Source of the DNA: Deltaproteobacteria bacterium
Lineage (GTDB): Bacteria > Desulfobacterota > B13-G15 > RBG-16-54-18
NCBI GenBank assembly: GCA_016927065.1
Contig: JAFGNJ010000024.1
Location: 1-64,000, forward strand
Length of the DNA: 64,000 nucleotides
Reading direction: 5' to 3'
The notes below the pieces were generated by a model. The model made no database searches. It was not told the origin of the DNA and worked only from the letters and a program-made list of their open reading frames with translations. Below, one piece after another: positions 1 through 64,000 of the stretch (positions are counted from its first letter, which is position 1; every line of letters starts with the position of its first letter). A program made the translations under genes and the position numbers.

Positions 1-16
1 GTACTTATGTAGATCA

Positions 17-32
17 CGAACGCGAGCGTTCG
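17..32. repeat. Perfect inverted repeat
   Basis: Arms CGAACGC and GCGTTCG flank a 2-bp centre. It lies in the non-coding start of the window, upstream of the SPFH gene promoter. It could be the end of a terminator for a gene left of the window; no T-tract follows, so the function is unclear. Confidence 0.4.
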
Positions 33-84
33 CTCCCTACACACCGTCTGCGGTTGCCGCTCAATTCCGGCGTTATGTGAAAGG

Positions 85-113
85 TTGTCTATCAAGGAAA
101 TACCCTTTATAAT
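85..113 (+). promoter_or_regulatory. Sigma-70-type promoter for the SPFH gene
   Basis: TTGTCT and a perfect TATAAT box are separated by 17 bp, about 45 bp ahead of the first possible start codon of the SPFH-family gene. Spacing and the -10 box are canonical. Prediction from sequence only. Confidence 0.55.
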
Positions 114-206
114 GGTTTTTCAAGCAATCATCAAAAATAGAGGAGAGAGGAGGGGATCTTGATGAAATTAGTTAACGTTAATAAAAATCTTATAAGGGAG
201 GATAAA

Positions 207-1001
207 ATGGGCAGAAAAGAAATTACGTGGGTGGTAGTGGGTATAATAGTATTGTTGATAATTTTAATCTTCAATCCCATCGTGATTGTTCGGGCTGGGG
301 AGCGTGGTGTTGTATTAAATTGGGGGGCGGTATCTGACATCATCTTTGATGAAGGATTCCACTTAAAGGTGCCGGTTTATCAAAAAGTAGAAAAAATGGA
401 TGTGGCGGTACAAAAAGAAGAATATCCGGCATCGGCGGCATCAAAAGACCTTCAGATAGTTTCAACAAAAGTGACTATTAATTATAGATTACTTCCCTCC
501 CGTGTGAATTGGGTATACCAAAATCTTAGAAGAGATTATAGCGCCCGGGTGATTATCCCCACCATTCAAGAATATGTGAAAAAGACGACTGCCAGATATA
601 CCGCAGAGGAGCTTATTACACGCCGAGAGGAAGTGAAGGAGGATTTAAGAATAGCTCTGTCGGATAACCTTGCAAAGAGCTATATTGAGGTAAGAGATAT
701 TTTTATAACCGATTTCAACTTCTCTGACGAATTCAACAAGGCTATCGAAGCCAAGGTAACGGCGGAACAAAGAGCACTTGAGCAAAGAAACATACTTGAG
801 CAGGTTAAATATCAGGCAGAGCAACGAATTGCTTCTGCTAAGGCTGAGGCGGAGGCGATTCGTATTCAAGCGCAGGCCATAACTCAGCAAGGTGGTAGAG
901 ATTATGTGCAGTTGAAGGCCATTGAAAAATGGGATGGGAAACTACCTGTTCAGATGATTCCTGGCGGAGCAGTCCCATTTATTAATGTAAACCCACGGTA
1001 A
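207..1001 (+). CDS. SPFH/prohibitin-family membrane protein (HflC-like)
   Basis: 264-aa member of the SPFH (stomatin/prohibitin/HflK-C) superfamily, which forms large membrane-anchored oligomers that often associate with membrane proteases. An N-terminal hydrophobic segment (WVVVGIIVLLIILIF, about residues 8-24) is a single membrane anchor. It is followed by the SPFH beta-rich domain (AGERGVVLNWG, then STKVTINYRL) and a long Ala/Glu-rich coiled coil (EAKVTAEQRALEQR to AEAEAIRIQAQAI). Start ambiguity: GGGAGG precedes ATG 207, but TTG 159/ATG 162 behind an equally good AGGAGGGG would add 15-16 residues. I prefer 207 because the extension is AT-rich and does not look like family sequence. It stands alone with its own promoter. 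Substrate or protease partner cannot be told from the window. Confidence 0.88.
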   Translation: MGRKEITWVVVGIIVLLIILIFNPIVIVRAGERGVVLNWGAVSDIIFDEGFHLKVPVYQKVEKMDVAVQKEEYPASAASKDLQIVSTKVTINYRLLPSRVNWVYQNLRRDYSARVIIPTIQEYVKKTTARYTAEELITRREEVKEDLRIALSDNLAKSYIEVRDIFITDFNFSDEFNKAIEAKVTAEQRALEQRNILEQVKYQAEQRIASAKAEAEAIRIQAQAITQQGGRDYVQLKAIEKWDGKLPVQMIPGGAVPFINVNPR

Positions 1002-1138
1002 TAGGTTATCCTGAAGCAGTTATAATTAGTTAAGACGTGTGGGCGGTGGAACGGTCGTAAGGCGAACGCGCAAGTGGTGAGAGGCGGCGGAGTGAAAGGG
1101 CAAGTTGCGCTTGTGATGGACGCTGTAAAATCTTTGAA

Positions 1139-1175
1139 CGAGGTGGAGAAAATATCTGACATTTTCTCCACCTCG
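1139..1175. terminator. Long perfect hairpin between convergent genes
   Basis: Arms of 15 bp (CGAGGTGGAGAAAAT and its exact complement) surround a 7-nt loop, midway between the SPFH gene and the convergent CoA-transferase gene. The position suggests a bidirectional terminator. No clear T-run follows on either strand, so Rho-independent termination is not certain. Confidence 0.5.
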
Positions 1176-1212
1176 TTAGTGCAGCAAACATCCCTCCACT
1201 AGAATAAGTATA

Positions 1213-2418
1213 TTAAGCGATTATTTTTTCATGCTTGAGTGATTCTATCTCTTTCCAGCTATAGCCCAACTCCACAAGGATCTCCTCTGTATGTTGGCCA
1301 AGTTCAGGGGTTGCAAAATTAATCTCAGGCTTTATTTCGCTGAGCTTAAATGGTGCACCAGGGGTCTTTCGTTCTTTTTTTGTGATGGGGTCGGTATAGG
1401 ATACAACAAATTCATTCTCAACAACTTGGGGATCGTTCCAAGCTTCCTTCAGGGTTTGAATCGGCGCCCAGACAAGGTCGGTTTTTTCGAAAATATCAAC
1501 CCACTGTGCGAGGTCTTTTTTAAGGAAGGCTTCATCAAGAATCGCCTTAAGTTCCAGTGAGTGTTCGCAGCGCGTGATGTGATCGGAGAAGCGCTTGTCA
1601 TTTTCGTACTGGGTTATGTCAACAGCTTCACAGAAAACGTGCCAAAATTTATCGGTGTGATGCATATTTAATAAAATCCACCTGTTGTCTTTTGTGCGAT
1701 ACGTAAAATTGAGAGGGTTGCCCGGTTTATTACTGTCGTATTGTGGGTAGTCCTTATCCGTAGTCAGGCTCACCTGCAGACAAAGTGCCTCCATAACGGT
1801 AATCATGGAACCAAGGAGTGAGACATCCACTTTTTGTCCCTTTCCCGTTCGTTCGCGATGAAACAGGGCCATCGTTATACCATAGGCCATGCTTATAGAA
1901 GCGACCAGATCACCCATGCCGGGCGGGCAAACCGGGGGGTAGCCGCTTTTATCCTGCAGGATATACATCAGGCCGGACCTTGCAAAAGCAGAGCCGTCCC
2001 ATGCAGGTTTGTCCCGTAATGGGCCCTTTTCACCCCAGGCACCACAGACCGCGTAGATTATCCGAGGGTTGATTCGGCGCAAGGTTTCATAATCGATCCC
2101 CAATTTTTTTTGAGAACGCGGCCTCTGCGCGGTCATAAAAACATCTGCCGTTTTAATGAGCCGGTAAAGAATTTCTCTTCCCTGTTCCTTGTCAAGCCTG
2201 ACAGCCAACCCTCGTTTACCTCTGTTTAACAATTCCACCATCGGATTACTTGTACCCAGAGGGAGGTCCCTGGTCTTATGCACATACCTTACGCCATCTC
2301 CTGATTCAGGGTCTTCCACCTTAATAACATCCGCTCCCATGTCGGAAAGGCAGGTTGCGCAAAAAGGACCAAAGGCCCATCTCGTCGTATCAATCACCTT
2401 TATTCCCTGTAATACCAT
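1213..2418 (-). CDS. Family III (CaiB/BaiF-type) CoA-transferase
   Basis: 401-aa formyl-CoA transferase-like enzyme that moves CoA between carboxylic acids. N-terminal GIKVIDTTRWAFGPFCATCLSDMGADVIKVE is the family signature, and an Asp in GMGDL (about residue 170) matches the position of the acyl-aspartate nucleophile. The start at 2418 is chosen over 2448 because GGGAGGTGAAGAAATG gives a textbook ribosome binding site. It is last in the five-gene minus-strand operon, 34 bp after a second family III CoA-transferase. Paired family III genes occur in BbsEF (benzylsuccinate CoA-transferase), and single ones (FldA) accompany 2-hydroxyacyl-CoA dehydratases. Context therefore suggests activation of a hydroxy or aromatic acid; the substrate is unknown. 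Confidence 0.9.
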   Translation of the reverse strand: MVLQGIKVIDTTRWAFGPFCATCLSDMGADVIKVEDPESGDGVRYVHKTRDLPLGTSNPMVELLNRGKRGLAVRLDKEQGREILYRLIKTADVFMTAQRPRSQKKLGIDYETLRRINPRIIYAVCGAWGEKGPLRDKPAWDGSAFARSGLMYILQDKSGYPPVCPPGMGDLVASISMAYGITMALFHRERTGKGQKVDVSLLGSMITVMEALCLQVSLTTDKDYPQYDSNKPGNPLNFTYRTKDNRWILLNMHHTDKFWHVFCEAVDITQYENDKRFSDHITRCEHSLELKAILDEAFLKKDLAQWVDIFEKTDLVWAPIQTLKEAWNDPQVVENEFVVSYTDPITKKERKTPGAPFKLSEIKPEINFATPELGQHTEEILVELGYSWKEIESLKHEKIIA

Positions 2419-2452
2419 TTCTTCACCTCCCTTCCATATGGCCGCCATAGAT

Positions 2453-3703
2453 TTAGATCACTTCGTCATCCCTCAACCGTTCGATATCTTCCCAGGTATA
2501 TCCGATATCAAGAAGGACCTCTTCAGTGTGTTGTCCGAATTCAGGCGCCGGTCCTTTTGGCCCGACAGTTGCTTTGCTGAACCCAATTGGGAAAGGCTGA
2601 ACCTTGATTTTACCAAGCACAGGGTGATCATACTCAACAATATATCGGTTAGCTATTACCTGAGGATCATTAAAGAGGTCTGGAATACTTTGGACACATT
2701 CCCACGCTACAAAGCGTTTGCCTTGTTCTCTAAAGATTTCCGCCCATTGGTCTCTGGTCTTTTCTGTAAAGAGTTTATCGAGCAGAGCTACTAACTCCTT
2801 GGCGTTGTCTCTTCTTTTCCACTCATCTGCAAACTTAGGATCCTTTTCAAGATGAGGAATACCCATAACGTTACAAAATTGCTGCCAGTATCTGTCTGAC
2901 TGCGGCTCTGCTAAGGCTATCCACTTTTTATCCTTACATTGATAAACATTTGCCAAGGGATTTTTGACCGCCGTTCTTGAGTATCTGCCCATCGTGTGGT
3001 CGCGCAGGGCGGTTAACGATATGTTTGTAAATTGAGACCACATGGCGGAGCCTAACAGCGATGCATTTACCTCTTGTCCCTCTCCTGTGCGCTCCCTCAT
3101 AAAGAGCGCGCTGACAATGCCAAAGGCCGTCATTGTTGCGCCCAGCGTGTCGACAATCGCGCCTGCTATCTGACCGGGAGGGCTATCCTTTTCCCCCGCA
3201 ACGGTCATCAAACCTGATCGTGCTAGTCCCACCGGGTCAAATGCCCGCTTTTCACAATCGGGGCCCTCCGGACCTAAACCTGTGGCCCTGCCGTAGACAA
3301 GTCTCGGGTTATGCTTCGCGAGGGTCTCGTAGTCCACACCTTGTTTTACCGCAACACTCTTTCGATAATTGGTATAGAAAACATCCGATTTCTCTGTAAG
3401 TTTATAAATAATCTCCTTACCCTTTGGCTTATTTAAATCGACGCGGATGCTTTTTTTGTTCCGGTTACTGAACTCAAATACATAATTTATTCCCTGGGGG
3501 CTCATGGTTTTTACCCCTTGAAATGCCGAAATGCCGCGGGAAGGATCGCCTGCCACCCTGTCTTCCAATTTGATTACCTCTGCCCCGAGGTCTCCAAGCA
3601 TAACACCAATGATAGGGCCGTTGCCGAATGTGGCCCATTCAACAGCCCTGATTCCGCTCAGAGCCCCAGGCATTAAATTGCCGGCTTTATCAATAGTGTT
3701 CAT
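2453..3703 (-). CDS. Family III (CaiB/BaiF-type) CoA-transferase
   Basis: 416-aa second CoA-transferase of the same family. It has GIRAVEWATFGNGPIIGVMLGDLGAEVIKLE near the N-terminus, RERTGEGQEVNASLL after the likely catalytic Asp of AIVDTLGA, and the C-terminal FGQHTEEVLLDIGYTWEDIERLRDD shared with its neighbour. The ATG overlaps the stop of the upstream dehydratase-like gene (ATGA), and GGAGGGACAACA lies in front, so translation is coupled. It is divergent from its neighbour rather than a recent copy, consistent with a heteromeric enzyme or two successive CoA transfers. Substrate not identifiable. Confidence 0.9.
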   Translation of the reverse strand: MNTIDKAGNLMPGALSGIRAVEWATFGNGPIIGVMLGDLGAEVIKLEDRVAGDPSRGISAFQGVKTMSPQGINYVFEFSNRNKKSIRVDLNKPKGKEIIYKLTEKSDVFYTNYRKSVAVKQGVDYETLAKHNPRLVYGRATGLGPEGPDCEKRAFDPVGLARSGLMTVAGEKDSPPGQIAGAIVDTLGATMTAFGIVSALFMRERTGEGQEVNASLLGSAMWSQFTNISLTALRDHTMGRYSRTAVKNPLANVYQCKDKKWIALAEPQSDRYWQQFCNVMGIPHLEKDPKFADEWKRRDNAKELVALLDKLFTEKTRDQWAEIFREQGKRFVAWECVQSIPDLFNDPQVIANRYIVEYDHPVLGKIKVQPFPIGFSKATVGPKGPAPEFGQHTEEVLLDIGYTWEDIERLRDDEVI

Positions 3704-5013
3704 TGTTGTCCCTCCTTAAATTCATCTAATTCTTTAAGCCCCAAGCTTTCAAGAAAAAAATCCAGCCGATTTAAGGTTGCGATTTCATTGTAGTCTCTGA
3801 AATCCGCATGACTGCCTTCATATACCATGGTGGGTATTCCGGCATCTTTGAGCTCAACGATCTGTTCTTCCTGTCCAGCGGACAAGGTTTTGCATCCACG
3901 ATCGATCATCAACACCACTCCGTCAACATGCCAATCGTGTATCATTTTTGCCGCTTCTTTTTGATTTACCGTAAGAGTACACCGTGAGGCAGGTAAATAT
4001 CCGAGATACAAATCTGCCAGGGCTTCCAGTGCTGCCTCTCTTGTTGAAATATTCACACCGCGTTCATGAGGCATCTTGGCCGCTTCCCAGGTTCCGTCTT
4101 CATGGATCATCCAGGCGCCCATTGAAGTGAAGGCCCCATCGCCTCCGATAAAAGAAGCACCGTATTTCCACGGTTCTTTAAAGATGTTCAGGGCGTAGAA
4201 AGGCGGCAGGAACTGGTGAAACAGCCTGGCAGTTTCATAGGGTGTCGCTGAAATTCCTTTTGCCACTCTTTCTTTTACCTCATCAAAGAGGATCCTATAT
4301 AATGTTACGGTCTCTCTTTTATGTCGTGAGGTTATATTGGGAATCCTCAGCGACCACATTTGTCGGTAGTCTAACGGAGATGGTATTGTCTTTGTCATTT
4401 CGCATATTCTGGCCCACAGCACCATACATTCCCATTCATTTTGAACCGCATTGATGAATAGCTCATCGTTAAATTTTCTATCAGTCTTTTTTTCCATCCA
4501 TTCGATGGCTTCCTGCATTTCCGTAGTCAAATAAGCACGCGTATTTCCGCTGTCTTTTGTGGGGAACTCAAGATTAAGATAAGGTATCCCCAGCTCTTCA
4601 CTTACAATCTGGCCGGTCTTGCTCATGGCGTAACATGCCGCAGGCTGTAAAATAAAGTCAGGCTTTACTGTATCTCCTTTTGGGCTTTTTTCGGTCAAGC
4701 CCATGTAGAGCTGGCCGAGATGGCAGCGCATTGAGGCGCATATATCCCGTTTGAATCCCTTGCTTTCAGCAGTATTAAAACATGTAAGGGCCTTCTCTTT
4801 GTCCCTCAATATCCCCGTATAGTACGGGCCGTATGACGGATTTGCATAGTCCCCAAACCCGGCGCACAATGCCAGAAACCATTCAAAAATACCCATGACA
4901 ACCAGATCGCCCTTTTCCCCAGCCTTCCATGTATGTTTGAAATGATCTCTGCGCAGTTCCTTCATCATGGGCCAGCAGTCAAGCAGCGCGGTTTTGTATT
5001 TTGTTTTATTCAT
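3700..5013 (-). CDS. Benzoyl-CoA reductase BcrB / 2-hydroxyacyl-CoA dehydratase (HgdB family) subunit
   Basis: 437-aa protein of the HgdB/BcrB/BcrC family (2-hydroxyglutaryl-CoA dehydratase D-component), which binds an Fe-S cluster and makes one-electron reductions of CoA esters. Length and the N-terminal run (KTALLDCWPMMKELR, then AGFGDYANPSYGPYY) resemble BcrB-type subunits. C-terminal VDGVVLMIDRGCKTLSAGQEEQIV and GIPTMVYEGSHADFRDYNE are the usual second-domain motifs. The start codon directly follows the TAA of the partner subunit gene. It could be class I benzoyl-CoA reductase-like or a dehydratase such as phenyllactyl- or hydroxyisocaproyl-CoA dehydratase; these cannot be separated by eye. 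No activator ATPase gene is seen nearby. Confidence 0.85.
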   Translation of the reverse strand: MNKTKYKTALLDCWPMMKELRRDHFKHTWKAGEKGDLVVMGIFEWFLALCAGFGDYANPSYGPYYTGILRDKEKALTCFNTAESKGFKRDICASMRCHLGQLYMGLTEKSPKGDTVKPDFILQPAACYAMSKTGQIVSEELGIPYLNLEFPTKDSGNTRAYLTTEMQEAIEWMEKKTDRKFNDELFINAVQNEWECMVLWARICEMTKTIPSPLDYRQMWSLRIPNITSRHKRETVTLYRILFDEVKERVAKGISATPYETARLFHQFLPPFYALNIFKEPWKYGASFIGGDGAFTSMGAWMIHEDGTWEAAKMPHERGVNISTREAALEALADLYLGYLPASRCTLTVNQKEAAKMIHDWHVDGVVLMIDRGCKTLSAGQEEQIVELKDAGIPTMVYEGSHADFRDYNEIATLNRLDFFLESLGLKELDEFKEGQQ

Positions 5014-6159
5014 TTAATAAGTATCCACACGCAGCATGTCGATGAGGGACTCGACTCTTGTTCTTATTTGCGCCATCGAGATAGGGGCATCGATTTCAAT
5101 AACCACGCTGGGGATATGAAGCTCTTGCAAACCTGATTCTATAGCCGGTAAGTCATATTGATGTGGCTCGCAGAATTTTTGGAGTATTATTACAGCAGTT
5201 TGGACTTTAAATTCTTTGATTAAACCAAGGATATGGGGTAAGCGCCGTCTGAGAGGGAAATCTTTTGTCGGGCACGGTGGTCTCTCTATATACCGTTTTG
5301 CTATTGCTCGTAAACGATCCTCGTGTGGGGTGATTTCTCCCCAAAAATATCTGCTGCCCACGCAGTGGTCATCAATAACGATATTTGCGCCCCATGACTC
5401 GATGGCTCTTAATAGGTCGATGTCATTATTTTCACTGCCCAACACCATTAACCTTATTGCAGGCTCAACGTTATTTTTGCCATCCGACAATTGAGCGAGG
5501 ACCTCTTTCAGGATATTATTGTGTTCTGATTTATCCATGAGCTGGCTGGCCAGTACGGTCTGCATGGCTTCAGATCCCGCCAGCATCGGAGGCTCGTACT
5601 TTCTTAATTCATATAATGCCTTCATCAGTTGACGGTTCTTGTTATAGGTCTCAATAGCTCTATCGAGTGCCTCGGTTGTAATGGAGGCGCCAGTCCACGT
5701 CTCAAGAGAACTTTTAAATTCCTCAAATTCTCCAACCAGGCACGTGTCTGCTGATGTACTCTGAAGAGAACCCGGTATAAATAAGTAATGCCAGAAAGAG
5801 AGCGGAATATGTTTTACCCAGGCGGCAAACACCTCCTGTGTATGGAAACAGGAAGCACCCAAAACAACACCGTCGAGGTAATCATAATTCCCTAAAAGCC
5901 CCTCAGCCAAACAGTTCCTGCTGAACGGGCACCATTTATTACGTGAACAGAGTCTATCGGTTATTGTCTGAGGCTCATTGTTACCGATGATCCTCACAGG
6001 AAGGATATTTGCCGCACAAATTATTTCCTCAGGTACATACGTGCAAAAGTAGCCTATTACTTTACCGCCTGTTTTTGCTTTCCATTTTTTAGCGTACTCA
6101 TGACGATCCGTAACAATTTCGCGGAAAGGTCTAAATATCTTTGGCCTGGATATATTCAT
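5014..6159 (-). CDS. Benzoyl-CoA reductase BcrC / 2-hydroxyacyl-CoA dehydratase subunit
   Basis: 381-aa partner subunit of the same family. The N-terminal GGKVIGYFCTYVPEEIICAANILPVRI is diagnostic of HgdB-like subunits. Probable cluster ligands lie in CSRNKWCPFSRNCLAEG and GASC. Domain 2 has IRLMVLGSENNDIDLLRAIE and CVGSRYFW. The size pattern 381 + 437 aa parallels BcrC + BcrB. It follows the TetR gene by 17 bp. The Shine-Dalgarno is weak, suggesting partial coupling to the regulator gene. Reaction inferred: ATP-driven reduction or dehydration of an acyl-CoA made by the downstream CoA-transferases. The exact substrate is unknown. Confidence 0.85.
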   Translation of the reverse strand: MNISRPKIFRPFREIVTDRHEYAKKWKAKTGGKVIGYFCTYVPEEIICAANILPVRIIGNNEPQTITDRLCSRNKWCPFSRNCLAEGLLGNYDYLDGVVLGASCFHTQEVFAAWVKHIPLSFWHYLFIPGSLQSTSADTCLVGEFEEFKSSLETWTGASITTEALDRAIETYNKNRQLMKALYELRKYEPPMLAGSEAMQTVLASQLMDKSEHNNILKEVLAQLSDGKNNVEPAIRLMVLGSENNDIDLLRAIESWGANIVIDDHCVGSRYFWGEITPHEDRLRAIAKRYIERPPCPTKDFPLRRRLPHILGLIKEFKVQTAVIILQKFCEPHQYDLPAIESGLQELHIPSVVIEIDAPISMAQIRTRVESLIDMLRVDTY

Positions 6160-6176
6160 TTCATTATGTGGTTTAG

Positions 6177-6740
6177 TTAGTGCTTGACAATTAACCGAAA
6201 TAAGATATCTGAAACCTCTTCCAGAGTTAGGGCCCCTTCCTCTTTAAACCATCTCGGAACAGAATTGAGCATGCCGAGAATACCAAAAGATACAATCTTC
6301 GCATTCATGCCTTCAAAGTAGCCCTTTTCTTTCATTTGAATCACAATTTTCTCAAAATATTTTTCGTAATCTTTTCTTCTTTTCTCGTATATTTTTCTGT
6401 ATTTCGTCGGCAATATCTCGAGTTGGTTCAAATAGATATTTAACCCACTTATATCCTGCACTACCGATTGAAGATGATTTGCAAAAAACGCCTTCAGTTT
6501 TTCCTCAGGCTCCAAATCTTTTGCATCGAGTATCTTGTCGAGCCTTGTTGAAGCGATACTTGTCGAACCCTCAAGAATATATACGAGCAGCTCTTTTTTG
6601 TTTCTTAAATAGTGGAAAAGCGTGCTTTTATGTATTCCGACTTTATCCGCTATTTTTTGCAGGGATGCAGCTTTATACCCTTCGGTACCGATGATTTCCC
6701 GTGCAGCTTCAACTATTTTGTCGTGTTTATTGTCTCTCAT
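6177..6740 (-). CDS. TetR-family transcriptional regulator
   Basis: 187-aa TetR-type repressor. The N-terminal helix-turn-helix is clear (EAAREIIGTEGYKAASLQKIADKVGIHKSTLFHYLRNKKELL, residues 10-52), followed by an all-alpha ligand domain. It is the first gene of the minus-strand operon with the CoA-transferases and dehydratase-like subunits. An operator-like palindrome overlaps the operon promoter, so autoregulation and induction by an acyl-CoA or acid intermediate are likely. Ligand unknown. Confidence 0.92.
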   Translation of the reverse strand: MRDNKHDKIVEAAREIIGTEGYKAASLQKIADKVGIHKSTLFHYLRNKKELLVYILEGSTSIASTRLDKILDAKDLEPEEKLKAFFANHLQSVVQDISGLNIYLNQLEILPTKYRKIYEKRRKDYEKYFEKIVIQMKEKGYFEGMNAKIVSFGILGMLNSVPRWFKEEGALTLEEVSDILFRLIVKH

Positions 6741-6770
6741 ATTATTAATCCTAATTTATTATTAATAACC

Positions 6771-6786
6771 AACCAACTGTTTGGTT
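6771..6786. promoter_or_regulatory. Probable TetR operator
   Basis: Near-perfect palindrome AACCAACTGTTTGGTT, of the size and composition typical of TetR-family operators. It overlaps the -10 box and start region of the promoter for the TetR/dehydratase operon, so binding would block initiation. Confidence 0.65.
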
Positions 6787-6813
6787 TATAACATAAACCA
6801 GAAGTGCTGTCAA
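6785..6813 (-). promoter_or_regulatory. Sigma-70 promoter of the TetR/CoA-transferase operon
   Basis: On the minus strand TTGACA and TATAAA are separated by exactly 17 bp, about 45 bp upstream of the TetR start codon. The -10 box overlaps the palindromic operator. Confidence 0.7.
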
Positions 6814-6963
6814 CAGAATCATCTCAGTGGCACATAACTGGTCCATTGGTCAGTGCCCCTCTATCATACTTTTCAGGTGGCGGTATCCGCCATTTGATGC
6901 ACTCCTCACATTTCTCTTTATTAAAAAACTCTATAATATTAGATATTTATAATAGTACGGGTA

Positions 6964-6980
6964 TTGGCACATTCCTTGCT
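6964..6980 (+). promoter_or_regulatory. Sigma-54 (-24/-12) promoter
   Basis: TTGGCAC-N5-TTGCT, with GG and GC separated by exactly 10 bp, is an essentially perfect RpoN site. Predicted initiation is about 17 bp before the ATG of the first REC-PATAN-roadblock gene, whose ribosome binding site (AGGATAGGAG) lies in between. Confidence 0.82.
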
Positions 6981-7007
6981 GAATCAATATCACAAGGATA
7001 GGAGATC

Positions 7008-8117
7008 ATGGGGAAGAAAAAATCATCAATTCTCGTGGTAGATGACGAAGAGTCCATGGTATTCAGCATACAGGACTATCTCAGTGCGTATGCTGAGTGC
7101 TTAGGCGCTACAAGCTATGATGATGCTATCGCTATCCTGAAGGATAACGAGGGGATATCTTTAGTGATCTCGGATATCAGGATGCCGGGCAAAGATGGAT
7201 TTAATCTCTTAATGTGGCTTCGAGAAAATCGTCCCCAGGCGAAGGTGGTTATGATCACGGCCTATGGTTCTCCTTCGGTGAGGGCATTGGCTAAACAAAA
7301 AGGCGCAGTAATGTACCTTGAAAAACCCCTCGACCTCAAACAACTCCTACAGTTGGTGAGGCAGGTAATGGAGCACAGGGGGTTTTCGTTGACCTTGAGT
7401 GATATGGAACTTACCGATGTGCTGCAATTTCTTTCCTTTTCGAATAAGGCAGCGAGAGTACAGGTATTCAACGCTCAAGGTGAAGAGGGTGAAATCAGCC
7501 TCGAAGGAGAGAAGGTATACCGAATCGAAAGCAGAAAGAATGTGGGTGAGGAGGCATTTTATGAGATCATGAGTTGGGAAGGTGGTAGATTTGAAGTTTA
7601 CCCTTTGGACAATGCAAAGAAGTCCTTCGCAGGTGAAAAGCTGTCTGTTCCCCTCTCTTTTCTTCTCCTTGAGGAGGCCAGGAGGAGGGATGAAGCCGTT
7701 TTAAATAATGAGAAAAATGAAAAGAAAAACATTACCGAAAAGGAGGAAAGTACTATGGATATAGGCAAGGAATTGGCAGAGTGGCAGATAGGTGTAGATG
7801 GATTTGTAGCTTCAGCCTTCATAAAGGCGGATGGAACGTATGTTGCTGGGACTAGTAATTTACCCGATGTCGACCTCTCTGTTCCTGCCGCCTATTGTGC
7901 CAAGGCGCTCAATTCCATCGTGGAGAACTTAGATGCTACCAAGCGGGGACTGTGGAGGGAGGTTTTAATCACTACCGAGACCCATTATATGATTTGGCAG
8001 AAACTCACCGACGACATATTTTTATCTCTTACCGTGAACAAAGACCAGGGTAATCTGGGTATGGGTCGCTTGCAGATGCAGCAATTGGGCAAAAAAGTGA
8101 TCAAAGAGCTGCCCTAG
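7008..8117 (+). CDS. Response regulator: REC + PATAN (DUF4388) + roadblock-like domain
   Basis: 369-aa three-domain cytoplasmic signalling protein. Residues 1-120 are a receiver with acidic pocket VVDDEE, phosphoacceptor D56 in ISDIRMPGKDG and the conserved Lys in YLEKPLD. Residues about 125-230 are a PATAN-type domain (MELTDVLQFLSF, GEEGEISLEGEKVYR). The last 120 residues (MDIGKELAEW onwards) match a roadblock/LC7-like fold, a family that regulates small Ras-like GTPases such as MglA. A sigma-54 promoter lies directly upstream. The linker codons EKEESTM contain AGGAGG followed 8 nt later by an in-frame ATG. Paralogues lie at 8913 and 16532. Output partner unknown. Confidence 0.9.
   Translation: MGKKKSSILVVDDEESMVFSIQDYLSAYAECLGATSYDDAIAILKDNEGISLVISDIRMPGKDGFNLLMWLRENRPQAKVVMITAYGSPSVRALAKQKGAVMYLEKPLDLKQLLQLVRQVMEHRGFSLTLSDMELTDVLQFLSFSNKAARVQVFNAQGEEGEISLEGEKVYRIESRKNVGEEAFYEIMSWEGGRFEVYPLDNAKKSFAGEKLSVPLSFLLLEEARRRDEAVLNNEKNEKKNITEKEESTMDIGKELAEWQIGVDGFVASAFIKADGTYVAGTSNLPDVDLSVPAAYCAKALNSIVENLDATKRGLWREVLITTETHYMIWQKLTDDIFLSLTVNKDQGNLGMGRLQMQQLGKKVIKELP
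7741..7757 (+). promoter_or_regulatory. Internal ribosome binding site and in-frame start
   Basis: AGGAGG followed after 8 nt by an in-frame ATG within the inter-domain linker. Initiation here would give a free 120-aa roadblock-like protein (7755-8117). A similar arrangement occurs in the paralogue at 17232-17245. Confidence 0.6.
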
Positions 8118-8134
8118 GTAGAGAGGAAGTACAT

Positions 8135-8503
8135 TTAAACGAGTAACTCTTTTATCTTGTGAGCGATTTCGCGAAAGCGAGGGGAAAATTGCTCGTAATC
8201 TATGCGCCAATCAGTTACTGAACCGAGCATGAGAGATTCGTTGATATATATGAGATAAAAGAAGCCCTGATCGGTTACGAAAATGGCGGATTGCAGGTTA
8301 CCTAAATTAAAACGTTCTGTCTCCTTTTTTCCATGACTTAATACGGAAGAAAGAAAGGCGCTGTATTCTTTATGTCGCTCCACTTCTTTCCCCTTGGCTA
8401 GGAGGGTTAGCCCGTCTTCACCAGTGAGGAATATAAGACCACATTGTGGGAACGCGGTGACGATATCTTCCAAATATTCTTCTAGTTGTTCATTTAAGGA
8501 CAT
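8135..8503 (-). CDS. Small roadblock/LC7-like protein (tentative)
   Basis: 122-aa protein, convergent with the preceding response regulator. Its length and alpha/beta pattern (CGLIFLTGEDGLTLLAKGK, then SAIFVTDQGFFYLIYINESLMLG) fit a single roadblock-like domain like those at the C-termini of the neighbouring fusion proteins, but sequence similarity is weak. No signal peptide or membrane segment. A good promoter lies at 8538-8566. It could act as a partner or competitor of the fused domains. Function inferred only from context. Confidence 0.75.
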   Translation of the reverse strand: MSLNEQLEEYLEDIVTAFPQCGLIFLTGEDGLTLLAKGKEVERHKEYSAFLSSVLSHGKKETERFNLGNLQSAIFVTDQGFFYLIYINESLMLGSVTDWRIDYEQFSPRFREIAHKIKELLV

Positions 8504-8537
8504 AGTAGTTTTACATGGGTGTGTGGTGTCACGCTAT

Positions 8538-8566
8538 TTATATACTGTGAATTGTAAGGTTGGTCA
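8538..8566 (-). promoter_or_regulatory. Sigma-70-type promoter for the small roadblock-like gene
   Basis: Minus-strand TTGACC and TATATA are spaced by 17 bp, 35 bp upstream of the ATG at 8503. Confidence 0.55.
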
Positions 8567-8912
8567 ATACCATTTTTAAAAACTTCCAATTGTGAAGACG
8601 ACCCTATCAGTAGGGGCTCAGAGTATGGCATAGTTCATTTTACCTTCAGAATGCTTTACTAGTTGGGGTTATCTTGCCAAATCATCCTATTTATGGTAAA
8701 TATACTGTAGATCTAAATGTTAGGTTTATATAAGTGTCTGATAAACACTTCGGAAGTGTGTAGGTATTGCTCGGTGTCGTCGTAAACAACCGCATATAAG
8801 GGATGTGCCCGGCTTGGGCGTTCATAGTATTATAACACAGCTTGTCAGTGATCTGTTCAGTCTCAATGGGAGACACGTTTTATAGCATGAAGGGTATAGA
8901 GACAATTGCAGT
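8567..8912. other. Intergenic region, no gene seen
   Basis: Non-coding stretch between the leftward small gene's promoter and the rightward second response regulator. Only short shadow ORFs are present. Unlike the two paralogues, no sigma-54 promoter with GG-N10-GC spacing was found immediately before the gene, and no convincing sigma-70 promoter either. Confidence 0.5.
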
Positions 8913-10055
8913 ATGCATTCGAGGCGTCCCAAAATACTCTTAGTAGATAATGATGAGGCAGTAATTTCCGGTGTCAGGGATTGCCTGGCTTCTTATGCCG
9001 ATTGTATCAGTGCTACCAGCTATGATGAGGCCATCTCCTCGTTGGAGCAGGAAGCGGGAATCGCTTTGGTCATCTCCGACATCAGGATGCCGGGCAGAGA
9101 TGGATTTGATCTGCTGATGTGGCTCCGCGAAAACCGTCCGAAGGTAAAGGTGATTATGACCACGGCCTATGGTTCTCCTCTGGTTAGGTCCCTTGCTAAA
9201 CAAAAAGGGGCCGTGATGTACTTGGAAAAGCCCTTGGATCTTAAGCAACTGCGTGATACGGTGCAAGTGATCTTGGAGCGCAAGGGATTCTCCGTAGACA
9301 TCCAGAATATGGAGTTTACCGATTTGCTCCAATTTCTCTCATTTGCCGGTAGGGCGGTAAAGGTGCTGGTGACCGATAACATAGGGGAAGAGGGTGAGAT
9401 CGGGCTAAAGGGAGATACGGTTCTGTGGGTGCGGTCGCGATCACGGGAAGGAGAAGAGGCTTTTTTTGAGATTCTAACGTGGGAAGGGGGCGGGTTTGAA
9501 ATACAACCGCTCAGTGAGGAGGAGAAGCAGAGAAGGGAAGAGGTAAGTTCCCTCTCTTACCTCCTACTCGAAGGGGCACGAAGGAAGGATGAAGATCGTC
9601 TGTCGCAAGCAAAAGAGGAGCCAGTGGGGGATGAGGAGAAGACAAAGCCTCCTGGCCCTCAAAAAAGTACGAGAAGGATCAGTTCTATCAATGGTATTGT
9701 AGAGGAATTGGTGCGTGAAGTTCCAGATTTGATCGCGGCAGAAATAGTCAATATCGATGATGGAACCCCTCTTGTTGCTACAGTGTATGATTCAACCCTC
9801 GATCCCGATATGCTTGCTGCTTATTACGCCGAGGTGCTAAAGGCCCATGAGAAGGCCCTCGATGCCTTGAAGAAGGCGAGTAAGCTTGAGGAAATTCTCG
9901 TAACTACCGATGCGTTTTATATCATCATAAGGATATTGCCGGGCACTCGTTTCTATGTGAGCCTGACTATGGCACGAAAGGGTAATGTAGGGATGGCGAG
10001 GATGGTCATGAAGCGATATGAAGAGAGATTCGTTGAGGCCGTACCGTCTGATTAA
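8913..10055 (+). CDS. Response regulator: REC + PATAN (DUF4388) + divergent C-terminal domain
   Basis: 380-aa paralogue of the 7008 gene. The receivers are very close: D56 in ISDIRMPGRDG, and YLEKPLDLKQL identical. The PATAN segment follows (MEFTDLLQFLSFAGRAVKVLV). The linker is longer and charged (EEPVGDEEKTKPPGPQ), and the C-terminal 110 residues (INGIVEELVREVPDLIAAEIV to MVMKRYEERF) are roadblock-like but diverged from the other copies. This copy lacks the internal Shine-Dalgarno/ATG. The near-identical receivers suggest tandem duplication and possibly the same cognate kinase. Confidence 0.9.
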   Translation: MHSRRPKILLVDNDEAVISGVRDCLASYADCISATSYDEAISSLEQEAGIALVISDIRMPGRDGFDLLMWLRENRPKVKVIMTTAYGSPLVRSLAKQKGAVMYLEKPLDLKQLRDTVQVILERKGFSVDIQNMEFTDLLQFLSFAGRAVKVLVTDNIGEEGEIGLKGDTVLWVRSRSREGEEAFFEILTWEGGGFEIQPLSEEEKQRREEVSSLSYLLLEGARRKDEDRLSQAKEEPVGDEEKTKPPGPQKSTRRISSINGIVEELVREVPDLIAAEIVNIDDGTPLVATVYDSTLDPDMLAAYYAEVLKAHEKALDALKKASKLEEILVTTDAFYIIIRILPGTRFYVSLTMARKGNVGMARMVMKRYEERFVEAVPSD

Positions 10056-10357
10056 GAAACCATTGCCATCCAGACGCTCACAGGATACGTGGAAGCTGCC
10101 ATCCTTTTACAGATAACCTTATTGTCACCCTATCTGTGGCAAGCAAGATAAGGCTTCGGAGGGGCACGTGATAGTTTTTCGAAGGTTCTATTCCGACTCA
10201 TAGTCGTCTCGACGGGATTTGATTGATATCAGCTGGATTGGGGACCCTTGAGATGGATGATTACCGTGTCATCGGTCAATGGTTACCGAGAAGGCCGCAT
10301 CTTGACAGCCCTCCGGTCATTTATCATAATGACGGTGAGAAGAGAAAGGGGGATTCG

Positions 10358-10942
10358 TTGAAGGAAAAAATATTGCATCTGGCACAAGAGGGTTTGCAGG
10401 TAAAGGAGCGCTTTTTCCAGGACAATGTTGATACCATCGTGGAGATAATCAATTGTATAACGGATGCCCTCCGTCAGGGCAACAAGATTCTTATCTTTGG
10501 CAACGGCGGCAGCGCCGCCGATGCCCAACATATCGCCGCAGAGTTCATCAGCCGCTTTCTCTTCGATAGGGCTCCTCTGCCGGCTATCGCCCTGACCACC
10601 GATACCTCCATCTTGACCAGCATCAGCAACGATGCGGATTTTTCCCACATCTTCTCCCGGCAGATCGAAGCCCTTGGCAACAAGGGGGATATCGCCTGGG
10701 GGATTACTACCAGTGGCACGTCACCTAATGTGATCGAGGGATTTTGCATGGCCAAGGAAAAGGGAATGACAACCGTTGCCTTTACCGGCAAGGATGGTGG
10801 GGAGGCCTTGAGGGTGGCAGATTATGGCCTCAACGTCAACTCCTCTAGCACCCCCCGAATTCAAGAGGCCCATATCACCGCGGGTCATATCATATGCGAA
10901 CTAGTGGAAAGGGGACTTTTCCCTCAAGGAGGCCGGCGATGA
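10358..10942 (+). CDS. gmhA: Phosphoheptose isomerase
   Basis: Sedoheptulose-7-phosphate isomerase, the first step of ADP-heptose synthesis for the lipopolysaccharide inner core. The SIS domain is clear: ILIFGNGGSAADAQHIAAEFISRF, SNDADFSHIFSRQIEALG, TTSGTSPNVIEG, and C-terminal IQEAHITAGHIICELVE. I start at TTG 10358 (AAAGGGGG 5 nt upstream), giving 194 aa, the usual GmhA size. The ORF-track start at 10223 would add 45 unrelated residues. The stop overlaps the next gene's ATG by 4 bp, so the two are translationally coupled. Confidence 0.93.
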   Translation: MKEKILHLAQEGLQVKERFFQDNVDTIVEIINCITDALRQGNKILIFGNGGSAADAQHIAAEFISRFLFDRAPLPAIALTTDTSILTSISNDADFSHIFSRQIEALGNKGDIAWGITTSGTSPNVIEGFCMAKEKGMTTVAFTGKDGGEALRVADYGLNVNSSSTPRIQEAHITAGHIICELVERGLFPQGGRR

Positions 10943-11901
10943 AGCGAAGGTCTAACTGGCAACCATTGGACCTCACGGTGATACAGACTTCTTCTCTCCG
11001 CAAGAGAAAGAGCAAGGTCGATGTTTCGCATTTCGCCTCGCCGGTTCTTTCTGGGTCATCCTTTCAAAGGTTTATTCAATCCCTCCCGCGGATTTTAGCG
11101 GCCGGGGATTTCACGGAGGTTGTCTCACGCATCGTCACGGCAGTTAAAAGTGATCAAATGGTCCTGTGGGGGATGGGGGCCCATCCCATCAAGGTGGGTC
11201 TGAATCCAGTTATTATTAATCTCATGGAGCGGGGTGTGATCAAGGGATTGGCTATGAACGGTGCGGGCATCGTACACGATGTGGAGATCGCCATGGCGGG
11301 GAAGACCTCTGAGGAGGTGGAAGAGGGGTTGGGTGAGGGGGCCTTCGGGGTAACCAAAGAGACGGCCGAGTTTATCAACGGCGCCCTGAAGGCGGGTTAC
11401 AATGCGGGCTGGGGTTTCGGTGAGGCCGTGGGGAAGGCCCTGAACGAAGAAGAATTACCTCATAAGAAAATGAGCATCGGTGCCGCGGCCTGTCGATTGG
11501 ATATCCCCCTGACCGTTCATGTAGCCATCGGCACTGACGTCATCCATATTCACCCTTCCACGGATGGTTCCATTATTGGGGAAATGACCTACCGCGATTT
11601 TCGGCTCTTCGCCTCCCTGGTGGCCTCGTTACAAAAAGGGATCTATATCAATGTGGGATCAGCGGTGATTTTACCCGAGGTCTTTCTCAAGGCCCTCAGT
11701 GCGGCGAGGAATCTGGGGCATAGAGTGGAGGACTTTGTCACCCTCAACATGGACTTTATCCAGCACTACCGCCCTACACAAAACGTCGTCCGTAGACCCA
11801 CGGCCAAAGGTGGGAAGGGCTTTGCCCTGACCGGTCACCACGAGATTATGGTCCCCCTGTTGGCCGCCGCAATTTTAGAAGGATTGGAAGATACGGCTTA
11901 A
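10939..11901 (+). CDS. Deoxyhypusine synthase-like family protein (function unassigned)
   Basis: 320-aa cytosolic protein. Motifs such as GMGAHPIKVGLNPVIINLMERG, MNGAGIVHDVEIAM, TSEEVEEGL, GTDVIHIHPSTDG and LTGHHEIMVPLLAAAI resemble the NAD-binding deoxyhypusine-synthase-like family found in bacteria that have no eIF5A, where the reaction is unsettled. This is recalled from the family pattern, not searched. ATG 10939 overlaps the gmhA stop and has AAGGAGG upstream; the 10894 start of the ORF track is unlikely. Coupling to gmhA suggests a link to heptose or envelope sugar metabolism, but that is inference. Confidence 0.82.
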   Translation: MKRRSNWQPLDLTVIQTSSLRKRKSKVDVSHFASPVLSGSSFQRFIQSLPRILAAGDFTEVVSRIVTAVKSDQMVLWGMGAHPIKVGLNPVIINLMERGVIKGLAMNGAGIVHDVEIAMAGKTSEEVEEGLGEGAFGVTKETAEFINGALKAGYNAGWGFGEAVGKALNEEELPHKKMSIGAAACRLDIPLTVHVAIGTDVIHIHPSTDGSIIGEMTYRDFRLFASLVASLQKGIYINVGSAVILPEVFLKALSAARNLGHRVEDFVTLNMDFIQHYRPTQNVVRRPTAKGGKGFALTGHHEIMVPLLAAAILEGLEDTA

Positions 11902-11918
11902 CAGGCATTCTTTTCCTC

Positions 11919-11947
11919 CTCCATCCCCTTGAAAAATAAGGATGGAG
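11919..11947 (+). terminator. Possible terminator after the gmhA operon
   Basis: Hairpin of CTCCATCC and GGATGGAG with a 13-nt A-rich loop, 17 bp after the stop codon, followed by TTATATATT. The T-tract is imperfect. Confidence 0.45.
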
Positions 11948-11991
11948 TTATATATTGTAATAAAGTATATTTTTAGTGAAAGGTGAAATTG

Positions 11992-12081
11992 ATGAAGGCC
12001 CTTATCTGGATTATCGTGATCGTGGCACTATGGTTTATCATGAATAAATTCATCCTCCCCAAATTGGGGATGGATACCTGA
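11992..12081 (+). CDS. 29-aa single-pass membrane peptide
   Basis: Short ORF missing from the supplied track. It begins MKALIWIIVIVALWFIMNK and ends in PKLGMDT. Almost the whole peptide is one hydrophobic helix with a positively charged end. AAAGGTG sits 8 nt before the ATG. The compact amphipathic design and a clear Shine-Dalgarno support a real small protein rather than chance. Function unknown; it could be a regulatory membrane microprotein. Confidence 0.6.
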   Translation: MKALIWIIVIVALWFIMNKFILPKLGMDT

Positions 12082-12148
12082 ATGAGCAAAAGTTGCCGGA
12101 TCGAGGATCGATCCGCAGAAGCCGGCGAAACGGAAAGAAAAAGCTAGG

Positions 12149-12361
12149 TTGGAGGTCATGAGGAGACCCAGTGTACCCTCGCACAAGGTAAAACTGCACT
12201 GTAAAAAGTTTGACCAATGGGTGGACGAGGAAGAGGCGACATGTACAAAGCCGGATGATTATTGTGAATTTAGGGAAAGATGTGCTATATATTTTTTGAT
12301 GACCGAACGTGATAGAGAAATGAAAAAGAACGCAAAGGAGAAACAGCATGCCTCTGTATGA
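12149..12361 (+). CDS. Small cysteine-rich conserved hypothetical protein
   Basis: Up to 70 aa (TTG 12149; ATG 12158 is the alternative and would give 67 aa). Four Cys occur in a compact arrangement (LHCKKFDQWV, EATCTKPDDYCEFRERCAIYFL), suggesting a metal site. The C-terminal tail is highly charged (ERDREMKKNAKEK). The stop overlaps the start of the FmdB-type gene by 14 bp, a sign of coupled expression. Not recognised as a named family. Confidence 0.6.
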   Translation: MEVMRRPSVPSHKVKLHCKKFDQWVDEEEATCTKPDDYCEFRERCAIYFLMTERDREMKKNAKEKQHASV

Positions 12362-12551
12362 ATACCGATGTCAGGCCTGCGGCGATACCTTTGAGACCAT
12401 CAGGGGACTCAGTGATAAGGATGTGGATGTAGTGTGCCCGAAATGCGGCGAGAAAAAGGCGGAAAAACTCATGTCTGCCTGCACCTGCACGGTAAAAGGC
12501 ACGTCATCCAGTTCATCGACGAGCTCATGCGGATCAGGCAGGTTTACCTGA
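12348..12551 (+). CDS. FmdB-family zinc ribbon protein
   Basis: 67-aa protein with the typical MPLYEYRCQACGDTFE start and a second CPKCGEKKAEK knuckle, together a C2C2 zinc ribbon. A Ser-rich tail contains CTCTVKG and SSCGSG, as in many members. The family is often called a regulatory protein, but its molecular role is not firmly known. AAAGGAGAAACAGC precedes the ATG. Confidence 0.9.
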   Translation: MPLYEYRCQACGDTFETIRGLSDKDVDVVCPKCGEKKAEKLMSACTCTVKGTSSSSSTSSCGSGRFT

Positions 12552-12686
12552 GGCACGTAGATGGCGATGGTCCATCGCCGTGAACAAATCTGTAACCGGG
12601 TAGGTTGCATCAGCGGTGATAAGCACATCTTATGGTGTGGAGTTTTGGATGAGGATATAAAGAATAAAAGGAAACCGGAGTAGTTT

Positions 12687-13406
12687 TTACTCTTCTTTTC
12701 CCCCTAATTCTTTTAATCGGGTCTTTGCCGCCGTTCCCCACGGCGGCGGAATTTCTTCTTTGAGCGATTCTTGGTAGGCCTCAATGGCTTTATTCTTCTC
12801 CCCTAGTTTTTCCCAGCACATACCCATATTAAATAAGGCATAGGGTTTCAGCCACTCGTCTTGTGAGTCGAGAAGTTGCTGGAAGTAGTTTATGGATTGT
12901 TGATATTCTTCCTTTGCCCAATATGCGTGGGCCAGGGCGTTGAGGGCAATGACCTTTAGGGTGGGCTGCGATGACTTCTTTAATAAGAACCCCAACAAGG
13001 AAGACCTCAATGATCTCTTTAAAAAGAGATCGAAATCCATGATGGCGTTATCATAGTCTTTTTGGAGCATATAGCTCCTTCCCCGATAGAGGAGGGCTAC
13101 TTTACCGGCCGTTGTTTTTGAGTAGTCATTGACCAATTCCGAGAATATGGGGAGGGCTTCCGTACGTGTTTCCTCCTGCTGATAGAGGTTGATCCCCCTG
13201 CCCAAGAGAGTAAAGGCCATCTCTTCCCTGATAGTTTGGTCCTGGCGCCATAGAAAAAGAGCCACGATAATCGCTGCTATGAGCACAACACCCAGCACTA
13301 TGTACCCGATGTGGGACATTACATAGGCCATAGCCTGGGAACCCCAGGTAATAAATTCGTCTGGCCTTTTTAGTGTCTTTTTTGTGAGTTTCCTTCTGGC
13401 GACCAT
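12687..13406 (-). CDS. Membrane-anchored TPR protein (YfgM/TPR_21-like)
   Basis: 239-aa protein. A cytoplasmic basic N-terminus is followed by one membrane helix (IGYIVLGVVLIAAIIVALFLW, about residues 33-53) and a periplasmic region with tetratricopeptide repeats (EALPIFSELVNDYSKT, YDNAIMDFDLFLKR, YQQSINYFQQLLD, NKAIEAYQESLKEE). The layout matches YfgM-like proteins, which in enterobacteria assist envelope protein biogenesis at SecYEG. No neighbouring BamB/Der genes are present, so the role remains open. Confidence 0.85.
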   Translation of the reverse strand: MVARRKLTKKTLKRPDEFITWGSQAMAYVMSHIGYIVLGVVLIAAIIVALFLWRQDQTIREEMAFTLLGRGINLYQQEETRTEALPIFSELVNDYSKTTAGKVALLYRGRSYMLQKDYDNAIMDFDLFLKRSLRSSLLGFLLKKSSQPTLKVIALNALAHAYWAKEEYQQSINYFQQLLDSQDEWLKPYALFNMGMCWEKLGEKNKAIEAYQESLKEEIPPPWGTAAKTRLKELGGKEE

Positions 13407-13902
13407 TGCTTGTCCTTAATCTGTTGCCCATTTTTATATCCTCTCACGCCCTCTTTGTCAACGCATTTTACACCCGGAGTTTCCTGAGTTTTATGTCTGG
13501 TGAGGATTTTTCTCCGTTTCTGAGGAAAACCGTTCTCCCGGAATGTTGTCACCTGCAAACCACAAATCCCCCCCTTACCCCCCTTTAGCAAAGGGGGGAT
13601 GGGGGGATTTGCAACCTATCTTCTCCATGATGTTTAAATCACTCTGGTGAAACGCAAAAAAGGGGGATTCCAGATAGTCATATCCTCAAAACAAATCGAT
13701 ATTGTTACACAATAATGATTTCAGTATTAAAAACTCAGGAAACTCCAGATTTTACACCGATGCGTATGCATACGATGGGATTAATGTGATGACAAATTTT
13801 AATCGATAGATGACAAAGAACGTCACCTGTTTCACTTTGGACCTCCCTGATGCTAGAAGAACAGGATTTTTGCAGGTTTTTAGGATAAAAAATAAAGATT
13901 TT
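13407..13902. other. Intergenic region with a dispersed repeat
   Basis: About 500 bp without a convincing gene, between the leftward TPR gene and the sigma-54 promoter of the histidine kinase operon. It contains the C/G-run palindrome at 13564-13610 and a partial AAGGGGGATTC copy near 13662. The remainder is AT-rich and looks non-coding. Confidence 0.6.
13564..13610. repeat. C-run/G-run palindromic repeat, copy 1
   Basis: Imperfect inverted repeat with AAATCCCCCC and GGGGGGATTT outer ends and CCCCCCTTT/AAAGGGGGG inner arms. A second copy lies at 25356-25402. It resembles intergenic palindromes scattered through many deltaproteobacterial genomes and could act as a REP-like or terminator-like element. 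Confidence 0.8.
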
Positions 13903-13920
13903 TTGGCAAATAAATTGCAT
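13903..13920 (+). promoter_or_regulatory. Sigma-54 promoter of the kinase/NtrC operon
   Basis: TTGGCAA-N5-TTGCAT with correct GG-N10-GC spacing, ending about 40 bp before the kinase ATG. Predicted start near 13930. Confidence 0.72.
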
Positions 13921-13960
13921 GAGTTCTCATAGAGGTCTTTTTCGGGGTAGGTATTGAGAA

Positions 13961-15040
13961 ATGGTGATGGTTAACCAAGCAGAAGAAAAGATTGTTTGTC
14001 CTGTAAGCGGCACGTTTCCGCACGGTCCGTGCACCTATGCCGAAATATTAGAACATCTAGATTTAGGAATTATTGTACTTGACACAAATAATGAAGAAGT
14101 AATTTTCCATAATATGGCGTTTGAAACTATGCTTGAGGGGTCAGATGAGCCTATCGATTATAATTCCATCAGTACTTTGTTCCTGCAGGATATGGGGAAG
14201 GGAAATGTTTCTGATGCTTTTGGCAAGGCTCAAGCGCTTCATTATAAGAATAAGCTTTTAGGTTATACCGCCTATTTCATGTCGCATGGCTTCATCGTGA
14301 TACTTATTCGTGACATTACAGAGAGTGCGAGGCTTGAATCTATAGCTGAGGCAGTCAATGCGATGGAAAACATTACCTACATCTTCTCCGGCATCAGACA
14401 CGAGTTAGGAAATCCCATTAATTCTATTAAGATGACCTTGAGTGTCCTCAAAAAAAATCTGGGCAGATATTCTCGGAATACCGTTCACCAATACGTGGAT
14501 CGGACTCTTGCGGAGATAACGAGGGTTGAATATCTCTTGAAATCCCTAAAGAGTTTCAGCATGTTTGAGAATCCAAGTATCCAGAATATAGATCTGTCTG
14601 AATTTATGGATCTCTTTCAGGCTCTTGTTGGAAAAGATTTAGAAAAGAACGGAATAACAATAGAAGTCATATTATCTCTCAATGCGCAATGGGTGCGCGC
14701 GGATCCAAGGGCGCTTCAGCAGGTTATGTTAAACCTCATTGCCAATGCTGCTGATTCTCTCGAAGGTAGAGAGGATCCTACTATCACAATTACCACGCAG
14801 AAGAAAAACAATTTTATATGGCTATGCGTTGAGGATAATGGCGTCGGTATCCCCGCTGATGACCAGAAGAATCTCTTTAAACCTTTTTACACGACGAAAT
14901 CAAACGGAACGGGGCTTGGCCTGGCGATAGCGAAGAAAATGCTGGCCAAGATGAATAGCAGGATAGGGATTGAAAGCCGTGAAGAGGTAGGGACAAAAGT
15001 AACCATATCTATCCCAGAGGGACGCAGAAAAGATGCGTAA
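13961..15040 (+). CDS. Cytosolic PAS-domain sensor histidine kinase
   Basis: 359-aa kinase with no membrane segment. A PAS-like sensor (ILEHLDLGIIVLDTNNEEVIFHN) occupies residues about 25-115. HisKA has the H-box IRHELGNPINSIKMTL; the ATPase domain has the N-box NLIANAADSLEG, G1 DNGVGIP and G2 GTGLGLAIAKKM. The last codons overlap the downstream NtrC-type gene by 8 bp, so the two form a cognate pair. A sigma-54 promoter upstream suggests positive autoregulation by that partner. Confidence 0.92.
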   Translation: MVMVNQAEEKIVCPVSGTFPHGPCTYAEILEHLDLGIIVLDTNNEEVIFHNMAFETMLEGSDEPIDYNSISTLFLQDMGKGNVSDAFGKAQALHYKNKLLGYTAYFMSHGFIVILIRDITESARLESIAEAVNAMENITYIFSGIRHELGNPINSIKMTLSVLKKNLGRYSRNTVHQYVDRTLAEITRVEYLLKSLKSFSMFENPSIQNIDLSEFMDLFQALVGKDLEKNGITIEVILSLNAQWVRADPRALQQVMLNLIANAADSLEGREDPTITITTQKKNNFIWLCVEDNGVGIPADDQKNLFKPFYTTKSNGTGLGLAIAKKMLAKMNSRIGIESREEVGTKVTISIPEGRRKDA

Positions 15041-16412
15041 TCCTGCAAGAAACATTTTGATTATCGATGATGATAAAGGATTGTGCGATACACTCTCCGA
15101 TTACTTCGTCGGCGAAAAACGGAATGTTTTTACAGCGCATACAGGAGGTGAAGGGCTTTCCATCTGTTCACAGCAAAAGGTCGATGTGGTTTTGTTGGAT
15201 CAGAAGCTTCCTGACGTGGAAGGCGTATCCCTCTGCCCGACAATCTTACAGCACCATGAGCAGACCAAAATAATATTCATGACAGCATATCCCAGTTTCG
15301 AAAATGCGGTGGAAGCCGTAAAGATGGGAGCCTACGATTACCTTTCGAAGCCTTTTGAGCTGGAAGAGCTGGAGCTTACTATTGAACGGGCGTTGCGGAC
15401 TTTGGAATTGGAGGGGATAGAACAGCTTCAAAGTTATAAACATGATAAAGAGAATGAGGAGACGGTTTTGGTTTGTGATAAGGGGGGATTGGCAGAAACC
15501 ATGACGTTAGTAGATGTTGCGGCCACTGAGAATGCCCCGGTTTTAATCACGGGAGAAACGGGCACCGGCAAGAGTGTGGTAGCGCGTATTATACATTTCA
15601 AGAGTTCCGCTCACAAAAAGGCATTTCTTTGCATAAACTGTGCTGCTTTTCCGGAGAACCTCGTTGAGGCGGAACTCTTCGGTTACGAAAAGGGGGCCTT
15701 CACGGGGGCCGTGACTGCACGAAAAGGTATCTTTGAGCTGGCAGAGGGGGGAACCCTCTTTTTAGACGAAATAGGGGCGATGCCCCTTCACCTCCAGTCA
15801 AAGCTCTTGGGTGTTTTAGAGGAGAAGAAGATACGGAGGATCGGAGGTGAATCCATAAAACCGGTTGATGTACGGATTATCGCTGCCTCTAATACCGATT
15901 TAGAAAGTGCGGTAAAGAACAAGTTGTTTCGGGAAGACCTTTATTATCGCCTTAGTGTCATAAGAATCCATATCCCTCCTTTGCGAGAGCGGAGCGAGGA
16001 TATAGTGGAATTGTGTGATTATTTCATCCGCACGATGGCCAAGGGGCGTGAAGTTACCCTTCCAGATTCAGAGGTGAAAAAGTTGATGGAATACGAATGG
16101 CCGGGTAATGTGAGGGAGCTTAAAAACCTCATGGAGAGATCCCTCATCCTTCAGAGGGAATCTGTGCTGAAGCCTTCGGAATTTTTGAGGGGAAATGGTA
16201 CGGTTACTGCTACTTCAGCCTTTTCCGTGCCCGGCGGTAATGGGATTATCCCCTTAGAGGAAGTTGAGAAAGACTACATACGACACGTGCTCGGTCGATT
16301 CTCAGGCAATTATACCCACACCGCCAAGGCCCTCGGGATATCCCTCTCCACCCTGAAGCGAAAGCTCAGAAGTTATGGTCGCATTTCTCATCAAACCAAA
16401 ATAAGTCACTAG
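15033..16412 (+). CDS. NtrC-family sigma-54-dependent response regulator
   Basis: 459-aa activator. Residues 1-120 are a receiver (D56 in VVLLDQKLPD). The AAA+ domain has Walker A GETGTGKSVVA, an intact GAFTGA loop contacting sigma-54, Walker B GGTLFLDEIG and sensor residues near REDLYYRLSV. The C-terminal Fis-type helix-turn-helix is NYTHTAKALGISLSTLKRKLR. The sigma-54 sites at 6964, 13903 and 16511 are natural candidate targets. Confidence 0.93.
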   Translation: MRNPARNILIIDDDKGLCDTLSDYFVGEKRNVFTAHTGGEGLSICSQQKVDVVLLDQKLPDVEGVSLCPTILQHHEQTKIIFMTAYPSFENAVEAVKMGAYDYLSKPFELEELELTIERALRTLELEGIEQLQSYKHDKENEETVLVCDKGGLAETMTLVDVAATENAPVLITGETGTGKSVVARIIHFKSSAHKKAFLCINCAAFPENLVEAELFGYEKGAFTGAVTARKGIFELAEGGTLFLDEIGAMPLHLQSKLLGVLEEKKIRRIGGESIKPVDVRIIAASNTDLESAVKNKLFREDLYYRLSVIRIHIPPLRERSEDIVELCDYFIRTMAKGREVTLPDSEVKKLMEYEWPGNVRELKNLMERSLILQRESVLKPSEFLRGNGTVTATSAFSVPGGNGIIPLEEVEKDYIRHVLGRFSGNYTHTAKALGISLSTLKRKLRSYGRISHQTKISH

Positions 16413-16510
16413 GTCATAATGAACCATCCAAAATGATGTATTTCAACGTTATTTCTTAGGGCGTACCGTATAACCTATTAATTTTACACACCATTTCTAA
16501 CAGAGCTTTG

Positions 16511-16526
16511 TGGCATAGTATTTGCT
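16511..16526 (+). promoter_or_regulatory. Sigma-54 promoter of the third response-regulator gene
   Basis: TGGCAT-N5-TTGCT with GG-N10-GC spacing. The predicted transcription start (about 16537) falls on or next to the ATG at 16532/GTG at 16538, so the message would be leaderless or nearly so, or the true start is slightly further downstream. Confidence 0.65.
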
Positions 16527-16531
16527 GCTAT

Positions 16532-17614
16532 ATGGTCGTGAAGAATATATTAATAGTCGATGACGAAAAACCTTTTCTTTTAAGCCTTACTGACGGTCTT
16601 GCTGCGTATGCCGAGGAGTTTACGGTCGTCACCGCCTTGAACGGGAAGGAAGCTATAAAGGTCTTGGATTCCAGTGAAATTGATCTCGTAGTGACGGATT
16701 TAAGAATGCCTACGATGGATGGTTTTGAATTGTTGGCCCATATGAGTAGTAATTATCCGGGTATTCCGGTTATTGTGATGACCGCCTATGGTACCCCTGC
16801 AATAGAGGAGAGGCTTCAAAAAATGGGAACCTTTCAATACCTGGAGAAGCCGTTGGATCTCAATATCTTGGCAGATAAAATTACGGATGCATTGGAGAGC
16901 AGTTCCTCTCCAGACCACTTACATGGAATTACTCTGGCTGCTTTTTTACAATTGCTTGAAATGGAGAGTAAGACGTGCACCCTTACGGTTCAATCACAAG
17001 ACAAAGAGGGATGTCTCTATTTTGTAAAGGGTGAGTTGATGCAAGCTGAGACAGGGAAAGTGAAGGGTGATGAGGCAGCCCTGGATATCGTAGCATGGGA
17101 AAACGTCGCGATAGAGATACAGTACGTGTGCACTGTTAAGAAAAAAGGCATAGGGATGCCCCTGGCCGAAATATTAATGGAGGGTTTTAGATTAAAGGAT
17201 GAAAAAAATGAAAAAGAAAGTGTAGCAGAAAAGGAGGAGAAAATGGACGTAAAGAAATTAAACGGGATCATCAAAGAGATTAAGGAGGACCTCGGTGAAG
17301 CCCTTATATCGACAGATATTTGGGCCACTGCTGATGGTCAGACTCTCGCAGGTTTTAATTCCAACGCAAAGGCGGCAGCCCTTCTGAATCGGGTTGGCCA
17401 ACAGTTCATCGACGCGATTACCGGTGCCAAATTTCACGCGCTTGACAAATATTATATCTTAGATCTCCAGGATAACAAGCTGGTTATCTGTCTTATGTTT
17501 CCCGACTATTGGTGGGGGATGCTGCTGGATTCTGACAAGGTCCAATTGGGGCTTCTCTTGAATGTAGTTGTTCCGAAAGCAATGGATGGTTTTAACACAG
17601 CAGTATCAGCATAA
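16532..17614 (+). CDS. Response regulator: REC + PATAN + roadblock-like domain
   Basis: 360-aa paralogue of the 7008 and 8913 proteins. Receiver D56 is in VVTDLRMPTMDG and the Lys in YLEKPLD. The PATAN part starts at GITLAAFLQLLEMESKT, and the C-terminal 123 aa (MDVKKLNGIIKEIKEDLG) is a roadblock-like domain that is clearly paralogous to the free protein at 17829. The ORF-track start at 16508 overlaps the sigma-54 promoter, so I use MVVKNILIVDDE. The linker EKEEKM contains AGGAGG plus an in-frame ATG at 17243. Confidence 0.9.
   Translation: MVVKNILIVDDEKPFLLSLTDGLAAYAEEFTVVTALNGKEAIKVLDSSEIDLVVTDLRMPTMDGFELLAHMSSNYPGIPVIVMTAYGTPAIEERLQKMGTFQYLEKPLDLNILADKITDALESSSSPDHLHGITLAAFLQLLEMESKTCTLTVQSQDKEGCLYFVKGELMQAETGKVKGDEAALDIVAWENVAIEIQYVCTVKKKGIGMPLAEILMEGFRLKDEKNEKESVAEKEEKMDVKKLNGIIKEIKEDLGEALISTDIWATADGQTLAGFNSNAKAAALLNRVGQQFIDAITGAKFHALDKYYILDLQDNKLVICLMFPDYWWGMLLDSDKVQLGLLLNVVVPKAMDGFNTAVSA
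17232..17245 (+). promoter_or_regulatory. Internal ribosome binding site and in-frame start
   Basis: AGGAGG, 5 nt, ATG, in frame at the start of the roadblock-like domain. Initiation would yield a 123-aa protein, the same length as the free paralogue at 17829-18200. Confidence 0.65.
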
Positions 17615-17828
17615 CATAAGAAGACGCGTGGTTGCCCGTGACCAGTGACAACCATGAAAAAATACCATTCACTGATATGAGGGAACATATGGCGAGTTTC
17701 TCGCGAGCATGGGCGCGAAGAACACTGGAAGCGGAGATAACGGAAGCCTTTTATGCGCACCATTACTGATGGCGGTTGTCGTCAGGTCCATGATCAAAAG
17801 GATTTTTTAATTAAGAAAGGAGAACACA

Positions 17829-18200
17829 ATGGATATAAAAAAGTTAAACGAGATCCTTGAGAAGGTAAAAAAAGAGTTGGGGGATGGTCTGCTCGGGACA
17901 GACATATGGGTTGCAGCCGACGGTCAGGCCATTGCCGGTGTTAACCCCAATCCAAAGGCGAGCGCCCTTATGAACCGCATGGTGAATATTACCAATGAGG
18001 CGCTCAAAGATGCAAAATTCCCTCTTTTGGGCAAGTATTTTTTGCATCACCTTGAGGGTGAACATATTGGGATGACTACACTCATCGGCGATTATCGATG
18101 GGGAATGCTGGTTGACGGCACGAAGGCTCAGCTTGGTCTTTTGTTGAACGTTGTCGTCCCCGAGACTATGGAAGCTATCAAAGAGGTCGTGTCCGCATAA
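17829..18200 (+). CDS. Free roadblock/LC7-like protein
   Basis: 123-aa single-domain protein beginning MDIKKLNEILEKVKKELG. It aligns end to end with the C-terminal domain of the preceding fusion protein (TDIWVAADGQAIAGVNPNPKA against TDIWATADGQTLAGFNSNAKA; both carry AQLGLLLNVVVP or VQLGLLLNVVVP, and both end AVSA or VVSA). AAGAAAGGAGA precedes the ATG. It probably descends from the same ancestor by duplication. Roadblock proteins dimerise and act as GTPase-activating or adaptor subunits; no GTPase gene is in the window. Confidence 0.88.
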   Translation: MDIKKLNEILEKVKKELGDGLLGTDIWVAADGQAIAGVNPNPKASALMNRMVNITNEALKDAKFPLLGKYFLHHLEGEHIGMTTLIGDYRWGMLVDGTKAQLGLLLNVVVPETMEAIKEVVSA

Positions 18201-18617
18201 AGAAAGCGTTGTCGCAGAACCTGTTTTTGGGTTGCGGATAACTGGATGCTTCTCGTGTAGCGTGATGGCCGAGAGGCATCACCTCCAAGGAACCATCTGT
18301 GGTCTTTGTTAGAGTGGTCTCCTTGTTCACGCTGTGTATGATGTGAGTATTTTTCAACATCAAACACGCCTGGATAAGACATATTGCGTCACGAAGCCAG
18401 GCGGCAATAATTCCTTTGCGGTAGAAGAGAAGCGAGCCGATCCTCCCTCGTTTTACAATCCTGCGCGTACCTTTGTGAATACGCCTTGAGAGAGAACGAA
18501 TCTATCTTTTCCCCAGTAGCTCATAAGTTTCTTATAAGAGCACAAGCTTATCATCAAAAAAGAGTGTTGACATGAGGTGAAGAGTATGTTTGTATGATTT
18601 CAAATTGAATAAAGCGT
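18201..18617. other. Intergenic region before the B12 riboswitch
   Basis: About 400 bp between the roadblock gene and the cobalamin riboswitch. No supported ORF. A weak promoter for the riboswitch may be TTGACA at 18567 with TTGTAT after 17 bp, but the -10 match is poor. Confidence 0.4.
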
Positions 18618-18786
18618 CACGATGTGGGTGCCGCGTAAGGCCTGAGAGGGAATCCCGTTAAAAGCGGGAGCGGTCCCGCCGCTGTGACCGGGGACGAAAC
18701 CCGTAGAAGCCACTGTCCCGGCAGACCGGGATGGGAAGGCGCGGGGAGTAGGGAGATCCGGGAGCCAGAAGACCTGCTCACATTGG
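18618..18786 (+). ncRNA. Cobalamin riboswitch (first copy)
   Basis: Contains the full set of conserved blocks: AGAGGGAATCCCGTTAAAAGCGGGAGCGGTCC, GCCGCTGTGACCGGGGACGAAACCC, GCCACTG, GGGAAGGCGCGGGGAGTAGG and GAGCCAGAAGACCTGC, the last carrying the B12 box. A short P1 pairs ATGTG with CACAT. It lies 125 bp upstream of the TonB-dependent receptor gene and 60 bp before a strong terminator, so adenosyl- or other cobalamin binding should cause premature termination. Confidence 0.95.
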
Positions 18787-18845
18787 TGCTCATGATTCCC
18801 TTCGAGGATTGAGGGGAGGGGTAAAGGGCGAAGAAACTGGGTGCA

Positions 18846-18876
18846 GCCCTCATGGAAAATCCATGAGGGCTTTTTT
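18846..18876 (+). terminator. Riboswitch-controlled intrinsic terminator
   Basis: Perfect 11-bp stem GCCCTCATGGA/TCCATGAGGGC with an AAA loop followed by TTTTTT. It lies between the riboswitch and the btuB-like start codon, forming the expression platform. Confidence 0.92.
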
Positions 18877-18910
18877 CGTGGTCAATAGAACAGAAAGGAG
18901 GATGTTGAAG

Positions 18911-20989
18911 ATGAGGTCGAAGTGGCAGTGGATGATTGTTGTTCTGTGTAGCATTATGGCCCTGTTTGGTTCATTTTCGCAGGTATTCGCGGAAGAGGAA
19001 GAAGAGAGAGAAGCAGTAGAACTAAAGGAGGTGGTGGTCACGGCCACCAGGGACTGGGTTGAGGAGTGGAAGGTGCCGTATAATGTCTCTATGATAACCG
19101 AAGAAGACATCAAGCGTTCGAACGCCCAGAACGTGGCTGACTTGCTCCGCACCGTCCCTGGAGTCTTTGTGTCTGATTGGACGGCCAACCGCAAATCCGT
19201 TACCGTTGATATCCGAGGGTTCGGCGAGACAGGTCCCCTCAACTCCCTGGTCTTGGTGGACGGGAGGAGGGTCAATCAGATAGATATCAGCGGCACCGAC
19301 TGGACTCAGATCCCCCTCGATCAGGTTGAGCGGATCGAGGTGATCCGGGGGGGAGGAAGCGTCCTGTATGGGGACAACGCTGTCGGTGGTGTGGTGAACA
19401 TCGTTACCAAAAAAGGGAAGGGGAAGCCCTCGGTACAAGCGGAGGCTCTAGGAGGGAGCTATGGGTTGAACATTCAGCGGGCCTCTTCCAGGGGGGCGTT
19501 GGGGGATTTTCGCTATGCTGCCCATGCGAGACACGAAAATACCAGGGGATTTCGGCACAACGGAGGCTACGAAGGGTATGACTTCGGTGCGAGCGTGGGG
19601 TATGATATCGGAGATATTATCAAGCTCGACATCGATAGCAATTATCACTATGATACGTATGGCCTACCTGGTCCTCTGAGTTATCAAGATCTGCACACCT
19701 GGGCGGATAGCAATGATACAAAAGAACCTGATAACGAGGGAGAAACGGAAGATTATTTCGTCAGGTTTTCAGGGGAGTTAGACCTTAAGGCGTGGGGTAG
19801 AGTGATCTTGGATACCTCATATCGAGAGAGGGAATCCAAAGGAGATTATGTTTCTTGGGGAGGCTCTTCCAAATATGACATCCCCACATTTGGGGTGACG
19901 CCGAGATGGGTGTGGGAACAGGAGTTTTTTGGGTTTCACAACAAACTTATTGCGGGGTTTGATTATTACCATAGTAACGCTGAAACAGAATCTCGAGCCC
20001 CATGGGGGGATCCGGCACGAGGACTTCTATCGGATTCGACTGATATAGAAAGAGATAATTGGAGTATATATTTCCATGATGATTTTTCTGTTTTAAAAAA
20101 TCTTATTTTCTCCTTCGGTTATCGCTATGATGAGGTTACAAATGACTTCGAGGGTTCGACTTACACCGGCTGGCCTCCTGCATGGGTTTATCTTCGTGAT
20201 CATAAGGACGAAGTCATGAATGCCTGGGAAGTGGGTCTTACTTGCCTCTTTGTAGAGAACTCAAAAGTCTACGGCAGGATTGCAAAATCTTACCGATACC
20301 CCGCTATTGATGAATATTTCTCCACGTGGGGCGGTCTGAATAGGCTGTTAGAACCTCAGGGGGGGATTACCTATGAGGTTGGGGTAGACCACTATTTTAC
20401 GGATACGATTAGGTCAGGCCTCACGTTTTTCTGGATGGAACTTGAGGATGAAATTTATTACAATCCTATGGCCAGATGGGACCCTATTTGGTTAATGTGG
20501 GTGGGAGAAAATCAGAACTATGATAAAACCAGACATTGGGGCATAGAATTTTCAGCTGAAGGCAACCCCTGGAACTGGCTCAGGCTCTGGGCTAATTATA
20601 CCTATATTGAGGCCACCTTCAGGGAAGGGGTCTATGAAGGTAACGACGTGCCTAGTGTTCCCAACCATAAGGTGAGCTTTGGGTTTGATATTACCCCTGA
20701 TTTTATTGCTTTTTTGAAAGGGCTTGAATTCAACGTCTGGGCTACCTATGTGAGCGAGCAGCGCTTCATCAGCGACCAACCCAATGTCGTTCCCAAGCTC
20801 GACGATTATATAACGGTAAATGCCAAGCTCTCCTATGCTTGGCGGTTTCTTACTGCCTTTGTGGGGGTTAACAATATATTCGATGAAGAGTATTCTGAAT
20901 ATGGGGTGTGCAACCCCACAAGCGGGGCCAGGAATTATTATCCTTCAGCAGGGGTAAATTTCTCAAGCGGCTTAAGCGTGAAATTTTAG
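18911..20989 (+). CDS. btuB: TonB-dependent outer-membrane cobalamin receptor
   Basis: 692-aa receptor importing cobalamin across the outer membrane. Signal peptide MRSKWQWMIVVLCSIMALFG...QVFA, then a TonB-box-like acidic stretch (LKEVVVTATRD), plug domain (VADLLRTVPGVFVSD, GPLNSLVLVDGRRVNQ, IEVIRGGGSVLYGDNAVGGVVNIVT) and a long beta-barrel ending in Phe (SSGLSVKF). Start at 18911: AAAGGAGG has proper spacing to this ATG, while ATG 18902 touches it and the upstream part of the ORF overlaps the terminator. Substrate follows from the riboswitch and the btuFCD genes behind it. Confidence 0.92.
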   Translation: MRSKWQWMIVVLCSIMALFGSFSQVFAEEEEEREAVELKEVVVTATRDWVEEWKVPYNVSMITEEDIKRSNAQNVADLLRTVPGVFVSDWTANRKSVTVDIRGFGETGPLNSLVLVDGRRVNQIDISGTDWTQIPLDQVERIEVIRGGGSVLYGDNAVGGVVNIVTKKGKGKPSVQAEALGGSYGLNIQRASSRGALGDFRYAAHARHENTRGFRHNGGYEGYDFGASVGYDIGDIIKLDIDSNYHYDTYGLPGPLSYQDLHTWADSNDTKEPDNEGETEDYFVRFSGELDLKAWGRVILDTSYRERESKGDYVSWGGSSKYDIPTFGVTPRWVWEQEFFGFHNKLIAGFDYYHSNAETESRAPWGDPARGLLSDSTDIERDNWSIYFHDDFSVLKNLIFSFGYRYDEVTNDFEGSTYTGWPPAWVYLRDHKDEVMNAWEVGLTCLFVENSKVYGRIAKSYRYPAIDEYFSTWGGLNRLLEPQGGITYEVGVDHYFTDTIRSGLTFFWMELEDEIYYNPMARWDPIWLMWVGENQNYDKTRHWGIEFSAEGNPWNWLRLWANYTYIEATFREGVYEGNDVPSVPNHKVSFGFDITPDFIAFLKGLEFNVWATYVSEQRFISDQPNVVPKLDDYITVNAKLSYAWRFLTAFVGVNNIFDEEYSEYGVCNPTSGARNYYPSAGVNFSSGLSVKF

Positions 20990-21023
20990 ATTTCTCTTTT
21001 TTTGTTATGAATTTGAAAAAGAC

Positions 21024-21869
21024 ATGAAGGTAATGAGACATATCGGTGCTGTGCTCTTATCGGGGATGGTGGTTTTGTTTCTTCATACCCTTGCCTTGCC
21101 CGCCCCATCCATCCCCCAGCGTATCGTCTCCTTGGTCCCCAATATCACTGAGGAGCTGTATCTCTTGGGTGTGCAGGACCGCGTCGTCGGCGTCACGATC
21201 TATTGTCAGAGGCCGCCTGAGGCTCAATCCAAGGAACGGGTGGGGGCTGTTGTTGAAGTGAATGTAGAGAAGATCGTAAGCTTGCGACCGGATCTCGTCA
21301 TCGCCTCCCCCCTCACCGACCATAAACAGACACAAAAGTTATTGGATCTGGGGGTGAGGGTGAAGGTTTTTCAGCCCCCTCAAGATTTCGAAGATCTCTG
21401 CGCAGAGTTTCTGCAGCTTGCCCATCTTGTGGGAAGAGAGAAAGAGGCTCAAGAGATCATCAAAAGCTCAGAGAGGGAATTAGCTCATATAAAAGAAATG
21501 ATCAAGGGATTGCCCACGCCGCGGGTCTTCGTCCAGATTGGGGAGAAGCCCCTCGTGGCCGCGGGGAGTGATTCCTTTATCAATGATCTTGTTGTCTGTG
21601 CCGGGGGGGTAAATATCGCCCACGAGGTCAAGACGAGCGTCTACAGCCGCGAAGAGGTCGTCCGAAAAAATCCCGATATCATTCTTATTGCCAAGATGGG
21701 TATTGCAGGTGAACGTGAGAAAAAGACGTGGATGAAGTACACGACCATCAAAGCGGTGCAGTCCAATGCCATCTACACGGTAGATCCCTACCGCTTCTGC
21801 AGTCCGACTCCCCTGAGCTTTGTCGAGCAGGTAAACGAGCTGGTGAGGTTGTTCCATGGGACTGGATAG
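21024..21869 (+). CDS. btuF: Periplasmic cobalamin-binding protein of ABC transporter
   Basis: 281-aa solute-binding protein with an N-terminal hydrophobic signal (IGAVLLSGMVVLFLHTLALPAP). The class III binding fold is shown by IPQRIVSLVPNITEELYLLG, VVEVNVEKIVSLRPDLVIAS, LLDLGVRVKVF, the long linking helix, and FINDLVVCAGGVNIA. It begins 34 bp after the receptor and overlaps btuC by 14 bp. The TonB-receptor/riboswitch context supports cobalamin rather than heme or siderophore. Confidence 0.92.
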   Translation: MKVMRHIGAVLLSGMVVLFLHTLALPAPSIPQRIVSLVPNITEELYLLGVQDRVVGVTIYCQRPPEAQSKERVGAVVEVNVEKIVSLRPDLVIASPLTDHKQTQKLLDLGVRVKVFQPPQDFEDLCAEFLQLAHLVGREKEAQEIIKSSERELAHIKEMIKGLPTPRVFVQIGEKPLVAAGSDSFINDLVVCAGGVNIAHEVKTSVYSREEVVRKNPDIILIAKMGIAGEREKKTWMKYTTIKAVQSNAIYTVDPYRFCSPTPLSFVEQVNELVRLFHGTG

Positions 21870-22866
21870 ACGTTCATTTTGGTTGTGGTGGATCTTTCTT
21901 CTGGTTGTGCTTCTCGTAGCTGTTAGTCTCTTTTCCCTCGGAGTGGGGGCGGTGCATATCCCCATAAAAAAAGTTTTGCAGGCGCTCACCACAGGCAGGG
22001 GGACGTCGGAATATGCCATCCTCTTTGCGGTGCGTCTGCCGCGCATCCTCCTCGGCTTGGCCGTGGGCGGGGGATTGGCCATCGCGGGGGTAATCCTCCA
22101 GGGTATGTTTCGCAATCCTCTGGTGGAGCCCTATACGCTGGGCATCTCAGGTGGGGCGGCATTGGGAGTAACCCTTAGTATGGTGGTCGGCGGTTCCACC
22201 GGGTTAGGTCTTTTCTCTCTCCCCGTGAGCGGCTTTTTGGGAGCAGGAGGAATCATGGCCGTGGTCTATATGCTCAGCGCTAGGGGAGGAATGATAAAGC
22301 TCTCTCTCCTTCTTCTCATTGGGGTAATGATAAGCTTCATAACCTCGTCTTTGATCATGCTGCTTATGGCCCTGACAAAGGTGCAGGATCTCCATGGGAT
22401 TATCTTTTGGATTATGGGCTCTCTTCAGGAGCCAAACATTACCTTGATCAAGGTCATCCTCTTCATCTCCCTTGGGGGGTTGGTTGCCGGTGTATTCTTC
22501 GGTGTAGATCTCAATGCCCTCTCCCTGGGTGAGGAAGAGGCATTCCACCTGGGGGTGGAGGTGGAGCGGTTAAAGAAGATTCTTTTCCTTCTGGCCTCCT
22601 TTATCACGGGGTGCTGTGTATCGGTGACGGGGATTATCGGATTTGTTGGCTTGGTAATTCCTCATCTCATGCGTCTCGTGGTAGGAGGTGATCATCGGAT
22701 ACTGATGATCACCTCCTACCTTGCAGGGGCGATGTTTCTTATCCTCTGCGATACCCTCGCTCGAGTGGTCCTGGCGCCTGTGGAACTCCCCGTTGGGGTG
22801 ATCACGGGTCTTGTGGGAGGCGGGCTTTTTATCTATGTCTTAAACAGGAGGGGGGCTTCTTTGTGA
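21856..22866 (+). CDS. btuC: FecCD-type ABC permease for cobalamin
   Basis: 336-aa polytopic inner-membrane protein, about ten helices. Signatures are RLPRILLGLAVGGGLAIAGVILQGMFRNPLVEPYTLGISGGAALG and CVSVTGIIGFVGLVIPHLMRLVVGGDHR (coupling region). It forms a homodimeric channel with BtuD. It overlaps btuF (14 bp) and btuD (GTGA, 4 bp). Confidence 0.94.
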   Translation: MGLDRRSFWLWWIFLLVVLLVAVSLFSLGVGAVHIPIKKVLQALTTGRGTSEYAILFAVRLPRILLGLAVGGGLAIAGVILQGMFRNPLVEPYTLGISGGAALGVTLSMVVGGSTGLGLFSLPVSGFLGAGGIMAVVYMLSARGGMIKLSLLLLIGVMISFITSSLIMLLMALTKVQDLHGIIFWIMGSLQEPNITLIKVILFISLGGLVAGVFFGVDLNALSLGEEEAFHLGVEVERLKKILFLLASFITGCCVSVTGIIGFVGLVIPHLMRLVVGGDHRILMITSYLAGAMFLILCDTLARVVLAPVELPVGVITGLVGGGLFIYVLNRRGASL

Positions 22867-23663
22867 GTAAAGGGGCGATGCTGGAGATTAAGGGGCTTGT
22901 CTGCGGTTATGGTAAAAAGACGGTCCTGCGTGATGTGGGCTTCGGAGTGAAGAGGGGTGAGTTTGTGGGGGTTATCGGCCCCAACGGTTCAGGCAAGACC
23001 ACCCTTTTACGGGCGATTAATGGTTTTCTCCCCTCCACAAAGGGGGGTGTCTCTATAGAAGGGAAGGGGATATATCAGATGGCCCGCCGGGAGCTCGCAC
23101 AAAAGGTGGCGGTGGTAACGCAATCACCTGAGGGGGTGCCCCCACTTTCCGTGGAGGAATTTATCCTGTTGGGGCGGATCCCCCACTGGGGCAGGCTCCA
23201 GCTCCTGGAGACCAAACAGGATGTTGAGACGGCCGGCAGGGTCATGGATCTGACAGGGATCGGCGGTCTCAAGGGGCGGAGGATAAAGGAGCTGAGCGGC
23301 GGCGAACGGCAAATAGTCTTTATAGCCCGGGCACTTGCCCAGGAACCCCACCTGCTGCTCCTGGACGAGCCCACGGCCCACCTCGACATCGGTCACCAGG
23401 TCCTCATCATGGATTTATTGAGGGAGTTAAACAGGGAGCAAGCGCTCACCATCGTGGTGGTTCTGCACGACCTTACCCTCGCCGGCCTCTACTGTGACAG
23501 ACTCATCCTGCTCCATGAAGGGCGGCTCCATAAAATCGGCCTTCCCATCGATGTACTGACTGCGGAGGTTATTGAGGAGGTCTATAGAACTGCGGTGACG
23601 GTGATGGAGACGCCGGTAGGGGGAAGACCTGTTATCCTGCCGGTTTCGCAAAAAGGTGTTTAG
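22863..23663 (+). CDS. btuD: ABC transporter ATP-binding protein for cobalamin
   Basis: 266-aa ATPase. Walker A GPNGSGKTT, Q-loop VVTQSPEG, signature LSGGERQ, Walker B LLLLDEPTAHLD and switch His in VVLHD are all intact. It energises import through BtuC. GTG start overlaps the btuC stop. Last gene of the riboswitch operon, convergent with tonB. Confidence 0.94.
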   Translation: MSKGAMLEIKGLVCGYGKKTVLRDVGFGVKRGEFVGVIGPNGSGKTTLLRAINGFLPSTKGGVSIEGKGIYQMARRELAQKVAVVTQSPEGVPPLSVEEFILLGRIPHWGRLQLLETKQDVETAGRVMDLTGIGGLKGRRIKELSGGERQIVFIARALAQEPHLLLLDEPTAHLDIGHQVLIMDLLRELNREQALTIVVVLHDLTLAGLYCDRLILLHEGRLHKIGLPIDVLTAEVIEEVYRTAVTVMETPVGGRPVILPVSQKGV

Positions 23664-23670
23664 TTACCAG

Positions 23671-23705
23671 CCTCAGTTGATACTTGAACGCTGAGGGTTC
23701 TTTTA
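23671..23705. terminator. Probable terminator between converging B12 operons
   Basis: CCTCAG and CTGAGG arms with a 14-nt loop, followed by GTTCTTTTAAT, just after btuD and before the tonB stop. Short stem, moderate confidence. Confidence 0.5.
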
Positions 23706-23706
23706 A

Positions 23707-24279
23707 TCAATCCTTTAATTGAAAGGTGACCGGGACAATGACCGTCGATTTCACCGGGACGCCTGCGAATTGGACGGGGATGAATTTCCAATCTTTAACA
23801 GTTTTCAGGGCACTGCGGTCCAGCGTCTCGTAGCCGGACGATTCCGTAATCCATATTCTTCCAACTTTACCACTAGCCAAGACCTCCACTTTAAGCCTCA
23901 CCGTACCCTCGTGTCCCTTGCGTCTTGCGACCTCCGGGTAAGCTGGTTTGGGATTTCCCTCTTGTTGGGGGATGGCCAAGGCGGAATCCCCTCTGAGGTC
24001 TGGTTGTTTTGTCTGTGTGGCATCATTCTCTTCAATAGGGGATAGTGGTGGTTCCGAGGCCTTGACCTCTTGTATGGGGGACTTGGTTTCTAGTGTCTTC
24101 GATGAGAACCGTTCCCGCTCTGCCTCTTGATAGGCCCCCAGTGATATCTCAATGGAACCGGGTATTTCTTGTACGTGCGGAAAGGCCGATATGGGGGAGA
24201 TGGGTGCAAAGAAGAGAGCAAAGTGAATACTCCCGGAGACAAAGGCACCGATAATGAGTCCTTTTATCTCTCTTCCCAT
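23707..24279 (-). CDS. tonB: TonB energy-transducer protein
   Basis: 190-aa TonB. An N-terminal hydrophobic anchor (LIIGAFVSGSIHFALFF) is followed by a proline/glutamate-containing periplasmic spacer and the C-terminal domain (YPEVARRKGHEGTVRLKVEV, ITESSGYETLDRSALKTVKDWKF). It couples the proton gradient via ExbBD to the outer-membrane receptor. Overlaps exbD by 16 bp. Controlled by the second cobalamin riboswitch, so it appears dedicated to B12 uptake. Confidence 0.92.
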   Translation of the reverse strand: MGREIKGLIIGAFVSGSIHFALFFAPISPISAFPHVQEIPGSIEISLGAYQEAERERFSSKTLETKSPIQEVKASEPPLSPIEENDATQTKQPDLRGDSALAIPQQEGNPKPAYPEVARRKGHEGTVRLKVEVLASGKVGRIWITESSGYETLDRSALKTVKDWKFIPVQFAGVPVKSTVIVPVTFQLKD

Positions 24280-24671
24280 TGGGTCTCCAGGGCAAGCTTA
24301 TGGATGCCTGCCGACCGAACCAGGTCCATGATCTCCACCGCCCTCTGGTAGGACACGTCCTTATCCGCCCGCAGGTAGACCTGAATATCAGGGTCTTTAT
24401 TTCTCTTCTGCATAAGGAGAGATGAGAGGGTATGCGTATCTACCGCGCGATCATCCAAAAAGAGCCCCCCGTCCCGTTGAACGGTTATGGTGATAAAGGC
24501 CTCTTTGTCCACCATGGAGGTGGAGGCGGTGGGGAGGTTGACGGGAAGCCCCCGGTGAATTGTCATAGAGAGCATGGAATAGATGAAGAAGACCAGGAGC
24601 AGGAAGACCACGTCGATGAGGGGGATCATCTCGATTCGGGGTCTCCTGATGAACTCTCGTTTGATCTTCAT
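24264..24671 (-). CDS. exbD: ExbD/TolR-family proton channel subunit
   Basis: 135-aa single-pass protein. The membrane segment IPLIDVVFLLLVFFIYSM carries the essential Asp of the family, followed by a periplasmic domain (ITVQRDGGLFLDDRAVDTHTL, VYLRADKDVSYQRAVEIMDLVRSAGI). ATG overlaps the exbB stop by 4 bp. Confidence 0.92.
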   Translation of the reverse strand: MKIKREFIRRPRIEMIPLIDVVFLLLVFFIYSMLSMTIHRGLPVNLPTASTSMVDKEAFITITVQRDGGLFLDDRAVDTHTLSSLLMQKRNKDPDIQVYLRADKDVSYQRAVEIMDLVRSAGIHKLALETQWEER

Positions 24672-25306
24672 GGCGTAGCCTTTAGTGTCTTGGGACCCCT
24701 GGCCCTGTTCCTCTGCCGTTCGAAGGTAAGTTCCAGGCTGCTGGCGAACTTCTCTATCTCGCGCGTCGAACGCTTGATGCGGGAGAGGAAGTAGTTGTAG
24801 GGGATCAGGGTCATGATGGCGATGGCCAAGCCGGTGGCCGTGGTAATCAGGGCCTGGGCGATCCCCTCGGTGACCACGCGGGGACTCTCGATCCCCGCCG
24901 CCCCCAGGAGGTGAAAGGAATCGATTATCCCCATGACCGTGCCGAGGATCCCCAAGAGGGGCGCCAGGGTGATGATGGTATCGAGGATGGTGAGATTCCT
25001 TCGCATCCGCTTTATCTCCTCCTCGGCACCCATTGCCAAGGCCTGGGAGAGGGAGTAGTTGCGGTGGACGATACCCTCCAGCAGTATTCTGGCGATGTAA
25101 TCCCGGGAGCCCCTGGCTTGCTGGGCCGCCTTTTCATACTGATTTTTTGCGGCCATCTGCAGCATATCGCTGATCAAGAGGGTATCCCTGTTCCTCTCTG
25201 CGGACAGCCAAAAGATTATGCGTTCCACGATAATAGCGACGGCGATGAGAGAACAGATCAGCAATGGGTACATGATAGGTCCGCCCCTGACAAAGAAATT
25301 CAACAT
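24668..25306 (-). CDS. exbB: ExbB/TolQ-family proton channel protein
   Basis: 212-aa MotA/TolQ/ExbB protein with three membrane helices (IMYPLLICSLIAVAIIVERI; TIITLAPLLGILGTVMGII; GIAQALITTATGLAIAIMTLIPYN). GAGGAGCAAACG precedes the ATG. First gene of exbB-exbD-tonB, which lies behind a riboswitch terminator on the minus strand. ExbB rather than TolQ is chosen because tonB follows and no pal/tolB is present. Confidence 0.92.
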   Translation of the reverse strand: MLNFFVRGGPIMYPLLICSLIAVAIIVERIIFWLSAERNRDTLLISDMLQMAAKNQYEKAAQQARGSRDYIARILLEGIVHRNYSLSQALAMGAEEEIKRMRRNLTILDTIITLAPLLGILGTVMGIIDSFHLLGAAGIESPRVVTEGIAQALITTATGLAIAIMTLIPYNYFLSRIKRSTREIEKFASSLELTFERQRNRARGPKTLKATP

Positions 25307-25355
25307 CGTTTGCTCCTCTCAGGTAATTTTTTAGAGTGTTCAGAAAATAGGTTTC

Positions 25356-25402
25356 AAATCCCCCCCGCCCCCCCTTTTCTAAAGGGGGGTGAGGGGGGAT
25401 TA
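25356..25402. repeat. C-run/G-run palindromic repeat, copy 2
   Basis: Same architecture as the element at 13564: AAATCCCCCC, then CCCCCCCTTTT and AAAGGGGGG, then GGGGGGATT. It lies in the exbB leader, between the riboswitch terminator and the exbB start. Confidence 0.8.
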
Positions 25403-25462
25403 TCGATTTTTCTCGCCAAGACAGGATTCTTGGGTGACGAACTGTCATGATGAATTGCGTTC

Positions 25463-25493
25463 AAAAAACCCCGTTCTCTGAAGGAGACCGGGG
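25463..25493 (-). terminator. Intrinsic terminator of the exbB riboswitch
   Basis: On the minus strand CCCCGGTCTC and GAGAACGGGG form a stem with loop CTTCA, followed by TTTTTT. It lies 60 nt downstream of the second cobalamin riboswitch, which marks it as the expression platform. Confidence 0.88.
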
Positions 25494-25551
25494 CAGTGAT
25501 CTTTAATGCCTCTGTCTTCACGGCCTTACCTTCGAAGACCTCGGTGTGAAG

Positions 25552-25723
25552 CATAGTTAGGCAAGTGTTCTGGCTCGCGCATCATCCTACTCCCCGCGCC
25601 TTCCCATCCCCATGCTTCGGGACAGTGGCTTCCTACGGGTTTTGTCCGCGCTCACAGAGGCGGGTCCGCTCCCGCTTTGAACGGGATTCCTTGCTAACCC
25701 CCTGCCGAGGGGACCTAACTATG
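25552..25723 (-). ncRNA. Cobalamin riboswitch (second copy)
   Basis: Minus-strand element closed by a perfect 10-bp P1 (CATAGTTAGG/CCTAACTATG). It has the conserved blocks AAGGAATCCCGTTCAAAGCGGGAGCGG, GCCTCTGTGAGCGCGGACAAAACCC, GCCACTGTCCC, GGGAAGGCGCGGGGAGTAGG and the B12-box region GAGCCAGAACACTTGCC. It controls exbB-exbD-tonB, mirroring the riboswitch before btuB. Confidence 0.95.
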
Positions 25724-25737
25724 GATTTTATATTTTT

Positions 25738-25766
25738 TACATATCAGGAAAGCCATCCCTTGTCAA
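25738..25766 (-). promoter_or_regulatory. Sigma-70 promoter of the exbB riboswitch operon
   Basis: TTGACA and TATGTA spaced 17 bp on the minus strand. The predicted start lies a few bases upstream of the riboswitch P1 stem. Confidence 0.65.
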
Positions 25767-25807
25767 CTCAGGGGGCATGAGGGGTTGCTGAGGACGGAGG
25801 TTGTTTT

Positions 25808-26227
25808 TTACTGATTGAGGGTTACCGCAGAGCCGTCTACCTCCAATTGGCTGAGGGATGAGAAGACGATGAATATCCGTTCGTTGTTGCTCTTTGGATC
25901 GGCAGGGACGAGAAAGAGACCTGGTTGGTCCATTTTGATGGAATGGGTATATCCGGTGATGATCTCTCCGTCTTTAAACATGGCCCGTATCTTTTTGCCT
26001 GCGGGGAGGTTGTCAAACCCCTTGGATTCCTGACGGTTTTTGTCACCCTCAAAGTCTTTTACGAAGAAGACCGCTTTGAGGTTGTCTATGACGATCTTCT
26101 TGATCTCCTCGCCGTGCATGCCTCCGATGGCGAGGTGAAACAAGGGTCTCTTGGGGAGAAAGTCGGCGGTTGTTCCCTTTTCAACATTTCCGCTTTTGTC
26201 ATGCACCACTATCTTATTTGTGATCAT
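25808..26227 (-). CDS. Conserved hypothetical protein
   Basis: 139-aa soluble protein beginning MITNKIVVHDKSGNVEKGTTADFLPKR. The start at 26227 is supported by AAAGGAGGTGTACCG; the ORF-track start is seven codons upstream. A beta-rich pattern (LKAVFFVKDFEGD, KKIRAMFKDGEIITGYTHSI, GLFLVPADPKSNNERIFIVFSSL) resembles small PilZ-associated or DUF6982-like proteins, recalled only loosely. No signal peptide. Monocistronic. Function unknown. Confidence 0.8.
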   Translation of the reverse strand: MITNKIVVHDKSGNVEKGTTADFLPKRPLFHLAIGGMHGEEIKKIVIDNLKAVFFVKDFEGDKNRQESKGFDNLPAGKKIRAMFKDGEIITGYTHSIKMDQPGLFLVPADPKSNNERIFIVFSSLSQLEVDGSAVTLNQ

Positions 26228-26406
26228 CGGTACACCTCCTTTCAACAAGAAGGTCGGTTACTGTATTAAGCTGTACGGACTTTTTTGGGGATTTTTCACA
26301 AACATTAGTCAAGAATGAGGGGGTTGTCAAGGGAAAAATAAGGAGAAAGTGTAAGCTTTCAACAACGTCCCCCTCGCTTGGTCCTGCCTTTACTAATTGC
26401 TCTCTG

Positions 26407-26787
26407 TTAGTTCTGCCATGGTTCGCTCTCTTTTGCCTCTCGTAAAAATGGACGCATCATAAATTCACCGAGATTCTCTAAGATCGGCATTACCTCCAGG
26501 GCGAATATAAAGACATAGAGTACAATCGTATATTTCCAGTTCAATATCAGAAGGACGATGAATATCGCCCATCCAGCCCAATGAATAAGACCCACCCATT
26601 TAGGGAGCATACGTCCCTCTGCTCTAGTTGCTACTCCACTTTCAAATCCTTTCTTTTTAATTTGGATAAGTCGAACATCATAGATTCTGATTGCCTGCAC
26701 TAGCAAGTACAACACGGATAACACTAGTATAAGCGTTGAGTCTATAGGCGCTCTAAAGATATCTATAATAATGCTTTCTAAGGTCAT
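26407..26787 (-). CDS. Hypothetical small membrane protein
   Basis: 126 aa with about three hydrophobic helices (TLILVLSVLYLLVQAIRIY, LIHWAGWAIFIVLLILN, YTIVLYVFIFALEVMPIL). A basic loop KKKGFESGVATRAEGR lies between the first two. No family recognised. It lies in a run of poorly characterised membrane genes of lower GC than the flanking housekeeping DNA. Confidence 0.65.
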   Translation of the reverse strand: MTLESIIIDIFRAPIDSTLILVLSVLYLLVQAIRIYDVRLIQIKKKGFESGVATRAEGRMLPKWVGLIHWAGWAIFIVLLILNWKYTIVLYVFIFALEVMPILENLGEFMMRPFLREAKESEPWQN

Positions 26788-26928
26788 TGTTCCCCCTCTT
26801 TTTTTATTGTTCTTGGGTGTTTTGTTAGAAGATTGTTAGAAGATAGGCTTTAGAGAGATAGGAGGTCTGTGTAATCATTCCCCTGTAGCTTGACCCCCTG
26901 GCCCTTTCCCCGCAAGACACACAGGTCT

Positions 26929-27051
26929 TTACCACAAGCCCCTAACTTTCTCGATGCATCTACTATAGTCAACAATAGCAATGGAAGCCAGTATTCCCAT
27001 GATGGCTAAGCAGATAAGCAACTCAATTAAGGTAAAACCCCTATTGTTCAT
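26929..27051 (-). CDS. Short type IV pilin-like peptide (possibly frameshifted)
   Basis: 40-aa ORF absent from the track. MNNRGFTLIELLICLAIMGILASIAI is a classical class III (prepilin) signal, with cleavage expected between G5 and F6 and Glu at mature position 5. GAGGAGGTGAGCG provides a strong ribosome binding site. It stops after SRCIEKVRGLW. In the +1 frame the sequence continues for about 33 codons (ASRKLGACGKDLCVLRGKG...) to a stop, giving a total near the 60 aa of short PilA-N pilins. It may therefore be a frameshifted pilin or a genuinely truncated one. No pilus assembly genes are nearby. Confidence 0.6.
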   Translation of the reverse strand: MNNRGFTLIELLICLAIMGILASIAIVDYSRCIEKVRGLW

Positions 27052-27097
27052 CGCTCACCTCCTCTGTAAAGACAATAGACCTGATCCTTTGACCTGT

Positions 27098-27709
27098 TTA
27101 TTCATCAGGGGAAAAATCACCCACGAACAAAAAGTCTAAACATTTTCCAGTTGCTATGAAAATGTCTGATGATGCAATCTCAATTTCTGCTTCCTCACCA
27201 CTTATTGGATATGCTTCTACGGTAAATTTTGGTTTTTGAACTTCCTCTATTAGAGCTACAACGGCAAACTTATCAAAAAACATCCTGTATTTAGACTTGA
27301 GTAAGCTTTCGACTTGGGCTTCATTGCTTTGAAGTTCAAAGCGAATGTTTGGACGTGATAATAAAGTTTCAAAAAATACAGTGTATTTTTCTTCGCACTC
27401 GATTATATCTTCTAAAAATGCGTAGAAAAGAATTGGTCGGTCCTGAGTATTGCACAAAGCTTCTTTTACATGGATTGTAAAGATAGGCTCTAAATAGTCT
27501 TTTTTCTCAAAGATAATCTTCCAATTGTCAACGGCACCGTATTTTACAACCATATCTGAGATAGCCTTTTTTATTTTAATTTGATCCTCCGGTTTTCTTT
27601 TATCCTTCTCGACTTTTGATGAATCTTGACAAGATATTAAGTTTGAAATTGCATATAAGAACATTACTATTGTTATGATAATTAAAGTAACTTTAGTAGC
27701 ACTCTTCAT
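27098..27709 (-). CDS. Putative lipoprotein of unknown function
   Basis: 203 aa. The N-terminal signal (KVTLIIITIVMFLYAISN) ends in a lipobox-like LISC, with acylation at the Cys expected. The mature part is charged and mixed alpha/beta without recognised motifs. AT-rich compared with the housekeeping block. Follows the pilin-like ORF start by about 45 bp upstream on the same strand; a shared transcript is possible. Confidence 0.65.
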   Translation of the reverse strand: MKSATKVTLIIITIVMFLYAISNLISCQDSSKVEKDKRKPEDQIKIKKAISDMVVKYGAVDNWKIIFEKKDYLEPIFTIHVKEALCNTQDRPILFYAFLEDIIECEEKYTVFFETLLSRPNIRFELQSNEAQVESLLKSKYRMFFDKFAVVALIEEVQKPKFTVEAYPISGEEAEIEIASSDIFIATGKCLDFLFVGDFSPDE

Positions 27710-27817
27710 CTCTTCTCCTTTTATTCATACTCAAATTAAAATAATTCTCTACTGTTTATCACTCAGTAGCTTTTTCCTCTTCTTTTAGGGTCAAGTGGTT
27801 AGGCCATTATTTATTCT

Positions 27818-28306
27818 TTACTTCATATAAGGCAACCATCCCCAGGCCGCTCTCATGACACTCGGCACAAAAGCAAACACAAAAAACCCTAACAATGAAA
27901 CCAAAAATGTAAAACCCAGAGCTTCTACTTGTGCATTTCTACTTTTTTGTTCCCTAGCCTCTGTATTCGCTCGACCGTGAGCAAGCCATATTGGAATGAA
28001 GACAGCAAAGAATGCAACGGGCCAGACCACAAAACCCACAACATCTTCTCGCCTTGCAGCAAGCATTGTCCAATTTACTATAAAAGCAGTGAAGGTAAGA
28101 TAGACATAAGATTGACCAAGCGCAGACACGATTGAGCCGAAGATGAACCGTCTTTTACTATGCTTACCAGGAGCGCCTGCTAACAACGCACCAGGGAGAC
28201 CGGCGATATTTAGAAGGTATAGGGAAAGAAAACTAACAATTACGCCGAAGATGATTAGCATCACAATAGAGAATATAGTTTTCAATGTTATCCTCCTTTC
28301 CGGCAA
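27818..28306 (-). CDS. Hypothetical polytopic membrane protein
   Basis: 162 aa with four predicted helices (FSIVMLIIFGVIVSFLSLYLL, ALGQSYVYLTFTAFIVNWTM, VVGFVVWPVAFFAVFIPIW, LGFTFLVSLLGFFVFAFVPSV). A GRANTEAREQKSRNAQ loop lies before the last. AAAGGAGGATAACA precedes the ATG. No family recognised. Confidence 0.68.
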   Translation of the reverse strand: MPERRITLKTIFSIVMLIIFGVIVSFLSLYLLNIAGLPGALLAGAPGKHSKRRFIFGSIVSALGQSYVYLTFTAFIVNWTMLAARREDVVGFVVWPVAFFAVFIPIWLAHGRANTEAREQKSRNAQVEALGFTFLVSLLGFFVFAFVPSVMRAAWGWLPYMK

Positions 28307-28765
28307 TCAAGGATTAACAAGATAAAAGCCCCTAAAGGGTACAAAACCCCTCAGAGGCTACATTAATACTCCCTTCCCTGAACTCCCGCTTCGCGGGATC
28401 TCCCGTTTTATGGGACCCCGTTGTTCACAAAAATCATATTGAGGTGCGGGGCAGCATTCCATAATCTCTAAATCAAGGAGCGGGACATGTTCCATCAATC
28501 CCCCCAGAAGGTTAGAGGTTATGTTGTTCGGTTACTTAAATCCCCATAGAAATATACACAAAAAATAGGGGAAAATGGGGATATTGTCAAGCGTGGGCTT
28601 GAAGTTTGGTTGTTCCTCTAACTAGAGAGACTTTACTGCCACGTACTTATAGTAATGCATAAGTTTTTGTTGAAACGGGTTAAGGGGTGTTGCTGTTTTG
28701 AGCGTTTAATAAACACTATTTGTTGGTAGCTTCTCAATTATCCAGCAACACCCCTTGCCTCCTCA
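28307..28765. other. Intergenic region
   Basis: About 460 bp with no convincing ORF. It holds a short GC hairpin near 28386 (CCCGCTTCGCGGG) and, on the minus strand at 28562-28590, TTGACA-N17-TATTTT, which could be the promoter of the 27818 gene with a 250-nt leader. Confidence 0.45.
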
Positions 28766-29164
28766 TCAACCTTGAGATTTTGCCTTAAACAGAAGCGATG
28801 TAATTAATTCAATAAGAAATCCGTAGATCATACCCATTACCACCGTCGCAATGAGCATGCCGGCCTTGCTCCATTCTGGGTTCTCAGGGGCCATCAGCCC
28901 GCTGAAGGCCAACGGGATGCTGAATATCAACCCCATGATTAATCCATGTATGGCCCAACCCCCCATCGTAAGGCAGCTGATGCCGATAGCAAACCCTATG
29001 AGGGTACGGCTTGTAATAATCTGGATAGCCACCGGCCATGTGAGGTCTGGACTGCTTGAAGCAAACCAGCAACAGACGAACCCAAAGAGTACCCCTGATA
29101 ACGTTGCGACGATAACGCGTTTCCCCTTTTTCTGTTTCTTGGTTTTCTTTGTTGCCTTCTTCAT
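28766..29164 (-). CDS. Hypothetical membrane protein
   Basis: 132 aa with a Lys-rich N-terminus (KKATKKTKKQKKGKR) and four hydrophobic segments (VATLSGVLFGFVCCWF, TLIGFAIGISCLTMGGWAIHGLIMGLIFSIPLAFSG, MLIATVVMGMIYGFLIELITSLL). AGGAGGAGACT precedes the ATG. The glycine-rich helices are reminiscent of small conserved integral membrane families, but none is named with confidence. Confidence 0.72.
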   Translation of the reverse strand: MKKATKKTKKQKKGKRVIVATLSGVLFGFVCCWFASSSPDLTWPVAIQIITSRTLIGFAIGISCLTMGGWAIHGLIMGLIFSIPLAFSGLMAPENPEWSKAGMLIATVVMGMIYGFLIELITSLLFKAKSQG

Positions 29165-29210
29165 AGTCTCCTCCTTGTTGTTTTAATGTTTGACTCTGTT
29201 TACTTTTTTG

Positions 29211-29627
29211 CTATGTTTTTTTCTTCTCTTCATCCTCGGGCTGCACAAAGATTGTGAGGCCCTGGATCTCGATAACCCGAACATACGTGCTTTGTTCGAT
29301 CGGTGGAGCGCCTTGCATTATTTCACCTCGCCAGAGTTCACCGCGCACCTGGACGTAGCCCGTGGGGGCCAGTCTTTCCGTGACAGTGCCTCGCATACCG
29401 ATGATGGAGGTAGGGTCACCGGGGCGGCTTTGATCGTAGGAGCGCCAGACAACAGGGAACATAACGATATCCTTGATGGTCCAAAACCCGATGATGCACC
29501 AGATAAGCCAGAGAGGGATATTTAGCCACTGGCGCATCGCGAATAAGACTATGGTCATCAGCACGATGACCGGCAGCTGCAACAGCGTATATTTCACTAA
29601 TGCATGGGTTGACCAATCTCGTTTCAT
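29211..29627 (-). CDS. NfeD-like protein with C-terminal OB-fold
   Basis: 138 aa. Two N-terminal helices (LLQLPVIVLMTIVLF, IPLWLIWCIIGFWTIKDIVMFP) precede an NfeD-type OB domain (GMRGTVTERLAPTGYVQVRGELWRGEI, then YVRVIEIQGLTIFVQP). NfeD proteins usually pair with an SPFH/stomatin protein. The only SPFH gene here is about 28 kb away, so the partner is unknown. Its ATG overlaps the stop of the 60-aa gene upstream. Confidence 0.85.
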   Translation of the reverse strand: MKRDWSTHALVKYTLLQLPVIVLMTIVLFAMRQWLNIPLWLIWCIIGFWTIKDIVMFPVVWRSYDQSRPGDPTSIIGMRGTVTERLAPTGYVQVRGELWRGEIMQGAPPIEQSTYVRVIEIQGLTIFVQPEDEEKKKT

Positions 29628-29806
29628 TGCACCTGGATATCCAACGCCCGGCTAATGAGAGTTGACAGTTTGAGGAATGCGGTACGTGCATCGTTGACTA
29701 TTGTATCCTCGTTGGACATCTGCCCGAGCAATCTCGATAGATCGGCGAGCTGGACCTTAATCTGGAGTTTGAGATCCTCTATATTCTTTGAGTTTCCCTC
29801 TGCCAT
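29624..29806 (-). CDS. Small coiled-coil protein coupled to the NfeD-like gene
   Basis: 60-aa soluble, helix-forming peptide (KNIEDLKLQIKVQLADLSRLLGQMSNEDTIVNDARTAFLKLSTLISRAL). Its stop overlaps the next start (ATGA), and AAGGAGGCACATA precedes the ATG. Both signs support a real gene. No family recognised; possible adaptor of the NfeD-like protein. Confidence 0.68.
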   Translation of the reverse strand: MAEGNSKNIEDLKLQIKVQLADLSRLLGQMSNEDTIVNDARTAFLKLSTLISRALDIQVQ

Positions 29807-29842
29807 TATGTGCCTCCTTAATTGTAAATCTCGATTTTGTCC

Positions 29843-30697
29843 TCAATACTCAGTATCGAAATATTTTAAATCCGTGCTCTTGAACTGCCACTCAGGCGTT
29901 CGGAGAATATGCCCAAAGTCGAGATCATACCACGGTGACAAACCAGCGTTATTGGGATTCTTCAACACATGGATGTCCTGGGCCGGCATGTAGCTCTGGG
30001 CCAGGAGGAATACCTTTTTGCCGTTCTCTTTGTTTTCGGCCATGTCCACCACAATGACGGCGTGGCCGGGGAACCCCGGTTCTATAATTATATCACCGAT
30101 TTCCATTTCGTGGATGTCTTTTCTCGATGTTAGTTCTCTGTTCAACGAGTAAGTGCCCGCATAGATAAAGACGGTGGTGAGATAGCTTCTGAAGTTGCTA
30201 TAAGATGAGTCTTGACCTGCACGTTTGACCCATTGGACTTTGTTGCCGTTCACAATGGGTCGATACCCAGCAGCCCATTTCGTAAACGAGGCCTCGTCAC
30301 CGCTGGTAAAGTTGAAGTGGATCGCGGGATAGAGGTTCTTGGAGTAGAGGTACTCCGCCCGCAGTCTGATGACGGCGTCGGCGCATTGCTGAAGGTCCCT
30401 GGTGCCGGTATCGATATCGACGACGGCAACGTGCGCATCCTGGTTTATTTTCTTAGTGCCGTTGTAGAGATAAACAGGGATGCCCTTGTTCTTGAGGGGG
30501 AGATGGCACAACCAGTGTGCAAATGAATTTGTAGAGGTCTCTATCCTTTTATATCCCTCTGGGGGAGGGATCTCCGTCGCGATAGTAGTTGTGGGTTCAC
30601 GTTCCCCTAACCAAGGATAGTTTTTTGGCTGTCCTGGTGAATTTGTAGTAAAGAGAACGAGCGTGCAGAATGTGAGGGCTATGATCCTGAAAGTCAT
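29843..30697 (-). CDS. DUF4846 family secreted protein
   Basis: 284 aa with an N-terminal signal (IIALTFCTLVLFTTNSPGQ). Family motifs include SFAHWLCHLPLK, VAVVDIDTGTRDLQQCADAVIRLRAEYLY, HFNFTSGDEASFTKWAAGYRP, YAGTYSLNREL and GDIIIEPGFPGHAVIVVDMA, ending near HVLKNPNNAGLSPWYD. This is DUF4846, whose biochemical role is unknown. The pattern with HAVIVVD and a repeated Cys recalls papain-like or NlpC-type folds, but that is speculation. Confidence 0.82.
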   Translation of the reverse strand: MTFRIIALTFCTLVLFTTNSPGQPKNYPWLGEREPTTTIATEIPPPEGYKRIETSTNSFAHWLCHLPLKNKGIPVYLYNGTKKINQDAHVAVVDIDTGTRDLQQCADAVIRLRAEYLYSKNLYPAIHFNFTSGDEASFTKWAAGYRPIVNGNKVQWVKRAGQDSSYSNFRSYLTTVFIYAGTYSLNRELTSRKDIHEMEIGDIIIEPGFPGHAVIVVDMAENKENGKKVFLLAQSYMPAQDIHVLKNPNNAGLSPWYDLDFGHILRTPEWQFKSTDLKYFDTEY

Positions 30698-30748
30698 TTT
30701 TATGGTTTTAACGTATAGAGCATAAAAAATTGAGGAAGGTATGGGGGA

Positions 30749-32182
30749 TCAACTCAATTTCTTTTTCAGGATCTGGTTCACGAGCTGGGGGTTGGCCTTG
30801 CCCTGGGTGGCCTTCATGACCTGGCCGACGAAGAAACCGAAGAGCTTGTCTTTACCCCCCTTGTACGCTGCTACCTCGTTCGGGTTGTTTTGCAGGACCT
30901 CATCGATCGGCTTGGTCAATGCCTCCTCGTCGGTGATCTGGACCAGCCCCTGTTCTTTAACGATTTCCTGAGCCCCCTTGCCGGTCTTATACATCTCCTC
31001 AAAGACGGTCTTAGCGATCTTGCCGCTGATAGTGCCGTCCTTCATAAGCCCCAGCATCCCGGCCAGGTGTTGGGGGGACAGAGGTGATTCCTCCACCTCC
31101 TTTTCATCCTCCTTTAACAGGCGCAAGAGATCACCCATGATCCAGTTGGCCACCTGCTTGGGCTCGGGGAAGAGCCGCACACACTCCTCATAGTAGTCGG
31201 CCAGGGCCTTGGATGCGGTTATAACGCCGGCATCGTACTCCGGGATCTGATACGCTTGGATAAAGCGCTCCTTGCGCTGTAAGGGGAGTTCCGGAAGCCC
31301 CTTTCTGATTTCCTCTATCCACTGAGCATCAATGGCCAGGGGGACGAGATCGGGATCAGGAAAGTAGCGATAGTCATGGGCCTCCTCCTTGCCACGCATG
31401 GCCTCGGTGATCCCCTTCTGCGGATCCCACAACCTGGTCTCTTGAACCACTGCCCCCCCGCTTTCCAGGACCTCGTTCTGCCGCTCGATCTCGTAGGCCA
31501 GGGCGCGCTCCACATGGCGGAAGGAATTCATGTTCTTGACCTCAGTTCTGGTCCCTAAGGTTTTCGAACCAACGGGTCTAAGGGAGACGTTGGCGTCGCA
31601 TCGAAAACTCCCCTCCTCCATGTTGCCGTCGCAGATCTCCAGGTATTGGAGGATCGCGCGCAGCACGCGCAGGTAGTCGGCGGCCTCCTGGGGGGTGCGA
31701 AGGTCGGGTTCACTCACGATCTCCAGCAAGGGCACCCCGGTGCGGTTGAAGTCGACGTAGCTGAAGGGTTTGGCCTCGTCGTGAAAAAGTTTGCCCGCAT
31801 CCTCCTCCATGTGGATGCGGGTGATGCCGATGCGCTTCTTTCCCCCATCGGCGCTCGGGATCTCCACAGAGCCTTGGACAGCCAGGGGGAGTTCATATTG
31901 AGAGATTTGGTACCCCTTGGGCAGGTCGGGATAGAAATAATTTTTGCGGGCGAAGAGGCTCAAGGGCGCAACGTGAGAGTCGGTGGCCAGGGCCAGCTTG
32001 ATGGCGAACTCCACGGCCTTCCTGTTTAAAACAGGGAGCGAGCCGGGCATACCCGTGCAGACCGGGCAGGTGTGGGTGTTGGGCTCCGCACCGAAGGCGG
32101 CGGAACAGTTACAGAAGATCTTGCTTCCGGTTAGGAGTTGGGCGTGGACCTCCAGCCCTATGACTGCCTCGTATTCCACCAT
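30749..32182 (-). CDS. gatB: Aspartyl/glutamyl-tRNA amidotransferase subunit B
   Basis: 477-aa subunit of GatCAB, which converts mischarged Glu-tRNA-Gln or Asp-tRNA-Asn to the amidated form. [43 protein letters not shown] and [16 protein letters not shown]-type motifs are present, with the C-terminal YqeY-like tail ([21 protein letters not shown]). ATG 32182 follows GAGGAGG; the ORF-track extension to 32260 lacks family similarity. A plain AsnRS or GlnRS gene is not in the window, while aspS is. Confidence 0.95.
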
Positions 32183-32387
32183 CGCCTCCTCGTATCTTTT
32201 CGATTTGGCAGGATAGTACGGTGTTACCATCATGTCAAGCTTTGAGGGGTTCAATGGCATTTTTTTGGCTAAATCGCTGTTCTTCTCGAAACTTTGCTGC
32301 AGATAGGTTATTTTTCAGCCTAAATATCCGATTTTCCCTTCAAAAATCGTGCATATGTGCTATACTGTTATACTTGGACTGAGACCT

Positions 32388-33725
32388 ATGATGGATCTTC
32401 CCGAACGACGCATCCTGACGGTAAGCCAACTCACCGCGGGGATAAAAGATCTTTTGGAGTCCACCTTCGGCGAGGTATGGGTGGAAGGGGAGGTTTCGAA
32501 CCTCAGGCGTCCCCCCTCCGGGCATCTCTATTTCACCCTGAAAGATGAAAACAGCCAAATCAGGGGGGTGATCTTTAAGCAGCAGTCGCGTTATCTGCGC
32601 TTCGAGCTGGAGGACGGCCAGCATGTGATCTGCTGGGGGAGGGTGGGGATCTACGAGCGGCGCGGCGAGTATCAAATCATCCTCGACTATGCGGAGCCCA
32701 AAGGGATTGGGTCGTTGCAGCTCGCCTTCGAGCAGCTGAAAGGCAGACTGGCCGCGGAAGGGCTCTTTGACGAGGAGCGCAAGAGGCCCCTACCCGCGTT
32801 ACCAAGACGGATCGGAATCGTTACCTCTCCCTCAGGTGCGGTCATCCGGGACATGCTGCACATCCTGCGCCGGAGGTTTGAGAACGTCGAGGTACTCCTC
32901 TATCCTGTAAAAGTTCAGGGTGAGGGGGCGGCACAGGAGATCGCTCAGGGAATTGAATACCTCGGTGAGTACGGAGCGGTGGATGTCATCATCGTGGGGA
33001 GGGGAGGGGGGTCTCTGGAAGACCTGTGGGCCTTTAATGAAGAGGCCGTGGCCAGAGCCATCTGCGCCTCCTCTATCCCCATCATCTCGGCGGTGGGGCA
33101 TGAGACGGACTTCACCATCGCCGACTTTGTGGCTGATGTGCGCGCGCCCACCCCCTCGGCAGCGGCAGAGGTGGTGGTGCAGCAGAAGCGAGATCTCGTT
33201 AGATTAATCAATGTGCTGACGGAGCGAATAGGCAGGGGGATGGATCGGCACGTGGTACGCAGGCGGGAGCAGGTCTTCGGAGTACAGGGGAGGATCAAGG
33301 ACCCGCGCCGTAGGATAGAAGAACTCCGCCTCCGGCTCGATGAATATTGGGGGAGGTTTGCCCAAGCGACGCTGAGGACTTGGCGGGAGAACCGGGGACG
33401 GGCTGAACGGCTCTCTCGACTTCTCTATGCCCAGGACCCCCGCCATGAGATCCGATCTCTCCGCGAAGCCTTGAGTCAGTTGACCAAGGCGTTGAAGGTT
33501 GGTATAACGACCCTTTTAGATTACAAGCGAAAGGGATGGGAAAAGGAGGGGGCGAGGCTCGACGCCATGAGCCCCCTGGCCATCTTGCGGCGGGGATACA
33601 GCATCACCAGGCGTCTGCCCGACGGCCTGATCCTGAGGGAAGCCGATGAGGTGGGGATACACAGCCAGGTTTCGGTGCGACTTCATCGCGGTGAACTTTT
33701 ATGTCGAGTGGAGGAAAAGGGATGA
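32388..33725 (+). CDS. xseA: Exodeoxyribonuclease VII large subunit
   Basis: 445 aa. An N-terminal OB-fold (RILTVSQLTAGIKDLLESTFGEVWVEGEVSNLRRPPSGHLYFTLKD) is followed by the catalytic core (RIGIVTSPSGAVIRDMLHILRRR, VIIVGRGGGSLEDLWAFNEE, PIISAVGHETDFTIADFVADVRAPTPSAAAE) and a coiled coil. It degrades single-stranded DNA with XseB. Start chosen at ATG 32388 near family start MMDLPERR; no strong Shine-Dalgarno is visible. Stop overlaps the M23 gene ATG by 4 bp. Confidence 0.94.
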   Translation: MMDLPERRILTVSQLTAGIKDLLESTFGEVWVEGEVSNLRRPPSGHLYFTLKDENSQIRGVIFKQQSRYLRFELEDGQHVICWGRVGIYERRGEYQIILDYAEPKGIGSLQLAFEQLKGRLAAEGLFDEERKRPLPALPRRIGIVTSPSGAVIRDMLHILRRRFENVEVLLYPVKVQGEGAAQEIAQGIEYLGEYGAVDVIIVGRGGGSLEDLWAFNEEAVARAICASSIPIISAVGHETDFTIADFVADVRAPTPSAAAEVVVQQKRDLVRLINVLTERIGRGMDRHVVRRREQVFGVQGRIKDPRRRIEELRLRLDEYWGRFAQATLRTWRENRGRAERLSRLLYAQDPRHEIRSLREALSQLTKALKVGITTLLDYKRKGWEKEGARLDAMSPLAILRRGYSITRRLPDGLILREADEVGIHSQVSVRLHRGELLCRVEEKG

Positions 33726-34606
33726 GGGTATATTTTCGTATTACGCTCTGTTGTATGCTTATTTCTTTGTTTCTTGTTGCCTGTTCTGGAGGAGAGCGAG
33801 AGCTGGTCAAGGTCAGCTGGTCGCCCCAGGAATTGAAACAGGGAGAGGTCCTCTTCGTAACGGTGCGGCCTGAGGCTGAGATTACTTCTGTCGCAGGTGA
33901 CCTGGACGGGACCCCCATCTACTTCTATAAACAGAACGAGGGTGGACTAGCTGGTATCGTCGGGGTGGACCTGGCAACTGCGCCGGGGCAGCATTACCTG
34001 AGGATGGAGGTCAAAGATCCCAAGGGGGAGTCCTTTGAGCAGGTCTTTCAGATTATGGTAAGAGAGGGAGGATTCGAGGTCCAACGGTTGACGTTGTCCG
34101 AGAAGATGGTGACATTAGAAGGGGAGATCCTTGAGCGGTATCTGGCGGAACATAGAAAGACGAAGGAGATCTTTAACCAAGTCAGGCTAGAGCGCTTGTG
34201 GCACCAGCCTTTTATCTGCCCTGTTGACGGGCCGATAACGAGTTCCTTCGGCCTGCGCAGGATACTCAATGATAAACCACGCTCCCCTCACAGTGGAGTG
34301 GATATCGGGGCCCCGATGGGGACCAACGTGGGCGCTTGCAACGATGGGATCGTCGTCTTGGCCCAGGAGTTGTACTTAGAGGGTAAGACCATTATAATAG
34401 ATCATGGTTTCGGCTTATATTCCATTTACATGCACTTGTCGGAGATGCAGGTGAATGAGGGGCAACGGGTACGGGCCGGTGCTGTTATCGGCCTGATAGG
34501 GGCCACCGGCCGTGTCACCGGACCTCATTTGCACTGGGGTATAAAGTTGTTGGGTGCACGGGTAGACCCCTTTTCCCTCGTGAAGGCTGTTGCTCCCAGA
34601 GAATGA
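33722..34606 (+). CDS. M23-family metallopeptidase lipoprotein
   Basis: 294 aa. A lipoprotein signal (FRITLCCMLISLFLVACSGG, Cys at about residue 19) is followed by a beta-sandwich domain and a C-terminal LytM/M23 domain with zinc ligands in SSFGLRR...HSGVDIGAPMG and GPHLHWGI. It is likely to cut peptidoglycan cross-links or act in septum or envelope remodelling. Translationally coupled to xseA (ATGA). Confidence 0.9.
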   Translation: MRVYFRITLCCMLISLFLVACSGGERELVKVSWSPQELKQGEVLFVTVRPEAEITSVAGDLDGTPIYFYKQNEGGLAGIVGVDLATAPGQHYLRMEVKDPKGESFEQVFQIMVREGGFEVQRLTLSEKMVTLEGEILERYLAEHRKTKEIFNQVRLERLWHQPFICPVDGPITSSFGLRRILNDKPRSPHSGVDIGAPMGTNVGACNDGIVVLAQELYLEGKTIIIDHGFGLYSIYMHLSEMQVNEGQRVRAGAVIGLIGATGRVTGPHLHWGIKLLGARVDPFSLVKAVAPRE

Positions 34607-34703
34607 TTTCCATGGCTTTTTTGTTACCGACGAGCAATGAAAAACCCCCTCTCGGAAGGAGCATGGGGGGTTGAAACCTATGTTCTGATTAGCAGGTAAT
34701 ACG

Positions 34704-34946
34704 ATGAAAGAAAAGACCTTTGAAGAATCGCTGCAGGAATTGGAAGAGATCGTGAATCGCCTTGAAGAGGGGGACTTACCCCTGGAGGAGGCCCTTAAGC
34801 TCTTCGAGGAAGGGGTGCGGCTCTCCCGCTCATGCCATACTAAGCTCGATGAGGCGCAGAAGCGGGTGGAGATTGTCTTCAAGGACGAGAGCGGAAAGAT
34901 GACGACACGCCCCTTTGAAACGGCGGAGGATGGAGAGGATGACTGA
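34704..34946 (+). CDS. xseB: Exodeoxyribonuclease VII small subunit
   Basis: 80 aa with the complete XseB signature [52 protein letters not shown]. Partner of XseA two genes upstream. It overlaps dxs by 8 bp, the common xseB-ispA/dxs arrangement, here without ispA. Confidence 0.95.
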
Positions 34947-36855
34947 GGGCGAAGTGGTGACCACGCGAGTCCTCGACCGCATCGATTCGCCGGCCGATGT
35001 GAGGAACCTCGAGCGAAACGATCTCGTCCGCTTGGCCGAAGAGGTCAGGGAGGAGATCATTTCCGTCTGCTCCCAGGTAGGAGGACATTTAGCCCCCAGT
35101 TTGGGGGTGGTAGAATTGACCTTGGCCCTGCACTATGTCTTCGATACCCCTCAGGACAAACTCATCTGGGATGTAGGGCACCAGGCCTATGCCCACAAAT
35201 TGATCACCGGCAGGAGAGAACGGTTCAAGACCTTGCGACAGGAAGGGGGGATCAGCGGTTTTCCTAAGCGCGCGGAGAGCGTCTATGACCCCTTTGGAAC
35301 GGGGCACAGCGGCACTTCAGTCTCTACGGCCCTCGGTATGGCCGAGGCCCGTGACTTGCGGGGCGATGACTACAAGGTGGTGGCAGTCATCGGGGACGGC
35401 GGATTGACGGCGGGCATGGCCTTTGAGGCCCTCAATTGTGCCGGTGAACAGAAGCGGGATCTCATTGTCGTGGTGAACGACAATGAGATGTCCATCTCCA
35501 AGAGCGTGGGGGCGGTATCCGCTTCTCTCAACAGGATCATGACGGGTCAGCATGTCAACCGCTTCCGTGAGGATATCAAGAGATTTCTGCAGGAGATTCC
35601 CGGTATCGGAAAATCCGTTTTAAAATTCGCCACGCAGGCCGAAGAGTCGTTGAAGGGATTGATGGTACCCGGCATCCTCTTCGAAGAACTCGGCTTTCAG
35701 TATTTCGGTCCTCTCGATGGTCACCACCTTGAGCATCTCATTGAGACCTTCCGAAATATCAGAAAACTCAAGGGGCCGATCATTGTCCACGTCATCACCA
35801 AAAAAGGGAAGGGATATACCTCTGCCGAGGAGAACCCCGATATATTTCACGGGGTGGGCGCGTTTGAAAAAGACACAGGGCGAATCTACAATAACCCTTC
35901 TCCCCCGACCTACACCCAGATCTTCGGCAGGACGTTGGTGGAACTCGCAGAAAAGGATGAGCGAGTAGTGGCCATCACCGCCGCTATGCCCCTGGGGACA
36001 GGGCTTGTGGAATTTTCTAATCGTTTTCCTGAACGTTTTTACGACATCGGTATTGCAGAGCAGCATGGGGTGACCTTCGCTGCGGGATTGGCTTTGGAGG
36101 GTATGCGCCCCGTGGTGGCCATCTATTCCACCTTTCTACAGCGTGCCTATGATCAGATCGTTCAAGACGTCTGCCTCCAGAGGATTCCCGTGGTCTTTGC
36201 CATGGATCGTGGGGGGATTGTGGGGGAAGATGGGCCTACCCATCAGGGCCTCTTCGACCTCTCGTATCTGCGCCATATCCCCGGGATGGTTTTGATGGCC
36301 CCCAAGGATGAAGATGAGCTGCGCCGAATACTCTTAACCGCTGTCAAGTATGAAGATGGCCCCATCGCCTTTCGCTATCCGAGGGGGAAGGGGTATGGAG
36401 TTGTCCTTGATGAGGAAATAAAACCCTTGGAAATCGGCAGAGGGGAAGTCCTTCGGGAGGGTGAAGATGTCCTCATTCTAGCCATCGGCTCCACCGTCTA
36501 TCCCTCTCTCCAGGCAGCGGACATTCTTGATAAAGAGGGGATTGGGGCGACTGTGGTCAACAGCAGGTTTATCGTTCCCCTGGATGAGGAATTGATCAGC
36601 GATTTAGTTGGCAAGCACCGGATCCTGTTGACTGTTGAAGAGAATGTGGTGGCAGGTGGTTTCGGAAGCGCTGTGTTGGAGTTTCTCCACGCGAGAGGTT
36701 GCTCCCTTCCCCGTGTGCATTGCCTTGGTATACCGGCACGCTTTGTGGAACACGCTTCGCAAAGCATACTGAGAAAGAAGTACCACCTTGATCCTGAAGG
36801 GATTGCCCAGGAGGTGCGGGAGGCCTTCAAACGTGGAACGAGAACGCCTCGATAA
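34939..36855 (+). CDS. dxs: 1-deoxy-D-xylulose-5-phosphate synthase
   Basis: 638-aa thiamine-diphosphate transketolase making DXP from pyruvate and glyceraldehyde-3-phosphate for the MEP isoprenoid pathway. [45 protein letters not shown], the ThDP motif [24 protein letters not shown]-type sequence ([18 protein letters not shown]) and [15 protein letters not shown] are intact. I start at ATG 34939 (GGAGAGG upstream). Overlaps xseB and, by 23 bp, tlyA. Confidence 0.95.
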
Positions 36856-37597
36856 GGTATTGGTGGTACGTGGGTTGGCCCCGAGCAGAGAGCGGGCGCA
36901 GGCCCTGCTCCTGGCAGGTACCGTCTTGGTCGATGGGCAGCCTCAGACAAAGGCCGGGACCCTGGTTCGACCGGAGGCAGCCATCCGCCTCACCCATGAT
37001 CCCCAGCCGTACGTCAGCCGTGGTGGTTTGAAATTGGAGCGGGCCCTCGATTTTTTCCACATCGACCCGCGGGGAAAGGTGGTTATGGATGTCGGTGCGT
37101 CCACCGGTGGGTTCACCGACTGCCTGCTGCAGCGGGGCGCCCGGTGGGTCTATGCCGTCGATGTGGGATACGGGCAGCTGGCCTGGAAGCTCCAACAAGA
37201 CCCCCGCGTGATCAACCTCCAGCGCCGTAACATCCGCTCCCTGGCCTGGGAGGAGGTGGGTGATGAGGTAGATTTGGTTGTCGTCGATACCTCTTTTATT
37301 TCGTTGACATTGGTTATACCCCCCACTCTCTCTTTTCTCAAAGAGGGGGGGGAACTGGTGGCCTTGATAAAGCCCCAATTTGAGGTGGGAAAAGGAGAGG
37401 TTGGAAAGGGAGGGGTAGTGCGGGACAGCGAAAAGCACAGGCGGGTCGTTGAGCGAATCACCACATGTGCCGAAGGGCACGGTCTGATTCCCCACGGGGT
37501 TATGGAGTCGCCCCTCAAGGGCCCTAAGGGAAACAGGGAGTTTTTTCTCTACTGCGAGCGTCCCCATGGGAGTCATAGGGGTACCGAAGCCGGTTAA
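36833..37597 (+). CDS. tlyA: TlyA-family rRNA methyltransferase / S4-domain protein
   Basis: 254 aa. N-terminal S4 RNA-binding domain ([32 protein letters not shown]), then a Rossmann-like FtsJ methyltransferase ([61 protein letters not shown]). Family members 2'-O-methylate 16S/23S rRNA. GTG 36833 is favoured (MERERLDKV); it overlaps dxs and also overlaps the next gene by 32 bp. Confidence 0.93.
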
Positions 37598-38099
37598 GTT
37601 GATTATGAGTCTTATTACGTCCGATGATCTTCTTTTGCGCCAGGGCGTAGAGAAGTTAAGGGGCAGATATGGTGAGATTGATTTTGAAAGTGATACGCTT
37701 CCCTTTGATTGTACCGATTACTATACCCCGGAGATGGGGGAGGGATTGTTTAGACATTTTGTCACATTTCATTCACTCATCCCCCGGGAATCTTTGGTGA
37801 TGATTAAACGGAATACCAATGAAATAGAAGAACAGTTCTCAGTTAATGGGAAAAGGAGGATAAATATCGACCCAGGGTATATCTGCGCGGAACACTTGAT
37901 TTTGGCCACGACGAAAGGGTATACTCATCGTCCTTACTTGGGTGGAGGGATTTATGCAGATCTCACCCTGATGTACCGCGATGGAGAATTTTGGCCCCTG
38001 GAGTGGACGTATCCTGATTATGCCTCGCCGACGGTACGAAAGGTCTTCGAAGGAGTAAGAAAACAGTATTTGCAGGAACTCAAAGAGGAGAGCGGGTGA
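37566..38099 (+). CDS. DUF4416 family protein
   Basis: 177-aa cytosolic protein matching the DUF4416 pattern ([87 protein letters not shown]). Frequent next to yicC/gmk in deltaproteobacteria. Function unknown. The start overlaps tlyA, and the stop overlaps the GTG of yicC. Confidence 0.88.
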   Translation: MGVIGVPKPVKLIMSLITSDDLLLRQGVEKLRGRYGEIDFESDTLPFDCTDYYTPEMGEGLFRHFVTFHSLIPRESLVMIKRNTNEIEEQFSVNGKRRINIDPGYICAEHLILATTKGYTHRPYLGGGIYADLTLMYRDGEFWPLEWTYPDYASPTVRKVFEGVRKQYLQELKEESG

Positions 38100-38980
38100 T
38101 CAAGAGTATGACTGGATATGGGGTGGCGGAGCAGGAGCTTCCCTTGGGGAAAGTTGCTGTAGAGGTACGTTCCCTCAACCATAAATATCTGGATATCGCT
38201 CTCAAGCTCCCGCGAGGTTTCTTCACCCTCGAACCCAAGATACGCGACCTCGTACAGAAGCGGGTGTCCCGTGGTCGGGTGGACCTAACGGTGAGGGTTG
38301 ATCCGACATCTTCCACCATACCCCGATACCGACTGGAGGCCGATACGGCCTTGGCCGGAGAATACCTTCGTCTCTTGAATTCGATCAAGGAACAGTACGG
38401 CCTCAAGGGGGAGGTAAGCATAGATCACATAGCAGGGATACGGGAGATCATATCCTTCCTCGAAGTGACTGATAATACAGAACTTTCCGGGGAGGGTGTG
38501 ATAGCAGTAACGGAACAGGCGTTGGAGGGATTGGATAAATCGAGACAGAAGGAGGGAGAAGTTCTTGAGGCGGATCTGCGAGGGAGACTTGGTGAGGTTC
38601 AACGGCTGGCGGAAGAGATCGCAGGAAGGGCCCCCCTGGTGGTCGATGCCTATCGGGAGCGGCTGCGTGAACGGGTGAGGGCCCTCTTGGAGGGGAGTGA
38701 CTTTGATGAGCGCAGATTCCATCAGGAGGTGGCTTATTTTGCCGAGCGGTCCGACATCTCCGAAGAGGTGACCAGGATGGAGAGTCACCTACGCCAGTTT
38801 GAATCTAAGATCACGGAAGAGGGACCCGCGGGTAAGGGGTTGGATTTTCTCCTTCAGGAGATGAATAGAGAAGCAAATACCATTGGGGCGAAGTGCACTG
38901 ATGCCGATATTGCCCATAAGGTGATAGAACTCAAGAGTGAGTTGGACAAAATGAGAGAACAGGTACAAAATATTGAATGA
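38096..38980 (+). CDS. yicC: YicC-family endoribonuclease-like protein
   Basis: 294 aa beginning [12 protein letters not shown], with [31 protein letters not shown] and the C-terminal DUF1732 region ([49 protein letters not shown]). YicC proteins are RNases implicated in small-RNA turnover. GTG start inside a GTGA overlap with DUF4416. Confidence 0.93.
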
Positions 38981-38991
38981 GAGGGTTTACG

Positions 38992-39246
38992 ATGAAGACA
39001 CAATTATTGAATGTCGGGTTTGGCAACGTGGTAGTGGCTGCGCGCGTTGTCGCTATTATCAGCCCCAGCTCAGCGCCCATTAGGAGGCTGAAGGATCACG
39101 CCAAGGAAATGGGAAAACTTGTTGATGCATCCCAGGGGCGCAAGACCAGATCCATTATTGTTACCGATAGCGATCATGTAATTTTGTCGGGGATTCAACC
39201 AGATACTTTGGCACAGCGATTGGCCGCTGGCGTGAGTAAAGAATAG
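38992..39246 (+). CDS. RemA-like (DUF370) regulatory protein
   Basis: 84 aa: [62 protein letters not shown] is the DUF370/RemA signature. In Bacillus, RemA is a DNA-binding regulator of matrix genes; the role here is unknown. ATG 38992 is preferred over 38977 on family N-terminus. Confidence 0.92.
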
Positions 39247-39270
39247 TACCGGGCGCTGACAGGGGAACGG

Positions 39271-39894
39271 GTGGTACGAGAAGAAAGAGGGATCCTCTTT
39301 GTAGTCTCAGCCCCTTCAGGGGCTGGGAAGACAACGCTCGTACGCAATGTTATCTCCCAAGTTCCAGGGGTGAGCCTATCGGTTTCCTGCACCACCAGGA
39401 CTCCGAGACCGAGTGAACATGAGGGGGTTGATTATTTTTTTATCACACCCGAAGAATTCAACGCCATGGAGCGAGCGGGGAAGTTCATAGAGTGGGCCAA
39501 GGTGCACGGTGATTTATATGGTACCCCACGGGCCAACCTGGAAAAGCTCCGGCACGGTGAGGACCTGGTTTTGGAGATTGATACGCAGGGGGCGAAGCGA
39601 ATCAGCGAAGCGTTTGATGACGGTGTTTTTATCTTTATTCTCCCCCCCTCCCTTGAGGTCTTGAAGGGGAGGTTGAAAGACAGAGGAGGGGATTCCGAAG
39701 GAGCAATTCAGGCTCGCCTTCATAATGCGCAAAAGGAACTTGATCAAAAGGTCTGGTACGACTATATTGTTGTCAATGAGAAGATCGAGGAAGCGACAAG
39801 GGCACTGGCCTCAATTATTCTCGCTGAGCGGTGCAAGACAACGAGGTTATTAGGTGAAAAGATAGGAGGGACGTATGGCGCGGATAACGGTTGA
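39271..39894 (+). CDS. gmk: Guanylate kinase
   Basis: 207 aa. P-loop [15 protein letters not shown], then [21 protein letters not shown] and [12 protein letters not shown] are typical; phosphorylates GMP to GDP. GTG start. Overlaps rpoZ by 20 bp. Confidence 0.96.
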
Positions 39895-40147
39895 GGATTG
39901 TCTGGCGCGAGTAGAGAGTCGTTTTTCGTTGGTAATCCTGGCTGCAAAACGAGCCAAGATGCTCCTGAAGGGGGCGACCCCTTTGGTGGATACGGATAAC
40001 AAATTCATTGTCAATTCCTTACGAGAGATAGCTTCAGGAAAAGTCTTGTATACGTATGAGCCTGAAGGCGGGGCAGAGACTGAAGGCTCCAAGGTTAAGT
40101 TGATGGAAAAGGACGAAGAAGGGGTAAAAAAGGAGGATGCCGATTGA
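39875..40147 (+). CDS. rpoZ: RNA polymerase omega subunit
   Basis: 90 aa with [38 protein letters not shown], the omega signature, and an acidic/basic C-terminal tail ([11 protein letters not shown]-like). AGGAGGGACGT precedes the ATG. Assembly and stability factor of RNA polymerase. Confidence 0.95.
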
Positions 40148-40196
40148 GTGTTGAAATCCTCCCCTTTTTTAATCTAATTGTAAGGAGGGAGAGCTG

Positions 40197-41198
40197 ATGG
40201 GAGTGAAGATAGGGATTAATGGTTTTGGCAGAATAGGCAGGATTATCATGAGGGCTGCCCAGCGTATGGACACCGATCTGGATTTTGTAGCGGTCAACGA
40301 TCTTACGGATGCTCAAACCCTTGCCCACTTGCTCAAATACGATTCGGTGCATGGCGCCTTTCCAGGGACGGTACAACCAAAGGGTGACAGCATCGTCGTC
40401 AACGGTAAGGAGATCAAGGTATTGGCAATTAAGGATCCTGCCCAGCTTCCATGGAAAGACTTTGGGGTAGAGGTTGTGATGGAATGTACCGGGTTATTCC
40501 GGGAAAGAGATAAAGCTGCAAAACACCTTGAGGCAGGGGCGAAAAAAGTTATTATCTCCGCGCCCGCCAAGGAACCTGATATCACCATCGTCATGGGGGT
40601 CAACCACCATGAGTATGATCCGGGCAAACACCATATCATTTCAAATGCCTCTTGTACCACCAATTGTCTGGCGCCAGTGGCCAAGGTCATCCTCGACAAT
40701 TTCGGTATCCAGCGAGGATTGATGACAACCATCCACGCCTACACCAACGATCAAGTAATCTTGGACTTTTCCCATAAGGATCTGCGCAGGGCCAGAGCCG
40801 CCGCCCTCTCCATGATCCCTACCACGACCGGGGCGGCAGCGGCCGTCTCGTTGGTCCTCCCTCAGCTCAAGGGGAAACTGGACGGCATGGCCATGAGGGT
40901 CCCGACCCCCAACGTCTCTGTGGTAGATCTGGTAGCAGAGGTGGAGAAGGAGACGAAGGTAGACGCAGTGAACGCAGCCCTTAAAAAGGCTTCCGAAGGT
41001 GAGTTAAAGGGCATCCTGGGGTACACGGAAGAACCCCTTGTGTCGGTTGATTTCAACGGGAATGCGCTCTCCTCCATAGTCGATGCCCTTAGCACCACCG
41101 TCATCGAGGGACGGATGGTGAAGGTCCTGTCCTGGTACGATAATGAGATGGGCTATTCATCCAGAATGGTGGATGTGGCTAAGTTCGTCTCCGCGTAA
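40197..41198 (+). CDS. gap: Glyceraldehyde-3-phosphate dehydrogenase
   Basis: 333 aa. NAD-binding [19 protein letters not shown], active-site [13 protein letters not shown] (catalytic Cys), and C-terminal [20 protein letters not shown]. First of gap-pgk-tpiA-secG on one strand. AAGGAGGGAGAGCTG upstream is a strong ribosome binding site. Confidence 0.97.
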
Positions 41199-41224
41199 CC
41201 GGAATCGTCGCAAGGAACGGCGCT

Positions 41225-42409
41225 GTGGCCATTACGTGCATTGATGAGATCGAGATAGCGGGCAAACGGCTCTTTATCCGGGTTGATTTCAATGTCCCCT
41301 TGGGGGATGACGGCGAGGTGAAGGATGACACCAGGATCACCGCCGCCCTTCCCACCATCCGGTATGCCGTCGAGAAAGGCACCAAGGTAATCCTGGCCTC
41401 CCACCTGGGGCGTCCCAAGGGGGAGGTGGTGCCGGAGATGAGCCTTGCACCGGTCGCCCGCCGCCTCTCGGAGTTGCTGGGGCGAGAGGTAGTGATGGCC
41501 CCTGACTGTGTCGGCGAGGAGGTAAATACCCTCGTGGAGAAGATGGGTGAGGGGGATGTTCTATTGTTGGAGAACCTCAGATTTCATCCCGAAGAGACCG
41601 AGAACGATACGGAGTTCGCCAAACAATTGGCGGAGCTCGCCGATATTTATGTCAACGACGCCTTTGGCGCTGCCCACCGGGCCCATGCCTCTACCGAAGG
41701 GATCGCTCATCACATGGAGGTGGTGGCCTGCGGATTTCTTATGAAAAAGGAGATAGAATATCTGGTTACTGCCCTGGCCTCGCCTGAACGCCCCTTTGTT
41801 GCCCTCTTGGGAGGGGCCAAGGTGTCCGACAAAATAGGGGTAATCAAGAACTTGATGGGCAAGGTCGATACCATCCTCATCGGCGGCGGCATGGCCTATA
41901 CTTTTTTACGAGCAAAGGGGTACGAAGTGGGCAGGTCGCTGGTTGAGGATGATAAGATTCCGTTAGCAAAGGGGATCCTCAAGGATGCTCAAGAACGCGC
42001 CATGGACCTCCGCCTCCCTCTGGACCATGTGGTGGCTGAAGACTTTACCCCCGATGCGGATTATAAGGTGGTTACCAATGAAGAGATACCCTCTGGCTGG
42101 ACGGCTATGGACATTGGGCCCCAGACCATTACAGCCTTCACCGAGGTGATCATGAAGGCGAAGACCATCGTGTGGAATGGGCCCATGGGCGTCTTTGAGG
42201 TGGAGACGTTCGCCAAGGGCACCGAAGAGGTGGCCAAGGCAGTGGCCGCATCCGGGGCCGTCAGCATTGTGGGTGGAGGGGATTCCCTCGCTGCCCTTAA
42301 GGCCGTAGGTCTAGCCGGCAAGATAACCCATGTCTCGACGGGTGGAGGGGCAAGCCTTGAACTTTTGGAAGGGAAGACCCTTCCAGGCGTAGCCGTTCTG
42401 GACCGTTAG
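41225..42409 (+). CDS. pgk: Phosphoglycerate kinase
   Basis: 394 aa. Signature [49 protein letters not shown], and the nucleotide site [29 protein letters not shown] start 27 bp after gap. Confidence 0.96.
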
Positions 42410-42429
42410 GGTAAAGGAGCTATAGCTAT

Positions 42430-43191
42430 ATGATGAGAACGCCCATCATGGCGGGAAACTGGAAGATGCATAAGACGGCGCGTGAGGCGGTCGATTTCGT
42501 GACCAACTTGCAGAAAGAATTAGGGGATTGGAAGGAGACCGAGGCAGTGGTGGCCCCTCCCTTTATGGCTTTGGCTCCCGTAGCCGAGTGCCTTAAGGGG
42601 GGAACAATCGCCTTGGCTGCACAAAACTGCTTCTGGGAAGAGCAGGGGGCCTATACCGGCGAAGTATCAGCCCCGATGTTACGAGACGTGGGGTGTCGCT
42701 ATGTAATCATTGGTCATTCAGAGCGCAGGGCGTACTTTGGCGAGACCGATGAGACGGTCAATAAAAAGGTAAAAGCAGTCCTCTCCTCCGGCTTACAACC
42801 CATCATCTGTGTGGGGGAATCACTTGAGGAACGGGAGCGGGGTGATACTGTTCAGATAGTGGAACGGCAGGTGAAGGAGGGGCTGAAGGGGTTAGACGAA
42901 ACGGCGGTCCCGTCGATAGTGATCGCCTACGAGCCCCTCTGGGCCATCGGGACGGGGAAGACGGCCACCCCAGAGCAGGCTCAAGAGGTACACGCATCCA
43001 TTAGAGGACTCTTGTCCTCAATCTTCAACCCTGAAGGAGCGCAAGATATCCGGATCCAATATGGAGGAAGTGTTAAGCCGGGTAACGTCGATGAGTTGAT
43101 GGCCCAGCCCGATATCGACGGCGCCTTGGTGGGAGGAGCAAGCCTTGACGTGGAATCCTTTGCCAGGATTGTCAGATTTGAGAAGAAATAG
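42430..43191 (+). CDS. tpiA: Triose-phosphate isomerase
   Basis: 253 aa: MAGNWKMHKTAREAV, catalytic His in IIGHSERRAYFGETDE, catalytic Glu in VIAYEPLWAIGTG, and IQYGGSVKPGNVDELMAQPDIDGALVGGASL. ATG 42430 or the adjacent ATG 42433. Confidence 0.96.
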   Translation: MMRTPIMAGNWKMHKTAREAVDFVTNLQKELGDWKETEAVVAPPFMALAPVAECLKGGTIALAAQNCFWEEQGAYTGEVSAPMLRDVGCRYVIIGHSERRAYFGETDETVNKKVKAVLSSGLQPIICVGESLEERERGDTVQIVERQVKEGLKGLDETAVPSIVIAYEPLWAIGTGKTATPEQAQEVHASIRGLLSSIFNPEGAQDIRIQYGGSVKPGNVDELMAQPDIDGALVGGASLDVESFARIVRFEKK

Positions 43192-43202
43192 GAGGTAATT
43201 AT

Positions 43203-43529
43203 ATGTCGGGAATCCTTACGTTTTTACATGTACTTGTATGTTTACTGATGATTATGATCATCCTTTTGCAAACGGGGAAAGGGGCTGAGATGGGCGCCGC
43301 CTTCGGCGGCGGTTATAGCCAGACCCTCTTCGGCAGCGCCGGTCCTGTCGGCTTCTTAAACAAACTTACCACGGTGGTGGCTATCTTGTTTATGTCGACA
43401 TCCCTCTTTTTGGCCTTTTTGGCTGGTCATACCCCTACCCCTACCAAATCTTTGATGGATGAACCGCTGCAGCAGGAGGCCCCCCTTACCCCTGGTCCGA
43501 TTGAGGGGTCTGAAGGAGGGGCAGAGTAA
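43203..43529 (+). CDS. secG: Preprotein translocase subunit SecG
   Basis: 108 aa with two membrane helices (GILTFLHVLVCLLMIMIILLQTGKG, LTTVVAILFMSTSLFLAFLA) and the central FGGGYSQTLFGSAG motif. The C-terminal tail is Pro/Glu-rich. AGGAGGTAATTAT upstream. Confidence 0.94.
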   Translation: MSGILTFLHVLVCLLMIMIILLQTGKGAEMGAAFGGGYSQTLFGSAGPVGFLNKLTTVVAILFMSTSLFLAFLAGHTPTPTKSLMDEPLQQEAPLTPGPIEGSEGGAE

Positions 43530-43535
43530 AAAAGA

Positions 43536-43564
43536 TTTGGTGGAATGATTTCTTTTGTTATAAT
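43536..43564 (+). promoter_or_regulatory. Promoter of tRNA-Leu
   Basis: TTTGGT (or TTGGTG one base on) and TATAAT spaced 16-17 bp, ending 17 bp before the tRNA 5' end. Confidence 0.6.
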
Positions 43565-43581
43565 AATGCTAAAGAAAATGT

Positions 43582-43668
43582 GCCGAAGTGGTGGAATTTG
43601 GTAGACACGCCATCTTGAGGGGGTGGTGGGTAACTCCCGTGCGGGTTCAAGTCCCGCCTTCGGCACCA
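43582..43668 (+). tRNA. tRNA-Leu (anticodon GAG)
   Basis: 87-nt class II tRNA. Acceptor GCCGAAG pairs with CTTCGGC, and CCA is encoded. The anticodon arm CCATC-TTGAGGG-GGTGG gives anticodon GAG; the variable arm is long and the T-arm is GCGGGTTCAAGTCCCGC. Sits after secG, as in many Desulfobacterota. Confidence 0.96.
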
Positions 43669-43683
43669 TACATGCAAGGAGAG

Positions 43684-43714
43684 AGAGGAGATGATCAATC
43701 ATCTCCTCTTTTTT
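43684..43714 (+). terminator. Terminator after tRNA-Leu
   Basis: 12-bp stem AGAGGAGATGAT/ATCATCTCCTCT with a 2-nt loop, merging into a run of Ts, 16 bp after the tRNA. Confidence 0.88.
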
Positions 43715-43772
43715 ATGGAAGGCTGAGATTAGGAGCGACTGATATTGACAGAAAAGAGGGTTACCCTATAGA

Positions 43773-43904
43773 ATGCAAAGGCACAAACAGATGATTCCTG
43801 ATCAAGGGGGAGAAGCGGCTGTTGACATAGTTTGGTTTATGGAGAAAGAACCGATGATCTTGCAGGAAAATTTGGATAGGCATCTGGCAAAGGAAAAGGA
43901 ATGA
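43773..43904 (+). CDS. Possible 43-aa ORF coupled to proS
   Basis: Starts MQRHKQMIPDQGGEAAVDIV and ends LDRHLAKEKE, with its TGA overlapping the proS ATG (ATGA). AAGAGGG lies about 12 nt upstream, a loose ribosome binding site. No family recognised; could be a real coupled peptide or chance. Confidence 0.3.
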   Translation: MQRHKQMIPDQGGEAAVDIVWFMEKEPMILQENLDRHLAKEKE

Positions 43905-45613
43905 GATTTTCACAGTTACTCGTGCCCACCTTGAGAGAAGAACCGGCCGAGGCGGAGGTGGTGAGCCACAAGCTGATGCTGCGCGCCGGTATGATCAGAA
44001 AGCTGGCTGCGGGCATTTATACACTTCTTCCCTTGGGGGTGCGGGTTATGCAGAAAGTTGAACGCATCATCAGGGAGGAGATGAATAGGGCAGGGGCCCA
44101 GGAGGTGGTGATGCCGTGCGTCCTGCCGGCCGACCTCTGGAAGGAGAGCGGCCGGTGGGATCACTATGGCAAGGAATTGCTCAGATTAAAGGATAGACAT
44201 GATCGCGACTATTGTTTCGGTCCGACCCACGAGGAAGTGATCACCGATCTGGCCCGCCGCGAGATCAGTTCATATCGTCAACTCCCCATTAACCTCTACC
44301 AGATCCAAACCAAGTTCAGGGATGAGGTGAGGCCGCGGTTCGGCGTGATGCGCGCCCGGGAGTTTGTCATGAAGGATGCCTATAGTTTTGACGCCGATGA
44401 AGCGGGTGCGGAGCAGAGCTATGAGCGGATGTATGACGCCTATACGAGGATATTCCAGCGCTGCGGGCTGCGATTTAGGGCCGTGGAGGCGGATACCGGC
44501 CTCATCGGGGGGAGATTTTCACATGAGTTTATGGTCCTGGCCGATACGGGTGAGGATGCCATCGTCAGCTGCGACTCATGCGACTATGCGGCCAATATAG
44601 AGCGGGCGGAGATCAGGAGGGCAGCGGAAAAGACGAACGAGAAGCCAAAAAAGTTGGAGCGGGTGCAGACCCCTGACCGAAAGAGCGTAGAAGAGGTGAC
44701 CACATTCCTCGGCGTCCCTCCGGAGAGACTGGTGAAGACCATTATCTTTGAGACGGAGGAGGGTGCCGTGGCCGCACTGGTGAGGGGGGACCATGAGATC
44801 AATGAGGCGAAGTTACGGCGTCACCTGGGGGTAACGCAGCTTGAGCTGGCTGGCGATCAAGTAGTAGCTGACGTGACCCACGCCCCTTTAGGCTTCGCCG
44901 GGCCGGTTGGGCTCGACCTCAAGATGATCGCAGACTCCGCCTTGGAGGCAATGAGCAATATGGTGGTTGGCGCCAACGAGCTTGATGCCCATTTGATAAA
45001 CGCCAACATGGGACGGGATTTCCACGTCGAGGAGTTTGCCGACATCCGCCTGGCCCAGGCAGGTGATCCCTGCCCCCGGTGTCAGGGGAAGCTGCAGATC
45101 TCTCGGGGGATCGAAGTAGGGCATATCTTCAAGTTGGGGACAAAATACAGTGAGGCCATGGGGGCTACCTATCTCGACCAAGAGGGTAACGAGCGAAAGC
45201 TAATCATGGGGTGTTACGGCATCGGTGTGGGGAGGACGGCGGCGGCAGCCATCGAGCAGAACCACGACGAGGACGGCATTATCTTTCCCTTTGCCATCGC
45301 CCCCTTTCATGTCCTCATTGTGCCCGTCAATAATAAAGACGCTCAGGTTATGGGCGCAGCGGAAGATCTCTACCGCCACCTCTCAGAGGAGGGGGCGGAA
45401 GTCCTGTTGGATGACCGAGATGAGCGGCCGGGGGTGAAATTTAAAGACGCCGATATCATCGGCATCCCCTTACGCCTGACCGTAGGAGAGAAAAATCTGA
45501 AGCAGGGAAAGGTGGAGATCAAGGTGCGGAGGTCCGGTGAGATCACCGTCGTAGCCCTCGAGGATGCGCCGAAACAGATCATGGGGATGATTCGTGCGGA
45601 GGCGGAGGCATGA
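43901..45613 (+). CDS. proS: Prolyl-tRNA synthetase (bacterial type)
   Basis: 570 aa. Class II motifs: RAGMIRKLAAGIYTLLPLG, motif 2 FRDEVRPRFGVMRAREFVMKDAYSF, motif 3 GCYGIGVGRT, plus the inserted YbaK-like editing domain (VEEVTTFLGVPPERLVKTIIFE) and an anticodon-binding C-terminus. AAAGGAAAAGGA precedes the ATG. Confidence 0.96.
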   Translation: MRFSQLLVPTLREEPAEAEVVSHKLMLRAGMIRKLAAGIYTLLPLGVRVMQKVERIIREEMNRAGAQEVVMPCVLPADLWKESGRWDHYGKELLRLKDRHDRDYCFGPTHEEVITDLARREISSYRQLPINLYQIQTKFRDEVRPRFGVMRAREFVMKDAYSFDADEAGAEQSYERMYDAYTRIFQRCGLRFRAVEADTGLIGGRFSHEFMVLADTGEDAIVSCDSCDYAANIERAEIRRAAEKTNEKPKKLERVQTPDRKSVEEVTTFLGVPPERLVKTIIFETEEGAVAALVRGDHEINEAKLRRHLGVTQLELAGDQVVADVTHAPLGFAGPVGLDLKMIADSALEAMSNMVVGANELDAHLINANMGRDFHVEEFADIRLAQAGDPCPRCQGKLQISRGIEVGHIFKLGTKYSEAMGATYLDQEGNERKLIMGCYGIGVGRTAAAAIEQNHDEDGIIFPFAIAPFHVLIVPVNNKDAQVMGAAEDLYRHLSEEGAEVLLDDRDERPGVKFKDADIIGIPLRLTVGEKNLKQGKVEIKVRRSGEITVVALEDAPKQIMGMIRAEAEA

Positions 45614-45637
45614 GGTGCAAGAAGCGAGAGAGAGGGG

Positions 45638-47419
45638 ATGAAGGTGGATCTATTAGGTGATTGGCGGCGCACCCATACCTGTGGTGACCTGAGAAAAGAG
45701 GATACCGACACGCAGGTCTGCTTGCTGGGTTGGGTTCAAACCCGCAGGGATCACGGCGGGTTGATATTTGTGGATCTGCGGGATCGGTATGGGGTGACCC
45801 AGGTGGTCTTTAACCCCGAGGTTGCCCCTCAGGCCCATGAAAAGGCCCACTCCCTGCGCAGCGAATACGTCATCGCGGTCCAGGGAACCGTGGGGATGCG
45901 ACCGAAGGATATGGAGAACCCTCGCATTGCCACGGGGGCAATAGAGGTGGTAGTGCGTGAATTAAAGATTCTCAATGAATCCAAGACACCTTATTTCCCC
46001 ATTGATGATGAGGCAGATGTAGCCGAGAACGTCAGGCTCAGATACCGCTATTTGGACCTGCGCAGGGAGCGGATGCAGGAGAACCTCCTCCTAAGGCACC
46101 GGACGGCCAAGGTCGTGCGGGACTATTTCTCGTCTCACGGCTTTTTGGAGATTGAGACACCCTTCCTCACCCGCAGCACCCCTGAAGGGGCCAGGGATTA
46201 TCTCGTCCCCAGCCGTATGAATCCGGGTAACTTCTACGCCCTTCCCCAGTCACCCCAACTCTTTAAACAGCTCCTGATGATCTCCGGGTTCGACCGGTAT
46301 TTTCAGATCGTCAAGTGCTTCCGCGACGAAGACCTAAGGGCCGATCGCCAGCCGGAATTCACTCAGATTGATGTGGAGATGTCTTTCGTCGGTCCCGAGG
46401 ACATTCAGGAGTATATGGAGGGGATGTTGGAGACCGTATTCAGTGAAATCCTGGGGGTCCAGCTTACCACGCCTTTCCCCCGGATGAGTTACCAGGAGGC
46501 AACGACCCGATACGGCTCGGATCGCCCTGATATGCGCTTTGGGATGGAGTTGGTTGAGGTGACCGATGTGGTTGCCCGATCTCAGTTTCAGGTTTTTACC
46601 CAGGCAATAGAAGAGGGGGGGATTGTCAAGGGGATCAACCTCAAGGGGGGCGGGGGACGCTCGCGCAAGGAGATCGAGGACCTGGTAGGAGTGGCTCAGT
46701 CCTATGGCGCAGGGGGATTGGCCTGGTTTAAGGTAGAGGCCGAGGGCTGCCAATCACCTATTGCTAAATTCTTTCCCACTGAAGCCTTGCAGGAGATTGC
46801 CGCCCGTATAGAGGGGCAACCTGGTGACCTTCTCCTCTTTGTCGCCGACCGCTCGCCAGTTGTCCATGAAGTCTTGGGCCAACTACGCCTTCACCTGGCC
46901 CGTGAGGAAGGATTGATAAAAGAAGATACGTATCAGTTCCTGTGGGTGGTTGATTTCCCCTTATTGGAATACGACGATGAGCAGAAACGATATGTGGCGG
47001 TTCATCATCCCTTCACAGCCCCGCGGGATGAAGATATAGCGAAGCTCACTGATGCCCCCTTAGAGGTGAGGGCTCAGGCATATGACATTGTCCTCAATGG
47101 TTCGGAAATCGGAGGGGGGAGCATCAGAAACCACCGGACGGAGGTTCAACGACAACTCTTTGATATATTGGGTATCGGAAAGGAGGAGGCAGAGGCGAAA
47201 TTCGGCTTCCTCCTGGAGGCCCTCGAGTATGGAGCCCCTCCCCATGGGGGGATTGCTTTTGGTTTTGATAGGTTGGTAATGCTGCTGTGCGGTGCCGACT
47301 CCATTCGGGAGGTTATTTCTTTTCCCAAGACACAGAAGGCAACCTGCCTCCTCACCGGTGCCCCGGCTTCGGTGGATCCCCAGCAGTTAAAGGAACTTTT
47401 TCTCAAAGTGAAAATCTAA
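45638..47419 (+). CDS. aspS: Aspartyl-tRNA synthetase
   Basis: 593 aa. OB-fold (VCLLGWVQTRRDHGGLIFVDLRDRYGVTQVVF), motif 2 FRDEDLRADRQPEFTQIDVEMSF, the GAD insertion domain, and motif 3 GIAFGFDRLVMLL. The bacterial-type length and presence of gatB suggest it may be non-discriminating (Asp and Asn), which is inference. 24 bp after proS. Confidence 0.96.
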   Translation: MKVDLLGDWRRTHTCGDLRKEDTDTQVCLLGWVQTRRDHGGLIFVDLRDRYGVTQVVFNPEVAPQAHEKAHSLRSEYVIAVQGTVGMRPKDMENPRIATGAIEVVVRELKILNESKTPYFPIDDEADVAENVRLRYRYLDLRRERMQENLLLRHRTAKVVRDYFSSHGFLEIETPFLTRSTPEGARDYLVPSRMNPGNFYALPQSPQLFKQLLMISGFDRYFQIVKCFRDEDLRADRQPEFTQIDVEMSFVGPEDIQEYMEGMLETVFSEILGVQLTTPFPRMSYQEATTRYGSDRPDMRFGMELVEVTDVVARSQFQVFTQAIEEGGIVKGINLKGGGGRSRKEIEDLVGVAQSYGAGGLAWFKVEAEGCQSPIAKFFPTEALQEIAARIEGQPGDLLLFVADRSPVVHEVLGQLRLHLAREEGLIKEDTYQFLWVVDFPLLEYDDEQKRYVAVHHPFTAPRDEDIAKLTDAPLEVRAQAYDIVLNGSEIGGGSIRNHRTEVQRQLFDILGIGKEEAEAKFGFLLEALEYGAPPHGGIAFGFDRLVMLLCGADSIREVISFPKTQKATCLLTGAPASVDPQQLKELFLKVKI

Positions 47420-47429
47420 CTGTTCTTGA

Positions 47430-48785
47430 TCAGCTTTTTTCTTTACTAATTCTTAAAACGAGTTCATCGTTGGGGTGGATGATATTGCCCCTGAGATTGT
47501 TCCATTGTCGTATATCTTCTACCCTGAGATTGTACATGAGAGCTATATCCCAAAGGGTGTCACCTTCTTTCACCACGTAACGGATCTCCGCGAAAGGTCC
47601 TTCATTCTTCTTTGGGACAACAATCTGTTTCGGACTGATCTCGGGGGCCTTAATCTTTGGTTCTTTACGGGATATGGCCTTATCTGCGGGGATGGGGATG
47701 ATGATGGAGCTTCCTGCCCGGAGGTGTTTGGGGTTTTTGATATTATTCATCTGCATGATGGCGCTTACCCCTGTTCCGTATCTGAGGGCGATCTGGGAGA
47801 GGGTATCACCCTGCCGCACGTAGTGTCGGCGAAAGGTAATCCGCTCAGACGGCTTGAGCTGGGCGAAATTTTGCGCAAACGTTTCCGTTTTTCCTTCTGG
47901 TATTTTTACCTCGTAGTTCGGATAGTCGGGGGGTGTACACCACCTCATGAGTTCCGGATTGAGGGCCTTAATGATCTCATAATCTGCTTCACAGCAGCGG
48001 GCAATCACCCGCAGATCTGTGGCATCGGGAACCGTTACCTTTTCGTAGCGAATGGGTTCGTCATACACTATGTCAACAAAGCCATATTTTTCAGGTTCCT
48101 TGGCAATGAGGGCGGCGGCGATCATCTTGGGGACGTAATTTTTGGTTTCGTTTTTTAAATATTTATATTTGGTTAGTTCCCAGAAATCTTCAGTATTATA
48201 GCGCTTTATGGCCCGTGAGATCTTGCCCGCTCCGGCATTATACCCAGCGGCTGCCAGATACCAACAACTAAACTGGTCATAGAGATCCTTGAGGTGTCTG
48301 GCGGCGGCAATGGTCGATTTTTCAGGGTCCCTCCGCTCATCGATCCACCAGTCGACCTTTAATCCGTATTTCTGCCCTGTCCGTGAGATAAACTGCCACG
48401 GTCCTGAGGCCCTACGGCGGGAATAGGCCTTGGGATTGAAGCCACTTTCAATCAAGGCCATATAGACGAGGTCCTCAGGGAGTCCGTTTGCCCTGAGATG
48501 CTCCCGCATCATAGGTATATATCTCCCCGATCGTTGTAGCCATAAAGTAAAGGGTTTTCGATGTTTATTCTGAAAATACTCTAAAAAATACTCCACCTGA
48601 TCGTTGACTACGATGGGAATATCGAAGGTAACTTCTTTTTCTTCCTCCCCTATTTCCAAAGGGGTTTTTCCTTCCTCTCCCACGACTGCATCCGAGGGGG
48701 GTGCTTCTTTTTTGAGAAAAGGGGTTGTGCAGGCAACTGTGAAGAAGAACGGAAGGGCGATAAGCGCAAGCGATCTTTTTATCAT
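47430..48785 (-). CDS. mltD: Membrane-bound lytic murein transglycosylase D-like lipoprotein with LysM repeats
   Basis: 451 aa. Lipobox LPFFFTVACTT near residue 19. The SLT domain has catalytic Glu in ALIESGFNPKAYSRRRASGPWQFI and AAAGYNAGAGKISRAI. Two LysM peptidoglycan-binding modules follow (YVRQGDTLSQIALRYGTG; YVVKEGDTLWDIALMYNL). Cleaves glycan strands in the periplasm. Convergent with aspS. Confidence 0.93.
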   Translation of the reverse strand: MIKRSLALIALPFFFTVACTTPFLKKEAPPSDAVVGEEGKTPLEIGEEEKEVTFDIPIVVNDQVEYFLEYFQNKHRKPFTLWLQRSGRYIPMMREHLRANGLPEDLVYMALIESGFNPKAYSRRRASGPWQFISRTGQKYGLKVDWWIDERRDPEKSTIAAARHLKDLYDQFSCWYLAAAGYNAGAGKISRAIKRYNTEDFWELTKYKYLKNETKNYVPKMIAAALIAKEPEKYGFVDIVYDEPIRYEKVTVPDATDLRVIARCCEADYEIIKALNPELMRWCTPPDYPNYEVKIPEGKTETFAQNFAQLKPSERITFRRHYVRQGDTLSQIALRYGTGVSAIMQMNNIKNPKHLRAGSSIIIPIPADKAISRKEPKIKAPEISPKQIVVPKKNEGPFAEIRYVVKEGDTLWDIALMYNLRVEDIRQWNNLRGNIIHPNDELVLRISKEKS

Positions 48786-48888
48786 TACTTTTTGTACCTC
48801 CTCATGATGCTCATTAAACGTGCGATAGCGTAATAGAGATAAGGTCTTTTGTCAAGAGTGTGTACTCTCATGGTGATAAACGAGGATG

Positions 48889-50247
48889 TTATTCTTTTTT
48901 AAGTTTATATTTCTTGATCTTATTATAAAGAGTAACGCGGTCGATTCCCAATTGCTCAGCTGATTTTTGAATGTTCCAATTATTTTCCGCGAGAATTTTT
49001 GTAATATGTTTTTTTTCAATCGATTTTATAGTCTTGTCATCTGAAGATGACACAGTTCTTTTTCCTTTTCTTGCTTGAGGAGATAAATGTAAATCTTCTG
49101 TCTTAATGATTTTTCCCTTGGTGATGACCATGGCACGTTCTATAGCATTTTCCAACTCCCTTACGTTTCCCGGCCAGTCATATGCCATTAAAAGGTTCAA
49201 CGCGTCTTCAGAAATTCGCTCCGCCTTTTCTCCCATTTCTATGTTACATTTTTCTATAAAGTGATGAACAAGGAGTGGAATATCCTCCTTGTGCTCTCTC
49301 AGGGGGGGGAGTTCTATGAATATAACATTCAGACGGTAGTAGAGGTCATTTCTAAAAGTGCCTTCATCTACAGCTTTTTTTAGGTCACGATTAGTAGCGG
49401 CGACGATGCGTACATCAACCCTGATCGGTTTTGTTCCTCCTACCCGCGTGAATTCCTTCTCTTGGAGAACGCGGAGAAGGTTCAGTTGCAACTTGGGGCT
49501 AATATCTCCAATTTCATCGAGGAATATGGTTCCTCCCTCGGCAAGCTCAAATTTACCTTTTTTTTGTGCAATGGCGTCGGTAAAGGCCCCCTTTTCGTGA
49601 CCGAACAACTCGCTCTCAAGCAAGGTTTCGGTGAGGGCAACACTCGAAAAGGGAATAAAAGGACCAGTAGCCCGCAGACTTTCATTGTGGATTGCCCGTG
49701 CCAGAAGTTCTTTGCCCGTCCCGCTTTCACCGAGGATGAGGACATTAGAGTTACTCTTGGCTATGGTATTGGCCAAGTCGAAGACCTTCTGCATCTTGGA
49801 ACACTTGCTTATCAGATCGTGAAATTGATACTGTTTCTTTAATTCCTTGCGGAGATAGGATATCTCTTTGATCAGCGATTGGCTCTCAACCAGCCGTTTG
49901 ATGAGCAAGGACAACTCTTCGGGGTTAAAGGGTTTGACCAAGTAGTCATAGGCCCCTACCTTCATGGCCTGTACCGCTGTATTGACGGTTGCATAGGCGG
50001 TGATAATGATTACCTGGGTCTCGGGCCAGTTCTCTTTGATTTTCCCCAGCAGTTCCAGACCGTCCATTTTGGGCATCTTGAGGTCAATGAGGGTGATATC
50101 CCAAGACTGTCCCCCGAACTTCTCCAAGGCCTTAAATCCATCCTCAGCCGCCTCCACCTGATATCCGTCCTCTCGCAACCAATCAAGCAATGATTCTCTT
50201 ACTATCTCTTCATCATCGACGACCAATATATGAATTTTTTCTCTCAT
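48889..50247 (-). CDS. NtrC-family sigma-54-dependent response regulator
   Basis: 452 aa. Receiver D55 in LIDLKMPKMDG; AAA+ domain with GESGTGKELLARAIH, Walker B GGTIFLDEIGD, and C-terminal Fis-type HTH (NNWNIQKSAEQLGIDRVTLYNKIKKY). The sigma-54-contacting loop reads GAFTDA rather than GAFTGA, a variant also seen in functional activators. It follows the heme-sensor kinase gene by 4 bp and is its obvious partner. Candidate targets are the cytochrome and GcvH-like operons upstream. Confidence 0.93.
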   Translation of the reverse strand: MREKIHILVVDDEEIVRESLLDWLREDGYQVEAAEDGFKALEKFGGQSWDITLIDLKMPKMDGLELLGKIKENWPETQVIIITAYATVNTAVQAMKVGAYDYLVKPFNPEELSLLIKRLVESQSLIKEISYLRKELKKQYQFHDLISKCSKMQKVFDLANTIAKSNSNVLILGESGTGKELLARAIHNESLRATGPFIPFSSVALTETLLESELFGHEKGAFTDAIAQKKGKFELAEGGTIFLDEIGDISPKLQLNLLRVLQEKEFTRVGGTKPIRVDVRIVAATNRDLKKAVDEGTFRNDLYYRLNVIFIELPPLREHKEDIPLLVHHFIEKCNIEMGEKAERISEDALNLLMAYDWPGNVRELENAIERAMVITKGKIIKTEDLHLSPQARKGKRTVSSSDDKTIKSIEKKHITKILAENNWNIQKSAEQLGIDRVTLYNKIKKYKLKKE

Positions 50248-50251
50248 TGTT

Positions 50252-51847
50252 CTATCTCCGCTGTGCTTTTATCAGAGATCCCCCTTTACGGGTTTCTTTA
50301 TTAGGCTGCACCTGTTCTTTCGGATCATGGGTTGTCTTGATTGCCGTTACCTCCGCAGGCAATTTAATGATGATGATTGCCCCTTTTCCTCTTTCGCTCT
50401 TCACCTGGATAGTCCCGTTGTGAGAGTTGATAATCCCATACACCACTGAAAGCCCCAATCCCGTTCCTTTCTCTTTGGAGGTAAAGAAGGGATCGAAGAT
50501 CTTGGAAATATCTTTATCATCGATTCCCCCCCCCGTGTCCTTGATCTCCACCTGTACCGCCTTCTTCCGTTTTGTTACCAAAGCAGTATCGACGGTTAAG
50601 ACACCTCCGTTGGGCATCGCCTCGCAGGCATTGAGGATGACATTGAGAAAGACTTGCCTCAGCTGGAGTGGGTCGGCCATTATGGGGAGGAGTTGGCCGT
50701 ATTTTTTTTCTAACGTAATCTCTTGCAGTGTTATCTGATTGGCCAGCAGCGAGAGGGCCTCATCGAGCACTTCGTTGATATCTACGTCAGGTTTTAATGC
50801 TGGTTCCCGCTGACGGGCGAAGTCAAGGAGGTTTCTTACGATCGTGCTGCACCGCTCTGTTTCCCGTTCCATAATCTCTAAATAGGAACGGAACTTGGGT
50901 ACCTCATCCTTCTTGATGATGCCATCGCTCAGCTTTCTCTCGATCAGCTTGGTATAGGTCAAGATGCCATTCAGGGGATTGTTTATCTCATGGGCGATGG
51001 TGGCGGACAGCTTTCCAATGGAGGCCAGTTTCTCTGATTGGAGGAGTTGGTATTGGGTTTCTTTGAGTCTCTGGGTCATGGTGTTGAAGGATTTTGCCAA
51101 TTGACCGATTTCGTCCTCGGAGCGGGAGGGGATTGCATGGTTGAAGTCTCCTGACGCTACCCTTGTTGTCCCTTCAGCCAATTCCCTGACCGGTCGATAA
51201 ACCGCCCGTTGGATAAATAGAACGATAATGGCGGAAACTGTCAGGATGGTGATGGCCATGAGCAGTATGGTTGTACTCCGAATGCCCCTTATTCTTGTAT
51301 CAGTTGCGTCGAGTGAAAGGGAAATATCAAGTACTCCCAAGACCTTCTGATCACGGGGATGGACATGGCAATCGGCGGTATAGCAATCGGGTTCATTGTA
51401 GATGGGAGTTATCATCCCCAAGATTCGGTATTCATCTGTCATGAAGATTCTGCTTCTCTCGGGGATGGCCAGCCTCTCCAGCGGTTCCTTCTCGGCGTGA
51501 CATGCGTAGCAGGCCTCGGCATGTTTGTCTACCATCTGCCCCATTTCTCCCTTGTCTGAGGAAAACATGATGGCCCCTTCTTTGTTGAATATACGTATCT
51601 TCTCTATCCCTTCTTGCGCGCCGATAGTCTCGATGGAGTTATAGAGGGCTTCTCTATAGTTGTGCAGCATGTCGAACCAAAGACTTCTCATTAAGGTACC
51701 ACTCAATTGTTTGGCCCCCAAGATGGCTTCATCAAGGAGATGTGCCCGTTGAGCGTTTAAATTAGCGTAGTTAAAGATGCCTATTATAATAACCGTGATG
51801 GCCACTACCCAAAAGATAAGCTTAACACTCAGTTTCCGATATGGCAT
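50252..51847 (-). CDS. Membrane histidine kinase with periplasmic c-type heme motifs
   Basis: 531 aa. TM1 (LIFWVVAITVIIIGIFNYANL), a periplasmic sensor of about 160 residues, TM2 (TTILLMAITILTVSAIIVLFI), HAMP (YRPVRELAEGTTRVASGDF), HisKA (TIAHEINNPLNGILTYTKLI) and HATPase (DTGGGIDD, GTGLGLSVVYGII). The sensor has CYACH, a canonical heme c site, and a second CYTADCH (CX4CH), so it probably senses redox state or a gas through covalent heme. It is located next to the respiratory genes it is likely to control. Confidence 0.92.
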   Translation of the reverse strand: MPYRKLSVKLIFWVVAITVIIIGIFNYANLNAQRAHLLDEAILGAKQLSGTLMRSLWFDMLHNYREALYNSIETIGAQEGIEKIRIFNKEGAIMFSSDKGEMGQMVDKHAEACYACHAEKEPLERLAIPERSRIFMTDEYRILGMITPIYNEPDCYTADCHVHPRDQKVLGVLDISLSLDATDTRIRGIRSTTILLMAITILTVSAIIVLFIQRAVYRPVRELAEGTTRVASGDFNHAIPSRSEDEIGQLAKSFNTMTQRLKETQYQLLQSEKLASIGKLSATIAHEINNPLNGILTYTKLIERKLSDGIIKKDEVPKFRSYLEIMERETERCSTIVRNLLDFARQREPALKPDVDINEVLDEALSLLANQITLQEITLEKKYGQLLPIMADPLQLRQVFLNVILNACEAMPNGGVLTVDTALVTKRKKAVQVEIKDTGGGIDDKDISKIFDPFFTSKEKGTGLGLSVVYGIINSHNGTIQVKSERGKGAIIIIKLPAEVTAIKTTHDPKEQVQPNKETRKGGSLIKAQRR

Positions 51848-52118
51848 CTGATATCCCCTAGGGATAAGAATATCATATTAATGTATTAAAGTCACGGGAT
51901 GAGTTCTGAATGCATGCACGGAAGCTTTACTCGTAGTATCAACTCCCTTAATGACATTAAGATAAGAGGTTTCTCAGCTTATGAAGAAAAACAATGTATT
52001 CTCTTCAAGAGCAAAGAAATCATATGATGATCAAATACCTGTAGCAACTCACGATAGATCTTGTGATGAAATCACCGTAAAAATCACATGAGCGAAGGTT
52101 GGAAGCTATACAAAGGCC

Positions 52119-52499
52119 CTACTTTTTATTCTTCTTTTCATGGCAATCAGTACATCCCACCGGGCCGCTCTCTATTTCTTGATGGCAACCAAGACACTGT
52201 CGATGATAGGCACCTTTAAGCCCTAATCTTGGGCCTTCCTGAGCAGGGTCATAGTGATAGACGATTATAGGTTCATGGCATTCTCCACACGAAGGGGTAG
52301 TTCCCTCTGGGCTATGATGATGGCAGCTGGCACAATCGCCGGCCATCTCGGCATGATACCCGTGTGAAAATTCGACCGGCCCATATCGTTTGGATAAGAG
52401 GTCTAAGGTGATGATCTCCGGCGCATCCGTAGGGTATGCCAGGGTAATGAATAAGAAGATGCTCACACATAGCATGGAAAGTACGGTCAATCTCATCAT
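52119..52499 (-). CDS. Periplasmic tetraheme cytochrome c (class III-like)
   Basis: 126 aa. Signal peptide MMRLTVLSMLCVSIFLFITLAYP, then four heme sites CASCH, CGECH, CLGCH and CTDCH; His-rich FSHGYHAEMAG precedes the first. The start at 52499 follows GGAGGTAAAGCG; the ORF-track extension to 52559 is not needed. Third gene after ferredoxin and NrfD-like subunits, so likely the electron acceptor or donor of a membrane quinone oxidoreductase. Confidence 0.9.
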   Translation of the reverse strand: MMRLTVLSMLCVSIFLFITLAYPTDAPEIITLDLLSKRYGPVEFSHGYHAEMAGDCASCHHHSPEGTTPSCGECHEPIIVYHYDPAQEGPRLGLKGAYHRQCLGCHQEIESGPVGCTDCHEKKNKK

Positions 52500-52573
52500 C
52501 GCTTTACCTCCTTGTGCACAGATGATTTTTTTGCTTGCATACCATCCGATATCAAACAAGCCCTTACAGTCCT

Positions 52574-53818
52574 TTATGCTGCATGTCTGTCCTCTTTAAT
52601 AGTCCATGCAGGCGGCTTCCGGTATACTGCCATCCTGTGGACGATCCACCGAAATACCCAGATATGCGCAAAGACAATAGTGAGGGCCATTACGACCTCT
52701 TGCCATGAAGGAATGTATCTTTCGCTTAAGGGTACATACCATTTGTAGGCGATAAAGACATAATTACACCTATTGATGATAATCCCGGCCATGGTGAGAA
52801 TAGCGGCCATACGGATGATCTTTATATTTCTATCTCGGAAACCCCGTAAGAAGAGTATGCAGGGAATGAGGGTGAGGCCAACTACCTCTGTCAGATACCA
52901 GTAACCCATGGGAGTAGCTATCAAAGACCAATTGGCCCCATGTATCAGGACGAGGGCTTTTAGAAAGAGATAGACGAACATCACCGCTGCGCATGTCTTG
53001 CCAAGACCAAGAACAATATCGTCATAAGACCTTCGAAAGTCATCGGTGAGCTGATTGCCGAAGACACGGGTACTTATGGTTCCTTCAAAGATGACCATAG
53101 AAAGTCCTGCAAAAACACTGGAGACCAAAAATAGTACTGGGATAAACTCGGTATACCAGAGGGGGTGGATATTGGGTTTTGCCATCATAACCAGTGCTCC
53201 CAGACCTGATTGATGAAGAGTCGAGAGGGTGATACCGAAGATTACGGCTCCGAGGGTAAAAGAATGGAGTATCTTTCTGATTTTCTTCAGCCCTAGCCAC
53301 TCAGCAAAGGCTGGGGAGAATTCGATAAATTCAGCTATCATATAGAGCAAAAAATGCCAGGCCACGAGGAAAAGAACGGAGTTTACCCCGAATTTGTTCC
53401 CGATGAGCGGATTTACAATGTTCCACCAGCGGCCTAGATCAAGAAAGATAGCGCCCGCATAAAAGACATAGGCGAGGAAACCGTTGAGGATCGTCGCCCG
53501 TATGATGGGATGGTATTTTTCAGATCGCAGGATATAGACGACGAAGGTGAGGACATAGGCCCCCCCTGCAAAGGCAACACCCACCATGACGTTGAAACCA
53601 ATCCATATGCCCCAGGGGAAGCCGGGGGCCTCGGTGACAACCGAACCTAACCCATTGATAAGGCGATATACGACGAGGATTATCCCGAGGGCCAGGATAG
53701 GGGCAGTAATAATGTTAAAGGGCGTAAAGATTTTGCCCCGTGGTTTTAGCTCAGCGATAATGAAAGCTATGAAATCCTTCAGCGTCCTTTTCTGCAGTGG
53801 TGTTTGTTTATCTGTCAT
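52574..53818 (-). CDS. NrfD/HybB-type integral membrane quinone-interacting subunit
   Basis: 414 aa with about ten membrane helices and motifs of the NrfD/PsrC/HybB family (GSVVTEAPGFPWGIWIGFNVMVGVAFAGGAYVLTF, ILNGFLAYVFYAGAIFLDLGRWW, TLHQSGLGALVMM, YWYLTEVVGLTLIP). It binds menaquinone and exchanges electrons with the attached ferredoxin subunit. Located 24 bp after the ferredoxin gene. Operon order FeS-NrfD-cyt c resembles CbcSTU of Geobacter or HybAB. Direction of electron flow cannot be told. Confidence 0.9.
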   Translation of the reverse strand: MTDKQTPLQKRTLKDFIAFIIAELKPRGKIFTPFNIITAPILALGIILVVYRLINGLGSVVTEAPGFPWGIWIGFNVMVGVAFAGGAYVLTFVVYILRSEKYHPIIRATILNGFLAYVFYAGAIFLDLGRWWNIVNPLIGNKFGVNSVLFLVAWHFLLYMIAEFIEFSPAFAEWLGLKKIRKILHSFTLGAVIFGITLSTLHQSGLGALVMMAKPNIHPLWYTEFIPVLFLVSSVFAGLSMVIFEGTISTRVFGNQLTDDFRRSYDDIVLGLGKTCAAVMFVYLFLKALVLIHGANWSLIATPMGYWYLTEVVGLTLIPCILFLRGFRDRNIKIIRMAAILTMAGIIINRCNYVFIAYKWYVPLSERYIPSWQEVVMALTIVFAHIWVFRWIVHRMAVYRKPPAWTIKEDRHAA

Positions 53819-53842
53819 CGCAGCCTCCTTTTTTTCGTAGTT

Positions 53843-54700
53843 TCAATCCTCTTCCTTCTGTGTAGCACGGTGGACGCCGAGCAGAAAGGCTGGCCACAAG
53901 ACGAAGATAATGGGAACGGCGTAGAGGAATCCTGTGCTCAATTCAGGGAGAGAGGTCGTTCCGAGGTCCGTACGAAAACCAAGCTGTTCAAACGGTACTG
54001 CGGAAAGGTACATAACGGAGGTACCACCCACTTCGGTTTCTCCGTAAATGTGGTGAACATAGCGATCGGGATGCTGATAAATTCGTGTCCTGGCCTCTTC
54101 TAAGAGCTCTCTCCTGGTGCCAAAGACTAAGGCCTCGGTTGGACAGGCCTCAACGCAGGCGGGTATCTCTCCCTTAACGAGCCGTTTATCCCAGCAGAGT
54201 AAACACTTTCTGATTCGAGGCGTAGGACTATGGGTTTCAAGCACCGCCTTCTCAAAGGGGCACGAAAATGCGCACATCTTGCAACCCATACAGTTTTCCG
54301 CCCACGTAACAGGGCCTTCTTCTTCTTTCTTCATCGCTTTCACGAGGCATGCCGCTACACACGCGGGTTGATTACAATGCATGCACCGCTTCACGGCATA
54401 TACGGTCCCTTTATCCGTTTCATAGCGATTGACGACCGTCCACTGAGTTTCTGTTGTGCGCCTCTCTTCTTTAAATACAGAGTCATCCTCGATATCAGGA
54501 ATCGGAAGATCGTATGTTTCTGCACACGCCAACTCACAACTGCGGCACCCAATGCACCGGGTGGTGTCGATGAGGATACTGAGAAACTCTGTTTCCTCAG
54601 CAACTCCTTGAGCATTAAGTCTACCTGGTGCTAGGATACCACCACACGTCATCCCTGCCATTCCGATTCCGATCCTTTTGAGAAATGTTCTCCTATCCAT
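53843..54700 (-). CDS. Tat-exported 4Fe-4S ferredoxin-type subunit (HybA/CbcT-like)
   Basis: 285 aa. Tat signal (RRTFLKRIGIGMAGMTCGGILAPG) then four cluster motifs: CIGCRSCELAC, CMHCNQPACVAACL, CMGCKMCAFSCPF and CLLCWDKRL...CVEACP. A C-terminal membrane anchor (AVPIIFVLWPAFLLGVH) follows, as in HybA. It is on the periplasmic side, bridging the NrfD-like subunit and the cytochrome. First gene of the operon. Confidence 0.92.
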   Translation of the reverse strand: MDRRTFLKRIGIGMAGMTCGGILAPGRLNAQGVAEETEFLSILIDTTRCIGCRSCELACAETYDLPIPDIEDDSVFKEERRTTETQWTVVNRYETDKGTVYAVKRCMHCNQPACVAACLVKAMKKEEEGPVTWAENCMGCKMCAFSCPFEKAVLETHSPTPRIRKCLLCWDKRLVKGEIPACVEACPTEALVFGTRRELLEEARTRIYQHPDRYVHHIYGETEVGGTSVMYLSAVPFEQLGFRTDLGTTSLPELSTGFLYAVPIIFVLWPAFLLGVHRATQKEED

Positions 54701-55030
54701 GAGCGTTCCTCCTTCAGTTTTTCGTCAAAAGGTTCAGGACTTTCTTTTTGCAACGAAAGATTTTTCTTCCTTTGGTGTGGTTGCCACCCTCGGCCATAGT
54801 AACTCCCTTGTATGTGTTAGGGTCGAATCATTGGTAATCTTCAATCGCTGATCACCATGTTTCTTAAGCATCTAAAGCCCTTTCAAATGGTTTGTAATAG
54901 GGGGAAAAAGGCGGTGCAGGAGGTGTAGGCGATAAGGCCCCCTCCCGCCCCGAAAGCGATGGTTGTTTGGTCTCGTGGTAATGTTCCCTGATAAGGCGAT
55001 CCTTCCCTCCCTCGTCGAGCATATATCAGG

Positions 55031-55044
55031 GCAACGAATTTGCC
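55031..55044 (-). promoter_or_regulatory. Possible sigma-54 promoter of the ferredoxin/NrfD operon
   Basis: Minus-strand GGGCAA-N5-TTGCC with GG-N10-GC spacing. The palindrome at 55091-55110 lies about 50 bp upstream. One weak position and a long leader keep confidence low. Confidence 0.4.
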
Positions 55045-55180
55045 CCGCATTGTATGCTATTTTTTTTCTTTGAACAAGCCTTTTTTGTGTAATATGTTAT
55101 TAAACATATTTTCTTTCTGGGATATATTATTTATCGTAATACTTTTTTGTATTATCGATAATTTTCAAAATAATAGGGGC

Positions 55181-55214
55181 AAACCCTCGTTTTTTTTGGG
55201 GGTTGCCCCCATGA
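55181..55214 (-). terminator. Hairpin downstream of the GcvH-like operon
   Basis: GGGGCAAACCC and GGGGTTGCCCC-type arms around an A/T-rich loop, followed on the minus strand by TATTATTTT. The position after the last gene of the GcvH-like operon fits a terminator. Confidence 0.5.
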
Positions 55215-55231
55215 GATGACGCTCTTGTTAG

Positions 55232-55927
55232 CTATTCTTGTGTCAGAAGAAATTCGCTCGCCATCTTATCCCATGCATCGGGAGAAAGGGCCTTGGCAAT
55301 GCCTGTTATGGGAATACCACCATCCTGATATACGACCCCAACTTCACCGCCCATGCGCTCCCGGAGTGCATCCGCCGTTTTCTCCATCCATGCTGTTGCC
55401 AGTTTACCTGTCAAGAGGTTTTTTACCGTTGCACGTTTGTTTTCGGGTTTGACTATCATAAGCCATCCCTTTCCGTAGGGATCCTGATTGACTAGGTCTG
55501 GGTTTTTTGCGATATCTTTATTCACTGCCACGATATCGCCGGTTACAGGCGAGAGCATAGTAATCGTTTTTGCATCAATCCCCAGTTTCCATCCAACATC
55601 GCCCTGCTCAATACGCGAACCAACCTTTGGAAGACTTATCCTATTGGACTTGCCCACAAGTCTCTGAGCGAAATCGTCTACACCGACCTTGACCAATTCA
55701 GCACCCTGTGGCATGACCCACGTATGTCCCTGATGGTAGAACAATCCCTCTGGGAGAGAGAACCATTGAGCAACCGACGCCATAGCCCTTCTGACCGCTT
55801 CAATACCTGACCGCGCAGGCACACGTAAAAATCTCCAGAAGGGGACAATGATTATGAGAAAACCGATCACGAGAAGATATTCAATACCTTTCGTCGCAAA
55901 GATGTCAACGTAAGTGAAACCTTCCAT
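55232..55927 (-). CDS. Membrane-anchored GcvH-like protein
   Basis: 231 aa. An N-terminal membrane helix (GIEYLLVIGFLIIIVPFWRFL) precedes a GcvH/biotinyl-lipoyl-like domain: GVDDFAQRLVGKSNRISLPKVGSRIEQGD, SPVTGDIVAVNKDIAKNPDLVNQDPYGKGWLMIV. A Lys in IDAKTIT lies near the usual lipoyl-lysine position but is one residue closer to the Pro of SPV than in classical GcvH. C-terminal GVVYQDGG recalls motifs in both operon partners. No glycine cleavage genes are nearby, and the locus is respiratory, so a normal GcvH role is unlikely. Function unknown. Confidence 0.82.
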   Translation of the reverse strand: MEGFTYVDIFATKGIEYLLVIGFLIIIVPFWRFLRVPARSGIEAVRRAMASVAQWFSLPEGLFYHQGHTWVMPQGAELVKVGVDDFAQRLVGKSNRISLPKVGSRIEQGDVGWKLGIDAKTITMLSPVTGDIVAVNKDIAKNPDLVNQDPYGKGWLMIVKPENKRATVKNLLTGKLATAWMEKTADALRERMGGEVGVVYQDGGIPITGIAKALSPDAWDKMASEFLLTQE

Positions 55928-55990
55928 AACTACACCTCCTTATGATGTTTTTGTGCCGCTACTCCTAGTTCAGTATGAGGTACGAGATCG

Positions 55991-56260
55991 TTATCGTTTG
56001 CTCTTACTCTTACGGGACTTTTTCTTGATGCGGTCGCCGCCATCAGCCATGGTGAGCCCCAGTCGAGCATGAGGGGACAGGATATAACCACGCTGGACAT
56101 CCTTTATTCGCTGTTCGCCGTAGTGCTTGAGTACCTGGAGCCCGCCGCCGATGGTCCTCGCGAAGGGGTAAAACGTAATGTAGATGGCATAGGCCAAAAT
56201 GGCTATGCCCAAAACAACCCCTACGCTTACCAATACTATGGTAGTAATGGTCGCTAACAT
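55991..56260 (-). CDS. Small single-pass membrane protein of the GcvH-like operon
   Basis: 89 aa. One N-terminal helix (TTIVLVSVGVVLGIAILAYAIYITF), then a soluble part with LGLTMADGGDRIKKK and a very basic tail (KKKSRKSKSKR). The TMADGG motif is echoed by TMSDGG in the upstream gene. Spacing of 17 bp from that gene shows one operon. Not recognised; possibly an anchor or assembly factor. Confidence 0.75.
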   Translation of the reverse strand: MLATITTIVLVSVGVVLGIAILAYAIYITFYPFARTIGGGLQVLKHYGEQRIKDVQRGYILSPHARLGLTMADGGDRIKKKSRKSKSKR

Positions 56261-56277
56261 GGCTCATTCCTCCTTTC

Positions 56278-57195
56278 TTAATTTTCCAAAAAGGTCTTTA
56301 TTAGTATGCCCCACTGGCTCTGAGTGACGACGTCCCGCAGGGTGTCTATCAACTGCCCGCCATCACTCATGGTAATCCCGATCTCCGTTTCCAGTACACC
56401 GTGGAGCCGATCTATCTCATCCTCCAACCACCTGCGTGCACCAGGGGTTGCTATAAACCCTTCTCCCCCTTGTTCCAGACGGTCTAATTCCGCTTCGGCT
56501 AGGCGCAACTCCACCAACCATCCCGCACCATAGGGATCGGTATTGATCAAAGACGTATCCCGACGAACCTCCTCATTGGCATTCATCAAGGTGCCGGAAA
56601 GGGGGGAGGCAATTTCGGCCGTGCCGTGGGAACAACGTATCCGAAGAAGGGGTTTATTGCGCTCCACATGTTCCTTACGCCTCGGGAAACTAATTTTGTC
56701 TATATCCCCCAACAGCCACTGGCCAAAGTCATCCAGTCCCAGCCGTACCTTTCCGTTGACTCGCTGCAGCCAGAGATGGCCGCGGTGATAATAGACTGTA
56801 TCATCCAAAAGAAAACCTCGCACCGTCATTGTCTCACCGGAGGCTCTATCACCCTGAGCGATCTGGCAATAGGCAGGACAATCGATGTAGGCCTCAGTGG
56901 TACAGGGACACTCCAGCTTGAAGGCGCTGGACGGTATCATTTTCTTCACCGGATAGACCTCACAAAAAAGAACCTCCTCTACTTCCAAATAGGGACAGAC
57001 CTTCTTATTACTGGAATGACCAGAAAGCCGCTCAGCATCTTTAGCACGATAGACAGGACAGGTAAGATGTTCCTCTTTTATACAGATATTGTCCTGGTGA
57101 TAGAGTCGATCGTAAGGAAGCATCTTCCTGACGGGGAAGCCCTTGCAAAAGGCCATCTTCTCATCTTTTAAAAAAGGACAATATGTTTCCATCAT
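56278..57195 (-). CDS. Cysteine-rich protein with degenerate GcvH-like domain
   Basis: 305 aa. The N-terminal half has two tandem Cys modules of the form CPFL/CPYL, FC, PVRKM/PVKKM, then C and CPVY/CPAY (4-5 Cys each), possible Fe-S or zinc sites. The C-terminal half is GcvH-like (VRLGLDDFGQWLLGDIDKISFPRR, ASPLSGTLMNANEEV, INTDPYGAGWLVELRL), but the lipoyl-lysine position has no Lys (RCSHGTAEI), so it cannot be lipoylated in the usual way. Ends with GITMSDGG. A sigma-54-like promoter lies 30 bp upstream. Function unknown. Confidence 0.82.
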   Translation of the reverse strand: MMETYCPFLKDEKMAFCKGFPVRKMLPYDRLYHQDNICIKEEHLTCPVYRAKDAERLSGHSSNKKVCPYLEVEEVLFCEVYPVKKMIPSSAFKLECPCTTEAYIDCPAYCQIAQGDRASGETMTVRGFLLDDTVYYHRGHLWLQRVNGKVRLGLDDFGQWLLGDIDKISFPRRKEHVERNKPLLRIRCSHGTAEIASPLSGTLMNANEEVRRDTSLINTDPYGAGWLVELRLAEAELDRLEQGGEGFIATPGARRWLEDEIDRLHGVLETEIGITMSDGGQLIDTLRDVVTQSQWGILIKTFLEN

Positions 57196-57225
57196 AATCC
57201 CTCTATCTTTTCTTATTTATTAAAC

Positions 57226-57242
57226 AGCATTTTTCATGCCAT
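57226..57242 (-). promoter_or_regulatory. Sigma-54-like promoter of the GcvH-like operon
   Basis: Minus-strand TGGCAT-N5-ATGCT with GG-N10-GC spacing. Predicted start about 20 nt before the ATG at 57195. A perfect palindrome 100 bp upstream (57335-57355) sits where an enhancer-binding protein would bind. Confidence 0.6.
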
Positions 57243-57334
57243 AAAAAAATACCACCAAGAAATTTTTTAAGTAGCTTAATTTATTAAACATTTTATGATA
57301 GTGATCGGAAGCTGCCTTGCTCCTCTATCAAAAA

Positions 57335-57355
57335 TTTGTTTAATATTTAAACAAA
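57335..57355. promoter_or_regulatory. Perfect palindrome, probable activator site
   Basis: Arms TTTGTTTAA and TTAAACAAA with a 3-bp centre. TTAAACA also occurs at 57220, 57284 and 57410, and in the palindrome at 55091-55110. Best explained as binding sites of a dimeric regulator, possibly the NtrC-type protein of this locus. Confidence 0.55.
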
Positions 57356-57455
57356 AAGACCTTTTATTTTATAATGTATTGTTTTTATTATGGTTTATAT
57401 GTTGATTAATTAAACAAGCTTTGAGTGTTGATTCAACATATCTTGGTCTGGGCGC

Positions 57456-58025
57456 TTACTGTCCTTTTTGGCTGCGTCGCAGTAGCTCGTTACACCCTTC
57501 ACAAAAGGTGGAACCTTTTGCATCTACGTCGGCGATATTGTTGGCCACGGACATCACACACTCCCTGAGAGAGCAGTGGATGAGTCCAAAGGTATGTCCT
57601 AATTCATGTTTTATTTCCTTGATCAGTCTTCTCTGCAGAAGGGCTTGATTGGGCGGCAGGCCGTAAAACTCCTGTTGCAGGCGGGCGAATGAGACGATTC
57701 CCACGTTTCCATCCAACTGCGCCTCGCCGAAGACAAAGGTTAAAATCGGTATGAAGAGATCATGGGAGATGATACCGATCATCTTCGAGGCATCGGCAGG
57801 GAGCTCGTCCAACATCTCCTTGAGGATCTTGGTAGAGTGATATTGTTTGCGACTCGGGTCGTAGAAATTTTCCGGATTAATCGTGCTCCGTGAAATTTTT
57901 GTCGCGGACCTAAACTCTTTCCTTATAGTCTCCTCCACTTCTCTGAGGCCTATCACGGTATCCGCCTCTCCGATTATGTGGATATCAATATACGTGTCCT
58001 TTTTCATATATGGTGAAAATATCAT
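57456..58025 (-). CDS. amzA: Archaemetzincin-family zinc metalloprotease
   Basis: 189 aa. The extended zinc motif HELGHTFGLIHC followed by CVMSVANNIADVDAKGSTFCEGC is diagnostic of archaemetzincins, with three His ligands, the metzincin Met-turn and a four-Cys structural zinc site. No signal peptide, so cytosolic. The start could be ATG 58025 or ATG 58007 (MKKDTYIDI); neither has a clear Shine-Dalgarno. Substrates are unknown for the bacterial family. Lies between the GcvH-like operon and the divergent 13-heme cytochrome gene. Confidence 0.9.
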   Translation of the reverse strand: MIFSPYMKKDTYIDIHIIGEADTVIGLREVEETIRKEFRSATKISRSTINPENFYDPSRKQYHSTKILKEMLDELPADASKMIGIISHDLFIPILTFVFGEAQLDGNVGIVSFARLQQEFYGLPPNQALLQRRLIKEIKHELGHTFGLIHCSLRECVMSVANNIADVDAKGSTFCEGCNELLRRSQKGQ

Positions 58026-58128
58026 GGTATAGGGAGGGGTTCAAGGGTGTTTTCCGGCACGGCAGAGGGGGCCTCAGCGCGGCGCATCACCAAGAGGCCT
58101 TGTTCTCTCAGTGCTTTTAAAGTTTATC

Positions 58129-58157
58129 TTGACAATGAGGGAGCATTTTGTTACAAA
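58129..58157 (+). promoter_or_regulatory. Sigma-70 promoter of the multiheme cytochrome operon
   Basis: TTGACA and TACAAA with 17-bp spacing, 43 bp before the preferred ATG at 58201. Confidence 0.6.
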
Positions 58158-58200
58158 ACGCACAAGCTTTACAGTAGAAACTTATAGGGGAAGTAAAAAA

Positions 58201-60174
58201 ATGATTTGGGTTGCAAATAAGAGGAAGCGAGGGGGCGTTGCTCGCTTTTTCGTCACTGTTAGTTTAGTGTCTGCGGTCCTCTTTGTGTGGACTGGCATGG
58301 CTGTTTCCTTCGATAATGAAACATGTCTCGAATGCCACGGGAGCCGGGATATCCTCGAGATGAGCAAGGAAGATCGACTCGAGATGGTCGTCCCTACCCC
58401 CGACAAAAAGGAAGTGTATAAAGGTGAACTTACCCTTTATGTGGATTATGAGCAGTTTCGTTCCACAGTCCACCAAGATCTGAGTTGTGTTGATTGCCAT
58501 AACGATATCGAGGATGTCCCCCATCCACAAAGGCTGGAGATGGTTGATTGCTCGCAGTGCCATGAAGTGATAGTCGGTCAATACAATAAGAGCAAACATG
58601 CACAGGTCAGCCTCAGCCTCTGTTTTGAGTGCCACAACCCCCATGCTACTACTTCTTTCAGGCAGCTCTCCCAAAAAGAGCGGACGGGAATCTGTCTGCA
58701 GTGTCACGAGAAAAATGGGCATGGGTGGTTGCCCCAGCAAGAGCTCCACTTCCAATATTTGGAGTGCACGGCCTGTCACTCTCCCCAGGCAGTAAAGGGG
58801 CTTTTTTTCTATCTCACAGCCCAGGGAAAGGATGGAGAGCGGTTTAACCTCTCCTACCCTCAATTGGAGGAAGCCACCCGTGGATATCAGGGCGATGTGG
58901 CAAAGGCCATTGATCACAATGGAAACGGCATCGTGGAAGTGCATGAGATCAACAGGTTTATCGCCAAGCTACAGGAACAGGGGATACAGTCCCCTCGTCT
59001 TCAGGAGCGGGTGCTGGTATTACAGCCGTATCATAATTTTACTGATGAGGTTAAGCAGATTAAGGATTGCACGATGTGCCATGTCTCAGGTGCACCTTTT
59101 TACTCTCAGGTGATGCTCAGGATACCTGAGGTGAGCGGTGGATGGCGCACGGTCAAGATGGACAAGGCCATCGTCGGCAAGCTCCCATCTATTCCCTCTA
59201 AAGACTATTACTTAACAACGGTTCATGGCCAGAGTGGTGTGGAATGCGTTGATTGCCATGCTGATTTGACCGTCTTGCGTGCAGGGGAGGGATTTGAGGT
59301 AAAAGGACTGAAAACGCCCGTCTGTGAACACTGCCATGCGGATGTGATGACAGAATATGAGGACAGCCTTCATGCCAAGGTCAGCGAAGAAATCTGTTTT
59401 GGTTGCCATGATCCCCATTCCAGCGTCCCCTTCAAAGAGCTGAATGTTGAACAACGCCAAGCCATCTGCACCAAGTGTCATGATCCAGAGCGGGGACACG
59501 AGTGGCTGCCTCAAAAGGAACTGCATTTCAAGGCCCTGGAGTGCACCATGTGTCATGCCCCTCAAGCGGAAAAAGGGATTGTCTTTTACCTTCAGAGGGT
59601 GGATCAAGAAGGAAAAGCGGAGCGACTTGAATACGGTGAGCTAGCCACGTTGCTGGATGTGCAACAACCTGATTTGACAAAGCTCCTGGATAGCGACAGC
59701 AATGGATTTTTGGAGGATCGAGAAGTCCTCACTTTTCTCACTGCATTAAAGGAAAAGAGTCCCGGAGAAGAGATAAAGCTGGGGGTGAGGATCTTGGTTC
59801 TCAATCCTTCCCATAACTATACCGATAAGGGGACCAAGGCAAAGGATTGTTCCCTCTGCCACTCCTCCGGGGCGGGCTTCTACTCGAAATTGATAATGGA
59901 GATACCTGAGAGCGAAGGTGGTATCAGAACCCTCCCCATGGACAAAAGCATCCTTGCCGGGATGTATCGCATTAGCGATATTTATTTGTTGGGGGAGGGT
60001 AAGATTTCTAAGCGAGATATCGCAGACCTCATGTTTGCCGTGAGGAAGATCGGTTATAAGTGGCTGGATGTGATTGGTATATTGTTCATTTTAGGCGGCT
60101 TAGGTTTTGTTGGGGTGCATACGTTTCTCAGGATAATCACCATAGGGACGCGAAGAAAAAGACGGAACAAATAA
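58201..60174 (+). CDS. 13-heme membrane-anchored cytochrome c with two EF-hand loops
   Basis: 657 aa. Signal or anchor helix (FFVTVSLVSAVLFVWTGMAV), then 13 CxxCH sites (CLECH, CVDCH, CSQCH, CFECH, CLQCH, CTACH, CTMCH, CVDCH, CEHCH, CFGCH, CTKCH, CTMCH, CSLCH) and a C-terminal helix (VIGILFILGGLGFVGVHTFL). Two halves repeat each other: WLPQQELHFQYLECTACH against WLPQKELHFKALECTMCH, and each carries a canonical EF-hand loop (DHNGNGIVEVHE; DSDSNGFLEDRE) inserted between heme clusters. Start at ATG 58201 after GGGGAAG; the upstream extension is not signal-like. Probably a periplasmic electron conduit with the cyt b next door. Confidence 0.92.
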   Translation: MIWVANKRKRGGVARFFVTVSLVSAVLFVWTGMAVSFDNETCLECHGSRDILEMSKEDRLEMVVPTPDKKEVYKGELTLYVDYEQFRSTVHQDLSCVDCHNDIEDVPHPQRLEMVDCSQCHEVIVGQYNKSKHAQVSLSLCFECHNPHATTSFRQLSQKERTGICLQCHEKNGHGWLPQQELHFQYLECTACHSPQAVKGLFFYLTAQGKDGERFNLSYPQLEEATRGYQGDVAKAIDHNGNGIVEVHEINRFIAKLQEQGIQSPRLQERVLVLQPYHNFTDEVKQIKDCTMCHVSGAPFYSQVMLRIPEVSGGWRTVKMDKAIVGKLPSIPSKDYYLTTVHGQSGVECVDCHADLTVLRAGEGFEVKGLKTPVCEHCHADVMTEYEDSLHAKVSEEICFGCHDPHSSVPFKELNVEQRQAICTKCHDPERGHEWLPQKELHFKALECTMCHAPQAEKGIVFYLQRVDQEGKAERLEYGELATLLDVQQPDLTKLLDSDSNGFLEDREVLTFLTALKEKSPGEEIKLGVRILVLNPSHNYTDKGTKAKDCSLCHSSGAGFYSKLIMEIPESEGGIRTLPMDKSILAGMYRISDIYLLGEGKISKRDIADLMFAVRKIGYKWLDVIGILFILGGLGFVGVHTFLRIITIGTRRKRRNK

Positions 60175-60202
60175 GGTCAACGGAGGGAAGGAAAAAGAGT
60201 TT

Positions 60203-60883
60203 ATGGCGCGGCGAAAGAAAGTCCGGCAGAAGAGAGATCAGGAGAAAAAAGAAATATTGCAACCCCTCGTGGTACGAATTTGGCACTGGATCCATGCCCT
60301 TGCCATCGTCCTTTTGGTGCTGACCGGAATACAATTGCGATTTCCAGATTTGATTTCCTGGTTCGGGACCTTCAAAACCGCAGTGGACGTTCATAATATC
60401 TTTGGGTTCATCGTGTTGTTCGATTACGTGCTCTGGTTTGGATTTTATCTAATAACTGGGGAGTTGTTCAAACAATATGCCCCTACGCCTGAGGATTTTA
60501 CCATCGGAATCCCGACGCAATCGACGTACTACTTTGCCCGCATCTTCTTTGGTGATCCCCCACCTTTTGAGCCTACACCAAAGGCCAAATTTAACTCCTT
60601 GCAGAAGACCACCTACTTCGGCATCATGTTTGTTCTTGTCCCCCTTCAGGTAGTGACCGGTGTTCTCCTTTGGGATTTGGAGAGATTCCGTCCTTTAATA
60701 GCGGCGCTGGGTGGCGTAAGGGTTCTTGATGCCTTTCATATTATTCTCGCCTATATATTTACGTCCTTTTTGATTGTTCACATCTACCTTTCTACGTTGG
60801 GGCATACCTTCTTTTCCCACTTTAAGGCCATGATCGTGGGATATGAGGAAAAGGAGACAGGACATACTCAGACGTCCGCATAA
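60203..60883 (+). CDS. Di-heme cytochrome b (b561 / HydC-FdnI type)
   Basis: 226 aa with four membrane helices and heme-ligand His candidates in RIWHWIHALAIVLL, DVHNIFGFIVLFDY, DAFHIILAYIF and HIYLSTLGH. Prokaryotic cytochrome b561 family, which oxidises menaquinol and passes electrons to a periplasmic cytochrome. Starts 29 bp after the 13-heme gene, so together they resemble the bc-type Cbc complexes of Geobacter. Confidence 0.9.
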   Translation: MARRKKVRQKRDQEKKEILQPLVVRIWHWIHALAIVLLVLTGIQLRFPDLISWFGTFKTAVDVHNIFGFIVLFDYVLWFGFYLITGELFKQYAPTPEDFTIGIPTQSTYYFARIFFGDPPPFEPTPKAKFNSLQKTTYFGIMFVLVPLQVVTGVLLWDLERFRPLIAALGGVRVLDAFHIILAYIFTSFLIVHIYLSTLGHTFFSHFKAMIVGYEEKETGHTQTSA

Positions 60884-60969
60884 CGCATGGTTGCATTGGT
60901 GTGCAGGCGGGTTCCCTGTCGCGTCCCTTTTTGAAAGGGCCATAGTTTAAAGAGACAAAGATATTCATT

Positions 60970-61050
60970 GTGAGTTCAGGTAGGTTCGGTCGTACCGGGA
61001 GCTGAGATGCCGAAGGCGTTACGTATGACCGTTGGTGATAACCTAACAAA
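60970..61050 (+). ncRNA. Structured leader RNA of unknown class (putative)
   Basis: Nested pairing: TAGGTT (60981) with AACCTA (61040), directly followed by a 9-bp stem CGGTCGTAC (60987)/GTATGACCG (61023) enclosing GGGAGCTGAGATGCCGAAGG. A terminator follows at 61054-61090 and then the aminotransferase start. The GGGAGC...GCCGAAG core recalls part of the lysine riboswitch, but the rest of that consensus is absent. Not confidently any known riboswitch. Confidence 0.45.
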
Positions 61051-61053
61051 GAG

Positions 61054-61090
61054 AGCCAAGGGAAGCTCATATCCCCTGGCTACTTTTTTT
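61054..61090 (+). terminator. Intrinsic terminator in the aminotransferase leader
   Basis: Stem AGCCAAGGG/CCCCTGGCT with one mismatch and a 10-nt loop, followed by AC and seven Ts, only 12 bp before the ATG and partly adjoining the ribosome binding site GGAGGTG. It may terminate the cytochrome operon or act as an attenuator. Confidence 0.75.
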
Positions 61091-61101
61091 GGAGGTGCCG
61101 A

Positions 61102-62190
61102 ATGCTTGCCGAGAGATTAAAAATGATTAAACCTTCAGGGGTCCGACGCATTTTCGACAGGGCCAGCCGAATGAAGGATCCTCTTGATCTCAGTCTTGGG
61201 GAACCGGATTTCGACATCCCCGACGAGATAAAACGAGAGGGTATCCGCTGGATCGAGAAAGGTTTCAATAAATATACCCTGACTCAGGGGATTCCCGAGC
61301 TGAGACAGAAGGTAGAGGAGTACCTCACGGATAAGGGAATACGGTTTGATACCGTTATGATCACCGCCGGTGTTACCGGAGGTCTTCTTCTGAGTTGCAT
61401 GTGCCTTATCGATCCTGGTGATGAAGTCTTGATCCCCGATCCCTATTTTGTCATGTACGAATACCAGGTTTTGCTGATGGGGGGAGTGCCCCATTATATA
61501 GATACATATCCTGATTTTCGCCTGCACGAGGACACGATCCGCAAGGCCCTCACTCCCCGAACGAAGCTTATTATCATCAATAGTCCTGCGAATCCCACGG
61601 GAACCGTTTATTCAAAGGAAGAACTTGAAATGGTGGCTCGTATTGCCGGTGAGAGAGGGTTGATCGTTATCTCCGACGATATCTATGAACGTTTTGTCTA
61701 TGATGTTCCGACAGCGCCCTGTATAGGGCAAATGTATGAAAAGACCATCACCCTGAACGGTTTCTCTAAGGCCTGGGGGATGACGGGGTGGCGTTTAGGA
61801 TATGCTGCCGGACCTGAGGAGATTATACAACAGATGATTACCCTTCAGCAGTATTCTTTTACCTGCCCCCCGTCTTTTGCTCAAAAGGCGGCCCTGGTTG
61901 CCTTCGATTATGATATGGGGGAGTATATACGACGCTATCGCGAAAAGAGGGATTTCGTCTACGATGCCTTGCACGAGCGGTATCGAGTGACGCGGCCTCA
62001 AGGGGCATTCTTTATCTTTCCCGAGGCAGATGATGGAGATGGAAAGAAATTGGTAGAGCGGGCCATCAGCAAGGGGGTGTTCATCATACCGGGAGGGGTA
62101 TTTTCACAGCGTCGCAGTCATTTCCGCATCTCTTTTGCCGCCCCGATGGATGTGTTGGAGCGAGGTGTGGCAATACTCAATGAACTGTGA
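61102..62190 (+). CDS. Class I/II pyridoxal-phosphate aminotransferase
   Basis: 362 aa of the aspartate/aromatic aminotransferase fold: DLSLGEPDFDIPDEI, NKYTLTQGIPELRQKV, INSPANPTGTVYSKEEL, and the PLP Lys in NGFSKAWGMTGWRLGY; C-terminal Arg in HFRISFAAP. Substrate cannot be assigned (Asp, aromatic or branched-chain are possible). GGAGGTGCCGA gives a strong ribosome binding site immediately after the leader terminator. Confidence 0.9.
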   Translation: MLAERLKMIKPSGVRRIFDRASRMKDPLDLSLGEPDFDIPDEIKREGIRWIEKGFNKYTLTQGIPELRQKVEEYLTDKGIRFDTVMITAGVTGGLLLSCMCLIDPGDEVLIPDPYFVMYEYQVLLMGGVPHYIDTYPDFRLHEDTIRKALTPRTKLIIINSPANPTGTVYSKEELEMVARIAGERGLIVISDDIYERFVYDVPTAPCIGQMYEKTITLNGFSKAWGMTGWRLGYAAGPEEIIQQMITLQQYSFTCPPSFAQKAALVAFDYDMGEYIRRYREKRDFVYDALHERYRVTRPQGAFFIFPEADDGDGKKLVERAISKGVFIIPGGVFSQRRSHFRISFAAPMDVLERGVAILNEL

Positions 62191-62193
62191 TCT

Positions 62194-62709
62194 TTATCCT
62201 TGCTTATCTTTTTTATTAAGCGATAACCCTTTTTCAATAATATCGACTATCCCACCTATGTCGGTGGTGCTGAGGCAGGGTATAGTCTCTAGGGTGAGGG
62301 GGTCATCACTCACCACGGCGATCACGTTTTCCAACTCCGGGGCGAGGGGGTGCGGATGGATCGCTTTCCTGAAGACCTCTACCTTGGGGTGTTGTTCTCT
62401 TTTAAACCCCTCGGCAATGATGATATCTGCCCGATGGATAAATTGAGAAGCTAGTTCATTCAGGGAGAGGTCGTGAGAGACGTCTTCTACCAAGGCGATC
62501 TTCTGCGGTGATGAGATGACCACTGTGTGGGCACCGGCCTGTTTGTGACGCCAGCTATCCTTTCCCTCCTGATCCATCGGAAAGTCGCTCTCGTGGTGTT
62601 TTACCGTCGCTACCCGATAGCCGCGCTTGATGAATTCCGGGATCAAATGTTCAATCAGTGTAGTCTTCCCGCTCGCGGATCTTCCCACAATGGAGATGAT
62701 AGGCGTCAT
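62194..62709 (-). CDS. mobB: Molybdopterin-guanine dinucleotide biosynthesis protein B
   Basis: 171 aa GTPase-like protein: P-loop IVGRSASGKTTLIEHLIPEFIKRGYRVATVKHH, GKDSWRHKQAGAHTVVISSPQ, and ADIIIAEGFKREQHPKVEVFR. It assists attachment of GMP to molybdenum cofactor, implying molybdoenzymes elsewhere in the genome. Convergent with the aminotransferase, 3 bp apart. Confidence 0.93.
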   Translation of the reverse strand: MTPIISIVGRSASGKTTLIEHLIPEFIKRGYRVATVKHHESDFPMDQEGKDSWRHKQAGAHTVVISSPQKIALVEDVSHDLSLNELASQFIHRADIIIAEGFKREQHPKVEVFRKAIHPHPLAPELENVIAVVSDDPLTLETIPCLSTTDIGGIVDIIEKGLSLNKKDKQG

Positions 62710-62825
62710 TGCAGTTTTTCCTTTGCCACCTCTTGAGGGTTCTCATACTACAATCGTCATTGAGGATAGTCAACAGAGATCTCTTTCTTGTTGAGCTTCA
62801 GCGAGCGCTGTGTTAAATATGGGCC

Positions 62826-64000
62826 ATGGGCTCCTATGAAGAAAACCCCCAGGACATAGACCAAGCAGATATCGTTGTCGGCATTCCCTCATACAACGAG
62901 GCAGAGACTATTGTGCACCCCATCACCCAGGCCAGCTTGGGCCTCCTCCAGTTTTTCGGCGACAAAACAGCTGTGATCATAAATTGTGATAACAACTCCT
63001 CCGATGGCACGAAAGAAGCCTTTTTGAAGACTCCCACAGAGATTCCCAAGATCTATCTCTCTACCGCTCCCGGTATCAAAGGGAAAGGGAATAATTTGAT
63101 GAACCTCTTTGCCAGGGCCGCTGAGTTGAGGGCCCAGGCCTGTATCATCATTGATGCCGATCTCAAGAGCATCACCCCGCGGTGGATACGAAACCTCGGA
63201 GAACCACTCTTCATGGATTTTGGGTTTGTTGCGCCTCTTTACGTGCGACACAAACATGATGGTACCATCACGAACAATATAGCCTATCCGCTGATTCGCT
63301 CCCTGTATGGTCGTCGTGTGCGTCAACCAATCGGAGGGGACTTTGGTATCTCAGGTGAGCTGTTGCGAATCTATTTGGAACACGATTTTTGGAGTGAAGA
63401 AACCGCCCAGTTCGGTATCGATATATGGATGACCATCCAGGCCATAACCCACGATATACCTATCTGCCAGTCCTTCATGGGGCGTCCAAAAATTCACCGC
63501 CCCAAGGATCCGGGGGCTGATCTCGGACCGATGTTCGGCCAGGTACTGGGGACTCTTTTCGATATGATGACACCGTGGGAGTCTTATTGGAAAGAGGTGA
63601 AATGGAGCAAGCCCACCGCCGTGTTTGGATTCGGCCTGGGGGAGATTGAGCAACCCCCACCGGTAGAGATTAACCAAGAAGGGCTTTACCGGCGCTTTGC
63701 CGAGGGGCATAAAAAATTTCAGGGGACTTGGCAGCGGGTGCTGACACCAGAGGTCTTCGCTAAGCTGATGGAGGCGGCGGCAATAGGGGAGGGGCGTTTT
63801 GATTTTCCCACGCAACTGTGGGCCCAGATTCTTTTTGATTACGCTGTAGGATATCATACGTATACCGATGAGCGTGCGACGCTGCTGGCTTCCCTCATGC
63901 CCCTCTATTTTGGCAAGGTCTATTCCTTCGTCCTGCGCACTGAAAGGATGTCCACCCAAGAGGCTGAGGAATATATCGAGGATCAATGCATGGTCTTTGA
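62826..64000 (+). CDS. Glycosyltransferase family 2/81-like (partial at window edge)
   Basis: Open reading frame from ATG 62826 through the right edge (more than 391 codons, no stop), absent from the ORF track because it is open-ended; the listed minus-strand ORFs here are its shadows. DIVVGIPSYNEAETI is the nucleotide-sugar start, IINCDNNSSDGT and IIDADLKSITPRWI (metal-binding DxD) follow, then QPIGGDFGISGELL. The latter resembles glucosylglycerate or glucosyl-3-phosphoglycerate synthases, enzymes making compatible solutes. An in-frame stop lies four codons upstream, fixing the start. Exact sugar product uncertain. Confidence 0.88.
   Translation, partial: MGSYEENPQDIDQADIVVGIPSYNEAETIVHPITQASLGLLQFFGDKTAVIINCDNNSSDGTKEAFLKTPTEIPKIYLSTAPGIKGKGNNLMNLFARAAELRAQACIIIDADLKSITPRWIRNLGEPLFMDFGFVAPLYVRHKHDGTITNNIAYPLIRSLYGRRVRQPIGGDFGISGELLRIYLEHDFWSEETAQFGIDIWMTIQAITHDIPICQSFMGRPKIHRPKDPGADLGPMFGQVLGTLFDMMTPWESYWKEVKWSKPTAVFGFGLGEIEQPPPVEINQEGLYRRFAEGHKKFQGTWQRVLTPEVFAKLMEAAAIGEGRFDFPTQLWAQILFDYAVGYHTYTDERATLLASLMPLYFGKVYSFVLRTERMSTQEAEEYIEDQCMVF

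Follow-up and report, generated by a model that had tools for sequence, protein, structure and literature searches.

The window, that is, the whole stretch of 64,000 nucleotides analysed here, contains at positions 58201-60174 of the forward strand an open reading frame that starts with ATG and encodes a protein of 657 amino acids. Thirteen CXXCH motifs were counted in this protein (at residues 42, 96, 117, 141, 165, 189, 290, 349, 375, 399, 423, 448 and 550), in agreement with the 13 hemes given by the first-pass annotation of this DNA. A signal-like segment is found at the N-terminus, and a single transmembrane helix, containing an invariant histidine (His640), is followed by a basic tail at the C-terminus (60052-60171); both the sequence and a long C-terminal helix in the predicted structure support the presence of a membrane anchor after the heme domain. 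The full-length model, in which the hemes were left out, was of poor quality (mean pLDDT of 59.8).

The two halves of the protein align end to end with 41% identity, which bears out the internal duplication that had been read from the sequence. The N-module (58423-59187 by alignment) carries six hemes and is preceded, just upstream, by a leading heme with the motif CLECH at residue 42 (58324-58338), found in this module only. The C-module (59179-60171 by alignment) comprises six hemes plus the membrane anchor. The last two hemes of each module flank a subdomain with an EF-hand loop: at 58780-59193, between the hemes at residues 189 and 290, in the N-module, and at 59557-59973, between those at residues 448 and 550, in the C-module. 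All these features are on the forward strand.

The conservation of histidines outside the CXXCH motifs suggests how the hemes are coordinated. Six of them are invariant in each six-heme module, one of which shifts a column between subgroups. An extra histidine, followed by proline, is present within two columns in the N-modules and in the 7-heme proteins, and in none of eight C-modules; the C-modules that lack this HP histidine also lack the leading heme. The HP histidine, residue 108, is thus the probable distal ligand of the leading heme at residue 42, and the simplest reading of the alignment would be one distal histidine per heme, all hemes being bis-His coordinated in a wire and none serving as a catalytic centre. 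Within the membrane helix at the C-terminus, His640 was invariant in all modules reaching that far, and might contact a heme b or a quinone. A similar H...R arrangement is visible in the anchor of a sister family of heptaheme cytochromes that lacks the EF-hand domain (see below).

The next gene, at 60203-60883 on the same strand, encodes a CbcB-like b-type cytochrome (PF01292, E = 4e-25). Its histidines 28, 64, 179 and 193 were invariant in 37 of 37 sequences, which is enough for two hemes b. A b561-type gene directly adjoins the CbcA-type gene in all 32 distinct full-module relatives, a count that includes one protein (L039) in which CbcA and CbcB are fused; the constancy of this pairing and the fusion support the existence of a physical complex. 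Other neighbours of the pair are an archaemetzincin gene and an open reading frame that reads, by eye, as an aminotransferase.

Several other genes were noticed in the window and in other loci. On the reverse strand of the window, a TmcA-like tetraheme c3, an NrfD-like membrane protein and a 4Fe-4S protein are encoded in a row (52119-54700) and could form a second membrane redox complex and supply a candidate periplasmic partner. The reverse strand also encodes a sensor histidine kinase with Cys/His motifs (CYACH and similar) in its sensor part (50252-51847), adjoined by a sigma-54-type response regulator (48889-50247), and two GcvH-like proteins (55232-55927 and 56278-57195), each unusually extended at the N-terminus, in one case by an HmcD-like membrane segment and in the other by a Cys-rich stretch. 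Elsewhere in the host genome, a protein of 726 amino acids (L135:826-3006, reverse strand) seemingly has membrane helices at its N-terminus, together with a stretch like cytochrome b5 and a multiheme c portion. In a dense multiheme cluster of another locus (L141:4418-12739), a two-module relative with 12 CXXCH motifs is followed by a b561 gene and then by ORFs for 11, 8 and 15 hemes.

As to the identity of the 13-heme protein, Pfam and NCBIfam returned only generic multiheme models, the specific families scoring far below their cut-offs. Among named relatives, those closest over the whole length come from genomes of uncultured Deltaproteobacteria, for example RBG_13_52_11 (76% identity). Alignment and a profile search of the phylum established the homology of the modules, with E values down to 1e-144 within the window family and 1e-115 for the 7-heme forms. 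Many of these same-phylum relatives are 7-heme proteins of one module, so that the one-half homologues by which the duplication was to be traced turned out to be the usual form of the family. In one of them (G033, locus L136) the gene order is a 7-heme c-type cytochrome with an EF-hand, a b-type cytochrome, a 12-CXXCH c-type ORF, a monoheme ORF and further ORFs, close to that of the published cbcABCDE, which encodes a 7-heme c, a b-type, an 11-heme c and a monoheme c-type cytochrome followed by a membrane protein (PMC10470525). On the basis of this gene order and of the domain layout, the proteins of one module are taken here to be CbcA, the heptaheme c subunit of CbcBA, and that of the window to be a CbcA with two modules. 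As it has 13 hemes (7 + 6) and not seven, it is better filed as a two-module variant than as CbcA itself.

The likeness to the Geobacter CbcA of CbcBA and CbcABCDE extends to the module sequence and the 7-heme layout of the N-module (PMC10470525), to the C-terminal anchor with its invariant histidine, to the adjoining b-type cytochrome and to the EF-hand loop between the last two hemes. In contrast to the Geobacter protein, that of the window has two modules with 13 hemes and belongs to a different lineage, and the pair has no cbcC-, cbcD- or cbcE-like genes alongside. By sequence, the nearest solved structure is PDB 28pb_A, a 'Cytochrome c' of 278 amino acids (E = 5e-26), which has one module instead of two; the match spans the N-module including the EF-hand loop, DTNNDNYISLAE in that chain, and the EF subdomain alone matched with E = 2e-24. 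Fold searches against a PDB library extending to 8 April 2026 gave no confident match for either the full-length model or the EF subdomain (best E about 0.16-0.17), and 28pb was absent among the fold matches listed.

After removal of long branches, a tree of the modules divided cleanly into N-modules on one side and C-modules on the other (support 100/99), which rules out a recent or repeated duplication. Independent duplications, modelled by holding together the modules of one genome or of one family, were rejected by the AU test (p = 4e-6 and 2e-4). This split and these rejections support a single old duplication, which would predate the separation of several families (that of the window protein, G008, G268, G364 and G180). 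The one-module, CbcB-fused L039 branches just outside the two-module group. In a 7-heme protein encoded at L006:1405-2583 the body groups with the N-modules and the tail is C-module-like; it is probably a secondary collapse, by internal deletion, of a two-module ancestor.

The first-pass annotation also drew attention to one canonical EF-hand loop in each half, at equivalent places, and this observation held with its coordinates unchanged. Loop 1, DHNGNGIVEVHE (residues 238-249, 58912-58947), and loop 2, DSDSNGFLEDRE (residues 497-508, 59689-59724), both on the forward strand, match PROSITE PS00018 exactly, share the same alignment columns and lie each between the last two hemes of its own module. 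When the protein was shuffled, at least one PS00018 match appeared in 0.17% of the sequences and two matches in none of 20,000, a result that, together with the conservation across modules described below, rules out a chance motif. Both loops scored below the cut-off of the Pfam EF-hand models, and a profile of the EF subdomain matched EF-hand proteins in the PDB, with E = 6e-12 for a chain named 'Calcium binding protein 2'. A prediction in which the loops do not form helix-loop-helix sites, named beforehand as the refuting outcome, was not obtained: this conformation was predicted with confidence for the EF region of the full-length model (pLDDT about 80-87) and for the C-module subdomain modelled alone (pLDDT 88-95 over the EF part), where helices 40-44 and 54-67 flank the loop with block means of 91-95.

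Among 41 non-redundant modules of the family, position 1 of the loop is Asp in 40, position 3 is Asp or Asn in 39, and positions 5 (Asp, Asn or Ser) and 12 (Glu) are kept in all. An exact PS00018 match was found in 33 of the 41, most of the others being off by one position. The domain that bears the loop spans about 100 residues and separates the last two hemes of each module. The ligand pattern is lost in the C-module of one relative (L029), whose loop reads NKAQSGRVSAFE, which shows that not every member of the family depends on the site. EF-hands had been called unusual in multiheme cytochromes; this was true in general, as the motif appeared in only one of 191 other distinct multiheme ORFs of the loci examined, and did not apply within the CbcA family, where it is nearly universal. 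The single exception, a nine-CXXCH cytochrome of a Lysobacterales MAG (L099:6836-8707), has the loop DVDGDGALTGSE about 105 residues past a heme segment, WLPxxxxHFxxLxC, resembling that of CbcA modules. No relevant paper on EF-hands of multiheme cytochromes turned up in literature searches, and no statement of a calcium site for CbcA was found in searchable papers; judged from the alignments, the EF-hand loop is thus a conserved and apparently undiscussed part of the whole CbcA family.

A related family of heptaheme cytochromes encoded beside b561 genes does not share this domain (L054:7278-8687, L058:7821-8771, L059:476-1414, L065:800-1798 and L068:7818-8636; hosts include Gammaproteobacteria, Thiohalocapsa, Magnetococcales, Thiomargarita and a Bacteroidetes MAG, among others). 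These proteins resemble the CbcA modules in their seven hemes, in an anchor with H and R residues and in the b561 neighbour, but only 22-29 residues separate the starts of their last two CXXCH motifs, where the CbcA modules have about 100, which implies that the EF domain was either inserted in one branch or lost from one.

Taken together, these data are likely to be best explained by a CbcBA-type complex in which the heme wire has been doubled and each module holds a structural calcium site near its end. The genes at 58201-60174 and 60203-60883 would encode an inner-membrane quinone:periplasmic-cytochrome oxidoreductase, whose b-type subunit would use its two hemes b to exchange electrons with the pool of (mena)quinone. 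The bis-His hemes of the c-type subunit, which is anchored by its one C-terminal helix, would serve as a wire that conducts these electrons to carriers in the periplasm, or the flow would be the reverse. One old duplication of a CbcA module would have lengthened this wire from 7 to 7 + 6 hemes. Within each module, a small beta/helix domain with a single EF-hand would sit between the last two hemes, and most likely hold a structural calcium ion that fixes these hemes in place. Two observations speak against this reading of the site: EF-hands normally act in pairs and each module has one only, and the ligand pattern is lost in the C-module of L029. Quinone reactivity, the direction of electron flow, the distances between hemes and calcium binding with its structural role are what we infer. 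In Geobacter the electrons of CbcBA run outward, and an inward flow has been proposed for Seep-SRB2 (PMC10553843); the need for CbcA in respiration at low redox potential is known for Geobacter only (PMC12307469, PMC9129911). A search for dsrA in the genome of the host, which is 93.6% complete, gave no hit, and this organism is therefore unlikely to be a sulfate reducer of the Dsr type.

The role of the cation could be read differently. There is a small chance that the loop has lost calcium binding in vivo and persists as part of the fold, its acidic residues being kept for folding or for docking of a partner, as the presence of a single EF-hand and the degenerate C-module loop of L029 would allow; the retention of the chelating positions 1, 3, 5 and 12 across deep divergence would be difficult to account for if no cation were bound. 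It had also been proposed that calcium could set the geometry of the hemes or their redox coupling, which is plausible and fits the position of the loop, flanked by the last two hemes of its module. Another reading makes the EF-hand a sensor, calcium switching the electron flow between hemes and so tying respiration to external calcium. This we regard as unlikely: the location of the loop and the strong constraint on its ligand positions speak for a switch, but each module has only one, isolated EF-hand, the periplasm that surrounds the protein is as a rule rich in calcium and controls it poorly, no regulatory partner was seen, and the ligand pattern is lost in L029. The single EF-hands and the calcium-rich compartment therefore favour a structural ion over sensing. 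That CbcBA-type complexes as a class respond to calcium, the ion at the EF-hand gating the passage of electrons between the b subunit and the wire and the doubling having added a second calcium-controlled step, is similarly a long shot. Finally, we consider it very improbable that the 13-heme protein transfers electrons as a subunit of some terminal reductase (of the thiosulfate, DMSO/decaheme or nitrite reductase type) and not of a CbcBA-type complex, since the scores that would suggest it fall below cut-off (130 bits against 204 for the b subunit with the thiosulfate reductase cytochrome b model, and 68 against 192 for the c subunit with the decaheme DmsE model, TIGR03508, so that both PhsABC, with its PhsC-like b subunit, and a DmsE/MtrA-type cytochrome were rejected), no gene for a molybdopterin catalytic subunit was seen when the neighbours of the pair were read by eye, and every heme has a conserved candidate distal histidine, none being left catalytic.

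The proposed structural calcium ion of the CbcBA-type wire can be set beside other calcium systems. The pentaheme nitrite reductase NrfA is a multiheme cytochrome that in most of its forms needs calcium for activity (PMC12285233). In contrast to the sites described here, its calcium lies near the catalytic heme, and its module is unrelated to CbcA. To our knowledge, no EF-hand domain is known in NrfA. The EF-hands of calmodulin and EhCaBP resemble those of the CbcA type in the chemistry of the loop and in the flanking helices, but the latter are single and placed in a beta-containing domain between hemes.

CbcBA permits Geobacter to respire close to the energetic limit, and its reverse operation has been proposed in the syntrophic partners of methane-oxidising archaea. 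A family-wide site of the calcium type in CbcA would be a design feature that the descriptions we found do not mention, and for the role of its domain the EF-less heptaheme/b561 family offers a natural comparison. The doubled form of CbcA shows that such wires can grow by duplication of a whole module.
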